Shown: positions 1-58,155, numbered from the stretch's first letter. The stretch is 58,155 nucleotides of DNA from Oscillospiraceae bacterium (GCA_017559985.1 JAFYPW010000037.1:1-58155), one strand, 5' to 3'. Program-made: numbers and translations. Notes: a model not told the origin generated them from the letters alone.

Positions 1-51
1 AAAACTGCTTTGCACCATAAAAGACAAGAGTTTGGATGCAGAACAAATTAT

Positions 52-87
52 AATTCGCCGCGAATCCTGACGGATTCACGGCGAATT
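52..87. terminator. Inverted repeat, possible terminator
   Basis: AATTCGCCG and CGGCGAATT arms enclose an inner GAATCC/GGATTC stem with one mismatch and a TGAC loop. There is no clear T-run on the + strand and only an AT-rich tail on the - strand. It lies beyond the end of guanylate kinase and may separate that gene from one outside the window. The role is uncertain. Confidence 0.4.
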
Positions 88-175
88 TAATGCGGTTATG
101 CGCCAAAAAATTGTTTTTTTATGGAGATTTATCCCTAAGTTGCGCCGCCGTTTGCATCGGTTTTTTTGTCTTGAA

Positions 176-739
176 TCACACCGTGAGGCTCACGCCATAT
201 TTTTTCGTCTCTTCTTTTAAAATTTTTCGGAGAGCGGTGAGCGTTTCCTGCATATCGTCGTTTACGAGAACATAGTCGTAATGCTTTGACATTTCCTCTT
301 CATATTCGTATCGGCGCAGGCGCAGGTCAATATCCTTCTCGCCGCGGCCGATAAGCCTTTCGCGGAGCTGCTCGCGGCTTTTCGGCTTTAAGTAGATTGC
401 GACAACGTCCGGAAGTATTTTTTTGAGGTTGAGAGTACCCTCAACGTCAATATCCTTTATTAAAACCTTCCCCTCGGCGGTCTTTTCTTCTAAAATCCTG
501 CGGCTTGAGCCGTAGAGGTTTCCGTGGATGGGGCAGGTTTCAAGCATTTCGCCTCTGGCTTCCATCGCCTCAAACTCCTCGCGCGAAACGAAGAAATATG
601 GCTTTCCCTGTTCCTCACCCGGGCGCATTGCGCGCGTTGAAACGGTTGTCATGAGGGTAAGGTTGTTATACTCGCCGAGAAGCTCGTTTATGATGGTGTT
701 TTTGCCGACACCGGCACTTCCTGAAATTATAATAAGCAT
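176..739 (-). CDS. gmk: Guanylate kinase
   Basis: Phosphorylates GMP to GDP with ATP in cytoplasmic nucleotide metabolism. The 187-residue product has the family length. It starts with a P-loop of the form GSAGVGKNT, followed by the STRAMRPGE substrate-binding stretch, YFFVSREEF, YGSS and an IDVEGTLNLKK segment matching the IDVQGA element of Gmk. I chose the ATG at 739 rather than the in-frame GTG at 745, because a GGGGTG ribosome site lies a few bases upstream. The gene is alone on its strand, divergent from the phosphoglycerate mutase. The Asn after the P-loop Lys is common in clostridial guanylate kinases and is not an anomaly. Confidence 0.93.
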   Translation of the reverse strand: MLIIISGSAGVGKNTIINELLGEYNNLTLMTTVSTRAMRPGEEQGKPYFFVSREEFEAMEARGEMLETCPIHGNLYGSSRRILEEKTAEGKVLIKDIDVEGTLNLKKILPDVVAIYLKPKSREQLRERLIGRGEKDIDLRLRRYEYEEEMSKHYDYVLVNDDMQETLTALRKILKEETKKYGVSLTV

Positions 740-769
740 ATGCACACCCCGAAAAAAACTTGTTACTTT

Positions 770-798
770 ATTCTACATTATTTTTCTTTATAAATCAA
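770..798 (-). promoter_or_regulatory. Sigma-A type promoter for gmk
   Basis: Read on the minus strand: TTGATT, 17-base spacer, TAGAAT. It lies about 30 bases upstream of the gmk start, back to back with the promoter of the divergent phosphoglycerate mutase gene. Confidence 0.55.
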
Positions 799-807
799 GC
801 AAAAGCA

Positions 808-836
808 TTGATTTTTCAAAGCCTGTGTGGTACAAT
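808..836 (+). promoter_or_regulatory. Sigma-A type promoter for apgM-argS-MATE
   Basis: TTGATT (808-813), 17-base spacer, TACAAT (831-836), about 60 bases before the phosphoglycerate mutase start. This is the only obvious promoter before the apgM, argS and MATE genes, which follow one another closely. Confidence 0.55.
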
Positions 837-899
837 GACCTCGAATATTATATTGGGTTGCTGTGCCTTTGTAAATATAATGCTGCAAGGGGGATACAT

Positions 900-2111
900 A
901 TGAAATATTTCGTTATGCTCGGCGACGGTATGGCTGACCGTCCCGTACCGGAACTTGCGGGGAAAACCCCGCTCGAAGCTGCAAACAAACCTACGATGGA
1001 CTATATTTCCGAAAACGGAGAACAGGGGACGACAAACACGCTCTTTGTGGGTATGCCGACCGGCAGTGACATTGCAAACCTCTGCGTTTTCGGCTATGAC
1101 CCGAAAAAATACTATACGGGAAGAAGCCCCATTGAGGCGCTCGGTCTGGGCATCCCGCTTTGCGGGGACGACACGGTTTTCCGCTTGAATCTCGTAAGCA
1201 TAAGCTGTGAGGAAGAAAACTTTGAAGACAAGAAGATGCTTGACCACAGCTCGGATAAGATAACAAACGAAGAAGCATATGAGCTTCTAGACGCTCTCAG
1301 AGAAGAGTTCGGAACAGAAAAAAGAAAGTTCTATCGCGGAGTAAGCTATCGCCATATTATGATATGGAGCGGCATTGACTACGGCTATACGATGATGCCG
1401 CCGCACGACATTCTCGGGCAGACAATCGGTGAATACCTCCCCGGCGGAAAATACGGGGCGGAGGTTCTTTCAATGATGCGCCGCTCGTATGACCTTCTTA
1501 TGTCACACCCGGTAAACAGCGACAGAATGAGCCGCGGTCTCCGCCCGGCGAACTGTCTCTGGCTCTGGGGCGAGGGAACAAAGCCGAACCTTTCAAGCTT
1601 CCCTGAAAAATACGGTGTTTCCGGCGCGGTTATTACGGCAGTCCCGCTCATTTCGGGAATCGCAAACGGAATCGGTCTTAAATACTATGAGGTTGATGGC
1701 GCGACAGGCGATTATTACACGAACTATAAGGGTAAGGCTGATGCCTGCATCAGGGCGTTCTCGGACGGTGCAGATTTTGTCTTCTGCCACGTTGAAGCAC
1801 CGGATGAATGCGGACACGACGGAGATGCAGAGCTTAAAGTGAAGTCGATAGAGAAAATCGATGAGGAAATACTTTCTGTTGTGAAGAAACACCTTGACGG
1901 GCTCGGCGAGGAATACAGAATTCTTCTCCTCCCCGACCATCCGACACCGATTGAGGCAAGAACTCACGTTATTGCGCCCGTTCCGTATGTTATCTACGGA
2001 TCCGGCTTTGATAAAAAAAGCGGTATGACCTATACCGAAGGGAACGCAAAGAAGAGCGGATGCGAAATTCCGCTTGCATATGACATTATGCAGCGTTTCA
2101 TTTTCGGTTAA
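900..2111 (+). CDS. apgM: 2,3-bisphosphoglycerate-independent phosphoglycerate mutase (archaeal ApgM type)
   Basis: Interconverts 3- and 2-phosphoglycerate in glycolysis. The 403-residue product has the length of the ApgM branch of the alkaline phosphatase superfamily, not the roughly 510-residue GpmI. Visible motifs are LGDGMADRP at the N-terminus (metal site), PTGSDIANL with the presumed phospho-acceptor Ser56, HVEAPDECGHDG, and the C-terminal LPDHPTP and THVIAPVP metal-binding segments. The frame stays open upstream to 528, but AAGGGGG just before the ATG at 900 and the conserved MKYFVMLGDGM start fix the N-terminus. Sixteen bases separate it from argS, so they are probably co-transcribed. 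Confidence 0.9.
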   Translation: MKYFVMLGDGMADRPVPELAGKTPLEAANKPTMDYISENGEQGTTNTLFVGMPTGSDIANLCVFGYDPKKYYTGRSPIEALGLGIPLCGDDTVFRLNLVSISCEEENFEDKKMLDHSSDKITNEEAYELLDALREEFGTEKRKFYRGVSYRHIMIWSGIDYGYTMMPPHDILGQTIGEYLPGGKYGAEVLSMMRRSYDLLMSHPVNSDRMSRGLRPANCLWLWGEGTKPNLSSFPEKYGVSGAVITAVPLISGIANGIGLKYYEVDGATGDYYTNYKGKADACIRAFSDGADFVFCHVEAPDECGHDGDAELKVKSIEKIDEEILSVVKKHLDGLGEEYRILLLPDHPTPIEARTHVIAPVPYVIYGSGFDKKSGMTYTEGNAKKSGCEIPLAYDIMQRFIFG

Positions 2112-2126
2112 AGGAGAGAAAGTAAA

Positions 2127-3890
2127 ATGACATTAAAAAACAGACTGACGGAGATTGTCAAAAAAGCCTTCTCCGATGCGGGATATGACGAGTCGCTCGG
2201 CGTGGTCACGTTCTCTGACCGCCCGGATCTTTGCCAGTTCCAGTGTAACGGCGCGCTTACCGGTGCAAAGCTTCACAGAAAAGCACCTATGATGATAGCA
2301 AACGATGTTCTTGGAAACCTTTCGGATAACGCGATTTTCAAAAGCGTTACCGTCGCACCTCCCGGATTTATAAACATCATCCTCTCCGATGAGTTTATTG
2401 CCGAAGAGGCGAAGAAGATGGAAAAGAGCGAGCGCCTTGCGCTTCCTGTTATGGATAAGGAAACCATAGTTGTCGACTATGGCGGACCGAACGTTGCAAA
2501 GCCGCTTCACGTCGGACACCTTCGTGCGGCGATTATCGGCGAGACGTTAAAACGCCTTGCGAGATTTCTCGGACACAACGTCATCGGTGACGTTCACCTC
2601 GGCGACTGGGGCTTGCAGATGGGCCTCATAATTTCCGAGCTTTTCCGTGAAAAGCCGGAGCTGTGCTTTTTTGATAAAGAGTATAGCGGGCAGTATCCGG
2701 AAGAAAGCCCCGTAACGATTGACGATTTGAGCAGGCTCTATCCGCAGGCGAGTGCGCGCTCAAAAGAAGACGAAGCGTTCCGCGAGACGGCGATGCGCGC
2801 AACGTTTGATTTGCAGAACGGTCGACGCGGCTATGTAGAGCTGTGGAAAAAGTTTTTAGAGGTTTCGGTTGCAGACTTAAAGAAAAGCTATGCAAGGCTT
2901 GGGGTTGACTTTGATATGTGGCTCGGCGAGAGTGATGCCGACCCGTATGTAAAACCGCTTCTTGAAATTTTAGAAGAGAAAAAGCTTACATATTTAAGCG
3001 ACGGTGCGCTTATTGCCGATGTTGCAGAAGAAACGGACGACGAGCCGATGCCCCCCGTCATCATCAGTAAGAGCGACGGAAGCCAGCTTTATGCAACGAC
3101 GGACCTTGCAACAATCATACAGCGCGAGCGGGATTTTAAGCCCGACGAAATCTGGTATGTTGTAGACAGCCGACAGTCGATGCACTTCAAGCAGGTGTTC
3201 CGCCTTGCAAAGAAGGCAGAGCTTGTTTCTCCCGAAACAGAGCTTTATCACGTTGGCTTCGGCACTATGAACGGCAGTGACGGCAAACCGTATAAAACGC
3301 GCGAAGGTGGCGTGATGAGCCTTTCCGTGCTTATAGAATCGGCAAAGGCGGCGGCAAAGGAAAGGATAGACGAATCTGAAACGGCGAAGAATCTCCCCGG
3401 GAGTGAACGTGATAAAATCGCAGAGCTCGTCGGAATTTCCGCAATCAAGTTCGGCGACCTTATAAACCACCGCACGCGCGACTACATATTTGACCTTAAC
3501 CGTTTCCTCTCAACAGAGGGAAAGACGGGCCCGTATCTCCAATATACAGTCGTGCGCATAAAATCGCTTCTCGCAAAGGCAGAGGCGGCAGGGGTTATTC
3601 CCGGCGAGATTATCGCACCGAAAAACGATACGGAGCGCGAGCTTTTAATCAAGCTTTTCTCCGTCGGAGACGTGCTTCTTCGCGCGTTTGACGATAAAGC
3701 GCCGAATGCAATATGCGAGGTTATGTTTGATATAGCAGGTCTTTTCAACAGATTCTATTTTGAGAATAAAATTCTTGCAAATGAAAATGAAGCTGAGCGT
3801 GCATCGTGGATTTCAATAGTCTCACTCGTGCGCGATATGCTCGTAACTCTTCTTGACATCTTCTCAACAGATGTTCCCGAAATAATGTAG
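2127..3890 (+). CDS. argS: Arginyl-tRNA synthetase
   Basis: Class I aminoacyl-tRNA synthetase that charges tRNA-Arg. The 587-residue protein has the N-terminal additional domain (about 1-110), then VVDYGGPNVAKPLHVGH with the HIGH-type motif at 128-131 and LGDWGLQMG. KTREGGVMSL stands where the KMSKS loop would be; lack of a canonical KMSK is normal for many ArgRS. The C-terminal DALR anticodon-binding domain ends near VPEIM. An AAAGGAGA ribosome site precedes the ATG. It follows apgM by 16 bases and is followed closely by MATE genes, so housekeeping and efflux genes appear to share a transcript. Confidence 0.95.
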   Translation: MTLKNRLTEIVKKAFSDAGYDESLGVVTFSDRPDLCQFQCNGALTGAKLHRKAPMMIANDVLGNLSDNAIFKSVTVAPPGFINIILSDEFIAEEAKKMEKSERLALPVMDKETIVVDYGGPNVAKPLHVGHLRAAIIGETLKRLARFLGHNVIGDVHLGDWGLQMGLIISELFREKPELCFFDKEYSGQYPEESPVTIDDLSRLYPQASARSKEDEAFRETAMRATFDLQNGRRGYVELWKKFLEVSVADLKKSYARLGVDFDMWLGESDADPYVKPLLEILEEKKLTYLSDGALIADVAEETDDEPMPPVIISKSDGSQLYATTDLATIIQRERDFKPDEIWYVVDSRQSMHFKQVFRLAKKAELVSPETELYHVGFGTMNGSDGKPYKTREGGVMSLSVLIESAKAAAKERIDESETAKNLPGSERDKIAELVGISAIKFGDLINHRTRDYIFDLNRFLSTEGKTGPYLQYTVVRIKSLLAKAEAAGVIPGEIIAPKNDTERELLIKLFSVGDVLLRAFDDKAPNAICEVMFDIAGLFNRFYFENKILANENEAERASWISIVSLVRDMLVTLLDIFSTDVPEIM

Positions 3891-3902
3891 GATGAAGCAT
3901 AT

Positions 3903-3935
3903 TTCGCGGACAAATAAAAGAGAAGTGTCCGCGAA
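3903..3935. repeat. Perfect 10-bp inverted repeat in the argS-MATE gap
   Basis: TTCGCGGACA (3903-3912) and TGTCCGCGAA (3926-3935) are perfect complements around a 13-base loop, between the argS stop and the first MATE start. No T-run follows, so it may be a processing/stability hairpin, a weak terminator or an operator. Confidence 0.5.
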
Positions 3936-3963
3936 GCAGGTAATTTGTAAGGAGTCTTTTAAA

Positions 3964-5322
3964 ATGAGTACTACACTTGCCGACAGTAAACCGATGTTTT
4001 CAAACCGAGACCTTGTCCGTCTCACCATCCCGCTGGTTTTTGACGCGCTGCTTGTCCTCGTTGCAGGTCTTGTCGACTCTGTAATGGTTTCAAGCTCGGG
4101 CGAGGCAGCGGTCAGTGCCGTTGCGCTGGTTGATTCGCTCAACCTTGTGTTCCTGATGGCATTTTCTTCAGTAGTAAACGGCGGCGTGGTTGTTACGTCA
4201 CAATACGTAGGACGCGGAAATATGGATGATGCTCAGACCTCCGCAAAGCAGCTTATCTATCTTGCGGCGATAGTTTCGCTTACCTTAACCGCAACTCTGC
4301 TGTTTACTTATTCACCTATTCTCAGATTGGTTTACGGCGGCGTTGAAGCAGATGTTTTTGAAGGCGCAAAAACATACTTCTTCTGGATTATTCTCGGCTA
4401 TCCGTTCGTTTCGGTGGGTGCCGGATGTACAGCGCTTATGCGCTCAATGGGAAAGAACAAGCTTTCCGTTATGCTTACCTCGGGCTGCAACCTTTTAAAC
4501 GTTGTCGGCAATGCCATCCTTATCTTCGGTTTTGATATGGGAATTGCCGGTGCTGCGATATCAACATCGTTTTCGCGTGTGATTTATGCAGTCTGCGGCC
4601 TTTTGGTTATGCACAACAAGCATTTAAAGATTCACTTTACCGACCTTTTCAAAGTAAAGCTCAATGGCGGCATATTGAAGAAAATCGCCGTCATCGGCGG
4701 GACAACGGGTATTGAAAGCGCGCTTTTCCAGATAGGAAAGGTTCTCATTTCAAGCCTTATGGCGACCTTTGGCACGATCGCCATTGCCGGATATTCTGTT
4801 TCGTATTCCATAAACAATATTGCGTGGTCCATGCTCGGCGCGTTTACCACATCGCTTATCCCGATAGTCGGTCAGGCTATGGGCGCGGGAAGAATTGACG
4901 AGGCGAAGATGTATACGAAAAAGATGACAACTGCGGCAACGGTGACTATGGTCATTCTTTTCGGAACGATATTCCTTCTCCGCAATCAGCTTGTTATGAT
5001 GTTTGATTTTGAGCCCGATGCTCTCCGGGAAGCTGCGTATTACACGGGTGTTGCGGCAGTTCTTTCCATCCTCTCCTTCTACTCGTGGTCGTTTCTTCCC
5101 GTCGGCGCGTTCCGCGCGGCAGGTGATGTAAGATACGGTCTCGTGGTTGCTATTTTAACAATGTTTATTTTCCGCGTCGGCGGCGCGTTCCTGCTTTCGG
5201 GATATTTTAAAATGGGCGTTGTCGGTATATATCTCGGTATGTGGGCAGACTGGTTTGCACGTGCAGTGATGAACTTCTTCCGCTACCGAAGCGGCAAGTG
5301 GCTCACAAAGAAAGTAATTTGA
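3964..5322 (+). CDS. MATE family efflux transporter, tandem copy 1
   Basis: Polytopic inner-membrane exporter (about 12 helices, 452 residues) of the MATE family, which exchanges H+ or Na+ for cationic drugs or metabolites. The substrate is unknown. The frame is open from 3892, but TAAGGAG lies 9 bases before the ATG at 3964, and both neighbouring paralogues start at the same place (a K-x-MFSNRDL segment near the N-terminus). The protein ends GKWLTKKVI, as do its neighbours. First of three tandem paralogues downstream of argS. Confidence 0.88.
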   Translation: MSTTLADSKPMFSNRDLVRLTIPLVFDALLVLVAGLVDSVMVSSSGEAAVSAVALVDSLNLVFLMAFSSVVNGGVVVTSQYVGRGNMDDAQTSAKQLIYLAAIVSLTLTATLLFTYSPILRLVYGGVEADVFEGAKTYFFWIILGYPFVSVGAGCTALMRSMGKNKLSVMLTSGCNLLNVVGNAILIFGFDMGIAGAAISTSFSRVIYAVCGLLVMHNKHLKIHFTDLFKVKLNGGILKKIAVIGGTTGIESALFQIGKVLISSLMATFGTIAIAGYSVSYSINNIAWSMLGAFTTSLIPIVGQAMGAGRIDEAKMYTKKMTTAATVTMVILFGTIFLLRNQLVMMFDFEPDALREAAYYTGVAAVLSILSFYSWSFLPVGAFRAAGDVRYGLVVAILTMFIFRVGGAFLLSGYFKMGVVGIYLGMWADWFARAVMNFFRYRSGKWLTKKVI

Positions 5323-5400
5323 TATTCTCCCGGGGGTTGCTGAAAACCACCCTCACAAAAAATAAAAAGGAAACTTTTTAATTTAAGGGAGATTTTCAAA

Positions 5401-6759
5401 ATGGATAATACATTAAATGGCAAAAAACTGATGTTTTCAAACCGAGACCTTGTAAAGCTTACGTTTCCGATTATTTTAAATTCGCTTTTTGCGATAGTGA
5501 CAAACCTTGTTGACTCTGTAATGGTTTCAAGCGTGGGTGAGGCGGCGGTCAGCGCCGTTTCGCTTGTCGGAAACATAACAATGATGTTCATTATACTCAT
5601 CACCTCGGCAACGGGCGGAGGCATTGTCGTAACATCGCAGTATGTCGGCCGTGGCGATATGAAGGATGCAAACGAATCCGCAAAGCAGTTTGTATATCTT
5701 TCTGCATTTGCAGGCCTTCTGATAACAACAGTGCTCTTTTTCTTCCGCACGCCGATCTTGAGGCTCGTTTACGGAAGCGTTGAGGCTGATGTTTTTAAAA
5801 ACTGCCAGGATTATCTTCTCTGGCTCTCGCTCGGCTATCCGTTTTATGCAATAGGTTCAAGCTGCTGTGCAGTGCTTCGTTCGATCGGGAAAAACACGCT
5901 TTCGGTAGTGCTCACGATTGGTGCGAATGTTTTAAACGTTTGCGGAAACGCACTTTTTATTTTCGTTTTTGACATGGGCGTTGCAGGTGCGGCGATTTCA
6001 ACAACAATTTCCCGCATTATATGGACGATAGCGGGAGTGTGGATTCTGCACAACAAGAGTCTCAAAGTTCATTTTGAAAAATTTTTCAGATACAAGCCCG
6101 ATTTTCAGGTTATCAAAAAGATAACCGTAATCGGCGGTTCAAGCGGAATAGGAGATGCTCTTTTCTATTTCGGAAAGCTTCTCATTTCAAGCCTTATGGC
6201 AACGCTTGGCACGGTTTCCATCGCGGCATATTCTGTCGCAAACTCCATCTGCAATTTCGGTTGGACCGGGCTTGGCGGATTTTCCGTTGCGCTTGTCCCG
6301 ATAGTGGGGCAGTGCATGGGCGCAGGGCTGTCCGACCAGGCAAAGCTGTATACGAGGAAGATGATAAAAGGCTCGATCATTATGATGCTTGTCGTTTTCG
6401 GGCTTACGTTCCTTCTCCGCAATCAGCTCGTGCTTATTTTTGATTTTGGACCGGAAACGCTCAAAGCAGCGGGATATAACACGGGTGTTGGTGCGCTCCT
6501 CACCATTCTCTCGGTTTATTCCTGGGCATTTCTGCCCATACAGGCATTCCGCGCGGCGGGCGATGTCAAGTACGGTCTTTTTGTCTCGATTGCAACGATG
6601 TTTATCTTCCGTGTCGGTCTTGCATATCTGCTCTGCGGATATTTCAAGATGGGACTTATGGGTATATGGATAGGTATGTGGGCAGACTGGTTTGCCCGCG
6701 CGATACTCAATGTAATTCACTACCGTCAGGGTAAGTGGCTCACGAAAAAGGTGATTTAG
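5401..6759 (+). CDS. MATE family efflux transporter, tandem copy 2
   Basis: A 452-residue paralogue of the upstream gene, sharing MFSNRDLVKLT near the start, a VDSVMVSS-x-GEAAVSAV segment in helix 1-2, RAAGDVKYGL in the C-terminal half and the same GKWLTKKVI end. The ribosome site AAGGGAG lies 10 bases before the ATG. The 78-base gap from copy 1 holds no convincing terminator. The two differ enough in the helices to suggest separate substrates rather than a very recent duplication. Confidence 0.88.
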   Translation: MDNTLNGKKLMFSNRDLVKLTFPIILNSLFAIVTNLVDSVMVSSVGEAAVSAVSLVGNITMMFIILITSATGGGIVVTSQYVGRGDMKDANESAKQFVYLSAFAGLLITTVLFFFRTPILRLVYGSVEADVFKNCQDYLLWLSLGYPFYAIGSSCCAVLRSIGKNTLSVVLTIGANVLNVCGNALFIFVFDMGVAGAAISTTISRIIWTIAGVWILHNKSLKVHFEKFFRYKPDFQVIKKITVIGGSSGIGDALFYFGKLLISSLMATLGTVSIAAYSVANSICNFGWTGLGGFSVALVPIVGQCMGAGLSDQAKLYTRKMIKGSIIMMLVVFGLTFLLRNQLVLIFDFGPETLKAAGYNTGVGALLTILSVYSWAFLPIQAFRAAGDVKYGLFVSIATMFIFRVGLAYLLCGYFKMGLMGIWIGMWADWFARAILNVIHYRQGKWLTKKVI

Positions 6760-6761
6760 CG

Positions 6762-8114
6762 ATGACGCAAACACTCGAAAAACCGATGTTTTCAAACCGC
6801 GAGCTCTTCCGCCTCGGAATCCCGATGGTGCTCGAAGGCCTTCTTTCCGTTGCGGCGGGTATGGCAGACGTTGCAATGGTTTCAAGCTGCGGCGCGGCGG
6901 CAATGAGCGCGGTGTCGCTTATTGACCCGATAAACAATTTGTTCACCCTCTTTTTCGGTGCGATGACGCTCGGTGGCATAATAGTAACCTCGCAGTATCT
7001 CGGCAGAGGGGATACTGACCGTGCAAAGTCAAGTGCATACCAGGTGTTATACGGCTCAACAGCGGTTGCTCTCGTCATCACGGTGATTCTCCTTTGTTTC
7101 ATACCGCAGGTCATAAAGCTCATCTACGGAGAGCTTGAGCCGCTTCTTTTTGAGAAATCAAAAACATATTTTTTCTGGACTCTTTTAAGCTATCCGTTTC
7201 TTGCGATTGCGTCGTCATGTTCCTCTGTTCTCCGCGTACAGAAAAAAACAACGGCAACGCTCATTTCCACCCTCCTTATAAACACCGTAAACATCGGCGG
7301 AAACGCCGTGCTTATTTACGGGTTTGATATGGATATCGCAGGTGCGGCGATTTCAACAACGCTCTGCCGCGTTGTGTGGGCGCTCCTCGGTTTGTCCTTT
7401 ATGCGGAATTCTGAGCTTCCGATACGTTTTGCGCCTTTGTTTAAATACAAGCCGGATTTTGATATTTTAAAGCGCATTTTAAAGCTTGGCGGCGCGAATG
7501 GGCTGGAAAACGTGCTTTTGCAGTTCGGAACGCTTCTCATAACAACGATCATAGCCGCGCTCGGAACGACGACTATCGCCGCAAACTCGGCGGCAAACTT
7601 TATCTGCAATTTTGGATGGCTTGTCCCCGGACAGCTTGGCGGGCTTCTCCTTATGGTCGTAGGACGATGCATGGGTGCGGGAAGACCCGATGAAGCAAAA
7701 GCGTACACAAAAAAAATAGCAAATTTTTCCCTTGTTTTCACGCTCTTCTTCTTCGGAATCCTGTTTTTATTGCGCAATCAGGTTGTTCACGTTTATGCGC
7801 TTGAAGAAGAAGCACTTGCTCTTGCGGGCGAGGTAGTGGGAATCGTCTGCCTTGCAACAATCCTTTCGTTTTTTGGCTGGGCAGGCGTTCCGACATCTGC
7901 CTTCCGTGCAGCAGGTGATGTTAAGTATACCGTAATCGTCAGCGTTTCAACGACCTTCATCTGCCGCATAGGTCTTGCCTATGTTTTCAGCAGATGGCTC
8001 AATCTCGGGATTCTGGGTGTATGGATAGGCAACTGGATGGCGTGGACAACATCTGCCGTCTCAAACTGTTTACGTTTGCGAAGCGGAAAATGGATGACGA
8101 AAAAAGTCATTTAA
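6762..8114 (+). CDS. MATE family efflux transporter, tandem copy 3
   Basis: A 450-residue third paralogue, the most diverged (MFSNRELFRLG at the start, VAMVSSCGAAAMSAV in helix 1-2) but with the same GKWMTKKVI end. The frame continues upstream into copy 2. I chose the ATG at 6762 because AAAAAGGTGA lies 7 bases upstream and the start then aligns with the paralogues. This leaves only 2 bases after the copy 2 stop, so copies 2 and 3 are translationally coupled. A strong terminator follows. Confidence 0.87.
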   Translation: MTQTLEKPMFSNRELFRLGIPMVLEGLLSVAAGMADVAMVSSCGAAAMSAVSLIDPINNLFTLFFGAMTLGGIIVTSQYLGRGDTDRAKSSAYQVLYGSTAVALVITVILLCFIPQVIKLIYGELEPLLFEKSKTYFFWTLLSYPFLAIASSCSSVLRVQKKTTATLISTLLINTVNIGGNAVLIYGFDMDIAGAAISTTLCRVVWALLGLSFMRNSELPIRFAPLFKYKPDFDILKRILKLGGANGLENVLLQFGTLLITTIIAALGTTTIAANSAANFICNFGWLVPGQLGGLLLMVVGRCMGAGRPDEAKAYTKKIANFSLVFTLFFFGILFLLRNQVVHVYALEEEALALAGEVVGIVCLATILSFFGWAGVPTSAFRAAGDVKYTVIVSVSTTFICRIGLAYVFSRWLNLGILGVWIGNWMAWTTSAVSNCLRLRSGKWMTKKVI

Positions 8115-8147
8115 AAATTTAATTTAAAAATTTGTCAGTAAAAAGTT

Positions 8148-8182
8148 GCGATGTGTGACACAATCACACATCGCATTTTTTG
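8148..8182 (+). terminator. Rho-independent terminator of the MATE operon
   Basis: GCGATGTGTGA (8148-8158) pairs perfectly with TCACACATCGC (8164-8174) around CACAA and is followed by ATTTTTTG. A second small hairpin, GGAAAACGT/ACGTTTTTCC, lies at 8187-8208 and has no assigned role. Confidence 0.9.
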
Positions 8183-8218
8183 TTATGGAAAACGTCGCAC
8201 GTTTTTCCGAGAAAGGCA

Positions 8219-8247
8219 AAATATCCGAAATTTTAATGAGCATATTA
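8219..8247 (+). promoter_or_regulatory. Possible sigma-F/G promoter of spoIVB
   Basis: CATATTA (8241-8247) fits the CATnnTA type of -10 used by sigma-F and sigma-G, with AAATA about 17 bases upstream as a weak -35. No good sigma-A hexamers are seen here. SpoIVB is made in the forespore under sigma-G/F in known sporeformers. AT-rich sequence makes a chance match possible. Confidence 0.35.
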
Positions 8248-8266
8248 AAAGAGAAAGGAGGAGAAA

Positions 8267-9265
8267 ATGAAAAAAATTAAAAAACAAACAAAAATTTTTG
8301 CGGCACTTCTTCTTGCTTTTTTATTTGTAATACCGGTAAGTGCCGCAGGCATCGAGCTTGTTCCGCTCGGTCACACCGCGGGAATCCGCGTGTCATCAAG
8401 CGGAGCAATCGTCATCGCGCTCTCTGAGAATATGGCGGAAAACCCTTGCCGTGCGGCGGGAATAGCCCCCGGCGACGTTATACAAAGCGTTGACGGAAAG
8501 GAGATAGCAACAAACCGGGACCTTCACGACGCTGTCGTAAAAAGCGGTGGCAAGGAGATAACGGTAGAGTATCTCCGCGAAGGGATGAAATGCACGTGTG
8601 CCGTAACGCCGAAAAAGAACAGTGAGGGTGAATATGCCATCGGCGTTCTCATCCGCGACGGTGTTGCGGGTATAGGCACAATGACCTACTTTGACCCGCA
8701 AACAAAAACGTATGGCGCGCTCGGACACGGTATATCAGACAGCGACACAAGTATTTTAATTCCCGCGCGGGAGGGCGCGCTCCTGCCGTCCGAGGTTTCC
8801 GATGTTGTAAAGGGGAAGGCAGGAACTCCCGGAGAGCTTCGCGGAGAGTATGACATTTCGCACGAATTTGCAACAATTGATAAGAACACGGATTCCGGCA
8901 TATTCGGAAAAGTGAGTGATGAGACTGCGCTTTTTTTAAAAAACAAGTCGTATGCCGTGGCGGATAAAAGCGAAATAAAGCGCGGTGCGGCGACGATTCT
9001 TTCAAACATCGAGGGCGACGAAGTAAAAGAATATGAAATCGAGATAACAGCAATTTCAAAAGACGGCGAAAAAACAAAAAATATGCTTATCTCCGCAACC
9101 GACCCCGAGCTTCTTTCAAAAACAGGCGGAATAGTGCGCGGGATGAGCGGTTCACCGATTTTGCAGAACGGAAAAATCGTAGGCGCCGTAACGCACGTTT
9201 TAGTAAACGACCCGACAAAAGGATACGCAATATTCATCGAAAATATGCTGAACGCGGCAGAATAA
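8267..9265 (+). CDS. spoIVB: SpoIVB signalling serine peptidase
   Basis: Forespore-secreted S55 peptidase that triggers pro-sigma-K processing by cleaving SpoIVFA (or acts more loosely in Clostridia, where sigma-K control varies). The 332-residue product has an N-terminal membrane anchor/signal (about 9-27), a PDZ domain (about 40-115) and the peptidase domain. His154 in ALGHGI, Asp279 in SATDPELL and Ser294 in GMSGSP form the triad; the 15-residue Asp-Ser spacing equals that of the B. subtilis enzyme. It is shorter than the roughly 425-residue Bacillus protein at the N-terminus. A strong AAAGGAGG site precedes the start. It is monocistronic here, not next to spo0A as in many relatives. Confidence 0.9.
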   Translation: MKKIKKQTKIFAALLLAFLFVIPVSAAGIELVPLGHTAGIRVSSSGAIVIALSENMAENPCRAAGIAPGDVIQSVDGKEIATNRDLHDAVVKSGGKEITVEYLREGMKCTCAVTPKKNSEGEYAIGVLIRDGVAGIGTMTYFDPQTKTYGALGHGISDSDTSILIPAREGALLPSEVSDVVKGKAGTPGELRGEYDISHEFATIDKNTDSGIFGKVSDETALFLKNKSYAVADKSEIKRGAATILSNIEGDEVKEYEIEITAISKDGEKTKNMLISATDPELLSKTGGIVRGMSGSPILQNGKIVGAVTHVLVNDPTKGYAIFIENMLNAAE

Positions 9266-9273
9266 TTCAAAAA

Positions 9274-9306
9274 CAGCAGAGCGGAAAATTTTCGCTCTGC
9301 TGTTTA
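9274..9306 (+). terminator. Terminator of spoIVB
   Basis: CAGCAGAGCG (9274-9283) and CGCTCTGCTG (9293-9302) flank a GAAAATTTT loop and lead into TTTAAT. It shares the GAGCGGAAAATTTT core with the next terminator downstream. Confidence 0.8.
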
Positions 9307-9314
9307 ATATTAAG

Positions 9315-9343
9315 TTGACAACAAAAAAAGTGTAAGATATAAT
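9315..9343 (+). promoter_or_regulatory. Consensus sigma-A promoter of the superoxide reductase gene
   Basis: TTGACA (9315-9320), 17-base spacer, TATAAT (9338-9343): a perfect match, predicting strong expression. The AT-rich stretch over and after the -10 weakly resembles a PerR box. That would suit an oxidative-stress gene but is not convincing by eye. Confidence 0.8.
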
Positions 9344-9374
9344 TAAATTAAATTACATCTCGGAGGAATAAAAA

Positions 9375-9995
9375 ATGAGATTTTATATCTGTTCTCATTG
9401 CGGAAACATTATAGAAAAAATTCACGATGCAGGCGTTCCTGTTATCTGTTGCGGTCAGAAGATGGACGAGCTTATCCCCGGAACGGTTGAGGCAAGTGCC
9501 GAAAAGCACATTCCGGTTGCAACTGTCGAAGGAAGAACCGTAAGAGTGACGGTTGGCGAAGTTGAACACCCCATGACAGAGGAGCACAGCATCCTCTGGG
9601 TGTGCCTCGTTACAGACAAAGGCGTTTACCGCAAGAGCTTAAAGCCGGGAAATGCTCCTGTTGTTGCGTTCTCGCTTCTTGAAGAAACTCCTGTCGAGGT
9701 CTTTGCATACTGCAACCTCCACGGACTCTGGAAAGCTGAAATCGAAGAAAAGAAAATCTGCCCGTTAAAGCCGATTGACACAAAGTCAAAAGAAAACTAT
9801 GATGTCTGCCTTTGCAACAAGGTAAGCTACTTTGACATTCTCGACGCGGTCCATAAAAATACAAGCGTAGATGCGCTTTTGGATGTTTTTGAGAATGTAA
9901 AGAACACAACAAAGTGCTCCACCGGATGTGGCGGATGCTATGAAAAGGTAATCGCAATCATCTCCGACACGATGATGAACGGCGAGAACAACTAA
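9375..9995 (+). CDS. Superoxide reductase (desulfoferrodoxin) fused to a BFD-like [2Fe-2S] domain
   Basis: Cytoplasmic one-electron reduction of superoxide to peroxide. Three parts are visible in 206 residues. The N-terminal desulforedoxin Fe site is Cys6, Cys9, Cys25, Cys26. The superoxide reductase domain has the EKH motif (Glu43-Lys44-His45), His65 and His71 of HPMTEEHSI, and Cys113/His116 of CNLHG, that is four His plus one Cys around centre II. A C-terminal extension (about 140-200) has Cys145-x-Cys147, then Cys181, Cys185 and Cys188, with the spacing of bacterioferritin-associated-ferredoxin [2Fe-2S] domains. The extension may deliver electrons in place of rubredoxin (inference). Its own promoter and terminator make it a single-gene unit. 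Confidence 0.85.
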   Translation: MRFYICSHCGNIIEKIHDAGVPVICCGQKMDELIPGTVEASAEKHIPVATVEGRTVRVTVGEVEHPMTEEHSILWVCLVTDKGVYRKSLKPGNAPVVAFSLLEETPVEVFAYCNLHGLWKAEIEEKKICPLKPIDTKSKENYDVCLCNKVSYFDILDAVHKNTSVDALLDVFENVKNTTKCSTGCGGCYEKVIAIISDTMMNGENN

Positions 9996-10004
9996 AAGAA
10001 CAAA

Positions 10005-10036
10005 ACAGAGCGGAAAATTTTTCCGCTCTGTTTTTT
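10005..10036 (+). terminator. Terminator of the superoxide reductase gene
   Basis: ACAGAGCGGAA (10005-10015) pairs with TTCCGCTCTGT (10021-10031) and is followed by TTTTT. Confidence 0.9.
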
Positions 10037-10142
10037 GTCTGTGTTAAAGAAAATTGTCTCCCACCAATTTCCTTACATAAAAATCCCTTGATTGTAAACA
10101 ATAGTTTTGTAAAATTAAAACAAAAAGGGGATTTATGTTATA

Positions 10143-10685
10143 ATGAAAGCAACTGGTATTGTAAGAAGAATAGACGACCTTGGGAGGGTCGTTATTCCAA
10201 AAGAAATCAGAAGAACCATGCGCATTCGCGAGGGCGACCCGCTGGAAATATACACCGACCGCGACGGCGAAGTAATTTTTAAAAAATATTCACCTGTGGG
10301 TGAACTTGCCTCGTTTGCGGGGCACATCTGCGAGACGCTCTGCAAGACGACGGGCGCGAGTGCAATCATCTGCGACCGCGACACGGTAATCTCCGCCGCG
10401 GGCACAGCAAAGCGCGACCTCTTTGACAAGCGCATATCCGAGTCGCTTGAACACATCATAGAATCGCGACAGATTTATCAGCACAAAAGCGGAGAAACAC
10501 CCGTAGACGTGACGGACACAAAAAACGGTCAGTATCTCTCCGTTGCGGCACCGATCATCTCCGAGGGCGACGTTTCGGGCTGTGTTGCATTCGTCTTTGA
10601 CGGAACGGAAAACGAGCTTGGCGAGACGGGGTATAAGCTTGTTCAGACGATGGCGGGTTTTCTCGGAAAACAGATGGAGTCATAA
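10143..10685 (+). CDS. spoVT: Stage V sporulation protein T
   Basis: Forespore transcription factor that modulates sigma-G genes and spore coat/germination properties. The 180-residue product has the expected length. An N-terminal AbrB swapped-hairpin DNA-binding domain (KATGIVRRIDDLGRVVIPKE, about 2-50) is followed by a GAF-like C-terminal domain (about 60-178). AAAGGGGA precedes the ATG. A possible promoter is TTGATT with TAAAAT 16 bases on (10088-10115), though sigma-G control is expected from the family. The gene is monocistronic, ending at a hairpin shared with the convergent DUF1540 gene. Confidence 0.93.
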   Translation: MKATGIVRRIDDLGRVVIPKEIRRTMRIREGDPLEIYTDRDGEVIFKKYSPVGELASFAGHICETLCKTTGASAIICDRDTVISAAGTAKRDLFDKRISESLEHIIESRQIYQHKSGETPVDVTDTKNGQYLSVAAPIISEGDVSGCVAFVFDGTENELGETGYKLVQTMAGFLGKQMES

Positions 10686-10686
10686 A

Positions 10687-10718
10687 AAAATCACGGTGGA
10701 AAAACCACCGTGATTTTT
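10687..10718. terminator. Bidirectional terminator
   Basis: AAAATCACGGTGG and CCACCGTGATTTT surround AAAAA, with T-runs on both strands. It serves spoVT (+) and the convergent DUF1540 gene (-). Confidence 0.9.
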
Positions 10719-10726
10719 TCTTTGGA

Positions 10727-10903
10727 CTAGCAGCAGCCGCCTTTAAGGGAGAAAGAGAGGCAGTCTGTGCACTGGTCCTGAGTGGGGTTTTTTTCGTGAG
10801 TGCCGACCTTGATTGCGTCGAGTGAGCAATAGTCAACATTCTGGCAGTGGTGCATACAGCTTGTTACTGAGCAGTGGATGCTCTTATTGGGATTGTCGTT
10901 CAT
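10727..10903 (-). CDS. DUF1540 Cys-rich small protein
   Basis: A 58-residue protein beginning MNDNPNKSIHCSVTSCMHHC and ending GGCC. The pattern SIxCxVxxCxHH, YCSLDAIKVGTHE, then NPTxxxCTDCxSF is that of the DUF1540 family, common in Clostridia and thought to bind metal through its Cys (nine here) and His; the function is unknown. GGAGGT lies 7 bases before the ATG. It is convergent with spoVT and divergent from an ABC exporter. Confidence 0.85.
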   Translation of the reverse strand: MNDNPNKSIHCSVTSCMHHCQNVDYCSLDAIKVGTHEKNPTQDQCTDCLSFSLKGGCC

Positions 10904-10933
10904 TCTTTTTTACCTCCAAAAAAATTTGCTTTC

Positions 10934-10948
10934 GCAAGATTATCTTGC
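10934..10948. repeat. 7-bp palindrome in a divergent intergenic region
   Basis: GCAAGAT (10934-10940) and ATCTTGC (10942-10948) are perfect complements around one base, between the DUF1540 gene and the ABC exporter gene. The spacing is too short for an RNA hairpin loop, so a DNA operator is more likely if it has a role. Confidence 0.35.
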
Positions 10949-10999
10949 ACAGTTTCGGGATTAAATATACACAAAAGCCGATGGCGCATTTTCTCGCGC

Positions 11000-11028
11000 T
11001 TGACAATATCTACATTTTTTTTTAATAT
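11000..11028 (+). promoter_or_regulatory. Promoter of the ABC exporter-nrdG operon
   Basis: TTGACA (11000-11005), 17-base spacer, TAATAT (11023-11028). Transcription would begin near 11035, downstream of the ATG at 11033, which argues for the TTG start at 11069. Confidence 0.5.
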
Positions 11029-11068
11029 ATATATGAAGAATAAACAAGAGTTTCCGGGAGATGATGTT

Positions 11069-12727
11069 TTGTTCAAGAAAAATCGAGCGCTTGTATTTAT
11101 CGCGCAGACATCAAAAAAAGAGCTTTTCCGTCTGTTCCTTCTGACAGTTTCAAATATACTCAACGCTTCTCTTGCGGTGTATTTCGCCCTTGCCATGCGA
11201 AATGTGATAAACCATGCGGTTGCGGGGGAAGGGACGTTGGTCCGGCACTCTGCGGCGGTGCTTATCGGAGTTGTAATTTGTGAAATTTTCCTCTTTGTTG
11301 CAATCCGTATGCTTTCGGCACAGATCACGGCGCGGCTTGAAATAGCTTTCCGCGAAAGCGTTTTTTCAAAAATTTTAAAGAAGGACTATTCTCAGATTTC
11401 GCGCTTTCACAGTGGAGATGTTCAGACAAGGCTTTGGAGTGACGTTACAACCATAAGCGACAATGTCGCAACGCTCATTCCCGGAGTTTGCGGGCTCATA
11501 ACGAGGCTTGTCGGCGCGCTTGCGGCAGTTTTTGTGGTCGATTCGACCTTCGCACTCATCATCCTTTGTGGCGGTGTTGTGCTTTTCGTTTTCTCCCGCG
11601 CGCTTCGCGGTGTTATGAAGCGGACACATAAAGATGTTCAGGAAAAAGCGGCAGATCTTCGCGCTTTCCATCAGGAGTCGATTGAAAATGTTCTTGTAAT
11701 CAAGACTTTTGATATGGAAAATAAAATCCGCGAGGGTGAAAAGTCGCGCTCTGCTGCACACTACAAAAAGAAAATTATCCGCGCACTGTATTCAACGGGT
11801 GCATCCTGCGGCTTTTCAACGCTTATCACCTTTGGTCACGTTTACGCTGTTATCTGGTGCGCCTGGAAGCTTATGTCGGGTGACTCGGGCTTTGAATACG
11901 GTGACTTTGTAGCAATTATGCAGCTCATAAACCAGATTCAGGCGCCGTTTGCATCTCTTTCGGGAAGTCTGTCAAAGTACTATTCCGCAATCGCGTCAAC
12001 CGAGCGTTTGCTTGAACTTGTCGACCTTCCCGAGGATGAAGAAAGCCGCGAGGTTTCGGGTCTTTATGAAAAAATCAAATCCATAAACTTCTCAGGTGTT
12101 TCTTTTTCTTACGGAGAAACAGCCGTATTTGAAAATGCAGACTGCCGGATAGAAAAGGGAAGTCTTACTGTTGTTTCGGGAATATCGGGCATAGGAAAGA
12201 GCACGATGATAAAGCTTATTATGGGTGTGCTCAAACCGCAGCAGGGTGAAATCTTTCTTGAAACGGAAGAGGGCAGAGAAATCTGCAACTCGTCTCTTCG
12301 ACGCCTTTTTGCATACGTTCCGCAAGGCAATCTTCTTATGAGCGGCACGGTGCGCGAAAATATGCTTCTTGCAAAGTCGGACGCAACGGATGAGGAAATA
12401 CTCTCGGCACTCAGACTCTCTGCGGCAGACTTCATAGACGAGCTTTCTGAGGGGCTTTCGTCTGTTCTCGGCGAGCGCGGAAGCGGACTTTCCGAGGGGC
12501 AGGTGCAGCGCCTCGCAATTGCACGCGCCATTCTTTGCGGTGCCCCGATTCTCCTGCTCGACGAGGCAACGAGTGCGCTTGACGAAGAAACGGAGAAGAG
12601 AGTGCTTCAGAACATTATGAGCATAGAAGGGAAAACCTGTATTGCAATTTCTCACAGAAGTGCGGCGCGCAAAGTTTGCACAAAAGAAATCTATGTTCGA
12701 GAAGGTAAAATATGTGAAAGGGAATAG
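11069..12727 (+). CDS. ABC exporter, fused permease and ATPase
   Basis: Type I ABC half-transporter working as a dimer in the cytoplasmic membrane; the substrate is unknown. A six-helix transmembrane domain (about 1-300) is followed by a nucleotide-binding domain with Walker A GISGIGKST, signature LSEGQVQRLAIARAI, Walker B ILLLDEATSALDE and H-loop ISHRSAA. An in-frame ATG at 11033 has no ribosome site and sits at the predicted transcription start. The TTG at 11069 has GGGAG 8 bases upstream and is preferred, giving 552 residues. nrdG begins 3 bases after the stop, so the two are co-transcribed, although no functional link is known. Confidence 0.85.
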   Translation: MFKKNRALVFIAQTSKKELFRLFLLTVSNILNASLAVYFALAMRNVINHAVAGEGTLVRHSAAVLIGVVICEIFLFVAIRMLSAQITARLEIAFRESVFSKILKKDYSQISRFHSGDVQTRLWSDVTTISDNVATLIPGVCGLITRLVGALAAVFVVDSTFALIILCGGVVLFVFSRALRGVMKRTHKDVQEKAADLRAFHQESIENVLVIKTFDMENKIREGEKSRSAAHYKKKIIRALYSTGASCGFSTLITFGHVYAVIWCAWKLMSGDSGFEYGDFVAIMQLINQIQAPFASLSGSLSKYYSAIASTERLLELVDLPEDEESREVSGLYEKIKSINFSGVSFSYGETAVFENADCRIEKGSLTVVSGISGIGKSTMIKLIMGVLKPQQGEIFLETEEGREICNSSLRRLFAYVPQGNLLMSGTVRENMLLAKSDATDEEILSALRLSAADFIDELSEGLSSVLGERGSGLSEGQVQRLAIARAILCGAPILLLDEATSALDEETEKRVLQNIMSIEGKTCIAISHRSAARKVCTKEIYVREGKICERE

Positions 12728-12730
12728 AAT

Positions 12731-13423
12731 ATGAAAATCTGCGGTTTTCAGAAGCTTACACTGCTTGACTTTCCGGGTCGCGTTGCCTGCACGGTTTTTA
12801 CCGGAGGATGTAATCTGCGTTGTCCGTTCTGCCATAACGCGGGGCTTGTCACGGAGCTTTCTGCGGCGGAGGAGTTTTCCGAAGAAGAAATTCTTTCATA
12901 TTTGAAAAAGAGGACAGGAGTCCTTGACGGTGTTTGCATAACCGGCGGGGAACCGCTGCTTCAACCTGATACAGAAGATTTCCTCGGAAGAATAAAGGGG
13001 CTTGGTCTTGCGATAAAGCTTGATACGAACGGAACATATCCCGAAAGGCTTTCGGCAATAATCGATGCGGGACTTTGTGACTATGTCGCAATGGACATCA
13101 AAAACTCAAAAGAGCGGTATGTTGAGACCGTGGGAATAGAAGGTTTTGACATTGCGCCCGTTTGCAAAAGCGTTGATATTCTCCTTTCCGGAAAGGTGCC
13201 GTTTGAGTTTCGGACAACCGTTGTGCGCGAGCTTCACACAACAGAGGATATTGAAAAAATAGCGCTCTGGATAAAGGGCGCGGGGAAATATTTCCTGCAA
13301 AATTTTGTGGACTCCGGCAACCTCATCGGAGAGGGCCTGACGGCTCATACGCCCGAAACCCTTGAAGCTATGCGGAAAATTGCGCAAAAACACATAGATT
13401 TTGTGGAACTCCGAGGAGTGTAA
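12731..13423 (+). CDS. nrdG: Anaerobic ribonucleotide reductase activating protein
   Basis: Radical SAM enzyme that installs the glycyl radical on NrdD. The 230-residue protein has the cluster motif CNLRCPFC (Cys27, Cys31, Cys34), ITGGEPLLQ, LDTNG and VAMDIKNS, as in the longer NrdG2-type activases. AAAGGGA precedes the ATG. It starts 3 bases after the ABC exporter, and the NrdD gene follows 103 bases later behind its own promoter. Confidence 0.92.
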   Translation: MKICGFQKLTLLDFPGRVACTVFTGGCNLRCPFCHNAGLVTELSAAEEFSEEEILSYLKKRTGVLDGVCITGGEPLLQPDTEDFLGRIKGLGLAIKLDTNGTYPERLSAIIDAGLCDYVAMDIKNSKERYVETVGIEGFDIAPVCKSVDILLSGKVPFEFRTTVVRELHTTEDIEKIALWIKGAGKYFLQNFVDSGNLIGEGLTAHTPETLEAMRKIAQKHIDFVELRGV

Positions 13424-13457
13424 CACAAGATATTGTATATTTTTTGTAAAAAAACTA

Positions 13458-13487
13458 TTGACAGAAATACTATATATATGTTAGAAT
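13458..13487 (+). promoter_or_regulatory. nrdD promoter
   Basis: TTGACA (13458-13463), 18-base spacer, TAGAAT (13482-13487). The two NrdR-box-like sites overlap its spacer/-10 and its transcription start. Confidence 0.7.
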
Positions 13488-13513
13488 GCTCTTACACACA
13501 CAATATGTGGAAG
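13467..13513 (+). promoter_or_regulatory. Predicted pair of NrdR boxes
   Basis: Site 1 at 13467-13482 and site 2 at 13498-13513 both resemble the NrdR consensus ACACwATATwTwGTGT (about 12 and 11 of 16 positions by eye). Their starts are 31 bases apart, the three-helical-turn spacing typical of NrdR box pairs. Site 1 covers the -10 region and site 2 lies just after the start, a layout for repression when dATP is high. No nrdR gene is in the window. Confidence 0.6.
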
Positions 13514-13526
13514 GAGCATTTTTATT

Positions 13527-15902
13527 ATGTATCAGGTTATAAAGCGTGACGGCAAGGCCGTAAACTTCAATTTATCAAAGATAAGCAACGCCATTATGCA
13601 GGCGTTTGATGCTTGTGACAGACAGTATAACGCAGATATTATAGACTTCCTTGCACTTAAAGTAACTTCCGATTTCGAGCCGAAGATTGAAAACGGCTCC
13701 GTTACCGTTGAAGCTATCCAGGACAGTGTTGAGTCTGTTCTCATAAAGGGCGGATATGACGATGTTGCAAAGGCATACATTCTCTACCGTAAGCAGCGCG
13801 AGAAGATCCGTAACCTCGGTGCAACAATTGTTGACTATAAGGAGATAGTTGATAACTATCTCCGCATCAACGACTGGCGCGTTAAGGAGAACTCGACGGT
13901 TACATACTCTGTCGGCGGTCTCATCCTCTCAAACTCCGGTGCAATTACTGCAAACTACTGGCTCTCAGAGGTTTATGACAACGAAATTGGCGATGCACAC
14001 AGAAATGCCGATATCCACATCCACGACCTTTCGATGCTCACGGGCTACTGTGCAGGCTGGTCGCTTAAACAGCTTATCCAGGAAGGCCTCGGCGGCGTTA
14101 CAGGTAAGATTACCTCCGCTCCCGCAAAGCACCTTGCAACTCTCTGCAACCAGATGGTAAACTTCCTCGGCATCATGCAGAACGAGTGGGCAGGAGCACA
14201 GGCATTTTCTTCGTTTGACACATACCTCGCCCCGTTCGTTAAGATTGATGATCTCTCTTACGACCAGGTAAAGAAGTGCGTTGAGTCGTTTATCTACGGC
14301 GTCAACACACCGTCCCGCTGGGGAACACAGGCTCCGTTTAGTAACATCACTCTTGACTGGACGGTTCCGAACGACCTTGCAGAACTCAACTGCATAATCG
14401 GCGGAAAAGAGGTTGACTTTAAGTATAAAGACTGCCAGAAGGAAATGGATATGGTCAACCGCGCGTTTATCGAGATTATGATTGAGGGCGATGCAAACGG
14501 CCGCGGCTTCCAGTATCCGATTCCCACATACTCCATCACATCTGACTTTGACTGGTCAGAGAGCGAGAACAACAAGCTTCTCTTTGAGATGACATCAAAA
14601 TACGGAACACCGTATTTCTCAAACTACATCAACAGTGATATGGAGCCGAGCGACGTCCGCAGTATGTGCTGCCGTCTCCGTCTTGACCTCCGCGAACTCC
14701 GCAAGAAGTCCGGCGGCTTCTTCGGAAGCGGCGAGAGCACAGGCTCTGTCGGCGTTGTAACAATCAATATGCCGAGAATTGCATACCTTGCAAAGGATGA
14801 GGCTGATTTCTACGAGCGACTTGACAAGCTTATGGATATCTCCGCCCGCTCACTCAAAGTAAAGCGTACTGTTATCACAAAGCTCCTTGAAGAGGGACTT
14901 TATCCTTACACAAAGAGATATCTCGGCACATTCAACAACCACTTCTCAACAATCGGTCTTGTCGGTATGAACGAAGTTGGTCTTAATGCAAAGTGGCTTG
15001 GTAAGGACCTTACGGATGAAAAGACACAGGCGTTTACAAAGGATGTATTAAACCATATGCGCGAGCGCCTTTCCGACTATCAGGTTAAATACGGCGACCT
15101 CTACAACCTTGAAGCAACACCGGCTGAGTCAACTGCTTTCCGTCTTGCAAAGCACGACGTCAAGAGATATCCCGACATCATCACGGCTGCAAAGAGCGCG
15201 GACGAAACTCCGTACTACACAAACAGCTCACACCTTCCTGTCGGATATACAGAAGACATCTTCACAGCTCTTGATATTCAGGACGAGCTTCAGACTCTCT
15301 ATACATCGGGAACCGTATTCCACGCATTCCTCGGTGAAAAGCTTCCGGACTGGAAGGCAGCTGCAAACCTCGTCAAGAAGATTGCAGAAAACTACAAGCT
15401 TCCGTATTACACACTCTCCCCGACATATTCCGTATGTAAGACACACGGATATCTTGTCGGCGAGCAGTTCACCTGCCCCGAGTGCGGTGAGCCGACAGAG
15501 GTTTACAGCCGCATAACAGGCTACTACCGCCCGGTTCAGAACTGGAACGACGGAAAGAGCCAGGAGTATAAGGACCGCAAGGTTTACGACATTGAAAACT
15601 CCAAGCTCACAAGAAACGGCAGACAGGAAGAGAAAAAGGCAGAGGAGAAGGCTCCGGCAGCGGAAAAGAAGGCAGCAGACGGAAACTATCTCTTCACAAC
15701 GGCAACCTGCCCGAACTGCAAGATTGCCTGTGCAACACTCGACAAAGCAGGCTTTGAATACGAAAAGCTTCTTGCAAACGAAAACCGTGAGCTTGCAGAG
15801 TCTCTCGGAATCAAGCAGGCTCCGACTCTTGCAATCGTCCGTGACGGCAAGGTAGAGAAGTATTCCGGCGTTTCTGATATAAAGAAAATGCTCAATGCAT
15901 AA
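13527..15902 (+). CDS. nrdD: Anaerobic (class III) ribonucleotide reductase with C-terminal glutaredoxin-like domain
   Basis: Oxygen-sensitive glycyl radical enzyme reducing ribonucleoside triphosphates to deoxy forms. In its 791 residues are an ATP-cone (about 1-95, allosteric switch), the catalytic barrel, a C-terminal zinc-type Cys cluster (CKTHGY, then CPECGEP), and the glycyl-radical segment RITGYYRPVQNW followed by NDGKSQEYKDR. After an Ala/Lys/Glu linker (about 697-716) comes an added thioredoxin/glutaredoxin-fold domain with CPNC at 728-731, a further Cys735 and a cis-Pro segment QAPTL near 766. The extra domain suggests a built-in dithiol donor. GGAAGGAG precedes the ATG. trxB follows by 18 bases. 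Confidence 0.92.
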   Translation: MYQVIKRDGKAVNFNLSKISNAIMQAFDACDRQYNADIIDFLALKVTSDFEPKIENGSVTVEAIQDSVESVLIKGGYDDVAKAYILYRKQREKIRNLGATIVDYKEIVDNYLRINDWRVKENSTVTYSVGGLILSNSGAITANYWLSEVYDNEIGDAHRNADIHIHDLSMLTGYCAGWSLKQLIQEGLGGVTGKITSAPAKHLATLCNQMVNFLGIMQNEWAGAQAFSSFDTYLAPFVKIDDLSYDQVKKCVESFIYGVNTPSRWGTQAPFSNITLDWTVPNDLAELNCIIGGKEVDFKYKDCQKEMDMVNRAFIEIMIEGDANGRGFQYPIPTYSITSDFDWSESENNKLLFEMTSKYGTPYFSNYINSDMEPSDVRSMCCRLRLDLRELRKKSGGFFGSGESTGSVGVVTINMPRIAYLAKDEADFYERLDKLMDISARSLKVKRTVITKLLEEGLYPYTKRYLGTFNNHFSTIGLVGMNEVGLNAKWLGKDLTDEKTQAFTKDVLNHMRERLSDYQVKYGDLYNLEATPAESTAFRLAKHDVKRYPDIITAAKSADETPYYTNSSHLPVGYTEDIFTALDIQDELQTLYTSGTVFHAFLGEKLPDWKAAANLVKKIAENYKLPYYTLSPTYSVCKTHGYLVGEQFTCPECGEPTEVYSRITGYYRPVQNWNDGKSQEYKDRKVYDIENSKLTRNGRQEEKKAEEKAPAAEKKAADGNYLFTTATCPNCKIACATLDKAGFEYEKLLANENRELAESLGIKQAPTLAIVRDGKVEKYSGVSDIKKMLNA

Positions 15903-15920
15903 GGAACGGAAGTAATATAT

Positions 15921-16829
15921 ATGTTGTACGATATCATAGTTGTCGGCGGGGGCCCTGCGGGGCTCACCGCCGCGCTCTACGCAAGGCGCGCAAACAAGAG
16001 CGTGCTGGTTATAGAAAAGGCGACTTTCGGCGGACAGATAACATACTCTCCCAAAGTAGAAAACATCCCGGGCTTTTTAAGCCTCACGGGAAACGAGTTC
16101 GCCGAAAGACTCGTCGAACAGGTGCTTGAACAGGGCGCAGATGTTGAAGCGGCAGAGGTTTTGGAAATCCGCGACGGTGAGGTCAAAACCGTTATAACCG
16201 ACAGCGGCGAGTTTACTTCGCGTACGGTAATTGTCGCGACAGGTGCACGCCACCGCCTTCTCGGTCTTCCGGGTGAGGAGGACTACATCGGCGAGGGAAT
16301 CTCTTTCTGCGCGGTGTGTGACGGCGCGTTTTATGAGGGAAAGACAGTTGCTGTTATTGGCGGCGGAAACTCTGCTTTGCAGGAGGCTCTTCTTCTTTCT
16401 GATCTTGCCAAAAAGGTTTTTGTTGTGCAGAATCTTGACTTTCTCACAGGTGAGGACAAGCTCTCCGAGCAGATAGCCGAGCGCGACAACATCGAGGTAA
16501 TTCTCGGCACTGTCGTAAAAGAACTCCACGGCAAGGGCGAGCTTTCATCCATAACGGTAGAAGAGAGCGCAACCGGAAAGACAAGCGAGCTTTCTCTTGA
16601 CGGAATGTTTGTTGCGATAGGGCTTGTTCCGCAGAACGAGAAGTTCAAAAACGTTATAGTTCTTGACGAGCGTGGCTATGCCGATGCGGGCGAGGACTGC
16701 AAGACTTCAACGAGCGGTATCTTCACGGCAGGAGATTGCAGAGCAAAGCGCATCCGTCAGGTTGCAACTGCCGCGGCAGACGGTGCAATAGCTGCGCTTG
16801 CCGCGTGCGACTATGTAGACGGAAGATAA
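15921..16829 (+). CDS. trxB: Thioredoxin-reductase-like flavoprotein
   Basis: FAD disulfide reductase that passes electrons to thioredoxin-fold proteins. The 302-residue product has the FAD fold GGGPAG (9-14), the redox pair Cys130-AV-Cys133 (CAVCDGAFY), a second nucleotide fold GGGNSA (147-152) and the C-terminal FTAGDCR motif. The HRRxxxR motif that grips the NADPH 2'-phosphate in ordinary TrxB is replaced by VQNLDFLT (168-175), so NADPH may not be the donor. Its position 18 bases after an nrdD with its own glutaredoxin-like domain suggests that domain, or a separate thioredoxin, is its substrate. GGAAGT precedes the ATG. Confidence 0.88.
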   Translation: MLYDIIVVGGGPAGLTAALYARRANKSVLVIEKATFGGQITYSPKVENIPGFLSLTGNEFAERLVEQVLEQGADVEAAEVLEIRDGEVKTVITDSGEFTSRTVIVATGARHRLLGLPGEEDYIGEGISFCAVCDGAFYEGKTVAVIGGGNSALQEALLLSDLAKKVFVVQNLDFLTGEDKLSEQIAERDNIEVILGTVVKELHGKGELSSITVEESATGKTSELSLDGMFVAIGLVPQNEKFKNVIVLDERGYADAGEDCKTSTSGIFTAGDCRAKRIRQVATAAADGAIAALAACDYVDGR

Positions 16830-16842
16830 GAATAAAGTCTTT

Positions 16843-16870
16843 AACACTCCGCCGCACGGCGGAGTGTTTT
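16843..16870 (+). terminator. Terminator of nrdD-trxB
   Basis: AACACTCCGCCG (16843-16854) pairs perfectly with CGGCGGAGTGTT (16857-16868) and is followed by TTG. It runs straight into the next promoter. Confidence 0.85.
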
Positions 16871-16871
16871 G

Positions 16872-16900
16872 TTGACACAAAATCTCAAAAGGAATATAAT
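16872..16900 (+). promoter_or_regulatory. Consensus promoter of the fourth MATE gene
   Basis: TTGACA (16872-16877), 17-base spacer, TATAAT (16895-16900): a perfect sigma-A match directly after the trxB terminator. Confidence 0.85.
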
Positions 16901-16931
16901 TGTTTTATACTGATGGAAGAAGGATGAGAAA

Positions 16932-18278
16932 ATGACCGAAGCTGAGCTTCACTATAAAAAAATGACGGAAAAGCCGCTCGCGCGCCTTATTGTTTCTCTC
17001 GGCATACCGACGACCATATCGATGCTCGTTACGAGCATATACAATATGGCAGACACATACTTCGTCGGAATACTGGGAGAATCTCCCCAGGCAGCAACAG
17101 GAATTCTCTTCACAATCCAGGCGGCAATCCAGGCTATTGCGTTTATGCTCGGTCAGGGCTCGGGCACGCTTGTCGCAAAGGCTCTTGCAGACAGGAATGT
17201 CAACGAGGCGTCGGAATATGTGTCAACAAGCTTCTTTACGGCTTTGTTTTGCGGCTCTCTGTTTGCAATACTGGGGCTTGTGTTTTTAGAACCGCTGCTT
17301 ATGTTTCTCGGCAGCACAAAAACAATTCTTCCGTATGCCAAGCAATACGGCGCGTGTGTGCTTATAAGCTGTCCGATAGTTATGGCATCGTTTGTTTTAA
17401 ACAACAATCTGCGCTATGAGGGAAAGGCTCTTTTCTCGATGTTCGGCCTCGCTTCGGGCGGAATTATCAACATCTTCGGAGACTGGCTTTTAGTTTATGT
17501 ATATAATTTCGGCGTTCTTGGCGCAGGAATTGCAACGACAGTTTCGCAGGCGATAAGCTTTGTAATTCTCTATGTTTTCTTTGTAAGAAAGGCGCAGGGC
17601 AAAATCGGCTTTAAATATATAAGCCGCAATGTCCGGACATATCTCTCTGTTGTGAGAGTGGGACTTCCTGCCCTTATCCGCCAGGGGCTCGGCTCACTTT
17701 CAAGCGGAATTTTAAACAACCTCACGCGCCCGTTCGGGGACGCGGCAATTGCGGCGATGAGCGTTGTGAGCCGCTTCTCGATGTTTGTTATGTGCGTAGG
17801 GCTCGGCATAGGTCAGGGATATCAGCCGGTAGCGTCGTTCAACTATCAGGCGAAACGGTACGACCGCGTAAAGCGCGGGCTCCTTATAACAATGGGAATC
17901 GGAACGTGTTGCATTCTGTGTCTTTCCGTTCCCGGCTTTATTCTCTCGGATAAGATAATATATCTCTTTCAGAAAGAGAGCGAGGTAATAAGAATCGGAA
18001 AAACGGCACTTCGCTTTGCCTGTGTGGGAACAACATTCCTTGCGCTCTCCGTCCCTGTCAATATGCTTTATCAGAGCACGCGTCAAGCGGGCGTTGCTTC
18101 GTTTTTGTCGCTTTTGCGCTCGGGACTTTTGTTCATTCCTCTTCTCGTGATTCTGACAAGCCGTTTCGGGCTTTTTGGAATACAGCTCTCGCAGCCTCTT
18201 GCCGATGTACTTACGGGGCTTTTTTCAATCCCGTTTATGATACACTTTTTAAAAAAGCCTGAAAGCAAAATGAAATAG
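16932..18278 (+). CDS. MATE family efflux transporter (MepA-like)
   Basis: Polytopic membrane exporter of 448 residues with about 12 helices. The start MTEKPLARLIVSLGIPTTISMLVTS and IYNMADTYFVG are typical of the NorM/MepA multidrug MATE branch and unlike the three tandem copies at 4-8 kb, so this is a separate lineage. AGAAGGATG precedes the ATG. It is a single-gene unit with a perfect promoter and a strong terminator. The substrate cannot be told from sequence. Confidence 0.88.
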   Translation: MTEAELHYKKMTEKPLARLIVSLGIPTTISMLVTSIYNMADTYFVGILGESPQAATGILFTIQAAIQAIAFMLGQGSGTLVAKALADRNVNEASEYVSTSFFTALFCGSLFAILGLVFLEPLLMFLGSTKTILPYAKQYGACVLISCPIVMASFVLNNNLRYEGKALFSMFGLASGGIINIFGDWLLVYVYNFGVLGAGIATTVSQAISFVILYVFFVRKAQGKIGFKYISRNVRTYLSVVRVGLPALIRQGLGSLSSGILNNLTRPFGDAAIAAMSVVSRFSMFVMCVGLGIGQGYQPVASFNYQAKRYDRVKRGLLITMGIGTCCILCLSVPGFILSDKIIYLFQKESEVIRIGKTALRFACVGTTFLALSVPVNMLYQSTRQAGVASFLSLLRSGLLFIPLLVILTSRFGLFGIQLSQPLADVLTGLFSIPFMIHFLKKPESKMK

Positions 18279-18280
18279 AA

Positions 18281-18316
18281 AAAAATCCTGCGGAGAAGTT
18301 TCTCCGCAGGATTTTT
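18281..18316 (+). terminator. Terminator of the MATE gene
   Basis: AAAAATCCTGCGGAGAA (18281-18297) pairs with the complementary arm at 18300-18316, which ends in TTTTT. Confidence 0.9.
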
Positions 18317-18362
18317 GCATAAAAGGGGAAGAAAAGGCAAAAATAACTTGCGGAGGTGGATT

Positions 18363-19865
18363 ATGGGAAAGGGAATAAATAAAGAAGAGCTTATGTCTCT
18401 TCTCTTTTCAGGTGTTCTTGAAGAAGATATTGCGCTTATGCAGAAGATACTTGACTTCGACGATACCGTTATTTTCCGCCGCTTTGAAAACAGACACAAC
18501 CCTAAAATCCGCGGCTGTGTAATATTTACCGAGGTGCTCGTAAATAACCTTGTGATTGACCAGAATATAGTAAAGCCGCTTCTTGATTTTCTGCCGTCAG
18601 ACGAAATGCCGGGAGACGGGCTTTCTGCTTCTCTTGCCGCGCGCGTTGTGAGCACCGACGAGGTTAAAACCCAATCCCGTCCGTTTGACGCGGTAACTTC
18701 AATTCTTATCGGCGATACTGTCGTGCTCATCGACACCTGCCCCGATGCCATAGTTGCAAACTCGAAAAAGTATGCTCTGCGCGGAATAGGCGTTCCCGAA
18801 ACGGAGAATGCCGTAAACGGACCGAAAGAGGGCTTTTGCGAGCTTATTGTGACAAATATCGGTCTTGTCCGCCGCAAGGTAAAAAACCCGAATCTCAAAT
18901 TCCGCTTTTTTGAGGTGGGTAAGCAGAGCAGAACGCGAGTTTGTCTGTCGTATATCGAGGGCTTGTGTGAGGACCGGATTGTCGAGAAGATGATTGAAAG
19001 ACTGTCCGATTTTGAGATTGATTCGGTGCTTGATGTAAACTATGTTGAGGAGCTTATGACGGAAAACCCGAACGCTCTTTTTAAAACAATGGGAAAAACA
19101 GAGCGACCGGATGTCGTTGCGGCAAAGCTTTTTGAGGGCCGCGCTGCGCTTTTGGTTGACGGAACGCCATACGCTCTGACTGTTCCGTTTTTGTTTGTTG
19201 AAAACTTTCAGGCTAATGAGGATTATTACGAAAGTTTCTATTTTGCAAGTTTTGTACGCATATTACGGTTTTTATCGTTCTTTATTGCGGTCAGCCTTCC
19301 CGGACTTTATGTGGCGCTTCTTTCATACCATAAAGAAATGATACCGAAGAACCTGCTTGTAAGTATCGCCGCCTCGCGGGCAGCCGTACCGTTTCCTGCG
19401 GCGGTTGAGATGTTTATACTTCTGCTTCTGTTTGACCTTCTGCGAGAGGCGGGCGTGCGGCTTCCGAAGGCTATCGGAGTCACCGTCAGTACGGTCGGTG
19501 CAATCGTTCTCGGTCAGAGCATAGTATCGGCAAACATTGTTTCTCCGGAAATGATAATAATAGTTGCAAGTTGCGGAATAGCGTCGTTTTTAACGCCAAA
19601 GCTTGAAGAAAGTATAGCGCTTTTGCGTCTTGTGTTTCTTCTGCTTTCCGCAACGCTTGGGATATACGGTTATGCCGCGGCAGTCATTGCAATGACATCA
19701 TATATATCCTCTCTTGAAAGCTTCGGCGTTCCGTTTTGCGCATATACGATCCCGCAATCGCGCGAGGGTGCAAAAGATGTCTACATCAGAGCACCGTGGC
19801 AGAGGATGAAAAAGAGGCCTTACGCCATACAAAAAAGAAACAAAACACGACTCAGGAGAAAATGA
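18363..19865 (+). CDS. gerA: Spore germination protein, GerA (A subunit) family
   Basis: A subunit of a spore nutrient germinant receptor in the inner spore membrane. The 500-residue protein has a large N-terminal soluble domain (about 1-290) with the family stretch ENRHNPKIRGCVIFTE, then a membrane domain with about five helices (about 295-450, including LPGLYVALLSYH and FPAAVEMFILLLLFDLLREAG) and a basic C-terminal tail. The frame is open from 18315, but GGAGGTG just before the ATG at 18363 fixes the start. Its stop overlaps the gerC start. The order here is A-C-small protein-B. The germinant is unknown. Confidence 0.92.
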   Translation: MGKGINKEELMSLLFSGVLEEDIALMQKILDFDDTVIFRRFENRHNPKIRGCVIFTEVLVNNLVIDQNIVKPLLDFLPSDEMPGDGLSASLAARVVSTDEVKTQSRPFDAVTSILIGDTVVLIDTCPDAIVANSKKYALRGIGVPETENAVNGPKEGFCELIVTNIGLVRRKVKNPNLKFRFFEVGKQSRTRVCLSYIEGLCEDRIVEKMIERLSDFEIDSVLDVNYVEELMTENPNALFKTMGKTERPDVVAAKLFEGRAALLVDGTPYALTVPFLFVENFQANEDYYESFYFASFVRILRFLSFFIAVSLPGLYVALLSYHKEMIPKNLLVSIAASRAAVPFPAAVEMFILLLLFDLLREAGVRLPKAIGVTVSTVGAIVLGQSIVSANIVSPEMIIIVASCGIASFLTPKLEESIALLRLVFLLLSATLGIYGYAAAVIAMTSYISSLESFGVPFCAYTIPQSREGAKDVYIRAPWQRMKKRPYAIQKRNKTRLRRK

Positions 19866-20827
19866 TGAAAATTATAAAACTTATCCCTGCATTTTTTTTA
19901 ATTATTCTTCTTTGCGGATGCCTCGACTATAACGAGATGAATATGCAGGAGATAGTTCTTCTTGCGGGTGTAGATGGCAAAGAGGAGGTTTTTCTCTCTG
20001 TCTCCTGCGCTCCGGGAAAAGATGAGCAAAAAAAGATATACACCTCTTCGGGAAAGAGCTTTTATGAGGCTGTGCGCGCTCTCAGCGACAGAACGGACAA
20101 GAAGATGTACTGGGGGCATGCAAATGCCGTTGTGATAAGCGAGGAATATCTCGCACGTGGCGGCGAGACTGTCTTTGATACGCTTTTCCGGGCACAGGAC
20201 GTATATCTTGACATAGTTCCCGTCGTTGCACGCGGTTTAAGCGCAGAGGAGGTTTTGTCGTCTGAAAGCGACCTGCTCTCCACCTTTGCAAACGAAAAAA
20301 ATTCAAAACACCGTCGCGCATATGAGCTGTGGGAGATTTTTCGCTCCCGTGACGAGTTTCGTGTGTGTGTGCTGCCGTGTATTGAGCGCACGGGCGACGG
20401 GCTCCGGCTTTCCGGAGGTGCGGTTATGACGGATGAGGGCTTACGCGGCTTTCTCTCGGGAGAGGAGATGCTCCTGTTAAACCTCATCACAGAGGCGGGA
20501 GCCGGGGGATATCTTCCGCCGGTCAGAACAGAGGGCGGAGCGGAAGTAACTTTTGAAATTCTCGGAAGCAAAATTAAAAATACGGAGAAAAGCGGAGCTT
20601 TGGTAAGAAAAATCAATATAATGCTCTCTCCCGGTGAGGTCAGTGCAACTGCGGACGATGAGAAAATGCGCCTCGCGGCGGAGCACTATTTAAACGAAAC
20701 GGCAAAAAAGCTTATTTTGCTCACGGAAAAAGAGAAAATGGGAAACATTCTTAAAAAGAGTGATGAAGAAAAGCCGCTTTCCGTACAGTTTTCCGTAAAA
20801 ATGAGTAATATTCTCGGAGGAGAGTAA
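19865..20827 (+). CDS. gerC: Spore germination lipoprotein, Ger(x)C family
   Basis: C subunit of the germinant receptor, a lipoprotein on the outer face of the spore inner membrane. The 320-residue product has a signal peptide ending in a lipobox (LLCGC, Cys about residue 18) and GerC-family features (CLDYNEMNMQEIVLLAGVD, KMYWGHANAVVISEEY, RDEFRVCVL). Two adjacent ATGs occur (19862, 19865). The second gives a better distance from AGGAGA and overlaps the gerA stop (TGATG), so translation is coupled. Its stop TAA overlaps the next ATG. Confidence 0.9.
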   Translation: MKIIKLIPAFFLIILLCGCLDYNEMNMQEIVLLAGVDGKEEVFLSVSCAPGKDEQKKIYTSSGKSFYEAVRALSDRTDKKMYWGHANAVVISEEYLARGGETVFDTLFRAQDVYLDIVPVVARGLSAEEVLSSESDLLSTFANEKNSKHRRAYELWEIFRSRDEFRVCVLPCIERTGDGLRLSGGAVMTDEGLRGFLSGEEMLLLNLITEAGAGGYLPPVRTEGGAEVTFEILGSKIKNTEKSGALVRKINIMLSPGEVSATADDEKMRLAAEHYLNETAKKLILLTEKEKMGNILKKSDEEKPLSVQFSVKMSNILGGE

Positions 20828-21021
20828 TGGGTATTTTTCTTTTTGTGTTGTGTGTTATATGCCTTTTGTTTTGTGGGCAAAAGGAGAAGGGGTGCGAAGA
20901 AAAACTGTACCGTGCGCTTGTCCTCATAGCAGCTCTGCTCTCGCTCACTTCTGCTTTTGCACAAAAGAGCGAACACATCGGCGCGTCTCTTTCGGGAATG
21001 ATTTCTATTTTTATGAGGTGA
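20827..21021 (+). CDS. Small two-helix membrane protein in the ger operon (candidate D subunit)
   Basis: A 64-residue protein with two hydrophobic segments (about 2-16 and 29-46) separated by the charged stretch GQKEKGCEEK. Its ATG overlaps the gerC stop, and the gerB start follows 7 bases after its own stop, so it is translationally locked into the operon. Small two-helix D proteins encoded with some GerA-type operons are known in Bacillus and modulate germination. Size, topology and position fit that class, but sequence similarity could not be tested. Confidence 0.7.
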   Translation: MGIFLFVLCVICLLFCGQKEKGCEEKLYRALVLIAALLSLTSAFAQKSEHIGASLSGMISIFMR

Positions 21022-21028
21022 GCTGTTG

Positions 21029-22108
21029 ATGATGAGAGACAAAATTTCAAATTTTGAAGCTGCGCTTATAGCCGCCCTTGCGCTTCTGACAAATGCGTTT
21101 TCCGCTTTGCCGGGTGCTCTTGCGGGGGGAGGGGTATGGATATCAAACATTCTTGCCGCGGCAGTCGGCTTTGCTTTTGCATACTTTTTTTCCTCTGCGT
21201 GTGAAAAGTTCCCCGAAGAAACCTTTTTCGGTGTTATGGAAAAAAGTATAGGGCATATCGGTGCCGTGTTTTTCGGAACGGCTTTTCTTGCTTCGTCACT
21301 TCTCACACTCACCGTTTCGCTCACTGTTTTTTCGCGGTTTGTGCAGATAACCGCACTTCCGCAGACACCGCCTGCCTTTCTTTCTTTTATGATATTGAGC
21401 CTTGCGGCGTTTGTTCTGCTTCGCGGAGCGGCTTCTCTTTCAGGAACGGCGCGGCTTCTTTTTATCTTCTCCGCCGCCGTTGTTGTTCTGTTTTTCATAC
21501 TGGGTTTTAAAAACATTCTTCCGCGCGCGCTCCTGCCTGACTTTGAAAAGACAGACAGAATACTTCAGGGCGCGGGCGAGGTGTTTTTGAACAGGTTTAC
21601 GACCGTCACGGCACTGATGTCGGTATATACGAGGATGGAGAAGAGGGAAACGAGGAAAAAATACTTCTTCTCCGCCGTGCTTTTGGCGGCCGCGGTTTTT
21701 ATAATAATTTCTGTAATCTGTGTTGCAGTACTCGGCAAAGGTACGGCAGAGCTTGATTTTTACCCCGCTTTTACGGTGATGGCCTCGCGCGATGTCGGCG
21801 GGTTTGTCCGTCACACCGAGCTTTTTGCCTGTATAGCCATGACCGTGTCCCTGTTTTTCAAGAGTGCCGCGTCTCTTTTGTTTCTCCGCGATATATTAAA
21901 GGGGATTTTTAAAATTCCGGGGGAATGTAAGATATATTTTCCTCTTGCACTGATAACCTGCGCCGTATCACAGATTATATACAGCGATGTAACGAGTCTT
22001 CGGGCAATGCTTGAATGGAAAAGCGGCGCGGGCTATGTCCTTGCGGCTCTGTTTTTTCTCTCGTTTGTTCTTTTTGCTGCGGCAAAGATAAAGAAAAAGG
22101 AAACTTGA
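21029..22108 (+). CDS. gerB: Spore germination permease, GerB (B subunit) family
   Basis: B subunit of the germinant receptor, an APC-superfamily permease-like protein with about 10 membrane helices, thought to bind the germinant. The 359-residue length and features such as RFTTVTALMSVYTRMEKR and ALLPDF fit GerAB. Three possible starts lie in a row (TTG 21026, ATG 21029, ATG 21032). GAGGTGA at 21015-21021 suits 21029 best. It ends the A-C-D-B operon, after which a 76-base gap leads to the Cys-rich gene. Confidence 0.9.
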   Translation: MMRDKISNFEAALIAALALLTNAFSALPGALAGGGVWISNILAAAVGFAFAYFFSSACEKFPEETFFGVMEKSIGHIGAVFFGTAFLASSLLTLTVSLTVFSRFVQITALPQTPPAFLSFMILSLAAFVLLRGAASLSGTARLLFIFSAAVVVLFFILGFKNILPRALLPDFEKTDRILQGAGEVFLNRFTTVTALMSVYTRMEKRETRKKYFFSAVLLAAAVFIIISVICVAVLGKGTAELDFYPAFTVMASRDVGGFVRHTELFACIAMTVSLFFKSAASLLFLRDILKGIFKIPGECKIYFPLALITCAVSQIIYSDVTSLRAMLEWKSGAGYVLAALFFLSFVLFAAAKIKKKET

Positions 22109-22184
22109 TTTTCACCGAAATTGACCTTTCGCATAAGATGTAGTGAAGGAAACTTCAAAACACTATTACGGGAGGTAAAAAGCA

Positions 22185-23030
22185 ATGCCTGATAAGGTCT
22201 TGCCCGGCCCCATCCACGGTAACCCGCCGTGTGTCCGTGAGGCTGTGTGTATTCATACAAACAGAATATACGATTCGTGCAGAGATAAGGAATGTATAGA
22301 AAATTTAAGAGTATATCCCACGCGCTGTTCACAGGAGATATTAGACTGTGCATCAAGCGTCAAAAGCAGAGATGTAAAGCTCTTATGGACTGACATAGAC
22401 GTACATGAAGTATCGTTCAACCGCGGATTCTATTCGGTTGACATCAGATTTTTCTACCGCATCACCGCAGAGGTTTGTGCATGCAATGGAAGAACACAGA
22501 AAATTTCCGGTCTTGCCGTGTATGACAAGAGCGTAATCCTCTTCGGAAGCGAAGGTGATGTGAAAATCTTCAATTCCCGTATGTCGCCCTGCGGAAAATG
22601 TGCAGACAATATGCCCCAGGCATTTGTTGAGGCGGTTGACCCGATTTTCCTCGGTGCTGAGCTCTGTGACGCGGTACGCGTCTGCCGTGACCCTGAGTGT
22701 GAGTGCGACTGCGATGAGCTCTGTGATGTTCCTCAGTGCGTAAAGGATGCTTTTGAGGATGAGCTTATAACAAGCGGCGGTTGCAAAAACCTGCTTGTAA
22801 CACTCGGTCAGTTCTCAATAGTCAGACTTGAGCGAGATAGCCAGATACTCATCCCCGCATACGATTTCTGTATGCCGGAGAAAGAGTGTGTCGGTTCAAG
22901 CGAGGACCGCCCGTGTGACCTGTTCCGCAAAATCAAGTTCCCGGTAAACGAGTTCTTTCCTCCGTCGGTATGCGATATGCCGAACGATTCCGTATGCGAT
23001 AAGCCTGCAAAGGGCTGCTGCGGAAAATAG
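22185..23030 (+). CDS. Cys-rich conserved clostridial protein, function unknown
   Basis: A 281-residue cytoplasmic-looking protein with 25 Cys (about 9%), no signal peptide and no membrane helix. Its N-terminal GNPPCVREAVCIHTNRIYDSC, the middle VSFNRGFYSVDIRFFY, the Cys-rich CRDPECECDCDELC and the C-terminal CDLFRKIKFPVNEFFPP look like a conserved hypothetical family I associate with spore-forming Clostridia. A coat or other spore-structural role is suggested only by the Cys content and the position after the germination operon. GGGAGGT lies 7 bases before the ATG. No clear promoter was seen in the 76 bases after gerB. Confidence 0.75.
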   Translation: MPDKVLPGPIHGNPPCVREAVCIHTNRIYDSCRDKECIENLRVYPTRCSQEILDCASSVKSRDVKLLWTDIDVHEVSFNRGFYSVDIRFFYRITAEVCACNGRTQKISGLAVYDKSVILFGSEGDVKIFNSRMSPCGKCADNMPQAFVEAVDPIFLGAELCDAVRVCRDPECECDCDELCDVPQCVKDAFEDELITSGGCKNLLVTLGQFSIVRLERDSQILIPAYDFCMPEKECVGSSEDRPCDLFRKIKFPVNEFFPPSVCDMPNDSVCDKPAKGCCGK

Positions 23031-23040
23031 TATAGACTGT

Positions 23041-23078
23041 AAAGACCGCCGAAACTCCTATGAGCTTCGACGGTCTTT
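23041..23078. terminator. Bidirectional terminator
   Basis: AAAGACCG-C-CGAA (23041-23053) and TTCG-A-CGGTCTTT (23066-23078), one mismatch, between the convergent Cys-rich gene and spoVB. The spoVB stop codon lies inside the loop. Confidence 0.75.
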
Positions 23079-24584
23079 TGGTATGAGCGTTGCCATATAT
23101 CTGAAAAAGTTTGTGCCGAGCGCGGAAAGTGCGAGGTAATATGAGAAAAGACCGGCTGTGGCGGAGAGAAGAAGAGAGGCTGATGCTCTCATAATAATTC
23201 CCGAGATGAAAAAGCATATGGCGGAGGCGATAAGCGGGCGGAGAAACCAGTTTGAAAAACGGAGAGAGAGCGAAGTCCTTTTCATAAGACACAAGAGTTT
23301 TAAAACAAAGCCTACAAAAGAGGAGACAACCGAGCCTGCAACGAAGGCGGAAAGCCCGAAGCGCGAAACGCCGAGTGTGAATAAAATCTGCAATACCCCT
23401 ACAAGGGCGATGATAACTGCTGCTTGACGCTCGGCGCCGATGCCGTTAAGCAGAGAACCCAGAGTTGTTTCGTAATAGGAAAAAAGCGTTGCCAGAGCAA
23501 GCGGGGCTATAAACGCGCCGGCATCGGGGTGTTTGAAAAGAAGCGCCGAGAGCGGAGTTCCGAGCTGACAGAGAAGAGCCATGGCAGGCATGGCGATAAG
23601 GCTTGTTGCGTGAATTGTCTTTCCTGCCTTCCGTCTCATATCCGAAAGGTTTTCTTCTGCAAGTGTTTCCGAAATGCGCGGAACCATAACCGAGGTGAGA
23701 GATGATATAAAGGCAATCGGGAAGGACAGCAGGGGGAGCGTCATACCGAACATCACACCGAACGCCTCCGTTGCCGCACGCGTCGTCATACCGCCTGCAC
23801 GGAGGGAGGCGGGGATGAGCACCGTGTTTAAAGAGGAGAGCAGGTTGTTTGCCGTCGCGGCAAGAGAGATGGGAAGTGCCACGGAAAAGATTTTTGCCGT
23901 CTTCGGAGGTTTTGGGGAAGTAGTGCTCCCGACACTCTTTTCCCGACGGAAGAAAAAAGAGAGGATGATGACAGAAAAAACCTCGCTTATGACCATGCCG
24001 CAGACTATAAGAAACGAGGAGGCAGACGGCTCTGTGGGCACAAAGAAGAAAAGAAGCGAGAGTACCGCAAAAGCGCGGATGAGCTGTTCGGAAAGCTCTG
24101 AAACTATCTGAGGAACAACTTTTCCGACGCCGTAGAAAAAGTTCTTTGTTATGTTTTCGATCCCCGTGAGGAAAAGGCAGACAAGAAGCGGAATGAGCGA
24201 CCGCCTCGTGCGTATGTCTCCGAGGACACTGCGGCTTATAAAGCCGGAAAAGCAGACGACGCAGAGCGCGACGATAAAAAACTGAAAGAAGAAAATGCGG
24301 CGCGCACGCAGAGCACAAAGAACGGCACCCCTGCCGTCTCTGCGTTTTGAGCATATTGCAGAAAGCTTTGATACTGCAACGGTAAGGCCTGTGAGCGTGA
24401 GGGAAAGAAGAACGGAATAAAGCGGCATAATCAGTTGGTAAACACCGAGCCCCTCTGCACCCGTCATGCGGCCGAGCATTATGCGGTAAGCAAAACCCAG
24501 AAGCTGCAAGAGCGTATTTGAAACAGAAATTGCGACAAGGCTTCTGAAAACTGAATTCTTGCTTATGTGTGAGAAAACGGGCAT
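23058..24584 (-). CDS. spoVB: SpoVB-like lipid-linked oligosaccharide flippase
   Basis: MOP-superfamily polysaccharide flippase of 508 residues with about 14 helices. In known sporeformers SpoVB flips a cortex peptidoglycan precursor across the outer forespore membrane. The N-terminal SVFRSLVAISVSNTLLQLLGFAYRI and MTGAEGLGVYQLIMPLY are typical of the SpoVB/MurJ-type branch. GGAGGTG precedes the ATG at 24584, but it lies inside the 3' arm of a hairpin (see 24590-24620). It is the last gene on the minus strand after pgeF, the binding protein and malQ. Confidence 0.88.
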   Translation of the reverse strand: MPVFSHISKNSVFRSLVAISVSNTLLQLLGFAYRIMLGRMTGAEGLGVYQLIMPLYSVLLSLTLTGLTVAVSKLSAICSKRRDGRGAVLCALRARRIFFFQFFIVALCVVCFSGFISRSVLGDIRTRRSLIPLLVCLFLTGIENITKNFFYGVGKVVPQIVSELSEQLIRAFAVLSLLFFFVPTEPSASSFLIVCGMVISEVFSVIILSFFFRREKSVGSTTSPKPPKTAKIFSVALPISLAATANNLLSSLNTVLIPASLRAGGMTTRAATEAFGVMFGMTLPLLSFPIAFISSLTSVMVPRISETLAEENLSDMRRKAGKTIHATSLIAMPAMALLCQLGTPLSALLFKHPDAGAFIAPLALATLFSYYETTLGSLLNGIGAERQAAVIIALVGVLQILFTLGVSRFGLSAFVAGSVVSSFVGFVLKLLCLMKRTSLSLRFSNWFLRPLIASAICFFISGIIMRASASLLLSATAGLFSYYLALSALGTNFFRYMATLIPKDRRSS

Positions 24585-24589
24585 AAAAA

Positions 24590-24620
24590 CACCTCCGTCA
24601 TAAATTGTATGACAGAGGTG
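24590..24620 (-). terminator. Terminator-like hairpin containing the spoVB ribosome site
   Basis: On the minus strand CACCTCTGTCATA pairs with TATGACGGAGGTG (one mismatch) around CAATT, followed by TTTTTATG, where ATG is the spoVB start. The 3' arm is the Shine-Dalgarno sequence itself. It can act as the malQ terminator and, on read-through, hide the spoVB ribosome site. Confidence 0.7.
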
Positions 24621-24625
24621 GTGCG

Positions 24626-25996
24626 CTATATTCTGCCGGCGCTGCGGTTTAAGCTGAAAAGTGATTCCGAAAGCTCTTCCGTTAAAAACTCGTCTTTTAT
24701 CCGGAAGCGCCAGTTAGCGTCGTTAAGCTTTGATGGAATGTTCATCCGCGCCTCGCTTCCGAGCATAAGAAAATCCTGAATCTGTGCTGTCGCAATATCT
24801 GAGCGGGAGTTCCATACAGCGGAGATTGCAAGCGGCACAAGGTCAGCCTCTCTCTCTGCATCCAGATATCTCGCTGCCAGGCGGCGTGTTTTCTCATCAC
24901 AGGAGCTAAAAAAACCCGCGAGAGTGTCGTTGTCGTGAGTCCCCGTGTATGCAACGGAAGAAGCGGGATACATATGCGGAAGATAAATGTTTTCATCAGA
25001 AGAAAAATCTGCGAACTGGAAAACGCGCATACCGTAAAGCCCTGCCTCGTCGCGCAGGCGAAAAACCTCGTCTGTTAAAAAACCGAGGTCTTCGGCTATC
25101 ATATCAAGGTCCGGGACACGCTTTTTTACGGTGCGGAAAAAGTCAATCCCCGGGCCTTTTTTCCACATTCCGCACGCGGCACTTTCGCAACTTTTGGGAA
25201 TTGCCCAGTATGCCTCAAAGGCGCGGAAATGGTCAAGACGGACGGTGTCAAAGAGAGCGGCCGCGCGCAAAAGTCGCAAAACCCACCAGGAATAGTCTGT
25301 CTCTTTAAGCTTATCCCAACGGTAGGTCGGCATACCCCAGAGCTGGCCGTCACTTGAAAACGCATCGGGCGGGCAGCCTGAAACCTCATCGGAATTAAAA
25401 ATATCAGGATATGAGAAAACATCGGAGCCTTCGGGGGAAACATACATCGGAATATCGCCTATAAGCGAAATTCCTTTTTCCTTTGCCGAGCATCGAAGCT
25501 TTTGCCATTGTCTTTGAAAAACGAACTGCTCAAACAGGTAATACTCTTTCTCAAAACCGCTCCGATAAGACATAAACGCGGCGTAAGGCAAAAGCCACGC
25601 CTTTTCACGCTCTGTAAACTCGTTTATGTCGGAGTTTTCCTGAAATCTCGAAAAAGCGGTGCGTAACAGATTCGTGTTTTTATATAAAACATCCTCAAAA
25701 GAAACTCTTCCGTCGTTTGGAAGGCAAAAATATGAAAGCTCGGCTTGTGTTATAAGCCCCTCGGAGAAAAGCTCAACAGGGTCAATGAAGAGTGGGTTTC
25801 CCGCAAAAGAGGATGGTGAGCTGTATGGAGAATACCCCTCGCCTATGGGGTTTATCGGAAGCATCTGCCACGCGCAAAATCCGCTCTTTTCAAGAAAGTC
25901 AAGAAAGCGGTGTGCGGGTGCGCCCAAAGTGCCTGTGCCGAAATCACTGTCAAGGGAGGAAATATGCAAAAGGACTGCGCCATATCTTTTCCTCAC
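24626..25996 (-). CDS. malQ: 4-alpha-glucanotransferase
   Basis: Cytoplasmic GH77 amylomaltase that moves glucan segments between maltodextrins. The 456-residue protein has SSPSSFAGNP (substrate loop), VRLDHFRAF with nucleophile Asp at about residue 255, MIAEDLGFLTDEV with the acid/base Glu, and YTGTHDNDT. It is a little shorter than the usual 490-500. The start is GTG, overlapping the stop of the upstream binding-protein gene (GTGA), with only a weak ribosome site, so translation probably depends on coupling. No maltose transporter lies nearby. Confidence 0.93.
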   Translation of the reverse strand: MRKRYGAVLLHISSLDSDFGTGTLGAPAHRFLDFLEKSGFCAWQMLPINPIGEGYSPYSSPSSFAGNPLFIDPVELFSEGLITQAELSYFCLPNDGRVSFEDVLYKNTNLLRTAFSRFQENSDINEFTEREKAWLLPYAAFMSYRSGFEKEYYLFEQFVFQRQWQKLRCSAKEKGISLIGDIPMYVSPEGSDVFSYPDIFNSDEVSGCPPDAFSSDGQLWGMPTYRWDKLKETDYSWWVLRLLRAAALFDTVRLDHFRAFEAYWAIPKSCESAACGMWKKGPGIDFFRTVKKRVPDLDMIAEDLGFLTDEVFRLRDEAGLYGMRVFQFADFSSDENIYLPHMYPASSVAYTGTHDNDTLAGFFSSCDEKTRRLAARYLDAEREADLVPLAISAVWNSRSDIATAQIQDFLMLGSEARMNIPSKLNDANWRFRIKDEFLTEELSESLFSLNRSAGRI

Positions 25997-27438
25997 GAGA
26001 CAACCCAGCTCTCAAAGTTGTGGTAAACATTCTGCGATGTCGGGGCGGAGCTCTTAAAGAAACCGTCCTCGGTATACATCGCTGTATCCTTGAACATTAT
26101 GGGGGAGAAAGGAACGGTGTCGCAGAAAGTGCGGAAAAAGTCACCTGAAGCCTCGTCGCCCGAAAGGTAGGCGGTGTGAAGCGAAGAGAGAGAAGAATCG
26201 TAGAAACCGCCGTAATTGAGAGAGCCGGAAAAGAACTTTGTAAGGTCAAAATCCGGCGCAAGTGTAGTCTCCGCATAATAAAGCGTAAAATCCCCGCGGT
26301 TAAGTGCTGCGGCATATTCGTTAAACGGGAGCGCGCGGACCGTTGTCGTTGCGCCGAGTCGAGTGAGCGTTTCGGCAATGCGCTTGCAGGCGGCAAGCTT
26401 ACTTGGGTTTTCGGAGTTTACAAGAATTGTGAGCGTGTCATCAAACGGAAGCGGCGTGTTTCCGTCATAGTCAAGGACTGCGGAAATTTCAGCAGAATAT
26501 AACGGAGACGCAGGATGAACAGGGAGTGCCGCCGCTTTTCCCATAAGTGCAAAATCTCCGACCGAGATGCTTTCTCGGTCAATCGCCTTTGCAACTGCAT
26601 AGCGGGCCGCCTTATCGTCAAACGGAGCGCGGCGTGTGTTGAAGCCGATATAGTGCATCCGTGTTGAGGGGACATTCGTTAGCTTTGCGGCGCTCATCGG
26701 CGAGATGGGCGAGTTGCCCGTGGGGTCGCTTGTGAGGATGGAGACGTTGTGTGTGTCAAACTCAAAGACAAGCTCGTCGATGCTGCCTATGTCAGTTAAG
26801 CGAATTGTGGAGTAGTGTGCTGTTTTCCCGCTGTGGTGAGAGTTACTTGCAACGAGAAAACTCTTGTCGTCTTTTGGGAAATACAGCCCCGTTCCGATGG
26901 GAAAGAAACTGTTTCTCGTTCCGCTTTTGATTATAGGTATATCAAGCGCGGCGGGAAGGCGCGCGTTGTCATAGCGCAGCTTTACCGTCACGGTGTCTTT
27001 GCCGATGGCGCGGATGCTCTCAACCGACGCAAGTCGCGAGGCGAAGAACGAGCCTTGCTCGCTTGCGGCACGGAGAGAGTAGACAACATCGTCTGCCGTC
27101 ATCGTGCTTCCGTCAGAGAACGTAACACCGTCGCGAATCTTAAAGCTGTAAGTTCTGTTTTCGTAGGTATAGCTTTCGCAGAGCACGGGATAAGCCTCAA
27201 AGGTTTCCGAGAGGGAGAATAGCGGCTCACAAATAAGCCCCATAAGCTCGAAGTTGAGATTGCTTTTTGTTGTGTAGGGGTCCATACTCTCGCTTGAAGC
27301 AAAAGCGACACCGAAGCTTTTGTTGTGAGTTTCAATTGTTTCGCTTTCGCTCTCGATGATATCGTTCTCAATTTCTGAAAGCTCGCAGGCAGAGAGGATA
27401 AGGGAGAGCGCGAGTATGAAGAAAAGGAGTTTTTTCAT
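25993..27438 (-). CDS. Family 5 (peptide/dipeptide type) substrate-binding lipoprotein
   Basis: Extracellular solute-binding lipoprotein of 481 residues. The signal peptide ends at LSLILSAC (lipobox Cys18). SBP_bac_5 features are MDPYTTKSNLNFEL, LICEPLF, YSFKIRDGVTFSDGSTMTADDVVYSL and YIGFNTRRAPFDDKAARYAV. Family members feed peptide, nickel or oligosaccharide ABC importers, but no permease or ATPase gene is present here. GGAGGT lies 7 bases before the ATG. It is downstream of pgeF by 13 bases and overlaps malQ by 4, an odd operon mix. Confidence 0.88.
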   Translation of the reverse strand: MKKLLFFILALSLILSACELSEIENDIIESESETIETHNKSFGVAFASSESMDPYTTKSNLNFELMGLICEPLFSLSETFEAYPVLCESYTYENRTYSFKIRDGVTFSDGSTMTADDVVYSLRAASEQGSFFASRLASVESIRAIGKDTVTVKLRYDNARLPAALDIPIIKSGTRNSFFPIGTGLYFPKDDKSFLVASNSHHSGKTAHYSTIRLTDIGSIDELVFEFDTHNVSILTSDPTGNSPISPMSAAKLTNVPSTRMHYIGFNTRRAPFDDKAARYAVAKAIDRESISVGDFALMGKAAALPVHPASPLYSAEISAVLDYDGNTPLPFDDTLTILVNSENPSKLAACKRIAETLTRLGATTTVRALPFNEYAAALNRGDFTLYYAETTLAPDFDLTKFFSGSLNYGGFYDSSLSSLHTAYLSGDEASGDFFRTFCDTVPFSPIMFKDTAMYTEDGFFKSSAPTSQNVYHNFESWVVS

Positions 27439-27451
27439 AAAATAACCTCCG

Positions 27452-28267
27452 CTATTTAAGCATAATTATTGATGCCATTGCGCCGCGCACGCCGTGTGTC
27501 TTGCGGTGCGACCAATAAAGCTCCGACTTACAGCACGTGCACTCGCGTGAGAGTGTTATGTTTTTTTGGGGGATACCTGCTTTTATGAGAGAAAAGGCGT
27601 TTATGCCGGAAAGGGATACACGGAATTTTCCGTTATCACCGCGCTTTATAAAGTGCGACACATCGTCTCCGAATGATGAGAGCATAGCCTCGGGCACATC
27701 GCCATCAGTCTCGAAACAGCATTCACCTATTGCCGGGCCGATGCCGACGAGAATGTCCCCGGGGTCTGAGGAGAAAGCCTCGCACATTTTTCTCACTGCC
27801 GCCGCAGGGCAGGAGAGTGCCGTGCCGCGCCAGCCCGCGTGGGCAACGCCCACGGCGCATCTTTTCGGGTCGAGAAGAAGAACGGGAACACAGTCGGCGT
27901 GGTATGTTGCGATGGGAAGATTTCTTACATTCGTCACAACGGCATCGTATTCGCGTTTTTGAGCCACAAAAGCCTCTCCTGCATCCTTTTCCTCTGCGAC
28001 AAAAACGTCGTTTTTGTGCACCTGAGTAAAGGCAACGAGGCGCTCGTGCGGAAAGTGGGCCGCGCCGCCAAGAATCCGGTAGTTTTCTAAAACTGTCTCG
28101 CGCTCGTCCCCGCGCCCGAAGCCGAGGTTCATCGAATCAAGCGGAGGGCGCGAAACACCGCCAAGCCTCGTTGAAAAGCAGGTGACACACAAGCCCGTTT
28201 CGTCAAAAGACGGAACAGAAAGAAAAGAAACACCGTCTATGTTGTTTAGCTTAAATGCGTTATGCAT
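27452..28267 (-). CDS. pgeF: Polyphenol oxidase/laccase-domain family (YfiH, PgeF)
   Basis: A 271-residue protein of the YfiH/LACC1 family, members of which act as purine nucleoside phosphorylase/adenosine deaminase-like enzymes and in E. coli edit peptidoglycan precursors carrying a wrong first amino acid. Metal and active-site motifs are YHADCVPVLLLD, GVAHAGWRGT, GIGPAIGECCFE and the Cys pair in ECTCCKSELYWSHR. AAAGGAGA precedes the ATG. It heads the pgeF-binding protein-malQ operon and is separated from typA by a terminator. Confidence 0.9.
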   Translation of the reverse strand: MHNAFKLNNIDGVSFLSVPSFDETGLCVTCFSTRLGGVSRPPLDSMNLGFGRGDERETVLENYRILGGAAHFPHERLVAFTQVHKNDVFVAEEKDAGEAFVAQKREYDAVVTNVRNLPIATYHADCVPVLLLDPKRCAVGVAHAGWRGTALSCPAAAVRKMCEAFSSDPGDILVGIGPAIGECCFETDGDVPEAMLSSFGDDVSHFIKRGDNGKFRVSLSGINAFSLIKAGIPQKNITLSRECTCCKSELYWSHRKTHGVRGAMASIIMLK

Positions 28268-28292
28268 AAAATTCTCCTTTGGAGAGTAATAA

Positions 28293-28310
28293 ACCCCCGC
28301 AAGCGGGGGT
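28293..28310 (-). terminator. Terminator of typA
   Basis: ACCCCCGC and GCGGGGGT around two bases. On the minus strand it is followed by TTTATTA. It lies between typA and pgeF. Confidence 0.7.
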
Positions 28311-28316
28311 GTAAGA

Positions 28317-30143
28317 TTACTGTTGTTTTCCTTTCAAGAGCTTCATTCTTGCTGAGTGGTCAAGAAGGCGCTTTCTCATACGGAGAGATTTTGGCGTAAC
28401 TTCCAGAAGCTCGTCATCGGCAAGAAATTCAAGCATCTGTTCAAGGCTTAAAATACGCGGCGGAACGAGGCGAAGAGCGTCGTCGCTTCCCGATGCGCGC
28501 ATATTGGTAAGCTGCTTTTTCTTGCATACGTTAACTACTATGTCGTCCGACTTTGAGGAGACGCCGACAATCATACCGGCATAAACCTCGTCACCGGGGG
28601 AGACGAACATAGAGCCGCGGTCCTGAACGTTGAATATGCCGTATCCGACAGCCTCGCCTGTTTCGTATGCGATGAGAGAGCCTGTCGCACGGCGGGCAAT
28701 GTCACCCTTTTCGGGGGCATAGCCGTGGAAGATAGAGTTCAAGATTCCCTCGCCCTTTGTGTCGGTGAGGAATTCGTTGCGATAGCCGAAAAGTCCGCGG
28801 GCGGGGATGATAAACTCAATTCTCGTGCGGCTTCCGACCTGCGCCATTTTCTGAAGCTCGCCCTTGCGAGAGCAGAGCTTTTCGATAACTGCACCGCTGC
28901 AATCGCCCGGAACGTCGACCACAACCTCTTCCATAGGCTCACAGACAACGCCGTCAATCTCGCGGAGGAGAACACGCGGCGTGCTTACCTGGAACTCATA
29001 GCCCTCGCGGCGCATGGTTTCAATGAGAATTGAAAGGTGCATCTCGCCTCTGCCTGAAACGACAAACGAATCAGAAGAGTTTTCAACCTGAGCGACTTTT
29101 AGAGAAACGTCCTTTAAAAGCTCGCGCTCGAGGCGGTCTTTGATGTTTCGCGTTGTGACAAATTTGCCCTCGCGTCCTGCAAACGGAGAATCGTTTACTG
29201 AGAAGGTCATTTCAACCGTGGGGTCGGAAATTTTAACAAACGGAAGCGGCTCGGGATTATCGGGTGTGCATATAGTATCTCCGATTGTTATTTCGGAAAT
29301 ACCGGAAAGGCAGATAATATTGCCTGCACTCGCCTCTGTTACGGGAACGCGTTCAAGCCCCTCGAACTGATACATCGAGGTTATGCGGGCACGCTTCGGC
29401 TCGCGAAGGCCGTGATAATCGCAGACGATGACGTCCTGATTCTGCGAAATAACGCCGGACTCAACCCTGCCGATTGCGATACGGCCCACATAGTCATTAT
29501 AGTCGATAGACGAAACAAGAAGGCGCATGGGCTCGTCACAATTTGCGGTGGGTGCGGGAATGTATTCAACAATTTTGTCAAGGAGCGGGCGAAGGTCAAC
29601 GCCCTCTTTGAGCGGGTCTTCCGACGCCGTGCCTGCTCTTGCTGAGCAGAAGAGAAACGGAGAGTCAAGCTGTTCATCGCTTGCTTCAAGATCCATAAAG
29701 AGCTCTAAAACCTCGTCCTCAATTTCGTCGAGGCGGGCATCCTGTCGGTCAATTTTGTTGATTGCGATTATTACGCGGTGACCGAGCGAAAGCGCCTTTT
29801 GAAGTACGAAGCGCGTCTGGGGCATAGGGCCCTCTGCCGCGTCGACGAGGAGAATAACGCCGTCAACCATTTTGAGAACGCGCTCAACCTCGCCGCCAAA
29901 ATCGGCGTGGCCGGGAGTGTCGATGACGTTGATTTTAACATCACCGTAGCGTATGGCGGTGTTTTTTGCAAGGATTGTAATTCCGCGCTCCCGTTCAAGG
30001 TCGTTTGAGTCCATAACGCGGTCTGCAACAACCTGGTTTTCGCGGAAAGTACCGCTCTGTTTGAGCATCTCGTCAACAAGCGTTGTTTTGCCGTGGTCGA
30101 CGTGAGCAATAATTGCAATGTTTCTGATGTTAGGATTAGTCAA
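28317..30143 (-). CDS. typA: Ribosome-associated GTPase TypA/BipA
   Basis: Translational GTPase related to EF-G/LepA that helps 50S assembly and stress adaptation. The 608-residue protein has G1 [10 protein letters not shown]3 DTPGHADF, G4 NKID and the BipA C-terminal domain ([18 protein letters not shown]). The start is TTG, with AAAGGGG 8 bases upstream; the protein begins [14 protein letters not shown]. It is downstream of secG on the minus strand, separated from it by a terminator hairpin. Confidence 0.95.
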
Positions 30144-30170
30144 GTTAAATGCCCCTTTGAAAAGAAATGA

Positions 30171-30206
30171 AAAAAACAGAGCGCGCAGCAGCGTTTCTCC
30201 GCTCTG
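30171..30206 (-). terminator. Terminator after secG
   Basis: On the minus strand CAGAGCG and CGCTCTG enclose a 16-base loop, followed by TTTTTTTC. The CAGAGCG core is shared with the terminators near 9.3 and 10.0 kb. Confidence 0.7.
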
Positions 30207-30228
30207 CGCACCAGTGTTTGTTTAAATT

Positions 30229-30465
30229 TTACGCCATAAAGCTGAGATTGAGCACGAGCGTAACGACAAGGAAAATTACCGCAACAACTACGGTTATCTT
30301 TGCAAGCATTGCATCGAACGATTTTGCCTTGTTCTTTGAAAGGAAAGTATCTGCTGCACCGGAAATTGCACCGGAGAGACCCTGACGTCTGCTCTGTTGG
30401 AGAAGAACGACAAATACCAAAGCGACTGAAAGAACAATCTGAGCTATTGCAAGTGCGATTTTCAA
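30229..30465 (-). CDS. secG: Protein translocase subunit SecG
   Basis: Small membrane subunit of the SecYEG channel. In its 78 residues are two helices (about 1-23 and 52-73) with the SecG linker VVLLQQSRRQGLSGAISG. An upstream in-frame GTG (30474) lies within the ribosome site itself, so the TTG at 30465, 6 bases after GGAGGTG, is taken as start. It has its own promoter, divergent from the PfkB kinase gene. Confidence 0.9.
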   Translation of the reverse strand: MKIALAIAQIVLSVALVFVVLLQQSRRQGLSGAISGAADTFLSKNKAKSFDAMLAKITVVVAVIFLVVTLVLNLSFMA

Positions 30466-30521
30466 AATAAACACCTCCGAAATATGCCTCGCGACACATA
30501 TTGTTTACATAAGTACAGTAA

Positions 30522-30550
30522 ATTCTACCATAGTTTGTCCGTGTTTTCAA
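30522..30550 (-). promoter_or_regulatory. secG promoter
   Basis: On the minus strand: TTGAAA, 17-base spacer, TAGAAT, about 55 bases before the secG start. Confidence 0.6.
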
Positions 30551-30583
30551 GAGATTTTTCAAAAAAATATATTTTTATGAAAC

Positions 30584-30612
30584 TTGAATGTGATATGCTT
30601 GTGTGATAAACT
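30584..30612 (+). promoter_or_regulatory. Weak promoter before the PfkB kinase gene
   Basis: TTGAAT (30584-30589), 17-base spacer, TAAACT (30607-30612). Confidence 0.4.
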
Positions 30613-30646
30613 GAAAGTATAAAATGTCAAAGTGGAGGAGATCGCC

Positions 30647-31534
30647 GTGATATATACAGTAACATTAAACCCTTCAATAGACTATCTTATGTATACAGAG
30701 CGCTTCGCTTCGGGCGCGGTCAACCGTTCTATTCGCGAAAAGGTAAATTTCGGAGGCAAGGGATTAAACGTCTCATCAATGCTTGAAAACCTCGGAAAAA
30801 AGAGCACGGCGCTCGGATTTCTGGGGGGATTTACGGGAAAAGAGATTCTCCGCCTTGCCAAATGCGCGGGGATAAACTGTGAATTTTGCGAAATTTCGGG
30901 AATGTCGAGAATAAATGTGAAAATCTACGGCGAAGAGGAGAGCGCAATAAACGGAAAAGGTCCGTTTATAACTCTCGAAGAAGAAGCGGCGCTTTGCAAA
31001 AAGCTTTCTGCTCTTTCCGGTGACGATACCGTCGTCATTTCGGGGAAAAGCGCGGAGAGCGAAAGCGGAAAACTTCTTGAAAACGTGCTCCGTGCTGCGG
31101 CACATACCCGTCTTGTGGTAGATATGGCGGGGGAAGACCTCACCTCTGCAATAGAAGAGAGACCGTTTCTCATAAAGCCGAATTACGATGAGTTTGTATC
31201 GCTTTTCGGCGCAAGCGAAATGGATGAGGAAACGATTTACCGCAGCGCGGAAAAGCTTCTTTTGCGCGGTGTGAAAAACATTCTTCTTTCTATGGGCGAG
31301 CGCGGTGCAATGTTTTTCTCCGGCAAGGGAAAGATATACCGTGTGCGCGCACCGAAGGTTGAGGTAAAGAGCACAGTTGGCGCAGGCGACAGCCTTCTCG
31401 CGGGATTTCTTGCGGGTTATAACGACGGAATCCCGCTTGCGCTCTCTCTTGCTGTTGCGGCAGGAAGCGCAACGGCGGGAAGTGAAGGAATTGCCGACGG
31501 TGCGGAGGTAATAAGATTTTTTTCGGAGATGTAG
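30647..31534 (+). CDS. PfkB family sugar kinase, probable 1-phosphofructokinase
   Basis: ATP-dependent sugar-phosphate kinase of 295 residues. IYTVTLNPSIDYLMY at the start is the hallmark of the FruK/LacC branch, with GGKGLNVSSML (substrate loop), PNYDEF and the PfkB signature VGAGDSLLAGF containing the catalytic Asp. 1-Phosphofructokinase is likeliest, but tagatose-6-phosphate kinase cannot be excluded since no PTS or fru regulator is nearby. GTG at 30647 is the start: GGAGGAG lies 6 bases before it, so the ATG at 30632 is too early. An SLH protein gene follows after 18 bases. Confidence 0.85.
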   Translation: MIYTVTLNPSIDYLMYTERFASGAVNRSIREKVNFGGKGLNVSSMLENLGKKSTALGFLGGFTGKEILRLAKCAGINCEFCEISGMSRINVKIYGEEESAINGKGPFITLEEEAALCKKLSALSGDDTVVISGKSAESESGKLLENVLRAAAHTRLVVDMAGEDLTSAIEERPFLIKPNYDEFVSLFGASEMDEETIYRSAEKLLLRGVKNILLSMGERGAMFFSGKGKIYRVRAPKVEVKSTVGAGDSLLAGFLAGYNDGIPLALSLAVAAGSATAGSEGIADGAEVIRFFSEM

Positions 31535-31552
31535 GAAAGGGGCTTTGAAACT

Positions 31553-33616
31553 ATGAAAAAGGTTATAAGCGGAATACTTGTCGCAGTGATTGTTGCATCT
31601 CTTTCGCTTTCTGCTTTTGCAGCAGAAGAGAGCGAACTTACACGCGTCGTAAAAACCGCAAAGTCTGCGATTTTGCCGCCTGCGGAATATACAGAGTTTT
31701 CAAGTGAAAAATATGAAGTATCGGGTCTTTCGGTGTATAGCCTTATGTGGCACACGCAAAACGGAGAAAAGGTAATCGAATGTCAGGTACTTGCTTCGGG
31801 TGAGATTGTTTCATATTATACATACGACCGCACGCAGGAGCAGAAGACAGGAGTTGCGGTATACACGGAGGAGGAATATCTTTCTTTTGCGGAAGTCTGG
31901 TTTAAGAAGGTGAACCCTGCGTATTCCGGAGAGATTAACTTTTCCGGAGAGGTTTCTGTCGGTAGCATCCATTCCGACACCGTCCGCGTAACTTTCAGAA
32001 GAGAAAAGGACGGAGTAGAGGTGTTTGACAATTTCGCAAGGGTTATACTCAATAAATTCACAGGCGAAGTTCGCTCGATGAGCGTCGAGTGGCAAGATGC
32101 CCGGCAAATTGAAGAAAAAGAGGGCGTAATTACGCCGGAAGCGGCAGGCGAAAAGCTTGCGGCACTTTCACAGCTGTATCTGGCATATGAGAAGCCGCAC
32201 GACGAGGAAAAAGCAAGACTTGTTTATGTTCCGAAAAAACGCGGGCTTATGATTTTTGCCAAAACGGGTGAAAGCTTTGAGGTTGAGTATGTTTCTGAAG
32301 GAGACGGAGCAGGCGCGTCAGGCGCGCTCAACGACATGGCGACGAGTGAAAAGGCAGAAAGTGCGCTTACCGAGAAAGAGCTTAGTGCGATAGCAGAGCT
32401 TGAAGGCCTGCTTACGAAGAGTGAACTTTCAGCGAAGATAAAGGAGATGGGCGGAACAGAGGTTGCCCTGATGGAGGCAGAGAGCTTAAACTACATAAAG
32501 ACAGAGCTTCACGGCGGAGAGCATACCTATTACGCACGAGTGGGCCTTCGCGGGGAGAGCGGCAGTTTTGGCACTGTCACCTTTGAAGCCCGTACAGGTG
32601 AGCTTCTGGGTATCTACACATATCTTCTGCCAAAAAACAGCAGAAAAAACACGCAGAGCCGCGAGACTATGCAAAAAAGAGCGAACGGGTTTATTGCGCT
32701 CTGGGCAGAGGATATAAAAGACGAAACTGCTCTTTTTGAGAGTGAGTATACCGCGGAGGGGAGCTTTAACTTTGTTCAGATGCACGACGGCGTGCCGTAT
32801 TGCGCAAACTCCGTTTCTGTCACCTGCGATACTTCAAGCGGCAGGATTATAAGATATTCGCGTATATGGGATAAAACTGTCCGGTTTGAAGAAAAGGAAG
32901 GCTGTATAACGCTTTTAGACGCGACGGAAAAATATATTGAGGCTTCCGCGCCAAAGCTTTATTATATCGCAGACGGAAGAAACAGCGGTAATTATATGAC
33001 GGCGCGCGAGCTTGTGCTGATATATGCTTTTTCGGAAACGTCATTTGCATATATTGATGCTATGAGCGGACAAACCGTCGCTTATGGCTTTGCAGAGGAT
33101 AAGAAAGAAAAATATGAGCCGCAAAAAGACCTTGAAGGGCACTTTGCTCTATCTGCCGTAAAGACACTTTCCGAAAACGGAATAATTCTCACAAAGGATG
33201 AATCTTTCCGTCCGGATGAAAAGATAACCGTTTCAGAGCTTGTCCGTCTTGTAATGAGCTTTGAGAGAGGGATGTATATCGAGCCGGATGAGGACACAGA
33301 AGAGCAGCTTATGCGCGAGGCTTTTGCGCGAGGCCTTCTCGATGCGGAAACCCGCCCTGATGCTATGGCTACGCGCGAGGTCGCGGCAAGTGTAATAATA
33401 AGGCTTCTCGGGTATAAAAAAGCATCGGAAATTCAGGGGATATACAAAACCGGATTTAAAGACGAGGCAAAGATAAAACCGACATACCTCGGTGCCGTTG
33501 CGATAGCAAAGGGGCTCGGAATAATAAACGGACGCCCCGGAGGCAATTTTGACCCCAAGGGCTATGTGACGCGCGGTGAGGCAGCGGTAATTCTTTTCGG
33601 AAGCCTCGGGAAATAG
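31553..33616 (+). CDS. Exported YcdB/YcdC-repeat protein with C-terminal SLH domains
   Basis: A 687-residue surface protein. It has a Sec signal peptide (1-23, cleavage after SAFA), two or more YcdB/YcdC-type repeats (for example about 75-190 and 300-470, with YYARVGLRGESGSFGTVTFEARTG-like segments) and S-layer homology domains in the last 160 residues (AVKTLSENGIILTKDESFRPDE, then FDPKGYVTRGEAAVIL), which usually bind pyruvylated wall polymer. Its function beyond wall attachment is unknown. AAAGGGG precedes the ATG. It may be co-transcribed with the kinase upstream. Confidence 0.82.
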   Translation: MKKVISGILVAVIVASLSLSAFAAEESELTRVVKTAKSAILPPAEYTEFSSEKYEVSGLSVYSLMWHTQNGEKVIECQVLASGEIVSYYTYDRTQEQKTGVAVYTEEEYLSFAEVWFKKVNPAYSGEINFSGEVSVGSIHSDTVRVTFRREKDGVEVFDNFARVILNKFTGEVRSMSVEWQDARQIEEKEGVITPEAAGEKLAALSQLYLAYEKPHDEEKARLVYVPKKRGLMIFAKTGESFEVEYVSEGDGAGASGALNDMATSEKAESALTEKELSAIAELEGLLTKSELSAKIKEMGGTEVALMEAESLNYIKTELHGGEHTYYARVGLRGESGSFGTVTFEARTGELLGIYTYLLPKNSRKNTQSRETMQKRANGFIALWAEDIKDETALFESEYTAEGSFNFVQMHDGVPYCANSVSVTCDTSSGRIIRYSRIWDKTVRFEEKEGCITLLDATEKYIEASAPKLYYIADGRNSGNYMTARELVLIYAFSETSFAYIDAMSGQTVAYGFAEDKKEKYEPQKDLEGHFALSAVKTLSENGIILTKDESFRPDEKITVSELVRLVMSFERGMYIEPDEDTEEQLMREAFARGLLDAETRPDAMATREVAASVIIRLLGYKKASEIQGIYKTGFKDEAKIKPTYLGAVAIAKGLGIINGRPGGNFDPKGYVTRGEAAVILFGSLGK

Positions 33617-33630
33617 TGAGATATTTTAAG

Positions 33631-33655
33631 GTCTCCCCCTATATATGGGGGAGAC
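33631..33655 (+). terminator. Terminator of the SLH protein gene
   Basis: GTCTCCCCC (33631-33639) and GGGGGAGAC (33647-33655) around TATATAT, followed by TTTCG. Confidence 0.75.
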
Positions 33656-33687
33656 TTTCGCCCTCTGAAAAAAGTTTAAAATTCCAC

Positions 33688-33716
33688 TTGACAACATAAA
33701 TATATCGTGGTAAAAT
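33688..33716 (+). promoter_or_regulatory. Promoter of the five-tRNA operon
   Basis: TTGACA (33688-33693), 17-base spacer, TAAAAT (33711-33716). The start would be near 33723, nine bases before tRNA-Gly. Confidence 0.8.
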
Positions 33717-33731
33717 TTATAGGCTGAATAT

Positions 33732-33805
<74 letters not shown>

Positions 33806-33814
33806 TTTTTTTGT

Positions 33815-33891
<77 letters not shown>

Positions 33892-33929
33892 ACTACTTTT
33901 TCTTTTAAAAGTATCAGAGTTAGTCGTAT

Positions 33930-34007
33930 GGTGGGTATAGCTCAGTTGGTTAGAGTACCAGATTGTGGCTCTGGGGGTCGCCGGTTCGAATCCGGCTACC
34001 CACCCCA
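33930..34007 (+). tRNA. tRNA-His (anticodon GTG)
   Basis: GTGGGTA pairs with TACCCAC. The anticodon is GTG, the discriminator is C, and an encoded G precedes the acceptor stem (the G-1 identity base of tRNA-His). CCA is encoded. Confidence 0.95.
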
Positions 34008-34031
34008 TATTCTCACAGTCAAGAGAAACAT

Positions 34032-34107
34032 TGGGATGTAGCCAAGTCGGTAAGGCACCAGACTTTGACTCTGGCATTCGTAGGTTCGAGTCCTGCCATC
34101 CCAGCCA
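34032..34107 (+). tRNA. tRNA-Gln (anticodon TTG)
   Basis: TGGGATG pairs with CATCCCA. The anticodon loop CTTTGAC gives TTG. T arm GGTTCGAGTCC, encoded CCA. Confidence 0.95.
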
Positions 34108-34112
34108 AATAT

Positions 34113-34188
34113 GATCCGCTAGCTCAGTTGGTAGAGCACCGCCCTTTTAAGGCGGGTGTCCGGAGTTCGAGCCTCCGGCGGATCACCA
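34113..34188 (+). tRNA. tRNA-Lys (anticodon TTT)
   Basis: GATCCGC pairs with GCGGATC. The anticodon loop CTTTTAA gives TTT, and CCA is encoded. Last gene of the cluster, followed by a terminator. Confidence 0.95.
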
Positions 34189-34192
34189 CAAG

Positions 34193-34218
34193 CCGGCAAG
34201 CAAAAGCTTGCCGGTTTT
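34193..34218 (+). terminator. Terminator of the tRNA operon
   Basis: CCGGCAAGC (34193-34201) and GCTTGCCGG (34206-34214) around AAAA, followed by TTTT. Confidence 0.9.
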
Positions 34219-34242
34219 ACTTTTTGTTTACACTTCGTTTTC

Positions 34243-34271
34243 TTGCAATGACAGAAAATCTATGGTATTAT
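34243..34271 (+). promoter_or_regulatory. Promoter of the SLH/S1C protease gene
   Basis: TTGCAA (34243-34248), 17-base spacer, TATTAT (34266-34271). Confidence 0.55.
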
Positions 34272-34307
34272 AAAATAAGCCTCAGACCTTATGAAAGGAG
34301 AAACATT

Positions 34308-36131
34308 ATGAAAAAGCTGATCTCGCTTATGCTGTGTTTTTGTATGTTTTGCGGTTTTGTTCCTCAAATGGCATCTGCCGCAAGCACAACACTCTCGCTT
34401 GAACAGGAGCTTGCCGAGGACCTTAAATCGCTCGGCCTTTTCCGCGGTGTTTCCGACACGGATTTTGCGCTCTCCCGCAAGCCGACGAGAGTTGAAGCTC
34501 TTGTTATGTTGATCCGTATTCTCGGCCGCGAAAACGATGCGCTCACAAAGGGTGGAAAGCATCCTTTCCTTGATGTTCCCTCGTGGGCGGATAAATATGT
34601 CGGTTATGCTTACGAGAACAAGCTCACAAACGGCATCTCCGCAACGAAGTTCGGAAGCGGCGACATAGCATCGTCTTCAATGTATATAACCTTCGTGCTC
34701 CGTGCACTCGGCTATTCTGACGCCGCAGGTGACTTTTCGTGGGATAATCCCTATGCCCTTGCAAGGACTGCCGGAATAATGCTCGGAAACCCCGATATAA
34801 TAGGCTTCTTGCGCGCCGATGTTGTGCTCATTTCGTATGCGGCACTTGAAGCCGAGGTGAAGGGTACGGGAAAAACTCTTGCAGATAAGCTCATTGAAGC
34901 GGGAGCAATCTCCGCCGCGGCATATGCGACATACTACGATGTAAGTGTGTTTGCCGAGGCCCCCACACCTGCAACTCAGCTCTCGGCAGAGGAGATATAT
35001 AAAAAGTGCTCACCGGCTGTCTTCTTCGTTGAAGTGTATGACGAAGAGGGTCAGATGTTTGCGACCGGAAGTGGCTTTTTTATCGACAGCGACGGCACGG
35101 CGGTTACAAACTATCACGTAATTGAGGGCGCAGCATCCGCAAGGATTACCTGCTCTGACACAAACCGTAAGTATAAGGTACTCGGCGTTTATGACTATGA
35201 CACGAAAAACGACTGGGCGGTTATTGCGATTGACGGAAGCAACTTCCCGTATCTCGAACTTGATAAAACGCCTGTGACAGGTGGTGCAACGGTCTATGCA
35301 ATAGGAAGCCCGCTTGGCTTGCAGAACACAATTTCAGAAGGTCTTATCTCAAATACAAACAGATACATTGACGGCGTTTCGTATATCCAGACATCTGCCG
35401 CGACTTCAAGCGGTTCAAGCGGCGGTGCGCTCATAAACCGCAGCGGTAAGGTTATCGGTATCACTACCGCAGGCTTTAGCGGAGGTCAGAACTTAAACCT
35501 CGCAGTCCCCGTTTCTGCGTTTGAAGGATTTACAAAAGGCAAAGCGCACAGCCTCTCCGCACTTTATGACAACAGCTCCGTAAAATATTTCGGAAACATT
35601 AATCTTTCCGGATTCTCAAAGGAAGAGCGCACGTATGAGCTTCTCCGTATGTGGGTGCAAAATTACAGAACAACGGTTTATAATGGACTTGATGCTTACC
35701 ACGAAGCGTTTGAAACTGACTCGGGAGACATCTCTTTTGTTCTCAGCTATGACGACAGCTCAGACAGCTTTATCGTATCTGCAATAAGTGAAAGCAGTAA
35801 GTCGTGCGCAGAGGGACATATAAGATTCAACAGATACAGCAATAATACAGACTGCGAATTCTATTATTACTTTGATAAATATATGAAAAACCCCGACCTC
35901 AAAGGTGTTGCAACGGTTTCAAAGTACGAATTTTCAGAGAACTTCTCGCCGTGGTTTAGTGACTTTTACGGCGGATATAACGCGTATGACTATAAGAGCG
36001 ACTGCGAGGACATAGCGGGCAGTCTTTACTATGCGGCGATTGACTTTATCGACTATCTTCTCCGAAGCTATCTTGAATATTACGAGCCGGCAGATTTGTA
36101 TGAGCTCGGATTTACAAGTATGGAAAACTAA
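34308..36131 (+). CDS. Exported SLH-domain trypsin-like (S1C/HtrA-type) serine protease
   Basis: A 607-residue exported protein. The signal peptide ends near residue 24 (ASAAS). SLH-like wall-anchoring domains occupy about 28-205 (HPFLDVPSWADKYVGYAYEN is typical), and an HtrA-type protease domain spans about 225-410 with His270 (TNYHVIEG), Asp302 (NDWAVIAID) and Ser371 (GSSGGAL). The C-terminal 200 residues, rich in Tyr/Asp/Ser, have no recognised domain, and no PDZ is evident. The frame runs open from 33963 across tRNA genes; AAAGGAG before the ATG at 34308 sets the start. Probably a wall-bound quality-control or processing protease. Confidence 0.87.
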   Translation: MKKLISLMLCFCMFCGFVPQMASAASTTLSLEQELAEDLKSLGLFRGVSDTDFALSRKPTRVEALVMLIRILGRENDALTKGGKHPFLDVPSWADKYVGYAYENKLTNGISATKFGSGDIASSSMYITFVLRALGYSDAAGDFSWDNPYALARTAGIMLGNPDIIGFLRADVVLISYAALEAEVKGTGKTLADKLIEAGAISAAAYATYYDVSVFAEAPTPATQLSAEEIYKKCSPAVFFVEVYDEEGQMFATGSGFFIDSDGTAVTNYHVIEGAASARITCSDTNRKYKVLGVYDYDTKNDWAVIAIDGSNFPYLELDKTPVTGGATVYAIGSPLGLQNTISEGLISNTNRYIDGVSYIQTSAATSSGSSGGALINRSGKVIGITTAGFSGGQNLNLAVPVSAFEGFTKGKAHSLSALYDNSSVKYFGNINLSGFSKEERTYELLRMWVQNYRTTVYNGLDAYHEAFETDSGDISFVLSYDDSSDSFIVSAISESSKSCAEGHIRFNRYSNNTDCEFYYYFDKYMKNPDLKGVATVSKYEFSENFSPWFSDFYGGYNAYDYKSDCEDIAGSLYYAAIDFIDYLLRSYLEYYEPADLYELGFTSMEN

Positions 36132-36141
36132 AAAACGAACA

Positions 36142-36173
36142 AAAAAGCAGAGGTCATTTGACCTCTGCTTTTT
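36142..36173. terminator. Bidirectional terminator
   Basis: AAAAGCAGAGGTCA and TGACCTCTGCTTTT around TT, between the S1C protease gene (+) and the amidase gene (-). Confidence 0.88.
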
Positions 36174-36663
36174 ACTGTCCGCGAACGTCTTCTATGTGAA
36201 TGAGGCGCGCGTTTGTTATGTCATATGTGCTCATAGGGCGCGCGAAGGCGTCGTTTGTGTGCGCGGCGAGGAGAATGTTTTCGGGTGAAGGATTGCGCCC
36301 TACGGCGACAACCAAAAGCGTGTGCGAAAAGCTTTCGTTTTCGCCGTAGGCAAACTGCATCACATCACCGGGCTGCGCAAGAGAGAGCGGTGCGTCAATG
36401 CCGTAAGGCCCGGCACCTTCGTTCTGCGTCATAAAGTCATAGAAGAACTGCACACTCGTCCACGACGGCGCCCGCGCATCGGGGGAGATGTAGTACCAGC
36501 CGAGCGTCTGGGAAAAGTTCATAACCCCACTTCCGGCAAAAACGCATTGGGAAACGAAGTTCGTGCAGTCCCCGCCAAGCTCGTCAAAGTTGTAAAATGC
36601 GGGGTTTCTGCGAAATGCCCAACGCCTTGCATAACGCACGGCGGCAAATCTGTTATATGCCAA
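36172..36663 (-). CDS. Amidase_6 (putative cysteine amidase) domain protein
   Basis: A 163-residue single-domain protein. YNRFAAVRYARRWAFRRNPAFYNF followed by GGDCTNFVSQC (likely catalytic Cys) and SHTLLVV (likely His) is the pattern of the Amidase_6 family, NlpC/P60-like enzymes often linked to spores or cell wall. There is no signal peptide. The frame is open to 36738, but AAGGAGGT lies 8 bases before a TTG at 36663, which gives the family's usual start (xAYNRxAAV). Its minus-strand neighbour upstream has its own terminator, so it is expressed alone. Confidence 0.8.
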   Translation of the reverse strand: MAYNRFAAVRYARRWAFRRNPAFYNFDELGGDCTNFVSQCVFAGSGVMNFSQTLGWYYISPDARAPSWTSVQFFYDFMTQNEGAGPYGIDAPLSLAQPGDVMQFAYGENESFSHTLLVVAVGRNPSPENILLAAHTNDAFARPMSTYDITNARLIHIEDVRGQ

Positions 36664-36714
36664 ATTAAAAACCTCCTTATAGCTTATATTATGATAAGGA
36701 GACTTTTTTGCCAC

Positions 36715-36742
36715 AAAAAAAGCCGATGCAAAATGCATCGGC
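36715..36742 (-). terminator. Terminator of the RHH gene
   Basis: On the minus strand GCCGATGCA and TGCATCGGC enclose TTT, followed by seven T. Confidence 0.9.
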
Positions 36743-36750
36743 CAAAAGTT

Positions 36751-36951
36751 TTATTTTCGCGTTGGTTTTACATTCAGGTCAGGGCTGATATTCTCTGTTA
36801 TTTTGCCATGTGAAGCCTCAAAATTTTTAATATTCTCACGGATGAGAACAAGCACATGGCTGTTAACGCTACGCCCCTCGTAGTCGGCGACATAGCCAAG
36901 CTTTGAAAGCATTTCTTCTTCAATTCGTATAGACACACTTTTTATAGCCAT
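36751..36951 (-). CDS. Ribbon-helix-helix DNA-binding protein
   Basis: A 66-residue protein with the Arc/MetJ/CopG fold. The strand KSVSIRIEE (about 3-11) is followed by two helices with the turn EGRSVNSHVLVLIRENIKNFE, then a short basic tail. Such proteins dimerise, bind operators through the beta ribbon and are often autoregulators or antitoxins. It is divergent from the SLOG gene, with two palindromes between the starts, one over each presumed transcription start, so it probably represses both. GGAG lies 8 bases before the ATG. Confidence 0.82.
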   Translation of the reverse strand: MAIKSVSIRIEEEMLSKLGYVADYEGRSVNSHVLVLIRENIKNFEASHGKITENISPDLNVKPTRK

Positions 36952-36962
36952 AAAATCACTCC

Positions 36963-36989
36963 AAAATAAATATATTGTATATTTATTTT
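36963..36989. promoter_or_regulatory. Palindromic operator 1 (RHH side)
   Basis: AAAATAAATATA (36963-36974) and TATATTTATTTT (36978-36989) are perfect complements around TTG. The minus-strand -10-like TACAAT (36974-36979) lies within it, 12 bases before the RHH gene start. It shares the ATATA-YTG-TATAT core with operator 2. Confidence 0.7.
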
Positions 36990-37001
36990 ACATAAAATAT
37001 G

Positions 37002-37010
37002 TGTTACAAT
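37002..37010 (+). promoter_or_regulatory. Extended -10 promoter of the SLOG gene
   Basis: TGTTACAAT is an extended -10 (TGn plus TACAAT). The start would be near 37017, at the left edge of operator 2. No good -35 is present, which is usual for extended -10 promoters. Confidence 0.45.
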
Positions 37011-37017
37011 TTTAAAA

Positions 37018-37036
37018 TAGATATACTGTATATCTA
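37018..37036. promoter_or_regulatory. Palindromic operator 2 (SLOG side)
   Basis: TAGATATA (37018-37025) and TATATCTA (37029-37036) are perfect complements around CTG, placed at the presumed transcription start of the SLOG gene. Confidence 0.7.
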
Positions 37037-37058
37037 AATTATTTGTGAGGGAAGCAAT

Positions 37059-37577
37059 ATGAAAGAAGAAAATTTAAGAAAACACAGATGTTGTTTTGCA
37101 GGTCACAGACCCGAAAAAATGCGTTATAGCGAAAAAGAGATAAAGCCGCTTCTTGAAAAAGCCATTGATGAAGCTATTGAAAAAGGCTATGTTACATTTA
37201 TAACAGGTATGGCAAGAGGTGCGGATATCTGGGCAGCGGAAATTGTGTTGAAAAAGAAGAAAACAAATAAAAACCTGCATCTTGTCTGCGCTCTGCCTCA
37301 TCCGAATTTTGAGAGCCGACGGAGTCTCGCTGAAAAAATAAGGTTTTACAAAATTTTAAAAAGTGCAGACATAGTAAAACAAATCAGCGCGCATTATTAC
37401 AGAGCAAGCTATCAGGTGAGAAACGAGTGGATGATTGACCGCTCAAACCTTGTTATAGCCGTGTTTAACGGACAAAGGAGCGGAACAAAGAATTCGGTGG
37501 AATATGCGCTAAGAAGCGGAGTATGTGTGAAAAATGTGCTGGGAGAAAAGGGAGACACGGAAACAGAGTCTATTTAG
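37059..37577 (+). CDS. SLOG family protein (DUF1273/YpsA type)
   Basis: A 172-residue Rossmann-like SLOG protein with CCFAGHRPEKM at the N-terminus and FITGMARGADIWAAEIV, the two phosphate-binding elements of the DUF1273 family. The last third has SNLVIAVFNGQRSGTKNSVEYA. SLOG proteins are predicted to bind or process nucleotide-derived ligands, and YpsA homologues influence cell division in Bacillus. GAGGGAAG precedes the ATG. It is divergent from the RHH repressor. Its stop codon lies inside the first SdpR-type dyad of the next operon. It is more AT-rich than most neighbours. Confidence 0.85.
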   Translation: MKEENLRKHRCCFAGHRPEKMRYSEKEIKPLLEKAIDEAIEKGYVTFITGMARGADIWAAEIVLKKKKTNKNLHLVCALPHPNFESRRSLAEKIRFYKILKSADIVKQISAHYYRASYQVRNEWMIDRSNLVIAVFNGQRSGTKNSVEYALRSGVCVKNVLGEKGDTETESI

Positions 37578-37650
37578 ATGATTTTCAAAATAGACTTGAC
37601 AAAGAGGTGCGATGTATTATATAATCTATTTAGAAAAAGTTCTAAATAGA
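37568..37650 (+). promoter_or_regulatory. sdpRI promoter with two flanking operator dyads
   Basis: Promoter: TTGACA (37596-37601), 18-base spacer, TATAAT (37620-37625). Dyad A: GTCTATTT (37568-37575) and AAATAGAC (37588-37595), just upstream of the -35. Dyad B: TCTATTTAGAA (37625-37635) and TTCTAAATAGA (37640-37650), covering the transcription start. Both contain TCTATTT/AAATAGA half-sites. Their centres are 56 bases apart. This suits looped autorepression by SdpR. Confidence 0.75.
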
Positions 37651-37667
37651 TTCGGGCGGTGAAGAAT

Positions 37668-37937
37668 ATGGGAATGAACGAGACATTAAAAGCGATATCC
37701 GACCCCGTGCGGCGTGACATTTTAGCGCAGCTTCGCGAGGGGAAGAGGTCGGCAGGGGAAATTGCCGAGAAATTTAACCTTACTCAGGCAACGGTTTCCT
37801 ATCATCTTGCAAAGCTTAGGGCGGCAGACCTTATTACGGAGCAGAAATACAAAAATTATATTTACTATGAAATCAATACCTCGGTTTTTGAAGAGGTTTT
37901 GAGCTGGATTTATGCGTTGGGAGGTAAAAAGCGATGA
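37668..37937 (+). CDS. sdpR: SdpR-family autorepressor (ArsR/winged helix)
   Basis: An 89-residue ArsR-type winged-helix repressor. MNETLKAISDPVRRDIL and SAGEIAEKFNLTQATVSYHLAKLRAADLI (wing and recognition helix) match the SdpR branch, which represses its own operon and is titrated by SdpI when toxin is present. A GTG (37659) and two ATGs (37668, 37674) are possible starts; GGTGA six bases before 37668 favours that one. The sdpI start overlaps its stop. Two strong dyads lie at the promoter. Confidence 0.87.
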   Translation: MGMNETLKAISDPVRRDILAQLREGKRSAGEIAEKFNLTQATVSYHLAKLRAADLITEQKYKNYIYYEINTSVFEEVLSWIYALGGKKR

Positions 37938-38560
37938 AATTTATTAAGTGGAAAAGCCTTATAATAACCTGCGTTGTATGCCTTTTGCCGATTCTTCTCG
38001 GCGTTGCGTTATGGGAAAGGCTTCCTGATACAATGGCAATTCATTTCAATATAAATAATGAGCCTGATAATTTTGCGTCAAAGACTTTTGTGGTGTTCGG
38101 GCTTCCGCTTCTGATGGCGCTCTTGCAGATAATCTGTTGTTTTATAAACGACATCAACGCCAAAAAGCACGGCGAGCGCAAGAAGTTTGAGCGCGCGACA
38201 AAGTGGATAATTCCCGTTATGACGGTTGTTTTGCAAATTATAACGCTCGGTTTTGCCCTTGGCTGGCAGATAGACATAAGACGCGCGGTGGCATTTTTAG
38301 TGGGAATGATTTTCTTTGTTATAGGAAACTACCTGCCAAAGTTTGACTATGTGAAAAACTACGATGCTGACACGCAGACGGCGCGAAAAATAAACCGTTT
38401 CCTCGGCTTTGAAACAGTAGTTATGGGTGCGCTGTTTCTTATAAGCATTCTTCTCCCTTCGCCCTTTACGGTAGCGTGTATAATTCTTCTTATACCGTAT
38501 ACGATAATCGGTACGGTTTACGGAGTAGTCACGGCAAGAAAGGATGCGGGCAAAAAATGA
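37934..38560 (+). CDS. sdpI: SdpI-family immunity/membrane protein
   Basis: A 208-residue membrane protein with about six helices. LPDTMAIHFNINNEPDNFASK is the DUF1648 signature and FVIGNYLPK the SdpI-family turn. In B. subtilis SdpI gives immunity to the SdpC toxin and sequesters SdpR. No sdpC or sdpAB toxin genes are present, as in many orphan sdpRI operons that may defend against neighbours' toxins. Its start overlaps sdpR (ATGA), and its stop overlaps the TIGR04076 gene in the same way, a tight three-gene operon. Confidence 0.87.
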   Translation: MKFIKWKSLIITCVVCLLPILLGVALWERLPDTMAIHFNINNEPDNFASKTFVVFGLPLLMALLQIICCFINDINAKKHGERKKFERATKWIIPVMTVVLQIITLGFALGWQIDIRRAVAFLVGMIFFVIGNYLPKFDYVKNYDADTQTARKINRFLGFETVVMGALFLISILLPSPFTVACIILLIPYTIIGTVYGVVTARKDAGKK

Positions 38561-38859
38561 AGAAATGCCAAATAACCGTTATGAAAACGGCAAGGTATGA
38601 CGACCTTATAGAAAAGTTTGAAAACCCGATAGAGCACGCGTGCGACATACGCGAGGGTCAGGTTTTTATAACAGACGGCAAGAGTATTCCCGAAGGTATG
38701 TGCGACAGTGCGTGGGAGACTATGCTTCCGTTTGTAAGTGAGCTTTGTCGTGGCGGCGGGAATTTCTATGACGGATGGATGAAGAATGAAAAATCCGCGA
38801 TGATTTCCTGTAACGACGGTTTCCGCCCCGTAAGCTTTTACATTGAGGTTACAGAATAG
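38557..38859 (+). CDS. TIGR04076 family protein
   Basis: A 100-residue soluble protein of unknown function. KKCQITVMKTARYDDLIEKF, CDIREGQVFI and DGFRPVSFYIE fit the TIGR04076 family, small proteins with conserved Cys found in anaerobes. The frame is open from 38476, but the ATG at 38557 overlaps the sdpI stop (ATGA), the same coupling as between sdpR and sdpI. This fixes the start and puts the gene in the SdpRI operon, an unusual partner. Confidence 0.78.
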   Translation: MKKCQITVMKTARYDDLIEKFENPIEHACDIREGQVFITDGKSIPEGMCDSAWETMLPFVSELCRGGGNFYDGWMKNEKSAMISCNDGFRPVSFYIEVTE

Positions 38860-38896
38860 AAAAACTGCGAAGTGAATTTTTCACTTCGCAGTTTTT
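38860..38896. terminator. Bidirectional terminator
   Basis: AAAAACTGCGAAGTGAA and its exact complement (38880-38896) around TTT, between the SdpRI operon and the convergent tautomerase gene. Confidence 0.9.
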
Positions 38897-38900
38897 GTTA

Positions 38901-39128
38901 TCAATATTTTTTCTCACCGGAGAGTATCATCATCTTATCTGTGTTTGTTTCAATTTCAGGCTTTACTACCTTGTCTTCCCAATCCTCCGGAGCAAACTCT
39001 TCAAGGGAGATGGAAATGGCCTCTTTGGGACAGCCCCAGTATTTTACGAAAATCTCGTTGATTTCGTCAACAACCTTCTTTTTGATTTCATCATCTTTCG
39101 GATAAGCCTTGATTGCAATGTACGGCAT
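38901..39128 (-). CDS. 4-oxalocrotonate tautomerase family protein
   Basis: A 75-residue protein starting MPYIAIKAYP, so Pro-1, the catalytic base of the family, becomes N-terminal after Met removal. YWGCPKEAISISLEEFAPEDW follows the usual pattern. AGGAG lies 8 bases before the ATG at 39128 and overlaps the end of the acyltransferase gene upstream, so the two share a transcript. The substrate is unknown; many family members act on dienols or are promiscuous. Confidence 0.85.
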   Translation of the reverse strand: MPYIAIKAYPKDDEIKKKVVDEINEIFVKYWGCPKEAISISLEEFAPEDWEDKVVKPEIETNTDKMMILSGEKKY

Positions 39129-39133
39129 TTTTA

Positions 39134-40318
39134 TCACTCCTCATATAAAATTATTCCTGCTTTTTCATAGAACGGGTTTCCCTGCATAAGATATTCCTTC
39201 ACGGCGCGCTGCATAGAGCTTTTTTCGGGGAGAGTTTCCGCGGGAACCTTTTCGGGAACGTGGAAGAGGAAGAAATAAACATCTTCGGCATCCGATTTTC
39301 TCGGGTGCAGCAAAAAAAGCTTTGCAAAGCGCGTGATATTTGTTTCTTTGCCCATTATATCGAAAAGCGCGGGTTCAAGCATCCAGCTGTCGCAGATAAA
39401 GGCTTTGATTTTTCTTTCGGGATAATGCTTTTGAAGAATCGTCTTAAAGTCGGAAATTGCCGCGCGGCACATATCGGCAGAAAAAGGCTCGTTTGCGGGG
39501 ATGTGTATTCCGCAGACCTCATCACCCGGGCGGAGAACCTCGCGGTATCCGGAAAGTGTTATTTTTTCAGGGACACACTCTCCGCGTCCGTTTACGGAAA
39601 AACCTGAAACCGAACCGTCGGGAAACTCTTCTATCTCTGCAAAAAAGCTGCCCTTTTCGTCGTCTTGTCCTGCGCTTCCGAACATCATACCGCCGGTGTG
39701 CATCTTCGCACCGTCGATAAGGATTTTTATGTCGTCGCCTTTTTTATAGACACGAACGCGGTCGGAAAGTGTTTTGAATTCAAAATTAAGCCTTCCCACA
39801 CGGATGATTTTGTTATAGACGAAGAGAAGAAACCACTCGACATATCGCCGCATTCCGCTTCGGGAAAACATATCGTAATAGTCGTTGATTTCCGCGTCAA
39901 AGCCATAAAGCGTGTCGGAGATTACAGAGTGGGGAAGCCCTCTCCTTTCCATATCCGAAATCATATCTTCAAGAAACCACAAAAGCGCAAACATCGGCGA
40001 AAAGTCAGTCTCGGGCACTCCGCGGTCGGGCGGGGGAAGGATGGAAACATCGGCGTGGTCGCGTATTATGCAGTACAGAGTATAGTTATATAAAAGAAGG
40101 TCAGCGTCCTTCTTTATAATGTCTGCCGCGTGATATATGTCCTGCTTCCATTTCCGGAGAAAGCAATATTTCCTGTCAAGTTCTTCAATGCGCTCCTTTT
40201 CAGCAATCGCAGAGCCGCTTTTTTCAAAAAGGGAAAGCCCCTCTTTATAGAACGGGACGACTGCGTCAGAAAACTTAATACCAAGCCTTTGGCAGAAAGC
40301 GCGAGCAGCATTTTCCAT
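39134..40318 (-). CDS. Acyltransferase-like protein (NAT_N + GNAT_C type), copy 1
   Basis: A 394-residue protein I place in the two-domain acyltransferase family with an N-terminal helical domain (about 1-165) and a C-terminal GNAT-like domain (about 170-330), formerly DUF5596. Supporting features are RRYVEWFLLFVYNKIIRVGRLNFEF, GDEVCGIHIPANEPF, KTILQKHYPERKIKAFICDSWML and ETNITRFAKLF. The same features recur in the 44956-46173 product. The substrate is unknown. The ATG at 40318 with GAGGTGG 5 bases upstream is preferred to the GTG at 40327. It is upstream of the tautomerase gene. Confidence 0.65.
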   Translation of the reverse strand: MENAARAFCQRLGIKFSDAVVPFYKEGLSLFEKSGSAIAEKERIEELDRKYCFLRKWKQDIYHAADIIKKDADLLLYNYTLYCIIRDHADVSILPPPDRGVPETDFSPMFALLWFLEDMISDMERRGLPHSVISDTLYGFDAEINDYYDMFSRSGMRRYVEWFLLFVYNKIIRVGRLNFEFKTLSDRVRVYKKGDDIKILIDGAKMHTGGMMFGSAGQDDEKGSFFAEIEEFPDGSVSGFSVNGRGECVPEKITLSGYREVLRPGDEVCGIHIPANEPFSADMCRAAISDFKTILQKHYPERKIKAFICDSWMLEPALFDIMGKETNITRFAKLFLLHPRKSDAEDVYFFLFHVPEKVPAETLPEKSSMQRAVKEYLMQGNPFYEKAGIILYEE

Positions 40319-40367
40319 AGCTACCACCTCACGGGGATATTATACCATAAAGAACGGTGATATGCAA

Positions 40368-40400
40368 AGAACGGACACGATTTGTGTCCGTTCTGTTTTT
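40368..40400. terminator. Terminator-like hairpin
   Basis: AGAACGGACAC (40368-40378) and GTGTCCGTTCT (40384-40394) around GATTT. A T-run follows on the + strand and TTTGC on the minus strand. It most likely ends the ASRT-phosphotriesterase-creatinase-like operon on the minus strand. Confidence 0.7.
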
Positions 40401-40403
40401 TGT

Positions 40404-41591
40404 TTAGCAGTCAATCTCAAAAAGCTCTCTGCGGTAGTTTGTAAGCTCTTCAACGCCGTCGCGTGTTATGCAGACAACGTCTTCCATACGGAGGCCTGTT
40501 TCCGTTTTTGCAGAGCCGAGGAAGATGTCAACACAGAAGGACATTCCCTCTTCGAGGAGATAGTCCGCATCTGTCTCAATCCACGGCGCTTCACCCTCCA
40601 TAGTGCCGTTGCCGTGACACGGGCCGTAGAGAAGCCAGTCGCCATATCCCATCGAGGTTACGTTCTCAATGTGAAACTTTGCAACGTCTGCCGCGGGAAC
40701 TCCCGGACGGAGACGGTCTATAATGTCTTTTTGTGCCTTGTAGCCGACTTCAATAAGCTCGCGCTGCTCGTCCGTTGCTTTTCCGAAAACAACGGGGCGG
40801 CCGATGCTTGAAGCATAACCGCAGACTCTTGCGCCTATCTGGATAAACGTCATATCGCCCTTTTCAATCTTCTTGTCACGCGGGCGGCTTATTGCCTGGT
40901 TTGAACCCTTGCCGGTAAGAACCCATGGCGGATAAGATTCGCGCTCGGCGCCGAGCTCGTGCATCTTGCCGAGAGCAAGACCAACCACCTGCTGCTCTGT
41001 CATACCGACGCGGATGTTTTCAAGAACATAGTCAAAGGTTTCGGCGGTAATCTTTGCCGCAGCACGCATACAGGCAAGCTCGTTTTCTGTTTTGTGCATA
41101 CGGATGTTGTTTACAACGCTGTTTGCGTTTTCAATCTTAACGCCGCCGAATTCCGAAAGTGCCTCACCAAGTGCCTCGTAAACTCCGATTGTCATAAGCG
41201 GAAGTCCGGCAACGCCGAAGCGCGTGATTTTTTTATCGCCAAGAATCTCCCGGAAAATGCCTGCAAATGTGTCGAGCTTCTTGCCGGGATACTCCGGCTC
41301 GGACGACTCGCGGAATGCTTTGAGCAGACGGATTGTCGGGATAACCGAGCGGTCACTTGCATAGGTGAAGCTTTCGGGGCCTATGAGAAGCTGCGGCTCG
41401 CCCTCCTGCGGGATGAGAACGCCGGCAGTTTCAAAAGACGGCCAGTAGTTTGAAAAATAGCGGACATACTGCGGCTCTGCTTCGTTGCCGTAGGAGAGGA
41501 TGAAGTCATACCCCTCGGCCTTCATTGCGCTCTGAACCTTTTTTACGCGCTCTTTGTATTCCGAAAGCGGAATTTTAGGTAAGTTATTCAT
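40404..41591 (-). CDS. Creatinase-like M24 (pita-bread) protein lacking peptidase metal ligands
   Basis: A 395-residue protein with an N-terminal creatinase/prolidase domain (about 10-160) and an M24 catalytic-fold domain (about 165-390). Of the five metal ligands in aminopeptidase P, the two Asp are Gln251 and Ser262 (QIGARVCGYASSIGR), the His is kept (His326, CHGNG), one Glu is Asp355 and the last Glu is kept (Glu370, GLRMEDVV). Loss of metal with the fold retained is also seen in true creatinase, a C-N hydrolase, so a metal-independent amidine/amide hydrolase is possible. GAGGTG lies 6 bases before the ATG at 41591. It follows the phosphotriesterase gene by 16 bases. Confidence 0.82.
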   Translation of the reverse strand: MNNLPKIPLSEYKERVKKVQSAMKAEGYDFILSYGNEAEPQYVRYFSNYWPSFETAGVLIPQEGEPQLLIGPESFTYASDRSVIPTIRLLKAFRESSEPEYPGKKLDTFAGIFREILGDKKITRFGVAGLPLMTIGVYEALGEALSEFGGVKIENANSVVNNIRMHKTENELACMRAAAKITAETFDYVLENIRVGMTEQQVVGLALGKMHELGAERESYPPWVLTGKGSNQAISRPRDKKIEKGDMTFIQIGARVCGYASSIGRPVVFGKATDEQRELIEVGYKAQKDIIDRLRPGVPAADVAKFHIENVTSMGYGDWLLYGPCHGNGTMEGEAPWIETDADYLLEEGMSFCVDIFLGSAKTETGLRMEDVVCITRDGVEELTNYRRELFEIDC

Positions 41592-41607
41592 TTTTACACC
41601 TCGTTTT

Positions 41608-42648
41608 TTATATTTCTTCATCGCACAGCCAGCGTGCGGGATTTTTTACAAGCAGGGTTTCTATCTCGTCCTGTGTGATACCCTCGTCCTCCATCATCGG
41701 AACAATGTTTTTGAGAACGTGGTCATAGCCCCAGCCGCCGTAGGCGTGGGTGAGGTTTTTAAGGCACAGGTCACAGGAGAGAAGAATCTGTCTGAGGTAT
41801 CCGTCGTCTATCATTTTTTTGAGAAGCGTTACGCGGTCTGTGTCGTGAACGAAAAGACCGCAACCTGAGTTTCTCACCTCGCGACGGATGTAATATTCCT
41901 TGCCGAAGTTGTCAAACTCAACATAAACGCCTTTTTTGAGAAGCTCGTATATGTAATCCTCGCGGTTTTCGACGTCTATGTGGCTTATGCAGATTCTCGA
42001 CGGCGAAACACCCGCACCGAGGAGAATGTCGCACGCCTCGATTCCGTTTGTCGTCCACGGATTGATGTGAACGTTTATCGCGGCGTTCGTGTCCTTTGAA
42101 GCAATTGCCGCCGCGCGGAGAACGCGCCGCTCTTTATCGTCAAAAATTTCGCTTATGCCGATTTCACCGATATATCCCGCCGAAACTCCGTCAATGCCCT
42201 CGGTGAGCTCGTTGACCATAATATCTGCAATCTCGCGCTCTGACATATGAGAAAGGCTTTCGGGATGTGTTTCACCGACGTAAAAGCCCGTACCCATAAT
42301 TATATTGAGCCCTGTTTTTTTGGCTATGCGCGCAAGAGCCTTCGGGTCACGCCCGATTCCGGGAAGGGAAGCGTCAACCACCGTATCGCCGCCTGCTCTT
42401 TTAAAGAACAGAAGCTCTTCGGTTGCGAGGTCCTCGCTATCGAGCAGAAGGTTATCGCGAAGCGCGTAGCAGTCGCGGCTGAGTATGCCGAGGTTTGACA
42501 TCTCAACCTTCTGTGTTGCGGGGTCGTCTATACCTTCAACGGGGAGACTCTGATAAAACGCAGTGAGGTCGAGCAGGACGTGCTCGTGTGTCGTAACGGT
42601 CCCGAGTTCTTTTGCGGAAAGGGAGCCCAAAACACTTTTTACTTTCAT
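41608..42648 (-). CDS. Phosphotriesterase-family metal-dependent hydrolase (Php-like)
   Basis: A 346-residue TIM-barrel amidohydrolase. Metal ligands are visible: THEHV (HxH), a Glu in YIGEIGISE at the place of the bridging carboxylated Lys (as in E. coli Php), INVHIN, CISHIDV and LLSCDLC with the catalytic Asp. Homologues hydrolyse lactones, phosphotriesters or unknown natural substrates; a lactonase is the likeliest activity here. AAGGAG lies 8 bases before the ATG at 42648 (a TTG six bases earlier is ignored). It lies between the ASRT and creatinase-like genes, 12 and 16 bases from each. Confidence 0.87.
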   Translation of the reverse strand: MKVKSVLGSLSAKELGTVTTHEHVLLDLTAFYQSLPVEGIDDPATQKVEMSNLGILSRDCYALRDNLLLDSEDLATEELLFFKRAGGDTVVDASLPGIGRDPKALARIAKKTGLNIIMGTGFYVGETHPESLSHMSEREIADIMVNELTEGIDGVSAGYIGEIGISEIFDDKERRVLRAAAIASKDTNAAINVHINPWTTNGIEACDILLGAGVSPSRICISHIDVENREDYIYELLKKGVYVEFDNFGKEYYIRREVRNSGCGLFVHDTDRVTLLKKMIDDGYLRQILLSCDLCLKNLTHAYGGWGYDHVLKNIVPMMEDEGITQDEIETLLVKNPARWLCDEEI

Positions 42649-42660
42649 TGTCAAATCTCC

Positions 42661-43032
42661 TTATTCGGCGTGTGCCATGAGAGCCATATACGCCATATTT
42701 TCCTGCTGGACATCAAGACGGCCATACTGAACCATAACCCCGATGTCACTTTCTATTGCCATTGAGTATTGTTGGTTTATTTTGAGGTTTGCAATACCGA
42801 GCACAGAGTCATCGTCAGTATAGAAGGTTCTTATGCGCTTTGCCGGAACGGTAAAGGATATTCCTTCAACCGGGTCGCGGTCCTCGAAATAGATGCTGAT
42901 TTTAAGGTGAGCATCGTGCTCGTTCGTGTTGAGAACAAGTATACATTCGTGACCCTTGTAATCCGCTTCCGGGTCAGGCTTGGGGGACGGGCGGTATCCG
43001 TCTATGATATACCATTCTTTTTTTCCTTTCAT
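42661..43032 (-). CDS. Sensory rhodopsin transducer (ASRT) superfamily protein
   Basis: A 123-residue protein with the ASRT pattern: KEWYIIDGYRPSP, HECILVLNTNEHDAHLKISIYFEDRDPV, FTVPAKRIRTF and a C-terminal SDIGVMVQYGRLDVQQ. The prototype is the Anabaena sensory rhodopsin transducer, but most family members occur without rhodopsin and are predicted small-molecule (sugar-like) binding proteins. Here it heads a catabolic-looking operon divergent from an AraC regulator. AAGGAGG lies 8 bases before the ATG at 43032; a -10-like TATAAT sits at 43054-43059 on the minus strand. Confidence 0.82.
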   Translation of the reverse strand: MKGKKEWYIIDGYRPSPKPDPEADYKGHECILVLNTNEHDAHLKISIYFEDRDPVEGISFTVPAKRIRTFYTDDDSVLGIANLKINQQYSMAIESDIGVMVQYGRLDVQQENMAYMALMAHAE

Positions 43033-43124
43033 AACACATTCCTCCTTTTTTATATTATAATTCAAAAAAAGGAGGTCAACTATGGGGGTTTTGTGACAAA
43101 AAGTGGTGTGGGAAAACCTGTTTG

Positions 43125-43153
43125 TTGACTTTGGATTGATGTTATAATATAAT
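43125..43153 (+). promoter_or_regulatory. Promoter of the AraC regulator
   Basis: TTGACT (43125-43130), 17-base spacer, TATAAT (43148-43153). It lies in the 147-base divergent region shared with the ASRT operon. Confidence 0.7.
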
Positions 43154-43179
43154 CGAAAAGAAAAGGAAGTGTGAGAAGC

Positions 43180-44082
43180 ATGGACAAAGAGATTCCCTTT
43201 ATACGAAAAGAAGACCTTTTTTCAAAAGGCGCAAACGTACATATACACTTATCAACAGAGCTTGAAGAATATGTCGGGGTTTTGCACAAGCACAACTTCA
43301 TAGAGATTGTATATGTTGTCTCCGGCTGTGCAACTCACATTATAGGCGACAGGGAGTATCCCGTAAAGCGCGGAGATGTTTCGATTATAAATCCCGACGA
43401 AGCGCACGCGTTTATGTCCGACAAAAACTCGGAGGAAAAGTTCGTCGCGTATGACCTTATGTTCACACCTGATTTTCTCGGCAGTAGCTCTCCTGCGGGA
43501 GACGATTTTTCAAAGCTTGCAAACTCGTTTCTGTTTTACTCGCTCTTTCCCGAAAGTGGAGACTTTAAAGAAAGGTTCAACCTCATTGCGGACTGCGGCT
43601 ATGAAATAAGCTCGATTTTCGAAAAAATTTATGACGAGTATAAAGCAGAGCGCAGAAGCTATGTAAACTTAATCCGTCTCTATGTTGCCGAAATCGTCAT
43701 AAGGCTTTCAAGAAAGCTTGAAGCGGAGGAGGAAAACAGAATAACCCCTGCCCAGAAACAGCTTGTTATGGAGACTGTGCGCTATATCGAGCAGAATTAC
43801 AGCATAAAAATAAATGCCGATGAGATAGCGTCAAAGCTGTTTTTCAACAAGAACTATATCTCGCGTCTGTTCAGGAAGGAGACGGGGTTGTCGATTCACG
43901 AGTTTGTGCGCAATATCCGTATGAAGGAGACGTGCAAGCGTCTTGAAAATACGAACGACACGATAGCCGATATAGCCTCCGACTGCGGATTCAACGATAT
44001 GAAAAGCTTCTATCAGATGTTCAAGGCATATACGGGGAAAACACCCAAAGCCTACCGTGATTCATCTGCGAGAGAAAAATAA
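43180..44082 (+). CDS. AraC family transcriptional regulator
   Basis: A 300-residue regulator with an N-terminal cupin-like ligand domain (about 20-120: HKHNFIEIVYVVSG, YPVKRGDVSIINPDEAH) and a C-terminal double helix-turn-helix (about 200-298: KINADEIASKLFFNKNYISRLFRKE, then IADIASDCGFNDMKSFYQMFKAYTGKTP). It is divergent from the ASRT-phosphotriesterase-creatinase-like operon, which it probably activates on binding the pathway's substrate (inference). The ATG at 43180 follows AAAGGAAG; a GTG at 43171 is less likely. Confidence 0.9.
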   Translation: MDKEIPFIRKEDLFSKGANVHIHLSTELEEYVGVLHKHNFIEIVYVVSGCATHIIGDREYPVKRGDVSIINPDEAHAFMSDKNSEEKFVAYDLMFTPDFLGSSSPAGDDFSKLANSFLFYSLFPESGDFKERFNLIADCGYEISSIFEKIYDEYKAERRSYVNLIRLYVAEIVIRLSRKLEAEEENRITPAQKQLVMETVRYIEQNYSIKINADEIASKLFFNKNYISRLFRKETGLSIHEFVRNIRMKETCKRLENTNDTIADIASDCGFNDMKSFYQMFKAYTGKTPKAYRDSSAREK

Positions 44083-44114
44083 AAAGCTGCAATCATTTTC
44101 GATTGCAGCTTTTT
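44081..44114. terminator. Bidirectional terminator
   Basis: AAAAAGCTGCAATC and GATTGCAGCTTTTT around ATTTTC, between the convergent AraC and isomerase genes. Confidence 0.9.
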
Positions 44115-44117
44115 TGT

Positions 44118-44933
44118 TTAATACTTTTGCAGAACCTTGACCGAATGGGGAATGTCGAAATCCTCGATTGCGACGGCGCCGTTATAGCCGTTGTCGGCTA
44201 AAATTTTCATACACATATCAATATCGACGATGCCTTCCCCCATCGGAGCAGAAGAAATCCAGTTGCCGCCGAGAGTGCGCCGCCAACCTTCTTCGGGGGT
44301 TGTCTTTCTGAAATAGTCTTTTGCGTGAACGTGTAAAATGTCCTTTGAAAAGGCTTTGAAAAACTCTTCGCCCGGAACGTCTACAAAGAGAGAGTTTCCC
44401 ATATCACCGCAGACGCCCACGTTTTTACACCTGCGCTTCATTTCGTTAAAGAAAGTGGCGTAGCCTTCAATACCGTTCACATAAAAGCCCTGGTCTTCGT
44501 AAAGACAGGTAACGCCAAAGTCTGCTGCGTGCTTTGCAACCTCCTCCGAGGCATCAAGTCCGACTTCCATAGCCTCGTCAAATGGCGGAAGCTCGTCCTC
44601 CTGCACCCAGGGAAGAACGGTGTGGTGCAGAAATGGAGAACCGAGCGCCTCTGCTATTTCTGCCTGGCGTTTGAGTGATTCAACCTCGCGCGGGGAGTTG
44701 TACAGATTTGAAAAAACAGAGCAACACGTAACTTTCAGCCCGCGTGATTCCAGAATTTTTCTTGCTTCTTTTGCTTCATCTGTGTTTTTTAAGAGAAGAC
44801 CGCTCTCCTCTGCGGTAACATCAGAAAAGGTCTCAACCGAGGTGCAGCCAAGGCGGACTGTTTCGTCTGCGGCGCCCTCCCAGCCAAGCTTTTCGACGAG
44901 CCCGGGAAACGGTGCATAAATTGAAATATCCAT
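44118..44933 (-). CDS. Sugar phosphate isomerase/epimerase (xylose-isomerase-like TIM barrel)
   Basis: A 271-residue AP-endonuclease-2/xylose-isomerase-like TIM barrel. Likely metal-site segments are VTCLYEDQGFY, VGVCGDMGNSLF, ILHVHAKDYF and the C-terminal GAVAIEDFD (Glu). Such enzymes isomerise or epimerise sugars, inositol derivatives or hydroxypyruvate-like compounds; the substrate here is unknown. AGGAG lies 7 bases before the ATG at 44933. It follows acyltransferase copy 2 by 22 bases and is convergent with the AraC regulator, so it belongs to the same catabolic neighbourhood. Confidence 0.83.
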   Translation of the reverse strand: MDISIYAPFPGLVEKLGWEGAADETVRLGCTSVETFSDVTAEESGLLLKNTDEAKEARKILESRGLKVTCCSVFSNLYNSPREVESLKRQAEIAEALGSPFLHHTVLPWVQEDELPPFDEAMEVGLDASEEVAKHAADFGVTCLYEDQGFYVNGIEGYATFFNEMKRRCKNVGVCGDMGNSLFVDVPGEEFFKAFSKDILHVHAKDYFRKTTPEEGWRRTLGGNWISSAPMGEGIVDIDMCMKILADNGYNGAVAIEDFDIPHSVKVLQKY

Positions 44934-44955
44934 AATTTTTCTCCTGTTATGTTTT

Positions 44956-46173
44956 TTACCAAGGGATAAATCCGTTGAACTGATGGACAAACGTTCCATC
45001 CAAAGCCTTTTTCTTTATGCCGCGCATAAGGGAGTTTCCCTCCGGCAGCGCCGAAAAGTCAATCTCGTCGACCGATTTTCCGCGGATGTCAAAAACATAA
45101 AGAAAAGCATCGGTCGCGCTGTTCTTTGCGGGATAGACGAAGAAATTATTTTGAAAAGCCAATATGTTTGAAGTGGGCTTTAAAATGTCTGAAAGCTCGG
45201 GCGAGAGCATCCAGCAGATGGTGACAAAGCCCTTGAATGTGATTTCAGGAAAACAGCGGTTGAAAACTTCGCGTGCGCGCGCAAAGTACGCTTTAACGGC
45301 ATCCTTTGAAAAATCTCCGGTGCCCGGGATGTGAACTTTTATAACATCGTCGCCAGGCACGAAAATAGGAGTCCACTCGCTTTTTGAAAGCGTTGTGCGC
45401 TCGTTTTCGGCAAGGCGCGTGGCCTTGTTTACTGCATAGCCGATGTAGGCGTCGTCAGTCTCAACGAGGTCGGCAGTATATGCGCCGTTTTCGTCTGTGC
45501 AGCCATATGAGCCGAGAATGTGCCCGCACTTGTGCAGCGTTGTATCACACATAAGGGCGCAAAGCTCGCCGTTCCTGTTTGCAAAAACCTTTGCGGGGCG
45601 GCTTGAGTTTTGGTGAATCTCAAAGCGGAGGCTTCCGATGGTAAGGTGGTTGGAGTATATGGCAACGCGATGCACCATAAATTCCTCTTTTGCAAAGGAA
45701 GGCTTTCCGAGTCTGTCGCACGAGTCGCCGAAGAGAGAATCTGCCCATATAAGGCTTGCACGGAGAATGTCCGCCTCTACACCGCGTGCTGCAAATTCTG
45801 CCCACGTCGGGCGGATGTGAGCGAGCACGGGAAATATTGCAAAGCAATCATAACCGATTGTGTTTTCAACACCTTCGGGAGCTTTTGGAAACTCAATTTC
45901 AGGGAAGGCTTCAAGCGAACCTTTCTTTTTTCCGAGAATGTGATATATCGTTTTTGCAAGGAGGCAAAGCTCCGGAACTTCCGTAACGCAGGGGAGTGCT
46001 GAGAGAACCACGTCGAGCTGTTTCGGAAGAGCGTTGCATTCCGAATGAAGAGCGCGGATATATTCCTCCGTGAGCCACTCGGGGATCCGGGGTTCGGAAA
46101 GCGCGAGGCTATACGCCTCATCCCAGAATGGGGATTCAAATTTTATTCCGAGTTTTTTGCGTACGTCAGACAT
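44956..46173 (-). CDS. Acyltransferase-like protein (NAT_N + GNAT_C type), copy 2
   Basis: A 405-residue protein related to the 39134-40318 product: VAIYSNHLTIGSLRFEIHQ, VPGDDVIKVHIPGTGDF, AREVFNRCFPEITFKGFVTICWMLSPEL and TSNILAFQNNFFV correspond to the same segments of copy 1. The N-terminal helical domain is about 1-170 and the GNAT-like C-terminal domain about 175-330. Two such genes around one small-molecule cluster suggest acylation of a pathway compound (inference). The start at 46173 follows GAGGG. The only upstream promoter visible is that of tRNA-Ser, beyond a terminator. Confidence 0.65.
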   Translation of the reverse strand: MSDVRKKLGIKFESPFWDEAYSLALSEPRIPEWLTEEYIRALHSECNALPKQLDVVLSALPCVTEVPELCLLAKTIYHILGKKKGSLEAFPEIEFPKAPEGVENTIGYDCFAIFPVLAHIRPTWAEFAARGVEADILRASLIWADSLFGDSCDRLGKPSFAKEEFMVHRVAIYSNHLTIGSLRFEIHQNSSRPAKVFANRNGELCALMCDTTLHKCGHILGSYGCTDENGAYTADLVETDDAYIGYAVNKATRLAENERTTLSKSEWTPIFVPGDDVIKVHIPGTGDFSKDAVKAYFARAREVFNRCFPEITFKGFVTICWMLSPELSDILKPTSNILAFQNNFFVYPAKNSATDAFLYVFDIRGKSVDEIDFSALPEGNSLMRGIKKKALDGTFVHQFNGFIPW

Positions 46174-46200
46174 AATAAAACCCTCTTTCAAAATAAAAAA

Positions 46201-46226
46201 CGGAGCGAGCTTTCTTGCTCGCTCCG
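46201..46226 (-). terminator. Terminator of tRNA-Ser
   Basis: CGGAGCGAGC and GCTCGCTCCG, perfect 10-bp arms around six bases, followed on the minus strand by TTTTTTATTTTG. Confidence 0.92.
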
Positions 46227-46229
46227 TTG

Positions 46230-46318
46230 TGGCGGAGAGGGCGGGATTCGAACCCGCGTGCGATTTCTCGCAAACTGATTTCGAGTCAGCCCCGTTATGA
46301 CCACTTCGATACCTCTCC
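46230..46318 (-). tRNA. tRNA-Ser (anticodon CGA)
   Basis: On the minus strand GGAGAGG pairs with CCTCTCC. The anticodon loop CTCGAAA gives CGA, a long variable arm (TTGCGAGAAATCGCA) marks the class II shape of tRNA-Ser, and CCA is encoded. 89 bases with CCA. Confidence 0.95.
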
Positions 46319-46343
46319 GTATCAAAGCCACAAGACCGAAAAT

Positions 46344-46372
46344 ATTATACAACAAACAAAAGAAAATTTCAA
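46344..46372 (-). promoter_or_regulatory. Promoter of tRNA-Ser
   Basis: On the minus strand: TTGAAA, 17-base spacer, TATAAT, 25 bases before the tRNA. Confidence 0.8.
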
Positions 46373-46383
46373 CTGCTATTATA

Positions 46384-46411
46384 AAAAAATACCGCCGCGG
46401 GCGGTATTTTT
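46384..46411. terminator. Terminator of the GH95 gene
   Basis: ACCGCC and GGCGGT around GCG, extended by A/T-runs on both sides, directly after the GH95 stop on the minus strand. Confidence 0.85.
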
Positions 46412-46420
46412 TGTGTGTTC

Positions 46421-48709
46421 TCAGCAAACCGTGAGGGTTGTCTTTTTTGATATATCAAGCGTGAGCTTGTTGTCACAAACGGAGAAGGTGTTTCCGTCAC
46501 CGTCGCGGAAGGTGAGAGCTTTCTGTGTTGCAGGGAATTCGAGCGTGACTTCGCCTGCAAATTTCGGGGAGATTGTAACGCTTGTGACGTCAAAGTCATT
46601 CCATTCTGCGTCAAGCTCATAGCCACCGCGTGCGCAAAGACCGCGGAAACTTCCGCTGTGCCAGACGTCGGGAAGTGCGGGGACGAGCGCGATAACGCCC
46701 TCGTGGCTCTGGATGAGGGCCTCGGCAACGCCTGAAACATATGACATATTTCCGTCTATCTGCCAGCACTTTGCGCTGAGGTCCCAAAGGTTTTCGTTTG
46801 TGCAGTTGTAGAAGAAGTTGTTTATCATATTGAAAAGGTCGTTACCCTTGCGGAGACGTGCAAGATGCCCCATAAGCCAGCCGAGGCTCCAGCCGACGTT
46901 GAGAGCACAGGCGCCGACAACATTCGGTCTGCCGTTTATGCGGCTGAAAATTGTTTTGTCAATAGCTTCCGAAAGCTCGGGAGTGGAGCGGTTTATTGCA
47001 CAGTCCGGGAAATGTGCAAAGGTGTGCGAGAGGTGGAAGTGGCCCGGCTCCGTCTCCTCATAGTCCTCTGTCCATTCCTGGATACGTCCTGTTTTTGAAA
47101 TCCTGAACGGCGGGAGCTTTTCTTTTGCCTTGCGGATTTCTTCGACAATTTCATCCTCAATGCCGAGAACTGCGGAGGCGTCGAGGAAGTTGCGGAACAA
47201 ACCGCCGATGATGGAGTTGTCCATCGTAGAGCCGAGGGTAAGGTAACACGCATATTTCTCGCCGTTTTCATCGTTGACCCAGTAGCAGTTTTCGGGGCTT
47301 GTTGACGGGCCGTGAACGAGATAGCCGTCCTTGTTTTCAACCATAACATCAAGGAAGAAAATGGCTGCCTCGCGGATGAATTCATACGCCTCGTTGCGGA
47401 GGAAGTCCTCGTCCTTTGTGAAGAGGTAGTGCTCCCACATATGATATGAAAGCCAGCTTGCACCGTGAGACCAGATGCCCCAGAGCCCGTCGGCGGGGGT
47501 GGTGAATTTGTATATATCGCTCAGGTGGTGAACAACGCAGCCCCGTGCCTTGTAGCCTATGCTTGCCGTCTTCTTGCCCGATTCGAGAAGATATTCGTTC
47601 ATATAGTCAAAGAGCGGGGTGTGGCAATCGGAAAGGTTTGCAACCTCCGCCGGCCAGTAGTTTGCCTGAAGGTTGATGTTTGTGTGGTAGTCTGCGCTCC
47701 ATTCGTTGCCAAGCCCCTTTACCCACAAGCCCTGCAGATTTGCGGGAAGGCAACCCGGGCGACTTGATGAAGCGAGGATGTAGCGGCCGAATTGCCACTG
47801 ATATGTAACAGGTCCGCCGGAATTTGTGATATTTGCCTTTAAAATGCGGAATCTGTTATACATACCAACAGTTTCGCACTCAGAAAATTCGGGAATTGAA
47901 ATATCAGCACGCGACATAACGGAGATGAAGTCCTCAATATGGCGGGTTTTGAGTGTTTCATAGTCTGTGATTTCAGGGAACTTTATTGCTGTTTTAAACG
48001 CGTCGCCGTGGCGGAATTCCGTTGCGATGGAGATGAATACGGTAAATGCTGTTGTGTCTGAAATATGCAGGTCGCCATCAGCGCAGGAAACCTTGCCGTC
48101 TGTCAGAACACGCGCCTTGACGCAGAATTTGTGATCGCCGAAGACCGTATTGCAGACTGCCGTAAGCTCGTTTTTCTCAGAAGTTACGGAAAGCGTATGC
48201 TCACGCTCGAAGCAGAGGAGCGCATCAAGAGGTGCGTTTGAAGATGTTACACGATAGACAATAACATTATCCGGGTATGAGGAGAAGCATTCACGGGTGT
48301 AGTGAGAGCCGTCTTTGTCATACTCAACCTTTGCAACACCGCGCATAAGGTCAAGCTCGCGGCGGTAGTTCTTGCTTCTTTCGTTGTCGTGGAGCCAGAT
48401 TTTGAGCTGACCTGCCGACTCGTAAGAACGGATTCTTGAAAAACAGTCACGGAAAATCTTCTTTGCGAGCTTGTCGCCCTCAGCCTCGCGTCCTTCAAGG
48501 AAGAGGTTGCGGATCTGAGAAAGCTTGTCCGACATATTGGGGTTGGGTATGCCGACGTTGTGAGAAGACCAGACGGTTTCTTCGTTCAGGTAAAGATTTT
48601 CGTGTGTGATGCCGCACATAAGCGTAGCACCCAGCCTGCCGTTTCCGACGGGGTAAGAATCCTCCCATTTTTGGGGAAGAGTAGTATTAAAAAGCTTGTA
48701 TTCACGCAT
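46421..48709 (-). CDS. Glycoside hydrolase family 95 (alpha-L-fucosidase type)
   Basis: A 762-residue inverting GH95 enzyme, most members of which release alpha-1,2-linked L-fucose (some act on L-galactose). Features are an N-terminal beta domain (YPVGNGRLGATLMCGITHENLYLNEET), an (alpha/alpha)6 catalytic barrel with ADYHTNINLQANYWPAE (activating Asn pair), VHGPSTSPEN and CWQIDGNMSYVSGVAEAL, and a C-terminal beta domain. There is no signal peptide, so it acts on imported oligosaccharides. GAGGTG lies 6 bases before the ATG at 48709. It is divergent from two further hydrolase-type genes. Confidence 0.92.
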   Translation of the reverse strand: MREYKLFNTTLPQKWEDSYPVGNGRLGATLMCGITHENLYLNEETVWSSHNVGIPNPNMSDKLSQIRNLFLEGREAEGDKLAKKIFRDCFSRIRSYESAGQLKIWLHDNERSKNYRRELDLMRGVAKVEYDKDGSHYTRECFSSYPDNVIVYRVTSSNAPLDALLCFEREHTLSVTSEKNELTAVCNTVFGDHKFCVKARVLTDGKVSCADGDLHISDTTAFTVFISIATEFRHGDAFKTAIKFPEITDYETLKTRHIEDFISVMSRADISIPEFSECETVGMYNRFRILKANITNSGGPVTYQWQFGRYILASSSRPGCLPANLQGLWVKGLGNEWSADYHTNINLQANYWPAEVANLSDCHTPLFDYMNEYLLESGKKTASIGYKARGCVVHHLSDIYKFTTPADGLWGIWSHGASWLSYHMWEHYLFTKDEDFLRNEAYEFIREAAIFFLDVMVENKDGYLVHGPSTSPENCYWVNDENGEKYACYLTLGSTMDNSIIGGLFRNFLDASAVLGIEDEIVEEIRKAKEKLPPFRISKTGRIQEWTEDYEETEPGHFHLSHTFAHFPDCAINRSTPELSEAIDKTIFSRINGRPNVVGACALNVGWSLGWLMGHLARLRKGNDLFNMINNFFYNCTNENLWDLSAKCWQIDGNMSYVSGVAEALIQSHEGVIALVPALPDVWHSGSFRGLCARGGYELDAEWNDFDVTSVTISPKFAGEVTLEFPATQKALTFRDGDGNTFSVCDNKLTLDISKKTTLTVC

Positions 48710-48738
48710 TGTTTTCACCTCGTGCAAAAGATAGAAAA

Positions 48739-48767
48739 AGTATATGATATAAAAAAATAAAAGTCAA
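48739..48767 (-). promoter_or_regulatory. Promoter of the GH95 gene
   Basis: On the minus strand: TTGACT, 17-base spacer, TATACT, about 30 bases before the start codon. Confidence 0.7.
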
Positions 48768-48835
48768 CGTGTTTTACGGAAATTATAAGCATCAATAGAT
48801 AAAACGATACATTGAACGCTTTTTTGTTTTTTGTG

Positions 48836-48864
48836 TTGCAAAAAAACGTTTCTTATGGCATAAT
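48836..48864 (+). promoter_or_regulatory. Promoter of the TIM-barrel/GH43-like operon
   Basis: TTGCAA (48836-48841), 17-base spacer, CATAAT (48859-48864). It is back to back with the GH95 promoter in a 187-base gap, so one regulator could govern both sides. Confidence 0.6.
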
Positions 48865-48896
48865 AAGTATAATATTTCACAATATGGGAGGACTTT

Positions 48897-50288
48897 ATGA
48901 AGAAGCTGACGTTGGAACAGCACAAGGCGAGAATAGAAAATCTTCGCGAAGTGAGAAAGAACATAAAAAAGAGTACCCGCGAGTTCAGAATAAATAACTA
49001 CCTCGCAGGTCAGATAATATATTTTCTTGGCGACTATCCTAACAAAATGAGCATAAAGCCGACGGAATATGACTATAACCTTTTGAAGTCGTATGCCGAA
49101 AACGGCGTAGATATGATTCAGGTTCACGAAGAGTGGAACGACAGTATCGAGAAATACGGCTCAGATAAATGGCACAGTAACGACCACGAGGGAATGAAGG
49201 AGTTTGTTGAGCTTTGCCATCATTTCGGCATAAAGATTATTTCATATTGCTCTGCAAGCTATATTCACGAGGGCTCAAAGCATTTCCGCGAGAACTTCTG
49301 CCAGAGCAAGGAAGGCTGTACGGATATGCATTACAGCTATCGCCAGGGCTGGGCGGGAAGCGAGCATTGGCGCGAGTTTATAATTCCGCGCACATTCGAC
49401 ATTATGGACACCTACGGCGTTGACGGCATCTTCAACGACTGGGGCTATGAATGGCATATGAGCCCATATATAGAAATTCCGCCGGAGCGCAGAAACTACG
49501 AGACTGTTCCGCTTGAAAGATATGACCCGGAAGCAGAAGACCTCATCCACATTCTGTATGACGGAGTAAAGTCACGCGGTGGTATATACAAGCTTCACGT
49601 GGGGCAGAACAACAGCGCACCTGTCAGGTGGAAGTGCTACGACTACCTGTGGGTTGGCGAGAATAATTTCGAGACGGAGTTCGGTGGCGGAAAGCATCTT
49701 GACCCGTTCCTTGTTCCGTGCCCGGATAAACCGCGCCTTACAAACTGGGGAGCAGAGCGCTTTGATGCGGATGCTTATTTTGCAATGACGATTCCGTTTG
49801 TTCAGTTCCCGCTTCTCACACACGGCCGTCCCACAATGGGCCGCTGCATAGATGTTCCCGGTGTTACGCAGTATAACACAACGCAGGAAGACCACCTCTA
49901 TCATTATTTTGAAAAGGTGCGCGACTTTGCCGATAAGCACCCGGACGGACCGTACACATACAGCGAATGGTCGCAGATCCCGGACGATCCGGAAGATTAT
50001 CCGAGATGGTGCCGCTACCTTAAACTCTATAAGGAAATGACAGAGGATGAAACGGTCGCATTTATGGAAATCCGTGAGTCGGAGGATGTTTTGTCCGAAA
50101 TTCCCAAAAATGTTTTTATCACTGAATTTGTCAATGAAAACCGATATATGGTTGTTTCAAACCTGACTGATGAACCGTATGAACTGGAACTTCGCGATAA
50201 CTGGACTGACAGGGTGTCAGGCGCGACGGGAAACCGGTTCACAGTTCCTGTAAAGCGTCTGTTATTCCTTAAAAAGAATAATGACTAG
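48897..50288 (+). CDS. Putative TIM-barrel glycoside-hydrolase-like protein
   Basis: A 463-residue cytoplasmic protein I cannot assign to a numbered family. VDMIQVHEEWND, IKIISYCSASYIHEGS, YGVDGIFNDWGYEWHMSP (a possible catalytic Asp after a beta strand) and DYLWVGENNFE look like successive strands of a GH-type (beta/alpha)8 barrel, and a small beta domain ends the protein (MVVSNLTDEPYELEL, as in many GH C-termini). GGGAGG lies 6 bases before the ATG. It is followed after 27 bases by a GH43-like gene and is divergent from a GH95 fucosidase, so an oligosaccharide role is likely. Confidence 0.65.
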   Translation: MKKLTLEQHKARIENLREVRKNIKKSTREFRINNYLAGQIIYFLGDYPNKMSIKPTEYDYNLLKSYAENGVDMIQVHEEWNDSIEKYGSDKWHSNDHEGMKEFVELCHHFGIKIISYCSASYIHEGSKHFRENFCQSKEGCTDMHYSYRQGWAGSEHWREFIIPRTFDIMDTYGVDGIFNDWGYEWHMSPYIEIPPERRNYETVPLERYDPEAEDLIHILYDGVKSRGGIYKLHVGQNNSAPVRWKCYDYLWVGENNFETEFGGGKHLDPFLVPCPDKPRLTNWGAERFDADAYFAMTIPFVQFPLLTHGRPTMGRCIDVPGVTQYNTTQEDHLYHYFEKVRDFADKHPDGPYTYSEWSQIPDDPEDYPRWCRYLKLYKEMTEDETVAFMEIRESEDVLSEIPKNVFITEFVNENRYMVVSNLTDEPYELELRDNWTDRVSGATGNRFTVPVKRLLFLKKNND

Positions 50289-50315
50289 TTTTTCGGCATA
50301 AGAAGGAGATATAAA

Positions 50316-51770
50316 ATGAAACTTACATATTGCAATCCGCTGAAAGTGGAAAATGTGGGAAACGGCAGATGGCTTGATTTTGACATTGTTGGCAATCCCG
50401 ATCTGCGGAGCAGCAAGGACTATCGCTCGATTTCTGACCCGAGCGTTATATATCACGACGGGAAATGGATAATGTATCCGAGCTATAAGCTTGCATACGT
50501 ATCAGAGGATTTTGTAAACTGGAAGCACGTTGACATAGGCATTGACAATCTCCGTTATAGCCCTGCGGTTGCAAATTTTCGCGGAAAGTGGTATTTAAGC
50601 GGCCACGGCATGTCTGAAATGTATGTTGCAGACGACCCGCTTGGTCCGTTTGAGCTTTGCGGAAACATACAGGATATGCACGGCAACATAATGGAAGTCG
50701 CCGACGGCTGCTATCTTGTTGACGGAGACCACCTCTATTTCTATTGGTGCAAGTGTCAGCAACCTGAAAACGGCGAGGATGTCGAGCTTGTTGTAGGAAC
50801 AGTCGGTGCAGAGTGCGACCCGGATGAGCCGTGGAAGCTTATTAGCGAGCCGGTATGGATAAATAAGTTCAATCCTTCCAAGGAGTGGGAACGCCACGGT
50901 GAATATAACCAGAACGAGCGCATCGGCTGGACTGAGGGACAGTGGATGTTGAAGATAGGAGAGAGATACTACCTTCTTTATTCGGGAAGCGGAACCCAGT
51001 ATTCGTCATATGCAACAGGCATCCTTTATTCCGACGAAGGTCCGCTCAGTGGCTTTAAACGCCAGGAAAAGCACGATCCCCTCACCCGTAAGCCATACGG
51101 CCTTATGCGCGGTGCCGGACACGGCAGTATTGCGGAAGGTCCCAACGGCACATACTGGATATTCTACACAAATATCTTCTGCTATAACTTCTGCTTTGAA
51201 AGGCGTATAAGTATGGATCCGCTTGGGATTGATGAAAACGGCGAGCTTTACTGTCCGGCGCTCACCGAAACTCCCCAGTTTGCACCGGGCGTTCTTGAAA
51301 ATCCCGAAAAAGGAAACAGTGCAGGGCTTTTGCCACTCACTTTCTATCAATCGACAGAGGCATCAAGCTGTGCCCCGGGAAGAGCTTCCATATATGCCGC
51401 AGACGATAACTTCCTTTCGTGGTGGCAACCTGAAAAGGGAGACACAGAGCCGACTCTTGAAATAGACCTCGGTGCTGCAAAGGGATATAATATCGAAGCA
51501 ATGCGCATCATATGGCGCGATATCGAAATGGAAACACTTGACGGAATAAACCCCGGACCGTTTAAGTATGTTGCGGAGTATAAAGCTCCCGACAGCGATG
51601 AGTGGAAGGCGTTTGTTGATGCATCGGATAACGAATGTGACCTCTGCGTGGATTACCGTCAGTTTGAAAAGGTAACAGCGCGTTATGTCCGCCTCCGCAT
51701 TGTCGGTGCACCCGAAGGGATTACTCCCGGCGTGTGCAGCTTCACGGTTTTCGGCAAGTGTGCCCACTGA
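50316..51770 (+). CDS. GH43-type glycoside hydrolase with C-terminal F5/8-like (CBM32-type) domain
   Basis: A 484-residue protein with no signal peptide. The N-terminal five-bladed propeller (about 1-320) carries GH43/GH117-like elements: SISDPSVIYHDGKWIMYPS (putative base Asp), VNWKHVDIGI, DGDHLYFYWCK, GWTEGQWMLKIGERYYLLYSG (putative acid Glu) and GHGSIAEGPNGTYWIFY. The C-terminal part (about 340-480) is a discoidin-like sandwich (LEIDLGAAKGYNIEAMRII, VTARYVRLRIVG). Likely an arabino/xylo/galactosidase, specificity unknown. AAGAAGGAGAT precedes the ATG. It is co-transcribed with the TIM-barrel gene. Confidence 0.8.
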   Translation: MKLTYCNPLKVENVGNGRWLDFDIVGNPDLRSSKDYRSISDPSVIYHDGKWIMYPSYKLAYVSEDFVNWKHVDIGIDNLRYSPAVANFRGKWYLSGHGMSEMYVADDPLGPFELCGNIQDMHGNIMEVADGCYLVDGDHLYFYWCKCQQPENGEDVELVVGTVGAECDPDEPWKLISEPVWINKFNPSKEWERHGEYNQNERIGWTEGQWMLKIGERYYLLYSGSGTQYSSYATGILYSDEGPLSGFKRQEKHDPLTRKPYGLMRGAGHGSIAEGPNGTYWIFYTNIFCYNFCFERRISMDPLGIDENGELYCPALTETPQFAPGVLENPEKGNSAGLLPLTFYQSTEASSCAPGRASIYAADDNFLSWWQPEKGDTEPTLEIDLGAAKGYNIEAMRIIWRDIEMETLDGINPGPFKYVAEYKAPDSDEWKAFVDASDNECDLCVDYRQFEKVTARYVRLRIVGAPEGITPGVCSFTVFGKCAH

Positions 51771-51774
51771 TACA

Positions 51775-51806
51775 AAAAGGCTTTGGAGTTTTCTCCAAAG
51801 CCTTTT
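51775..51806 (+). terminator. Terminator of the TIM-barrel/GH43-like operon
   Basis: AAAAGGCTTTGGAG and CTCCAAAGCCTTTT around TTTT. Confidence 0.9.
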
Positions 51807-51837
51807 CTTGAAAATCATAAGTTCTCATTTCACGCTC

Positions 51838-51866
51838 TTGAATAAAGGCAGAAATTGCTGTATAAT
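51838..51866 (+). promoter_or_regulatory. ychF promoter
   Basis: TTGAAT (51838-51843), 17-base spacer, TATAAT (51861-51866), 34 bases before the start codon. Confidence 0.75.
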
Positions 51867-51900
51867 ATATTAAAATTGAAAAAAAGGGAGCAAAATACAG

Positions 51901-52995
51901 ATGAAACTCGGAATCGTGGGCTTGCCGAACGTCGGCAAGAGTACACTTTTTAATGCTATAACAAACGCAGGGGCAGAAGCGGCAAACTATCCCTTCTGCA
52001 CAATTGAGCCGAATGTCGGTACGGTAACCGTTCCCGATGTGCGTGTGGATGAGCTTTCAAAGCTTTATGACACGCAAAAGACGACATATGCAACCGTTGA
52101 GTTTGTTGACATTGCAGGTCTTGTAAAGGGTGCGGCATCGGGCGAGGGCCTCGGAAACAAGTTCCTCTCCCACATCCGTGCAGTTGATGCGATTGTTCAC
52201 GTGGTTCGTTGCTTTACTGACGACAACATTGTTCACGTTGAGGGTGGTATTGACCCGATCCGGGATGTTGACACAATAAACTACGAGCTTATTCTTTCCG
52301 ACATCGAAATGTTGGAGCGCCGCCTTGATAAAACACGCAAAGCAGCAAAGGGCGACAAGAAGCTTCTTTCGGAGGTGGAGCTTTTAGAACGCCTTGCAGA
52401 ACATCTCGGCGAGGGGAAATGCGCCCGTTCATTTGAGGCGGATGAGGAAGAAACGGCAATAATTTCAACCGTTGAGCTTTTAACCGCAAAACCGGTTATT
52501 TATGCGGCAAATATGTCGGAGGACGACTTTGTCTCAGGCATTGACGGAAACGAATATTATTTAAAGCTGAAAGCTTTTGCCGAAGGCGAAGGCTCGCAGA
52601 TTATCCCGATTTGTGCAAAGCTTGAAGAAGAAATTTTAGAGCTTCCGGAAGATGAGCGCGAGATGTTCTTATCCGAGCTGGGGCTTTCTCAGTCAGGCCT
52701 TGACCGCATGATTCAGGTGTGCTACTCTCTTCTCGGCCTTATATCATACCTCACGGCGGGAACGCCCGAGGTGCGTGCGTGGACGATCACAAAGGGAACA
52801 AAGGCACCGCAGGCGGCAGGAAAAATCCACACTGACTTTGAGCGCGGATTTATCCGTGCAGAGGTCATCAGATATTCCGACCTTATGGAGTGCGGTTCTA
52901 CCGCAGTTGCACGCGAGCGAGGACTTATGCGAAGCGAAGGAAAGGAATATGTCGTTGAGGACGGCGACGTTATTCTTTTCAGATTCAACGTATAA
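51901..52995 (+). CDS. ychF: Redox-responsive ATPase YchF
   Basis: Universally conserved Obg-family P-loop protein that prefers ATP and associates with ribosomes. The 364-residue product has G1 GLPNVGKST, NYPFCTIEPNVG, G3 DIAGLVKGA and, in place of NKxD, the NxxE-type NMSE (AANMSEDD) responsible for ATP preference. The C-terminal TGS domain ends VEDGDVILFRFNV. AAGGGAG precedes the ATG, with its own promoter. The SpoIIQ-like gene follows after a hairpin. Confidence 0.95.
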   Translation: MKLGIVGLPNVGKSTLFNAITNAGAEAANYPFCTIEPNVGTVTVPDVRVDELSKLYDTQKTTYATVEFVDIAGLVKGAASGEGLGNKFLSHIRAVDAIVHVVRCFTDDNIVHVEGGIDPIRDVDTINYELILSDIEMLERRLDKTRKAAKGDKKLLSEVELLERLAEHLGEGKCARSFEADEEETAIISTVELLTAKPVIYAANMSEDDFVSGIDGNEYYLKLKAFAEGEGSQIIPICAKLEEEILELPEDEREMFLSELGLSQSGLDRMIQVCYSLLGLISYLTAGTPEVRAWTITKGTKAPQAAGKIHTDFERGFIRAEVIRYSDLMECGSTAVARERGLMRSEGKEYVVEDGDVILFRFNV

Positions 52996-53009
52996 AAAGT
53001 ATAAAAGAT

Positions 53010-53041
53010 GCACCTTCGGGCTAAAATATGCTCGGAGGTGC
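53010..53041 (+). terminator. Terminator-like hairpin containing the ribosome site of the SpoIIQ-like gene
   Basis: GCACCTTCGGGC (53010-53021) pairs with GCTCGGAGGTGC (53030-53041) using two G-U pairs, around an 8-base loop, and is followed by TTTTG. The GGAGGTG in the 3' arm is the Shine-Dalgarno of the TTG-started gene at 53049. It is the same design as at 24590-24620. Confidence 0.65.
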
Positions 53042-53048
53042 TTTTGAT

Positions 53049-53789
53049 TTGAAGAAATACGGAAAGTTTGCAAGTAAAGTCGCGCAGAGCGGATTTTACA
53101 TAATCCTGTTCCTCTGCATTTCTGCAATAGGAATTTCGGGTTATGTTTTCTACCTTGCGCGAGACACAAAAGAAACGGTGCAAAACGGAATTGACCTTCC
53201 TTCCGCGTTTGAAGTTCCGTGGTCGGTGAGTGAGGAGCCTGTTATGCCCGAAAATCCGCAGGATGCCGTTGAGACGGTGAAAGAAGAACCTGCAAAAGAG
53301 CTTAAAGACGATGTGAAAAAGCAAGAGGAGAAGAAAGACGGGTCTCGTGCACCGGCAATTGAGAAGGAAGAAACGGTTTATACGATGTCTGTGAGTGGGC
53401 CGATAAGCGAGCCGTTTTCCGAAAAGGAGCTTGTGAAGAGCAAAACGATGGGTGACTGGCGGATTCATTCCGGAGTGGATATAAAGGCAAAACAGGGCAG
53501 TGATGTCCGTGCAATCGCAGAAGGAGAGGTTATCGGAGTTTTACACGATGATATGATGGGTAACACGGTAAAAATACAGCACACGGACGGGATAATAAGC
53601 ATCTATGCAAACCTTGCAGATGCTATTGAGGTAAAGAATGGCGACACCGTAAAAAACGGCGAAGTTATCGGGAAAATCGGCAATTCCGCACTGTGCGAAT
53701 GTCTTGAAGAGGACCACCTTCACCTCGAGGTTTTAAAGGACGGAGAGCATATAGATCCGCTGTCATTATACCCCGCCGGAGAGGATTGA
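53049..53789 (+). CDS. SpoIIQ-like membrane-anchored M23 (LytM) protein
   Basis: A 246-residue protein with a cytoplasmic start, one helix (about 16-36), an acidic/basic low-complexity linker (about 55-110) and a LytM domain (about 112-240). The zinc ligands are kept: His140-xxx-Asp144 in WRIHSGVDIKA and HLH at 223-225. WRIHSGVDIKA is typical of SpoIIQ, the forespore half of the SpoIIQ-SpoIIIAH channel; clostridial SpoIIQ, unlike the Bacillus one, retains the metal site. A general wall endopeptidase is the alternative. The TTG at 53049 lies 8 bases after GGAGGTG; an ATG at 53028 is upstream of that site and unlikely. Confidence 0.75.
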   Translation: MKKYGKFASKVAQSGFYIILFLCISAIGISGYVFYLARDTKETVQNGIDLPSAFEVPWSVSEEPVMPENPQDAVETVKEEPAKELKDDVKKQEEKKDGSRAPAIEKEETVYTMSVSGPISEPFSEKELVKSKTMGDWRIHSGVDIKAKQGSDVRAIAEGEVIGVLHDDMMGNTVKIQHTDGIISIYANLADAIEVKNGDTVKNGEVIGKIGNSALCECLEEDHLHLEVLKDGEHIDPLSLYPAGED

Positions 53790-53831
53790 AAAGTTGTCAA
53801 AATCCTGGCAAAACTAAAAATAAATTTGTGG

Positions 53832-53883
53832 TATAATATAGATAATGCGAAAGAGCGTACACAATTTTGTGTATGCTCTTTTT
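53832..53883 (+). promoter_or_regulatory. Promoter with start-proximal terminator-like leader before the phage module
   Basis: A TATAAT at 53832-53837 (no good -35) predicts a start near 53844. At once follows a hairpin, with 53850-53864 pairing to 53867-53881 through one G-U pair, leading into a T-run to 53883. RNA would meet a terminator within 40 bases of its start, then AAGGAGGTGA of the first phage gene. This could be an attenuator or antitermination target, or simply the terminator of the SpoIIQ-like gene. Confidence 0.55.
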
Positions 53884-53904
53884 GCATGGAAAGGAGGTGA
53901 GAGC

Positions 53905-54183
53905 ATGACAAAAAGAAAAAACTCAATAAAGGGCGAGCTTGAAAAAATTGTGCGTAAAAAAATCTCCCCCGAAGAAGCCTCGCAATACGGGCTTGAAGCT
54001 ATGGATACGAAGAACATGAGTATCCTCCGTGCGATAGCGATGGCGCAGGTAAAGCGCGGGCTTGAAGGGGACCTCAAAGCCGCCGTGTTTATTGAGGAGC
54101 TTCTCGGCAACGACGAAGACGGCGGAAGTGCGACGCCGTTTGATGTTGTTGTAAAGGTTGTCGGCGAAAGGAATGGAGATTAA
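53905..54183 (+). CDS. Putative phage terminase small subunit
   Basis: A 92-residue basic-then-acidic protein. KGELEKIVRKKISPEEA followed by RAIAMAQVKRGLEGDLKAAVFIEELLG resembles the short small-terminase/DUF5681-like proteins found just before phage large subunits (helices with a GDxKAA turn). The assignment leans on position: its end overlaps the large subunit start. The ATG at 53905 has AAGGAGGTGA 6 bases upstream. A longer frame from 53845 would start within the leader hairpin region. Confidence 0.6.
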   Translation: MTKRKNSIKGELEKIVRKKISPEEASQYGLEAMDTKNMSILRAIAMAQVKRGLEGDLKAAVFIEELLGNDEDGGSATPFDVVVKVVGERNGD

Positions 54184-55480
54184 AATTACGCCGCGGCAGC
54201 GCGACTTCATTCTTGCAGAGGCGGGAGAGGTGCTTTTCGGAGGTGCGGCAGGCGGCGGAAAATCTTACGGCCAGCTCGTAGATGCTTTTCTGTTTGCAAT
54301 TAAATATCCGAAATCAAAACAGCTTATTCTGCGCCGTACTCTGCCGGAGCTTGAAAAGTCGATTATAAGAAGTGCGATCGGGCTTTACCCGCGTGAGGTT
54401 TTTAAATATAAAAGTGCGCAACACGAGGGTGTATTTAAAAACGGCTCGATAATTGACTTTGGCTATTGCGACTCGGAAAACGATGTTTACCGTTACCAGT
54501 CGGCAGAGTATGACGTTATACGCTTTGACGAGCTTACCCATTTTACCGAGCAGATGTACATATACCTGATTTCGCGTGTGCGCGGGGCAAACAGCTTTCC
54601 GAAACAGGTTAAAAGCTCAACAAACCCCGGCGGAATAGGACATTCATGGGTAAAGGGAAGGTTTATCGACATCGGTGCGCCCGATGAGGAGCACCTGGGA
54701 CGGATTTTCATACCCTCGCGCGTTACAGACAACACGTTTCTTATGAAGTCGGACCCCGGGTATATAAAACGCCTTGAAAAGCTTTCGCGAAAAGACCGCG
54801 AAGCTCTGCTTTACGGAAATTGGGATATTTTTGACGGACAGTATTTTACTGAATGGAACAGGGAAATACATGTTGTGCGACCGTTTGAAATCCCGGCTTC
54901 CTGGCGGAGATATTTCGTTATGGACTATGGTCTTGACATGCTAGCGGGATACTGGATAGCCGTGGATATGTACGGCAGAGCATATGTTTACCGCGAGCTT
55001 TACGAGAGCGGACTTATAATCTCGGAGGCGGCAAGAAAAATCTGTAAAAACAGCACAGAAAAGGTCTATGCAAACATAGCCCCGCCTGATCTCTGGAACA
55101 GACGGCAGGACACGGGCAAAAGTGCAGCTGAAATATTCGCCGAAAACGGAGTACCGCTCGTTGCCGCAAAAAATGAGCGGGTTCAGGGATGGTATAACTT
55201 AAAAGAGTGGCTCTCGCCGTACCGTGATGAGCAGGGAGCGATGTGTGCATCACTCCGGGTTTTTGAAAACTGCATAAACCTGATAAGAACGCTCCCGCAA
55301 ATCACGAGAGACAGCAAAAACCCGAATGATGTGGCGCGCAACCCGCACGAGCTTACGCATGCACCCGATGCGATAAGATATTTCGTTGCGGGACGCCCTG
55401 CACCATCACAAAAACTGAGCACAGAAGCCGAAAACTCCGAATTTGAAAACCAGATAGAGCGGCTTCTGAGCTTTTCATAA
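54173..55480 (+). CDS. terL: Phage terminase large subunit
   Basis: DNA-packaging motor ATPase-nuclease of 435 residues. Walker A GGAAGGGKS (23-31), Walker B YDVIRFDE (113-120), the C-motif-like SSTNPGG, the nuclease domain from YFVMDYGLD and a late acidic segment HAPDAIRYF mark the family. The ATG at 54173 overlaps the small-subunit gene by 11 bases; an in-frame TTG at 54158 is a possible alternative. The frame is intact. A portal gene usually follows, but here the next gene is a propeller-like protein. Confidence 0.9.
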   Translation: MEIKITPRQRDFILAEAGEVLFGGAAGGGKSYGQLVDAFLFAIKYPKSKQLILRRTLPELEKSIIRSAIGLYPREVFKYKSAQHEGVFKNGSIIDFGYCDSENDVYRYQSAEYDVIRFDELTHFTEQMYIYLISRVRGANSFPKQVKSSTNPGGIGHSWVKGRFIDIGAPDEEHLGRIFIPSRVTDNTFLMKSDPGYIKRLEKLSRKDREALLYGNWDIFDGQYFTEWNREIHVVRPFEIPASWRRYFVMDYGLDMLAGYWIAVDMYGRAYVYRELYESGLIISEAARKICKNSTEKVYANIAPPDLWNRRQDTGKSAAEIFAENGVPLVAAKNERVQGWYNLKEWLSPYRDEQGAMCASLRVFENCINLIRTLPQITRDSKNPNDVARNPHELTHAPDAIRYFVAGRPAPSQKLSTEAENSEFENQIERLLSFS

Positions 55481-55496
55481 AAACGGAGGAAAAAAT

Positions 55497-57584
55497 ATGG
55501 CAAAAAAAACAAAACTGTCGGGCATTTCCCGCAACGCAATCTACACCAAAAGCTACACAAGGTTTCGTGGTGTTGATTTTTCAACCGATGCGTCAATGGT
55601 CGACGACGAGCACTCTCCGCACGCGAAAAATCTTATTTCCGATGCAAACGGTTTTCCCGAAAAACGCGTCGGGTGGAGAACTTTAAAAAACTTTGACGCG
55701 CGCATAAACGGCGTTTACAGCTTTGACGACGGCAATACAAGCTGTACTGTCATCCACGCGGGCGATAAGATGTATAAGCTTTCGGATGATGAGAAAACCC
55801 TGCTTATGGAAGGGATTGCCGACAGAAAGTCAACAGGAAAATACTTTAAGGGAAAGTTCTGTATCCTTACGGGCGAGGAATATCTCGTCTTTAACGGAGA
55901 AAGCTGCACTCTCGCGTGCGAGTCAGACGAAACATATGCCCCGATAACTCATATTTTACGTGAGGCGGCAAAGCTTGATACAGCACGCTTCGAAAAAAGC
56001 TCGGTGTATGAAGATTGGAGTGAAGAAAATGTTCTCAACCACTCCGACGGAACGGCTGTAAACCTCGGAAACGCGCCGGATAAAACACAAATTAACCTTA
56101 TTTCGGGAAAGCGGAGAAATACGTTTGAATACAGATGCAATTTCAAAGCACTTTTCGTTCTTGATGAAACGATAAAACCGGGAACCCGCGTAACTATGCG
56201 TTGTATGTCGACCGGAGAAGAAATTTTCAGCAGGGTTTGTGATGTGGACGATGAGAAAACATATAAGGTTTACACAACCAAGTCAACTGATTCCGAGCTT
56301 GAAGGCATAGATAAGGACAAGCTTATTCTTATGGATTCGGAACTTACATCAAACAACGTATATCTGATTATGGGAAACAACAAAAACAGGAAAGTCGGCT
56401 TTGTTGCCTGCAACATTGACAAGAGTAAACTCACAGACTTCTCGTATACCCCGGGCGTGGATAACTTCTCAATAGAGTTCACCCACGAATATGAGGGATA
56501 CAAGGAACGCATAAACAAGTGTACCGTGCTTGACGTGTTTGAAAACCGCGTGTTCTTTGCGGGAAATCCCGAATACCCGCACGTTGACTGGTATTCGGGC
56601 GTTAACGATCCGCTGTTTGTTCCCGACATAAACTATACGGAAATCGGAATGGATTCAAGCCGCATAATGGGCTATCTCCGCACAGGAAACAAGCAGGCGA
56701 TACTCAAAAGCGACGGAGACGACGCGACGATATATATGCGCTCATATTCAAACCTCTCCGACGGCTCTGTCATATTCCCGATAGAGCAGGGCACTTCGGG
56801 TATCGGGGCAGTGGCGGAGCACGCAATCTGCACCTTCCTCGACGACCCGATGTATCTCACGCGAAACGGAATGTATGCGATAGCCGTGCAGGATATATCA
56901 AGCGAACGTGCGCTCTGTGTCCGCTCTACACGGATAAACCGGAACCTTTTAAAGGAAAAGGGTCTTTCGGATGCCGTTATGTGCGAGTGGAACGGATACC
57001 TCGTGCTGTGCGTAAACGGAAACGCATATGTCGCAGACGCCGCGCAGAAGCAGTTTCCCTTAAATAAGACAAACTCGTTTGAGTATGAGTGGTACTACTG
57101 GACAAACATCCCTGCCCGCGTGTTTTATGAAAGCGCGGGCGAGCTGTACTTCGGAACGGAGGACGGAAGGGTGTGCAAGTTCAATTCCGACCTTGTTGAC
57201 ATGAACGGTATTGTAACAAGCGAGGCATATTCAGACGACGGAGAGGCAATAGTAGCCGAATGGGCGACAAACCTTTCAAGCGACGGAAGCTTCATGCAGG
57301 AAAAAACGCTCGTGAAAACAGGCTCGGGCGTTCTTCTCAAATCATATAACAGCTCGGGAGTTTCGGTGTATGTGCGCACCGAGTTCGACTCCGCGCGGGA
57401 GATTGCAAAATTCAGCTTTGAGAAGCTCCCGCGGGACATAGGCGCTCAAAGCGTTGTGCCGTTTAATACAAAGATAAAAAAATACGGTACAATTCAGGTA
57501 ATTTGCCGCAACGATGAGACAAACCACGCTTTTGGCATCGGCGGAATAATAAGAAGATATTTTTACGGAAAGACAAAAAAATAG
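55497..57584 (+). CDS. Phage-type propeller-like virion protein, function unproven
   Basis: A 695-residue protein without signal peptide. The opening RFRGVDFSTDASMVDDEHSPHAKN-like stretch, then GFPEKRVGWRTL, is the start style of phage tail/neck proteins with many short beta blades (for example the P22 gp10-type stabilisation family). Later segments such as VFENRVFFAGNPEYPHVDWYSG and AICTFLDDPMYLTRNGMYAI repeat the pattern of a propeller. It is 16 bases after terL with GGAGGA before the ATG, and a coiled-coil protein follows by 12 bases. An exact family could not be checked. Confidence 0.55.
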   Translation: MAKKTKLSGISRNAIYTKSYTRFRGVDFSTDASMVDDEHSPHAKNLISDANGFPEKRVGWRTLKNFDARINGVYSFDDGNTSCTVIHAGDKMYKLSDDEKTLLMEGIADRKSTGKYFKGKFCILTGEEYLVFNGESCTLACESDETYAPITHILREAAKLDTARFEKSSVYEDWSEENVLNHSDGTAVNLGNAPDKTQINLISGKRRNTFEYRCNFKALFVLDETIKPGTRVTMRCMSTGEEIFSRVCDVDDEKTYKVYTTKSTDSELEGIDKDKLILMDSELTSNNVYLIMGNNKNRKVGFVACNIDKSKLTDFSYTPGVDNFSIEFTHEYEGYKERINKCTVLDVFENRVFFAGNPEYPHVDWYSGVNDPLFVPDINYTEIGMDSSRIMGYLRTGNKQAILKSDGDDATIYMRSYSNLSDGSVIFPIEQGTSGIGAVAEHAICTFLDDPMYLTRNGMYAIAVQDISSERALCVRSTRINRNLLKEKGLSDAVMCEWNGYLVLCVNGNAYVADAAQKQFPLNKTNSFEYEWYYWTNIPARVFYESAGELYFGTEDGRVCKFNSDLVDMNGIVTSEAYSDDGEAIVAEWATNLSSDGSFMQEKTLVKTGSGVLLKSYNSSGVSVYVRTEFDSAREIAKFSFEKLPRDIGAQSVVPFNTKIKKYGTIQVICRNDETNHAFGIGGIIRRYFYGKTKK

Positions 57585-57596
57585 GAGGAAAAAATT

Positions 57597-58155
57597 ATGG
57601 CAAAACAGGCAACATCAGTTATTTATCAGGATCCGGACGGCAATAGCCGCGAAGGTTTCATCATCGACGGCAAGACATACAACGACGCGGCAGGTACAGA
57701 GAGAATAGCTGTCGGCTCAACCGTCCCGACGGCAGGAGGAACATACACTCTCACAGCGGCGGGAAGCGTAAAAACTCCCGGCAGCGTCGCGGACGACATA
57801 AGCCGCGCATATGCCGCGGGGCAGACTCATCTTGCAAATGCGAATACGCAGAGACAGAAGGCGATAAATACCGCAACACAAAACAGCCTCAATGCAATCA
57901 ACGCACAGCGAAAGGATGTAAACCGCCGCTATGCCGACACAAACCGCAATACGTACAACGCGTATGTGAGTGCGTCAAACCCCTACGGCGCGGCAGAGGA
58001 GCAGAGAGCAAAGCTCGGCCTTTCAAACTCGGGATATGCGGAAAGCTCAAAGCTCGCTCTTGCAAATACTTACCAGAGCTCGCTTGCGGAGAATTCAAGA
58101 GCGCGTGACCAGTATTTAAACGAGCTTGACACGGCATATCGCGAGGCAAAAAGCA
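57597..58155 (+). CDS. Partial coiled-coil phage virion-like protein (runs off the window)
   Basis: Open frame of 186 codons with no stop before the window end, starting MAKQATSVIYQDPDG at the ATG 57597 with AGGAGG 9 bases upstream. After a short N-terminal part, Ala/Gln/Asn-rich helical sequence follows (AQRKDVNRRYADTNRN, then SNPYGAAEEQRAKLGLSNSG and LANTYQSSLAENSRARDQYL), with heptad character. Such proteins are common near tail/ejection genes of gut phages. It belongs to the same transcript as terL and the propeller-like gene. Function unknown. Confidence 0.7.
   Translation, partial: MAKQATSVIYQDPDGNSREGFIIDGKTYNDAAGTERIAVGSTVPTAGGTYTLTAAGSVKTPGSVADDISRAYAAGQTHLANANTQRQKAINTATQNSLNAINAQRKDVNRRYADTNRNTYNAYVSASNPYGAAEEQRAKLGLSNSGYAESSKLALANTYQSSLAENSRARDQYLNELDTAYREAKS

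Follow-up and report, generated by a model that had tools for sequence, protein, structure and literature searches.

Our sequence comparisons tip slightly in favor of the interpretation that the operon encoding an ASRT-family protein, a phosphotriesterase (PTE)-family hydrolase and an M24 protein is under AraC control and represents the PTE type of a conserved cassette for sugar catabolism. The linkage between ASRT, M24 and hydrolase genes is more than chance. As judged from the loci compared, ASRT and a metal-less M24 protein form a constant pair, with one metal-dependent hydrolase as the exchangeable third part.

The window, i.e. the whole 58,155-nt stretch of DNA that was analyzed, lies in contig C27 of a 1.41-Mb gut-bacterial genome in 82 contigs. 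Pfam matches recovered every gene named in a preliminary description of this region (ASRT, PTE, M24, AraC, two GNAT_C, TIM barrel and tautomerase), and refined start codons bear out the tight operon and divergent regulator that it reported: ASRT, PTE and M24 follow one another in this order on the minus strand (40404-43032) with gaps of exactly 12 and 16 nt. The ASRT gene (42661..43032; PF07100, 113.8 bits, 5.8e-33) codes for 123 aa from an ATG at 43032 with AAAGGAGG upstream as Shine-Dalgarno sequence. The PTE gene (41608..42648, ATG 42648; PF02126, 228.4 bits, 1.7e-67) encodes a metal-dependent hydrolase of the amidohydrolase fold and bridging-Glu type, and the M24 gene (40404..41591, ATG 41591; PF00557, 134.3 bits, 6.5e-39, plus Creatinase_N) a pita-bread protein of a non-peptidase subfamily. 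The AraC-family regulator, with a cupin-type ligand domain, is encoded divergently on the plus strand at 43180..44082 (ATG 43180; AraC_binding and HTH_18, the latter at 80.9 bits). Sequence and a promoter scan delineate a divergent promoter region common to the operon and the AraC gene (43033..43179), with a promoter-like TTGACT-17-TATAAT element (11/12) at 43125-43153 in the AraC direction; this shared region likely contains a predicted AraC operator.

Downstream of M24 on the minus strand lie an NAT/GNAT_C gene (40327-39134) and a tautomerase gene (39137-38901; PF01361, 29.1 bits for a cut-off of 22). The M24/NAT intergenic region contains a 12-bp hairpin (40368..40394), and because a promoter-like site on the minus strand (40368-40339) overlaps the edge of this hairpin 3′ of M24, the NAT gene is probably expressed as its own transcript. 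Beyond AraC, also on the minus strand, are a TIM-barrel gene (44933-44118, ATG 44933; AP_endonuc_2, 91.5 bits) and a second GNAT_C gene (46191-44956). The two GNAT_C proteins (116.7 and 91.8 bits) are 26% identical to each other. The preliminary description had counted the NAT, TIM-barrel and tautomerase genes as cluster members; they are neighbors located outside the conserved unit, and NAT genes occur near only 2 of the 80 related loci described below. A tRNA-Ser gene and a GH95 glycosidase gene are found further out on the AraC side, the GH95 and fucosidase-like genes of the window extending over 46421-50288.

An ASRT profile run against 84,980 species genomes returned 80 loci. A broad ASRT alignment (A1) held no conserved stretch to scan with, and a narrower one (A2) was used instead. 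Since the scan profile was built mainly from M24-linked ASRTs, its linkage rate, with an M24 gene of the window type near ASRT in about 65 of 80 loci, is biased, partly by construction. In the 59 loci with called ORFs, ASRT and M24 are adjacent in 50 and on the same strand in 57, at a median gap of 1 nt. The neighborhood conservation that the preliminary description had proposed to look for in related genomes was found: five other Clostridia metagenome-assembled genomes (MAGs; L050, L051, L052, L053 and L054) carry ASRT-PTE-M24 in the same order, with 61-83% (PTE) and 68-80% (M24) identity to the window proteins, and L051 also has an AraC gene divergent from ASRT whose product is 61% identical to that of the window. 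Those relatives of the window genome that come from named collections are Clostridia/Oscillospiraceae MAGs, most of them from ruminant guts. Protein distances of ASRT and M24 are strongly correlated (Mantel r of 0.90, 0/2000 permutations), as are those of M24 with PTE (0.87) and with creatininase (0.85).

Counts obtained in 59 relatives are less biased than those of the 80-locus scan. There, subfamily M24 proteins are cleanly split from ordinary prolidases (at least 278 versus at most 181 bits), and 9 of their 14 copies have ASRT beside them, one case being judged by position alone. Four copies are without ASRT (L126-L129), two beside a creatininase gene and two (L128 and L129) lacking a partner hydrolase; the copies of L126, L127, L130 and L131 are either cut by a contig end or beside creatininase without ASRT. 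All three copies of the PTE type are located beside ASRT and M24 (at least 497 bits, next best 152). Of 398 genomes from the phylum, 18 have ASRT, 5 have subfamily M24 and 4 have both (hypergeometric p of about 1e-5, computed by hand with relatedness ignored). The genome that contains the window has three ASRT genes, each beside a subfamily M24 gene and each with a different third gene: PTE (C27), creatininase (C70) or M81/MlrC (C49).

The M24 partner, called “metal-poor” in the preliminary description, has indeed lost its metal Asp pair. Both Asp are replaced in 66 of 66 subfamily members (by N/Q/A/T and S/A/T/I/V), the prolidase-site His position is occupied by I, V or M in all 66 (I244 in the window; numbering in the 405-aa frame), and one metal Glu is changed to Asp in 64 of 66. 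Instead of the D-D-H-E-E ligands of M24 metallopeptidases, the window protein has Q261, S272, H336, D365 and E380. Because both metal Asp and the site His are lost throughout, the residue pattern marks this subfamily as not a metallopeptidase. It retains R54, Y55, E64, R246 (65/66), H336, E342, E344, R378 and E380. An AlphaFold2 model of the window protein (pLDDT 91.4, pTM 0.90) has the prolidase/creatinase pita-bread fold, as modeled without the metal pair; its best fold matches are prolidase (Z 40.9), creatinase (39.7-40.0) and the ectoine hydrolase DoeA (39.5), differences that amount to near ties. The prolidase-site His position is what we take to be that of the catalytic His232 of creatinase. 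Mapped in this way, through prolidase rather than directly to creatinase, the missing His indicates that the protein is probably not a canonical creatinase.

ASRT proteins are mainly known as rhodopsin partners or presumed sensors, and most bacteria bearing them have no rhodopsin. The window ASRT, predicted to bind a sugar or another small molecule, is a stand-alone, full-length PF07100 match (cut-off 25 bits, positions 2-118 of 119) with relatives in PDB entries 2II7 and 1NC7; elsewhere, ASRT is annotated as “sensory rhodopsin transducer”. According to De Souza, Iyer and Aravind 2009, ASRT-like pockets carry the signature SHExxCxxN, of which the H and C touch the ligand in TM1070 (PMC2739507). 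The window protein departs from this signature with GHECILVLN, in which the H is kept, S is replaced by G and the Cys position is Leu. M24-linked ASRTs share the form GHExx[I/M/L]xxN, with G in 57 of 59 and Cys in none of 59, and nearly all ASRTs at loci without M24, including some from Deinococcus, Klebsiella and Sinorhizobium plasmids, have S and C. The motif is a mark of the ASRT subfamily and not of the linkage itself, since close relatives of the window ASRT with no M24 within reach belong to the G type as well.

The third part of the cassette varies. By clustering of neighboring ORFs, 14 loci have PTE, 38 have creatininase and none has both; M81 is the third hydrolase in one case. Creatininase loci have a regular layout of divergent AraC, M24, ASRT and creatininase. 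Hydrolase labels cluster strongly on the M24 tree, where PTE accompanies several separate clades. The PTE metal site (H23, H25, E164, H196, H225 and D295 in the TTG frame; two less in the ATG frame) is conserved in 14 of 14 proteins, as in PTE-family (PF02126) enzymes. Among solved structures, the window PTE best matches phosphotriesterase-related protein, PTER (193 bits), and retains all six of its metal ligands. The PTER substrate residues R204, R233 and H300 (PMC13311154) correspond to Pro199, Val228 and Cys297, this Cys being invariant in the family. In the creatininase partners of related loci, E29, H31 and D40 (aligned to 3A6G) and H112 and E115 (assigned by motif) are conserved as creatininase-fold metal residues, with weak homology to solved creatininases (E 3e-06). 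An Ara/Fuc-isomerase-like gene occurs in 7 of the 14 PTE loci (L056, L058, L062, L064, L066, L069 and L070), alongside M24 or in its place; its best NCBIfam match, sulfoquinovose isomerase, was rejected at 84 bits for a cut-off of 700. The arrangement of L056, L062 and L064, ASRT-PTE plus isomerase and no M24, weighs against the interpretation that we favor.

The genes surrounding related cassettes are sugar genes, from which we infer a sugar-catabolism cassette acting on an unusual or modified sugar. In L077, M24 and ASRT are surrounded by genes for RhaS (449 bits, cut-off 342), RhaI (553 bits, cut-off 531) and a rhamnulokinase-like protein; L079 has the same layout, L126 a rhamnulokinase-like gene beside M24-creatininase, and L120 an L-ribulokinase gene after ASRT. 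The absence of a transporter reported in the preliminary description holds inside the window cluster and fails for the cassette at large, relatives of which carry monosaccharide ABC importers of the RbsABC type (L059, L062, L063, L065, L120 and L136) or RhaSTPQ type. Same-strand runs or nearby genes further include DUF4432, Gfo/Idh/MocA, GH38, GH36, GH3, GH20, apiosidase-like and rhamnosidase genes. No Pfam family matched c5, c9 and c16, three protein groups from the vicinity of the cassette. Since rhamnose, arabinose and glycan genes vary by locus, no one common substrate is evident. The window cluster contains no isomerase, kinase or aldolase of the rhamnose/fucose pathway, which were found in some relatives only.

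In the sugar-catabolism cassette that we favor, the substrate would be an imported sugar or sugar derivative, on which the third hydrolase would open or remove a lactone, ester or amide; ASRT would bind that sugar or the hydrolase product. M24 might act on or bind the same intermediate through a pocket formed by R54, R246, H336, E342, E344, D365, R378 and E380, and could supply either the Ara/Fuc-isomerase-like enzyme or standard deoxyhexose/pentose catabolism with an aldose or acid. AraC would sense the compound and turn the operon on. We tentatively extend this scheme, at well under even confidence, to ASRT and metal-less M24 being a new sugar-processing unit that serves several sugar pathways, with PTE, creatininase or M81 as the ring-opening hydrolase particular to each. 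Such a unit could, for example, interconvert anomers or ring forms, or carry out metal-free cleavage of a C-N, C-O or lactone bond in a sugar. If true, this would give ASRT a real biochemical role. One guess is that M24/ASRT stand in place of the rhamnose mutarotase RhaM/RhaU, no such small ORF being evident among those of L077 and L079; the rhamnose-induced operon rhaMADBC (PMC3750489) may have Thermotoga TM1070 as its rhaM.

Other readings explain parts of these data. M24 and ASRT could both be non-catalytic and work as a binding or regulatory pair, adjusting the hydrolase or importer to the level of sugar, as suggested by the loss of metals and His from M24, the existence of non-enzymatic M24 folds (SPT16 is among the fold matches), the matched divergence of both proteins and the proposal of De Souza et al. 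(PMC2739507) that ASRT senses sugars and acts via protein contacts. We regard this as rather improbable given that about 10 polar pocket residues are invariant in divergent M24 proteins, beyond what a bare scaffold would be expected to keep, and that some operons (L059, L063 and L065) have two divergent M24 copies looking like two enzymatic steps. In the known creatinine pathway, creatininase is paired with an M24 protein. Such a pairing fits a creatinine-like route in which the hydrolase opens a cyclic amide, M24 breaks a C-N bond of a guanidino or N-acyl compound and ASRT acts as sensor, and so do the creatininase family being the commonest third gene, with its metal residues conserved, the creatinases among the closest folds and an N-acetyltaurine amidase, PTER, among the PTE relatives. 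This route is still less probable: Ile, Val or Met occupies the M24 site-His position in every member, prolidases match the fold just as well, homology to solved creatininases is weak, urease and sarcosine genes are absent among the neighbor families listed, and the neighbors are sugar genes. Guanidino compounds, which were among the candidate substrates of the preliminary description, were dropped as the lead idea on account of the absent His and the surrounding sugar genes. Very unlikely, finally, is an N-acyl cycle with PTE as a PTER-like N-acyl amidase of substrates made by the flanking NAT acyltransferases. PTER being the best solved relative, the two NAT/GNAT_C genes flanking the operon and an NAT_N/GNAT_C gene within the L032 operon run all speak for it, but the three PTER substrate residues are replaced, which made us abandon this function, NAT genes are rare at related loci, and the hairpin and promoter-like site set the NAT gene apart from the operon.

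The route is thus probably one of sugar catabolism rather than guanidino chemistry. Of the “catabolic or detoxifying” role formerly suggested, the catabolic part is likely and detoxification found no evidence; that the route is undescribed agrees with our results, as no characterized pathway accounts for all members. We found no published description of an ASRT-M24-PTE/creatininase association in the open-licence papers searched beyond the ASRT operons of De Souza 2009. One ASRT subfamily gains a constant partner, the metal-less M24 protein, to which profile searches would give the name Xaa-Pro peptidase, and a residue pair is found that splits two ASRT subfamilies. Many gut and rumen M24 genes are likely mis-annotated peptidases, and the general “sugar sensor” idea for ASRT becomes a concrete protein set for co-purification and testing.

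Several known systems share features with the cassette or its proteins and differ in others. Xaa-Pro dipeptidase/prolidase (M24B) is the closest fold and sequence family of the window M24, and its metal Asp pair is gone from the whole subfamily. Creatinase (M24B, PDB 1CHM and 7YTO) is likewise a metal-independent pita-bread protein, but shares 16-18% identity, has its catalytic His, as mapped through prolidase, where the subfamily has Ile, Val or Met, and scores no better than prolidases. PTER, an N-acetyltaurine/N-acetyl-beta-alanine hydrolase, has the PTE fold and binuclear bridging-Glu site in common with the window PTE, which has lost the PTER substrate residues. E. coli Php and phospho-furanose lactonases also share the fold, and the window PTE scores far under the NCBIfam cut-offs for both (157 versus 486 and 91 versus 630 bits, respectively). 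The metal-less M24 and ASRT lie inside or next to an L-rhamnose operon (RhaSTPQ-RhaI-RhaK) in L077, whereas the window has no Rha genes, and the main text of a comparative rhamnose-regulon study contains no peptidase-, creatin- or rhodopsin-named gene (PMC3870299). A further parallel is with the sugar operons of the ASRT/ASRAH superfamily, in which, like in the cassette, a stand-alone intracellular ASRT is found among sugar-metabolism genes; the account of these operons places ASRT with an isomerase, aldolase, kinase or monosaccharide ABC transporter and, in the text consulted, names no M24, PTE or creatininase partner (PMC2739507).

A tRNA-Ser(cga) gene (46230-46318) directly adjoins the stretch of the window that holds the second GNAT_C gene, the TIM-barrel gene, the AraC gene and the ASRT operon. 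tRNA genes such as tRNA-Ser are frequent insertion points of islands; no integrase was seen near this one. The region at 54158-57584, in which a terminase large subunit gene (PF04466) is followed by a large ORF that returned no match in a Pfam search, is probably a prophage edge. We also observed five clustered tRNA genes (Gly, Arg, His, Gln and Lys; 33732-34188) preceding the gene of a secreted trypsin-like protein.

In other genomes, three protein families without Pfam match accompany the cassette. One, of ~270 aa (loci L055, 8352-9991; L054, 8353-9991; L050, 9149-9979), is encoded in eight loci immediately 5′ of ASRT-PTE-M24 or 3′ of the isomerase-like gene, is duplicated in many cases, and is not present in the window. 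The larger two are possibly as yet unassigned glycosidases: a ~710-aa family (L118, 5928-8069, and relatives) lies beside creatininase-type cassettes in 8 loci, and a ~680-aa family (L069, 92-2137) beside PTE-type cassettes in 4.

Operons at L059 (7983-10373), L063 (8712-11586) and L065 (3956-13039), from MAGs labelled Clostridium symbiosum, Clostridiaceae and Blautia, each combine two divergent metal-less M24 paralogs with ASRT and a monosaccharide ABC importer. A PTE copy from the window's own genus (G003:C107:14952-15959) carries, as given by the search, one in-frame TGA. Finally, an ASRT gene (L042) resides on the conjugative plasmid pINF078-VP of Klebsiella pneumoniae, where its neighbours are MFS sugar porter, SDR, mandelate-racemase-type and Asp/Glu-racemase genes.
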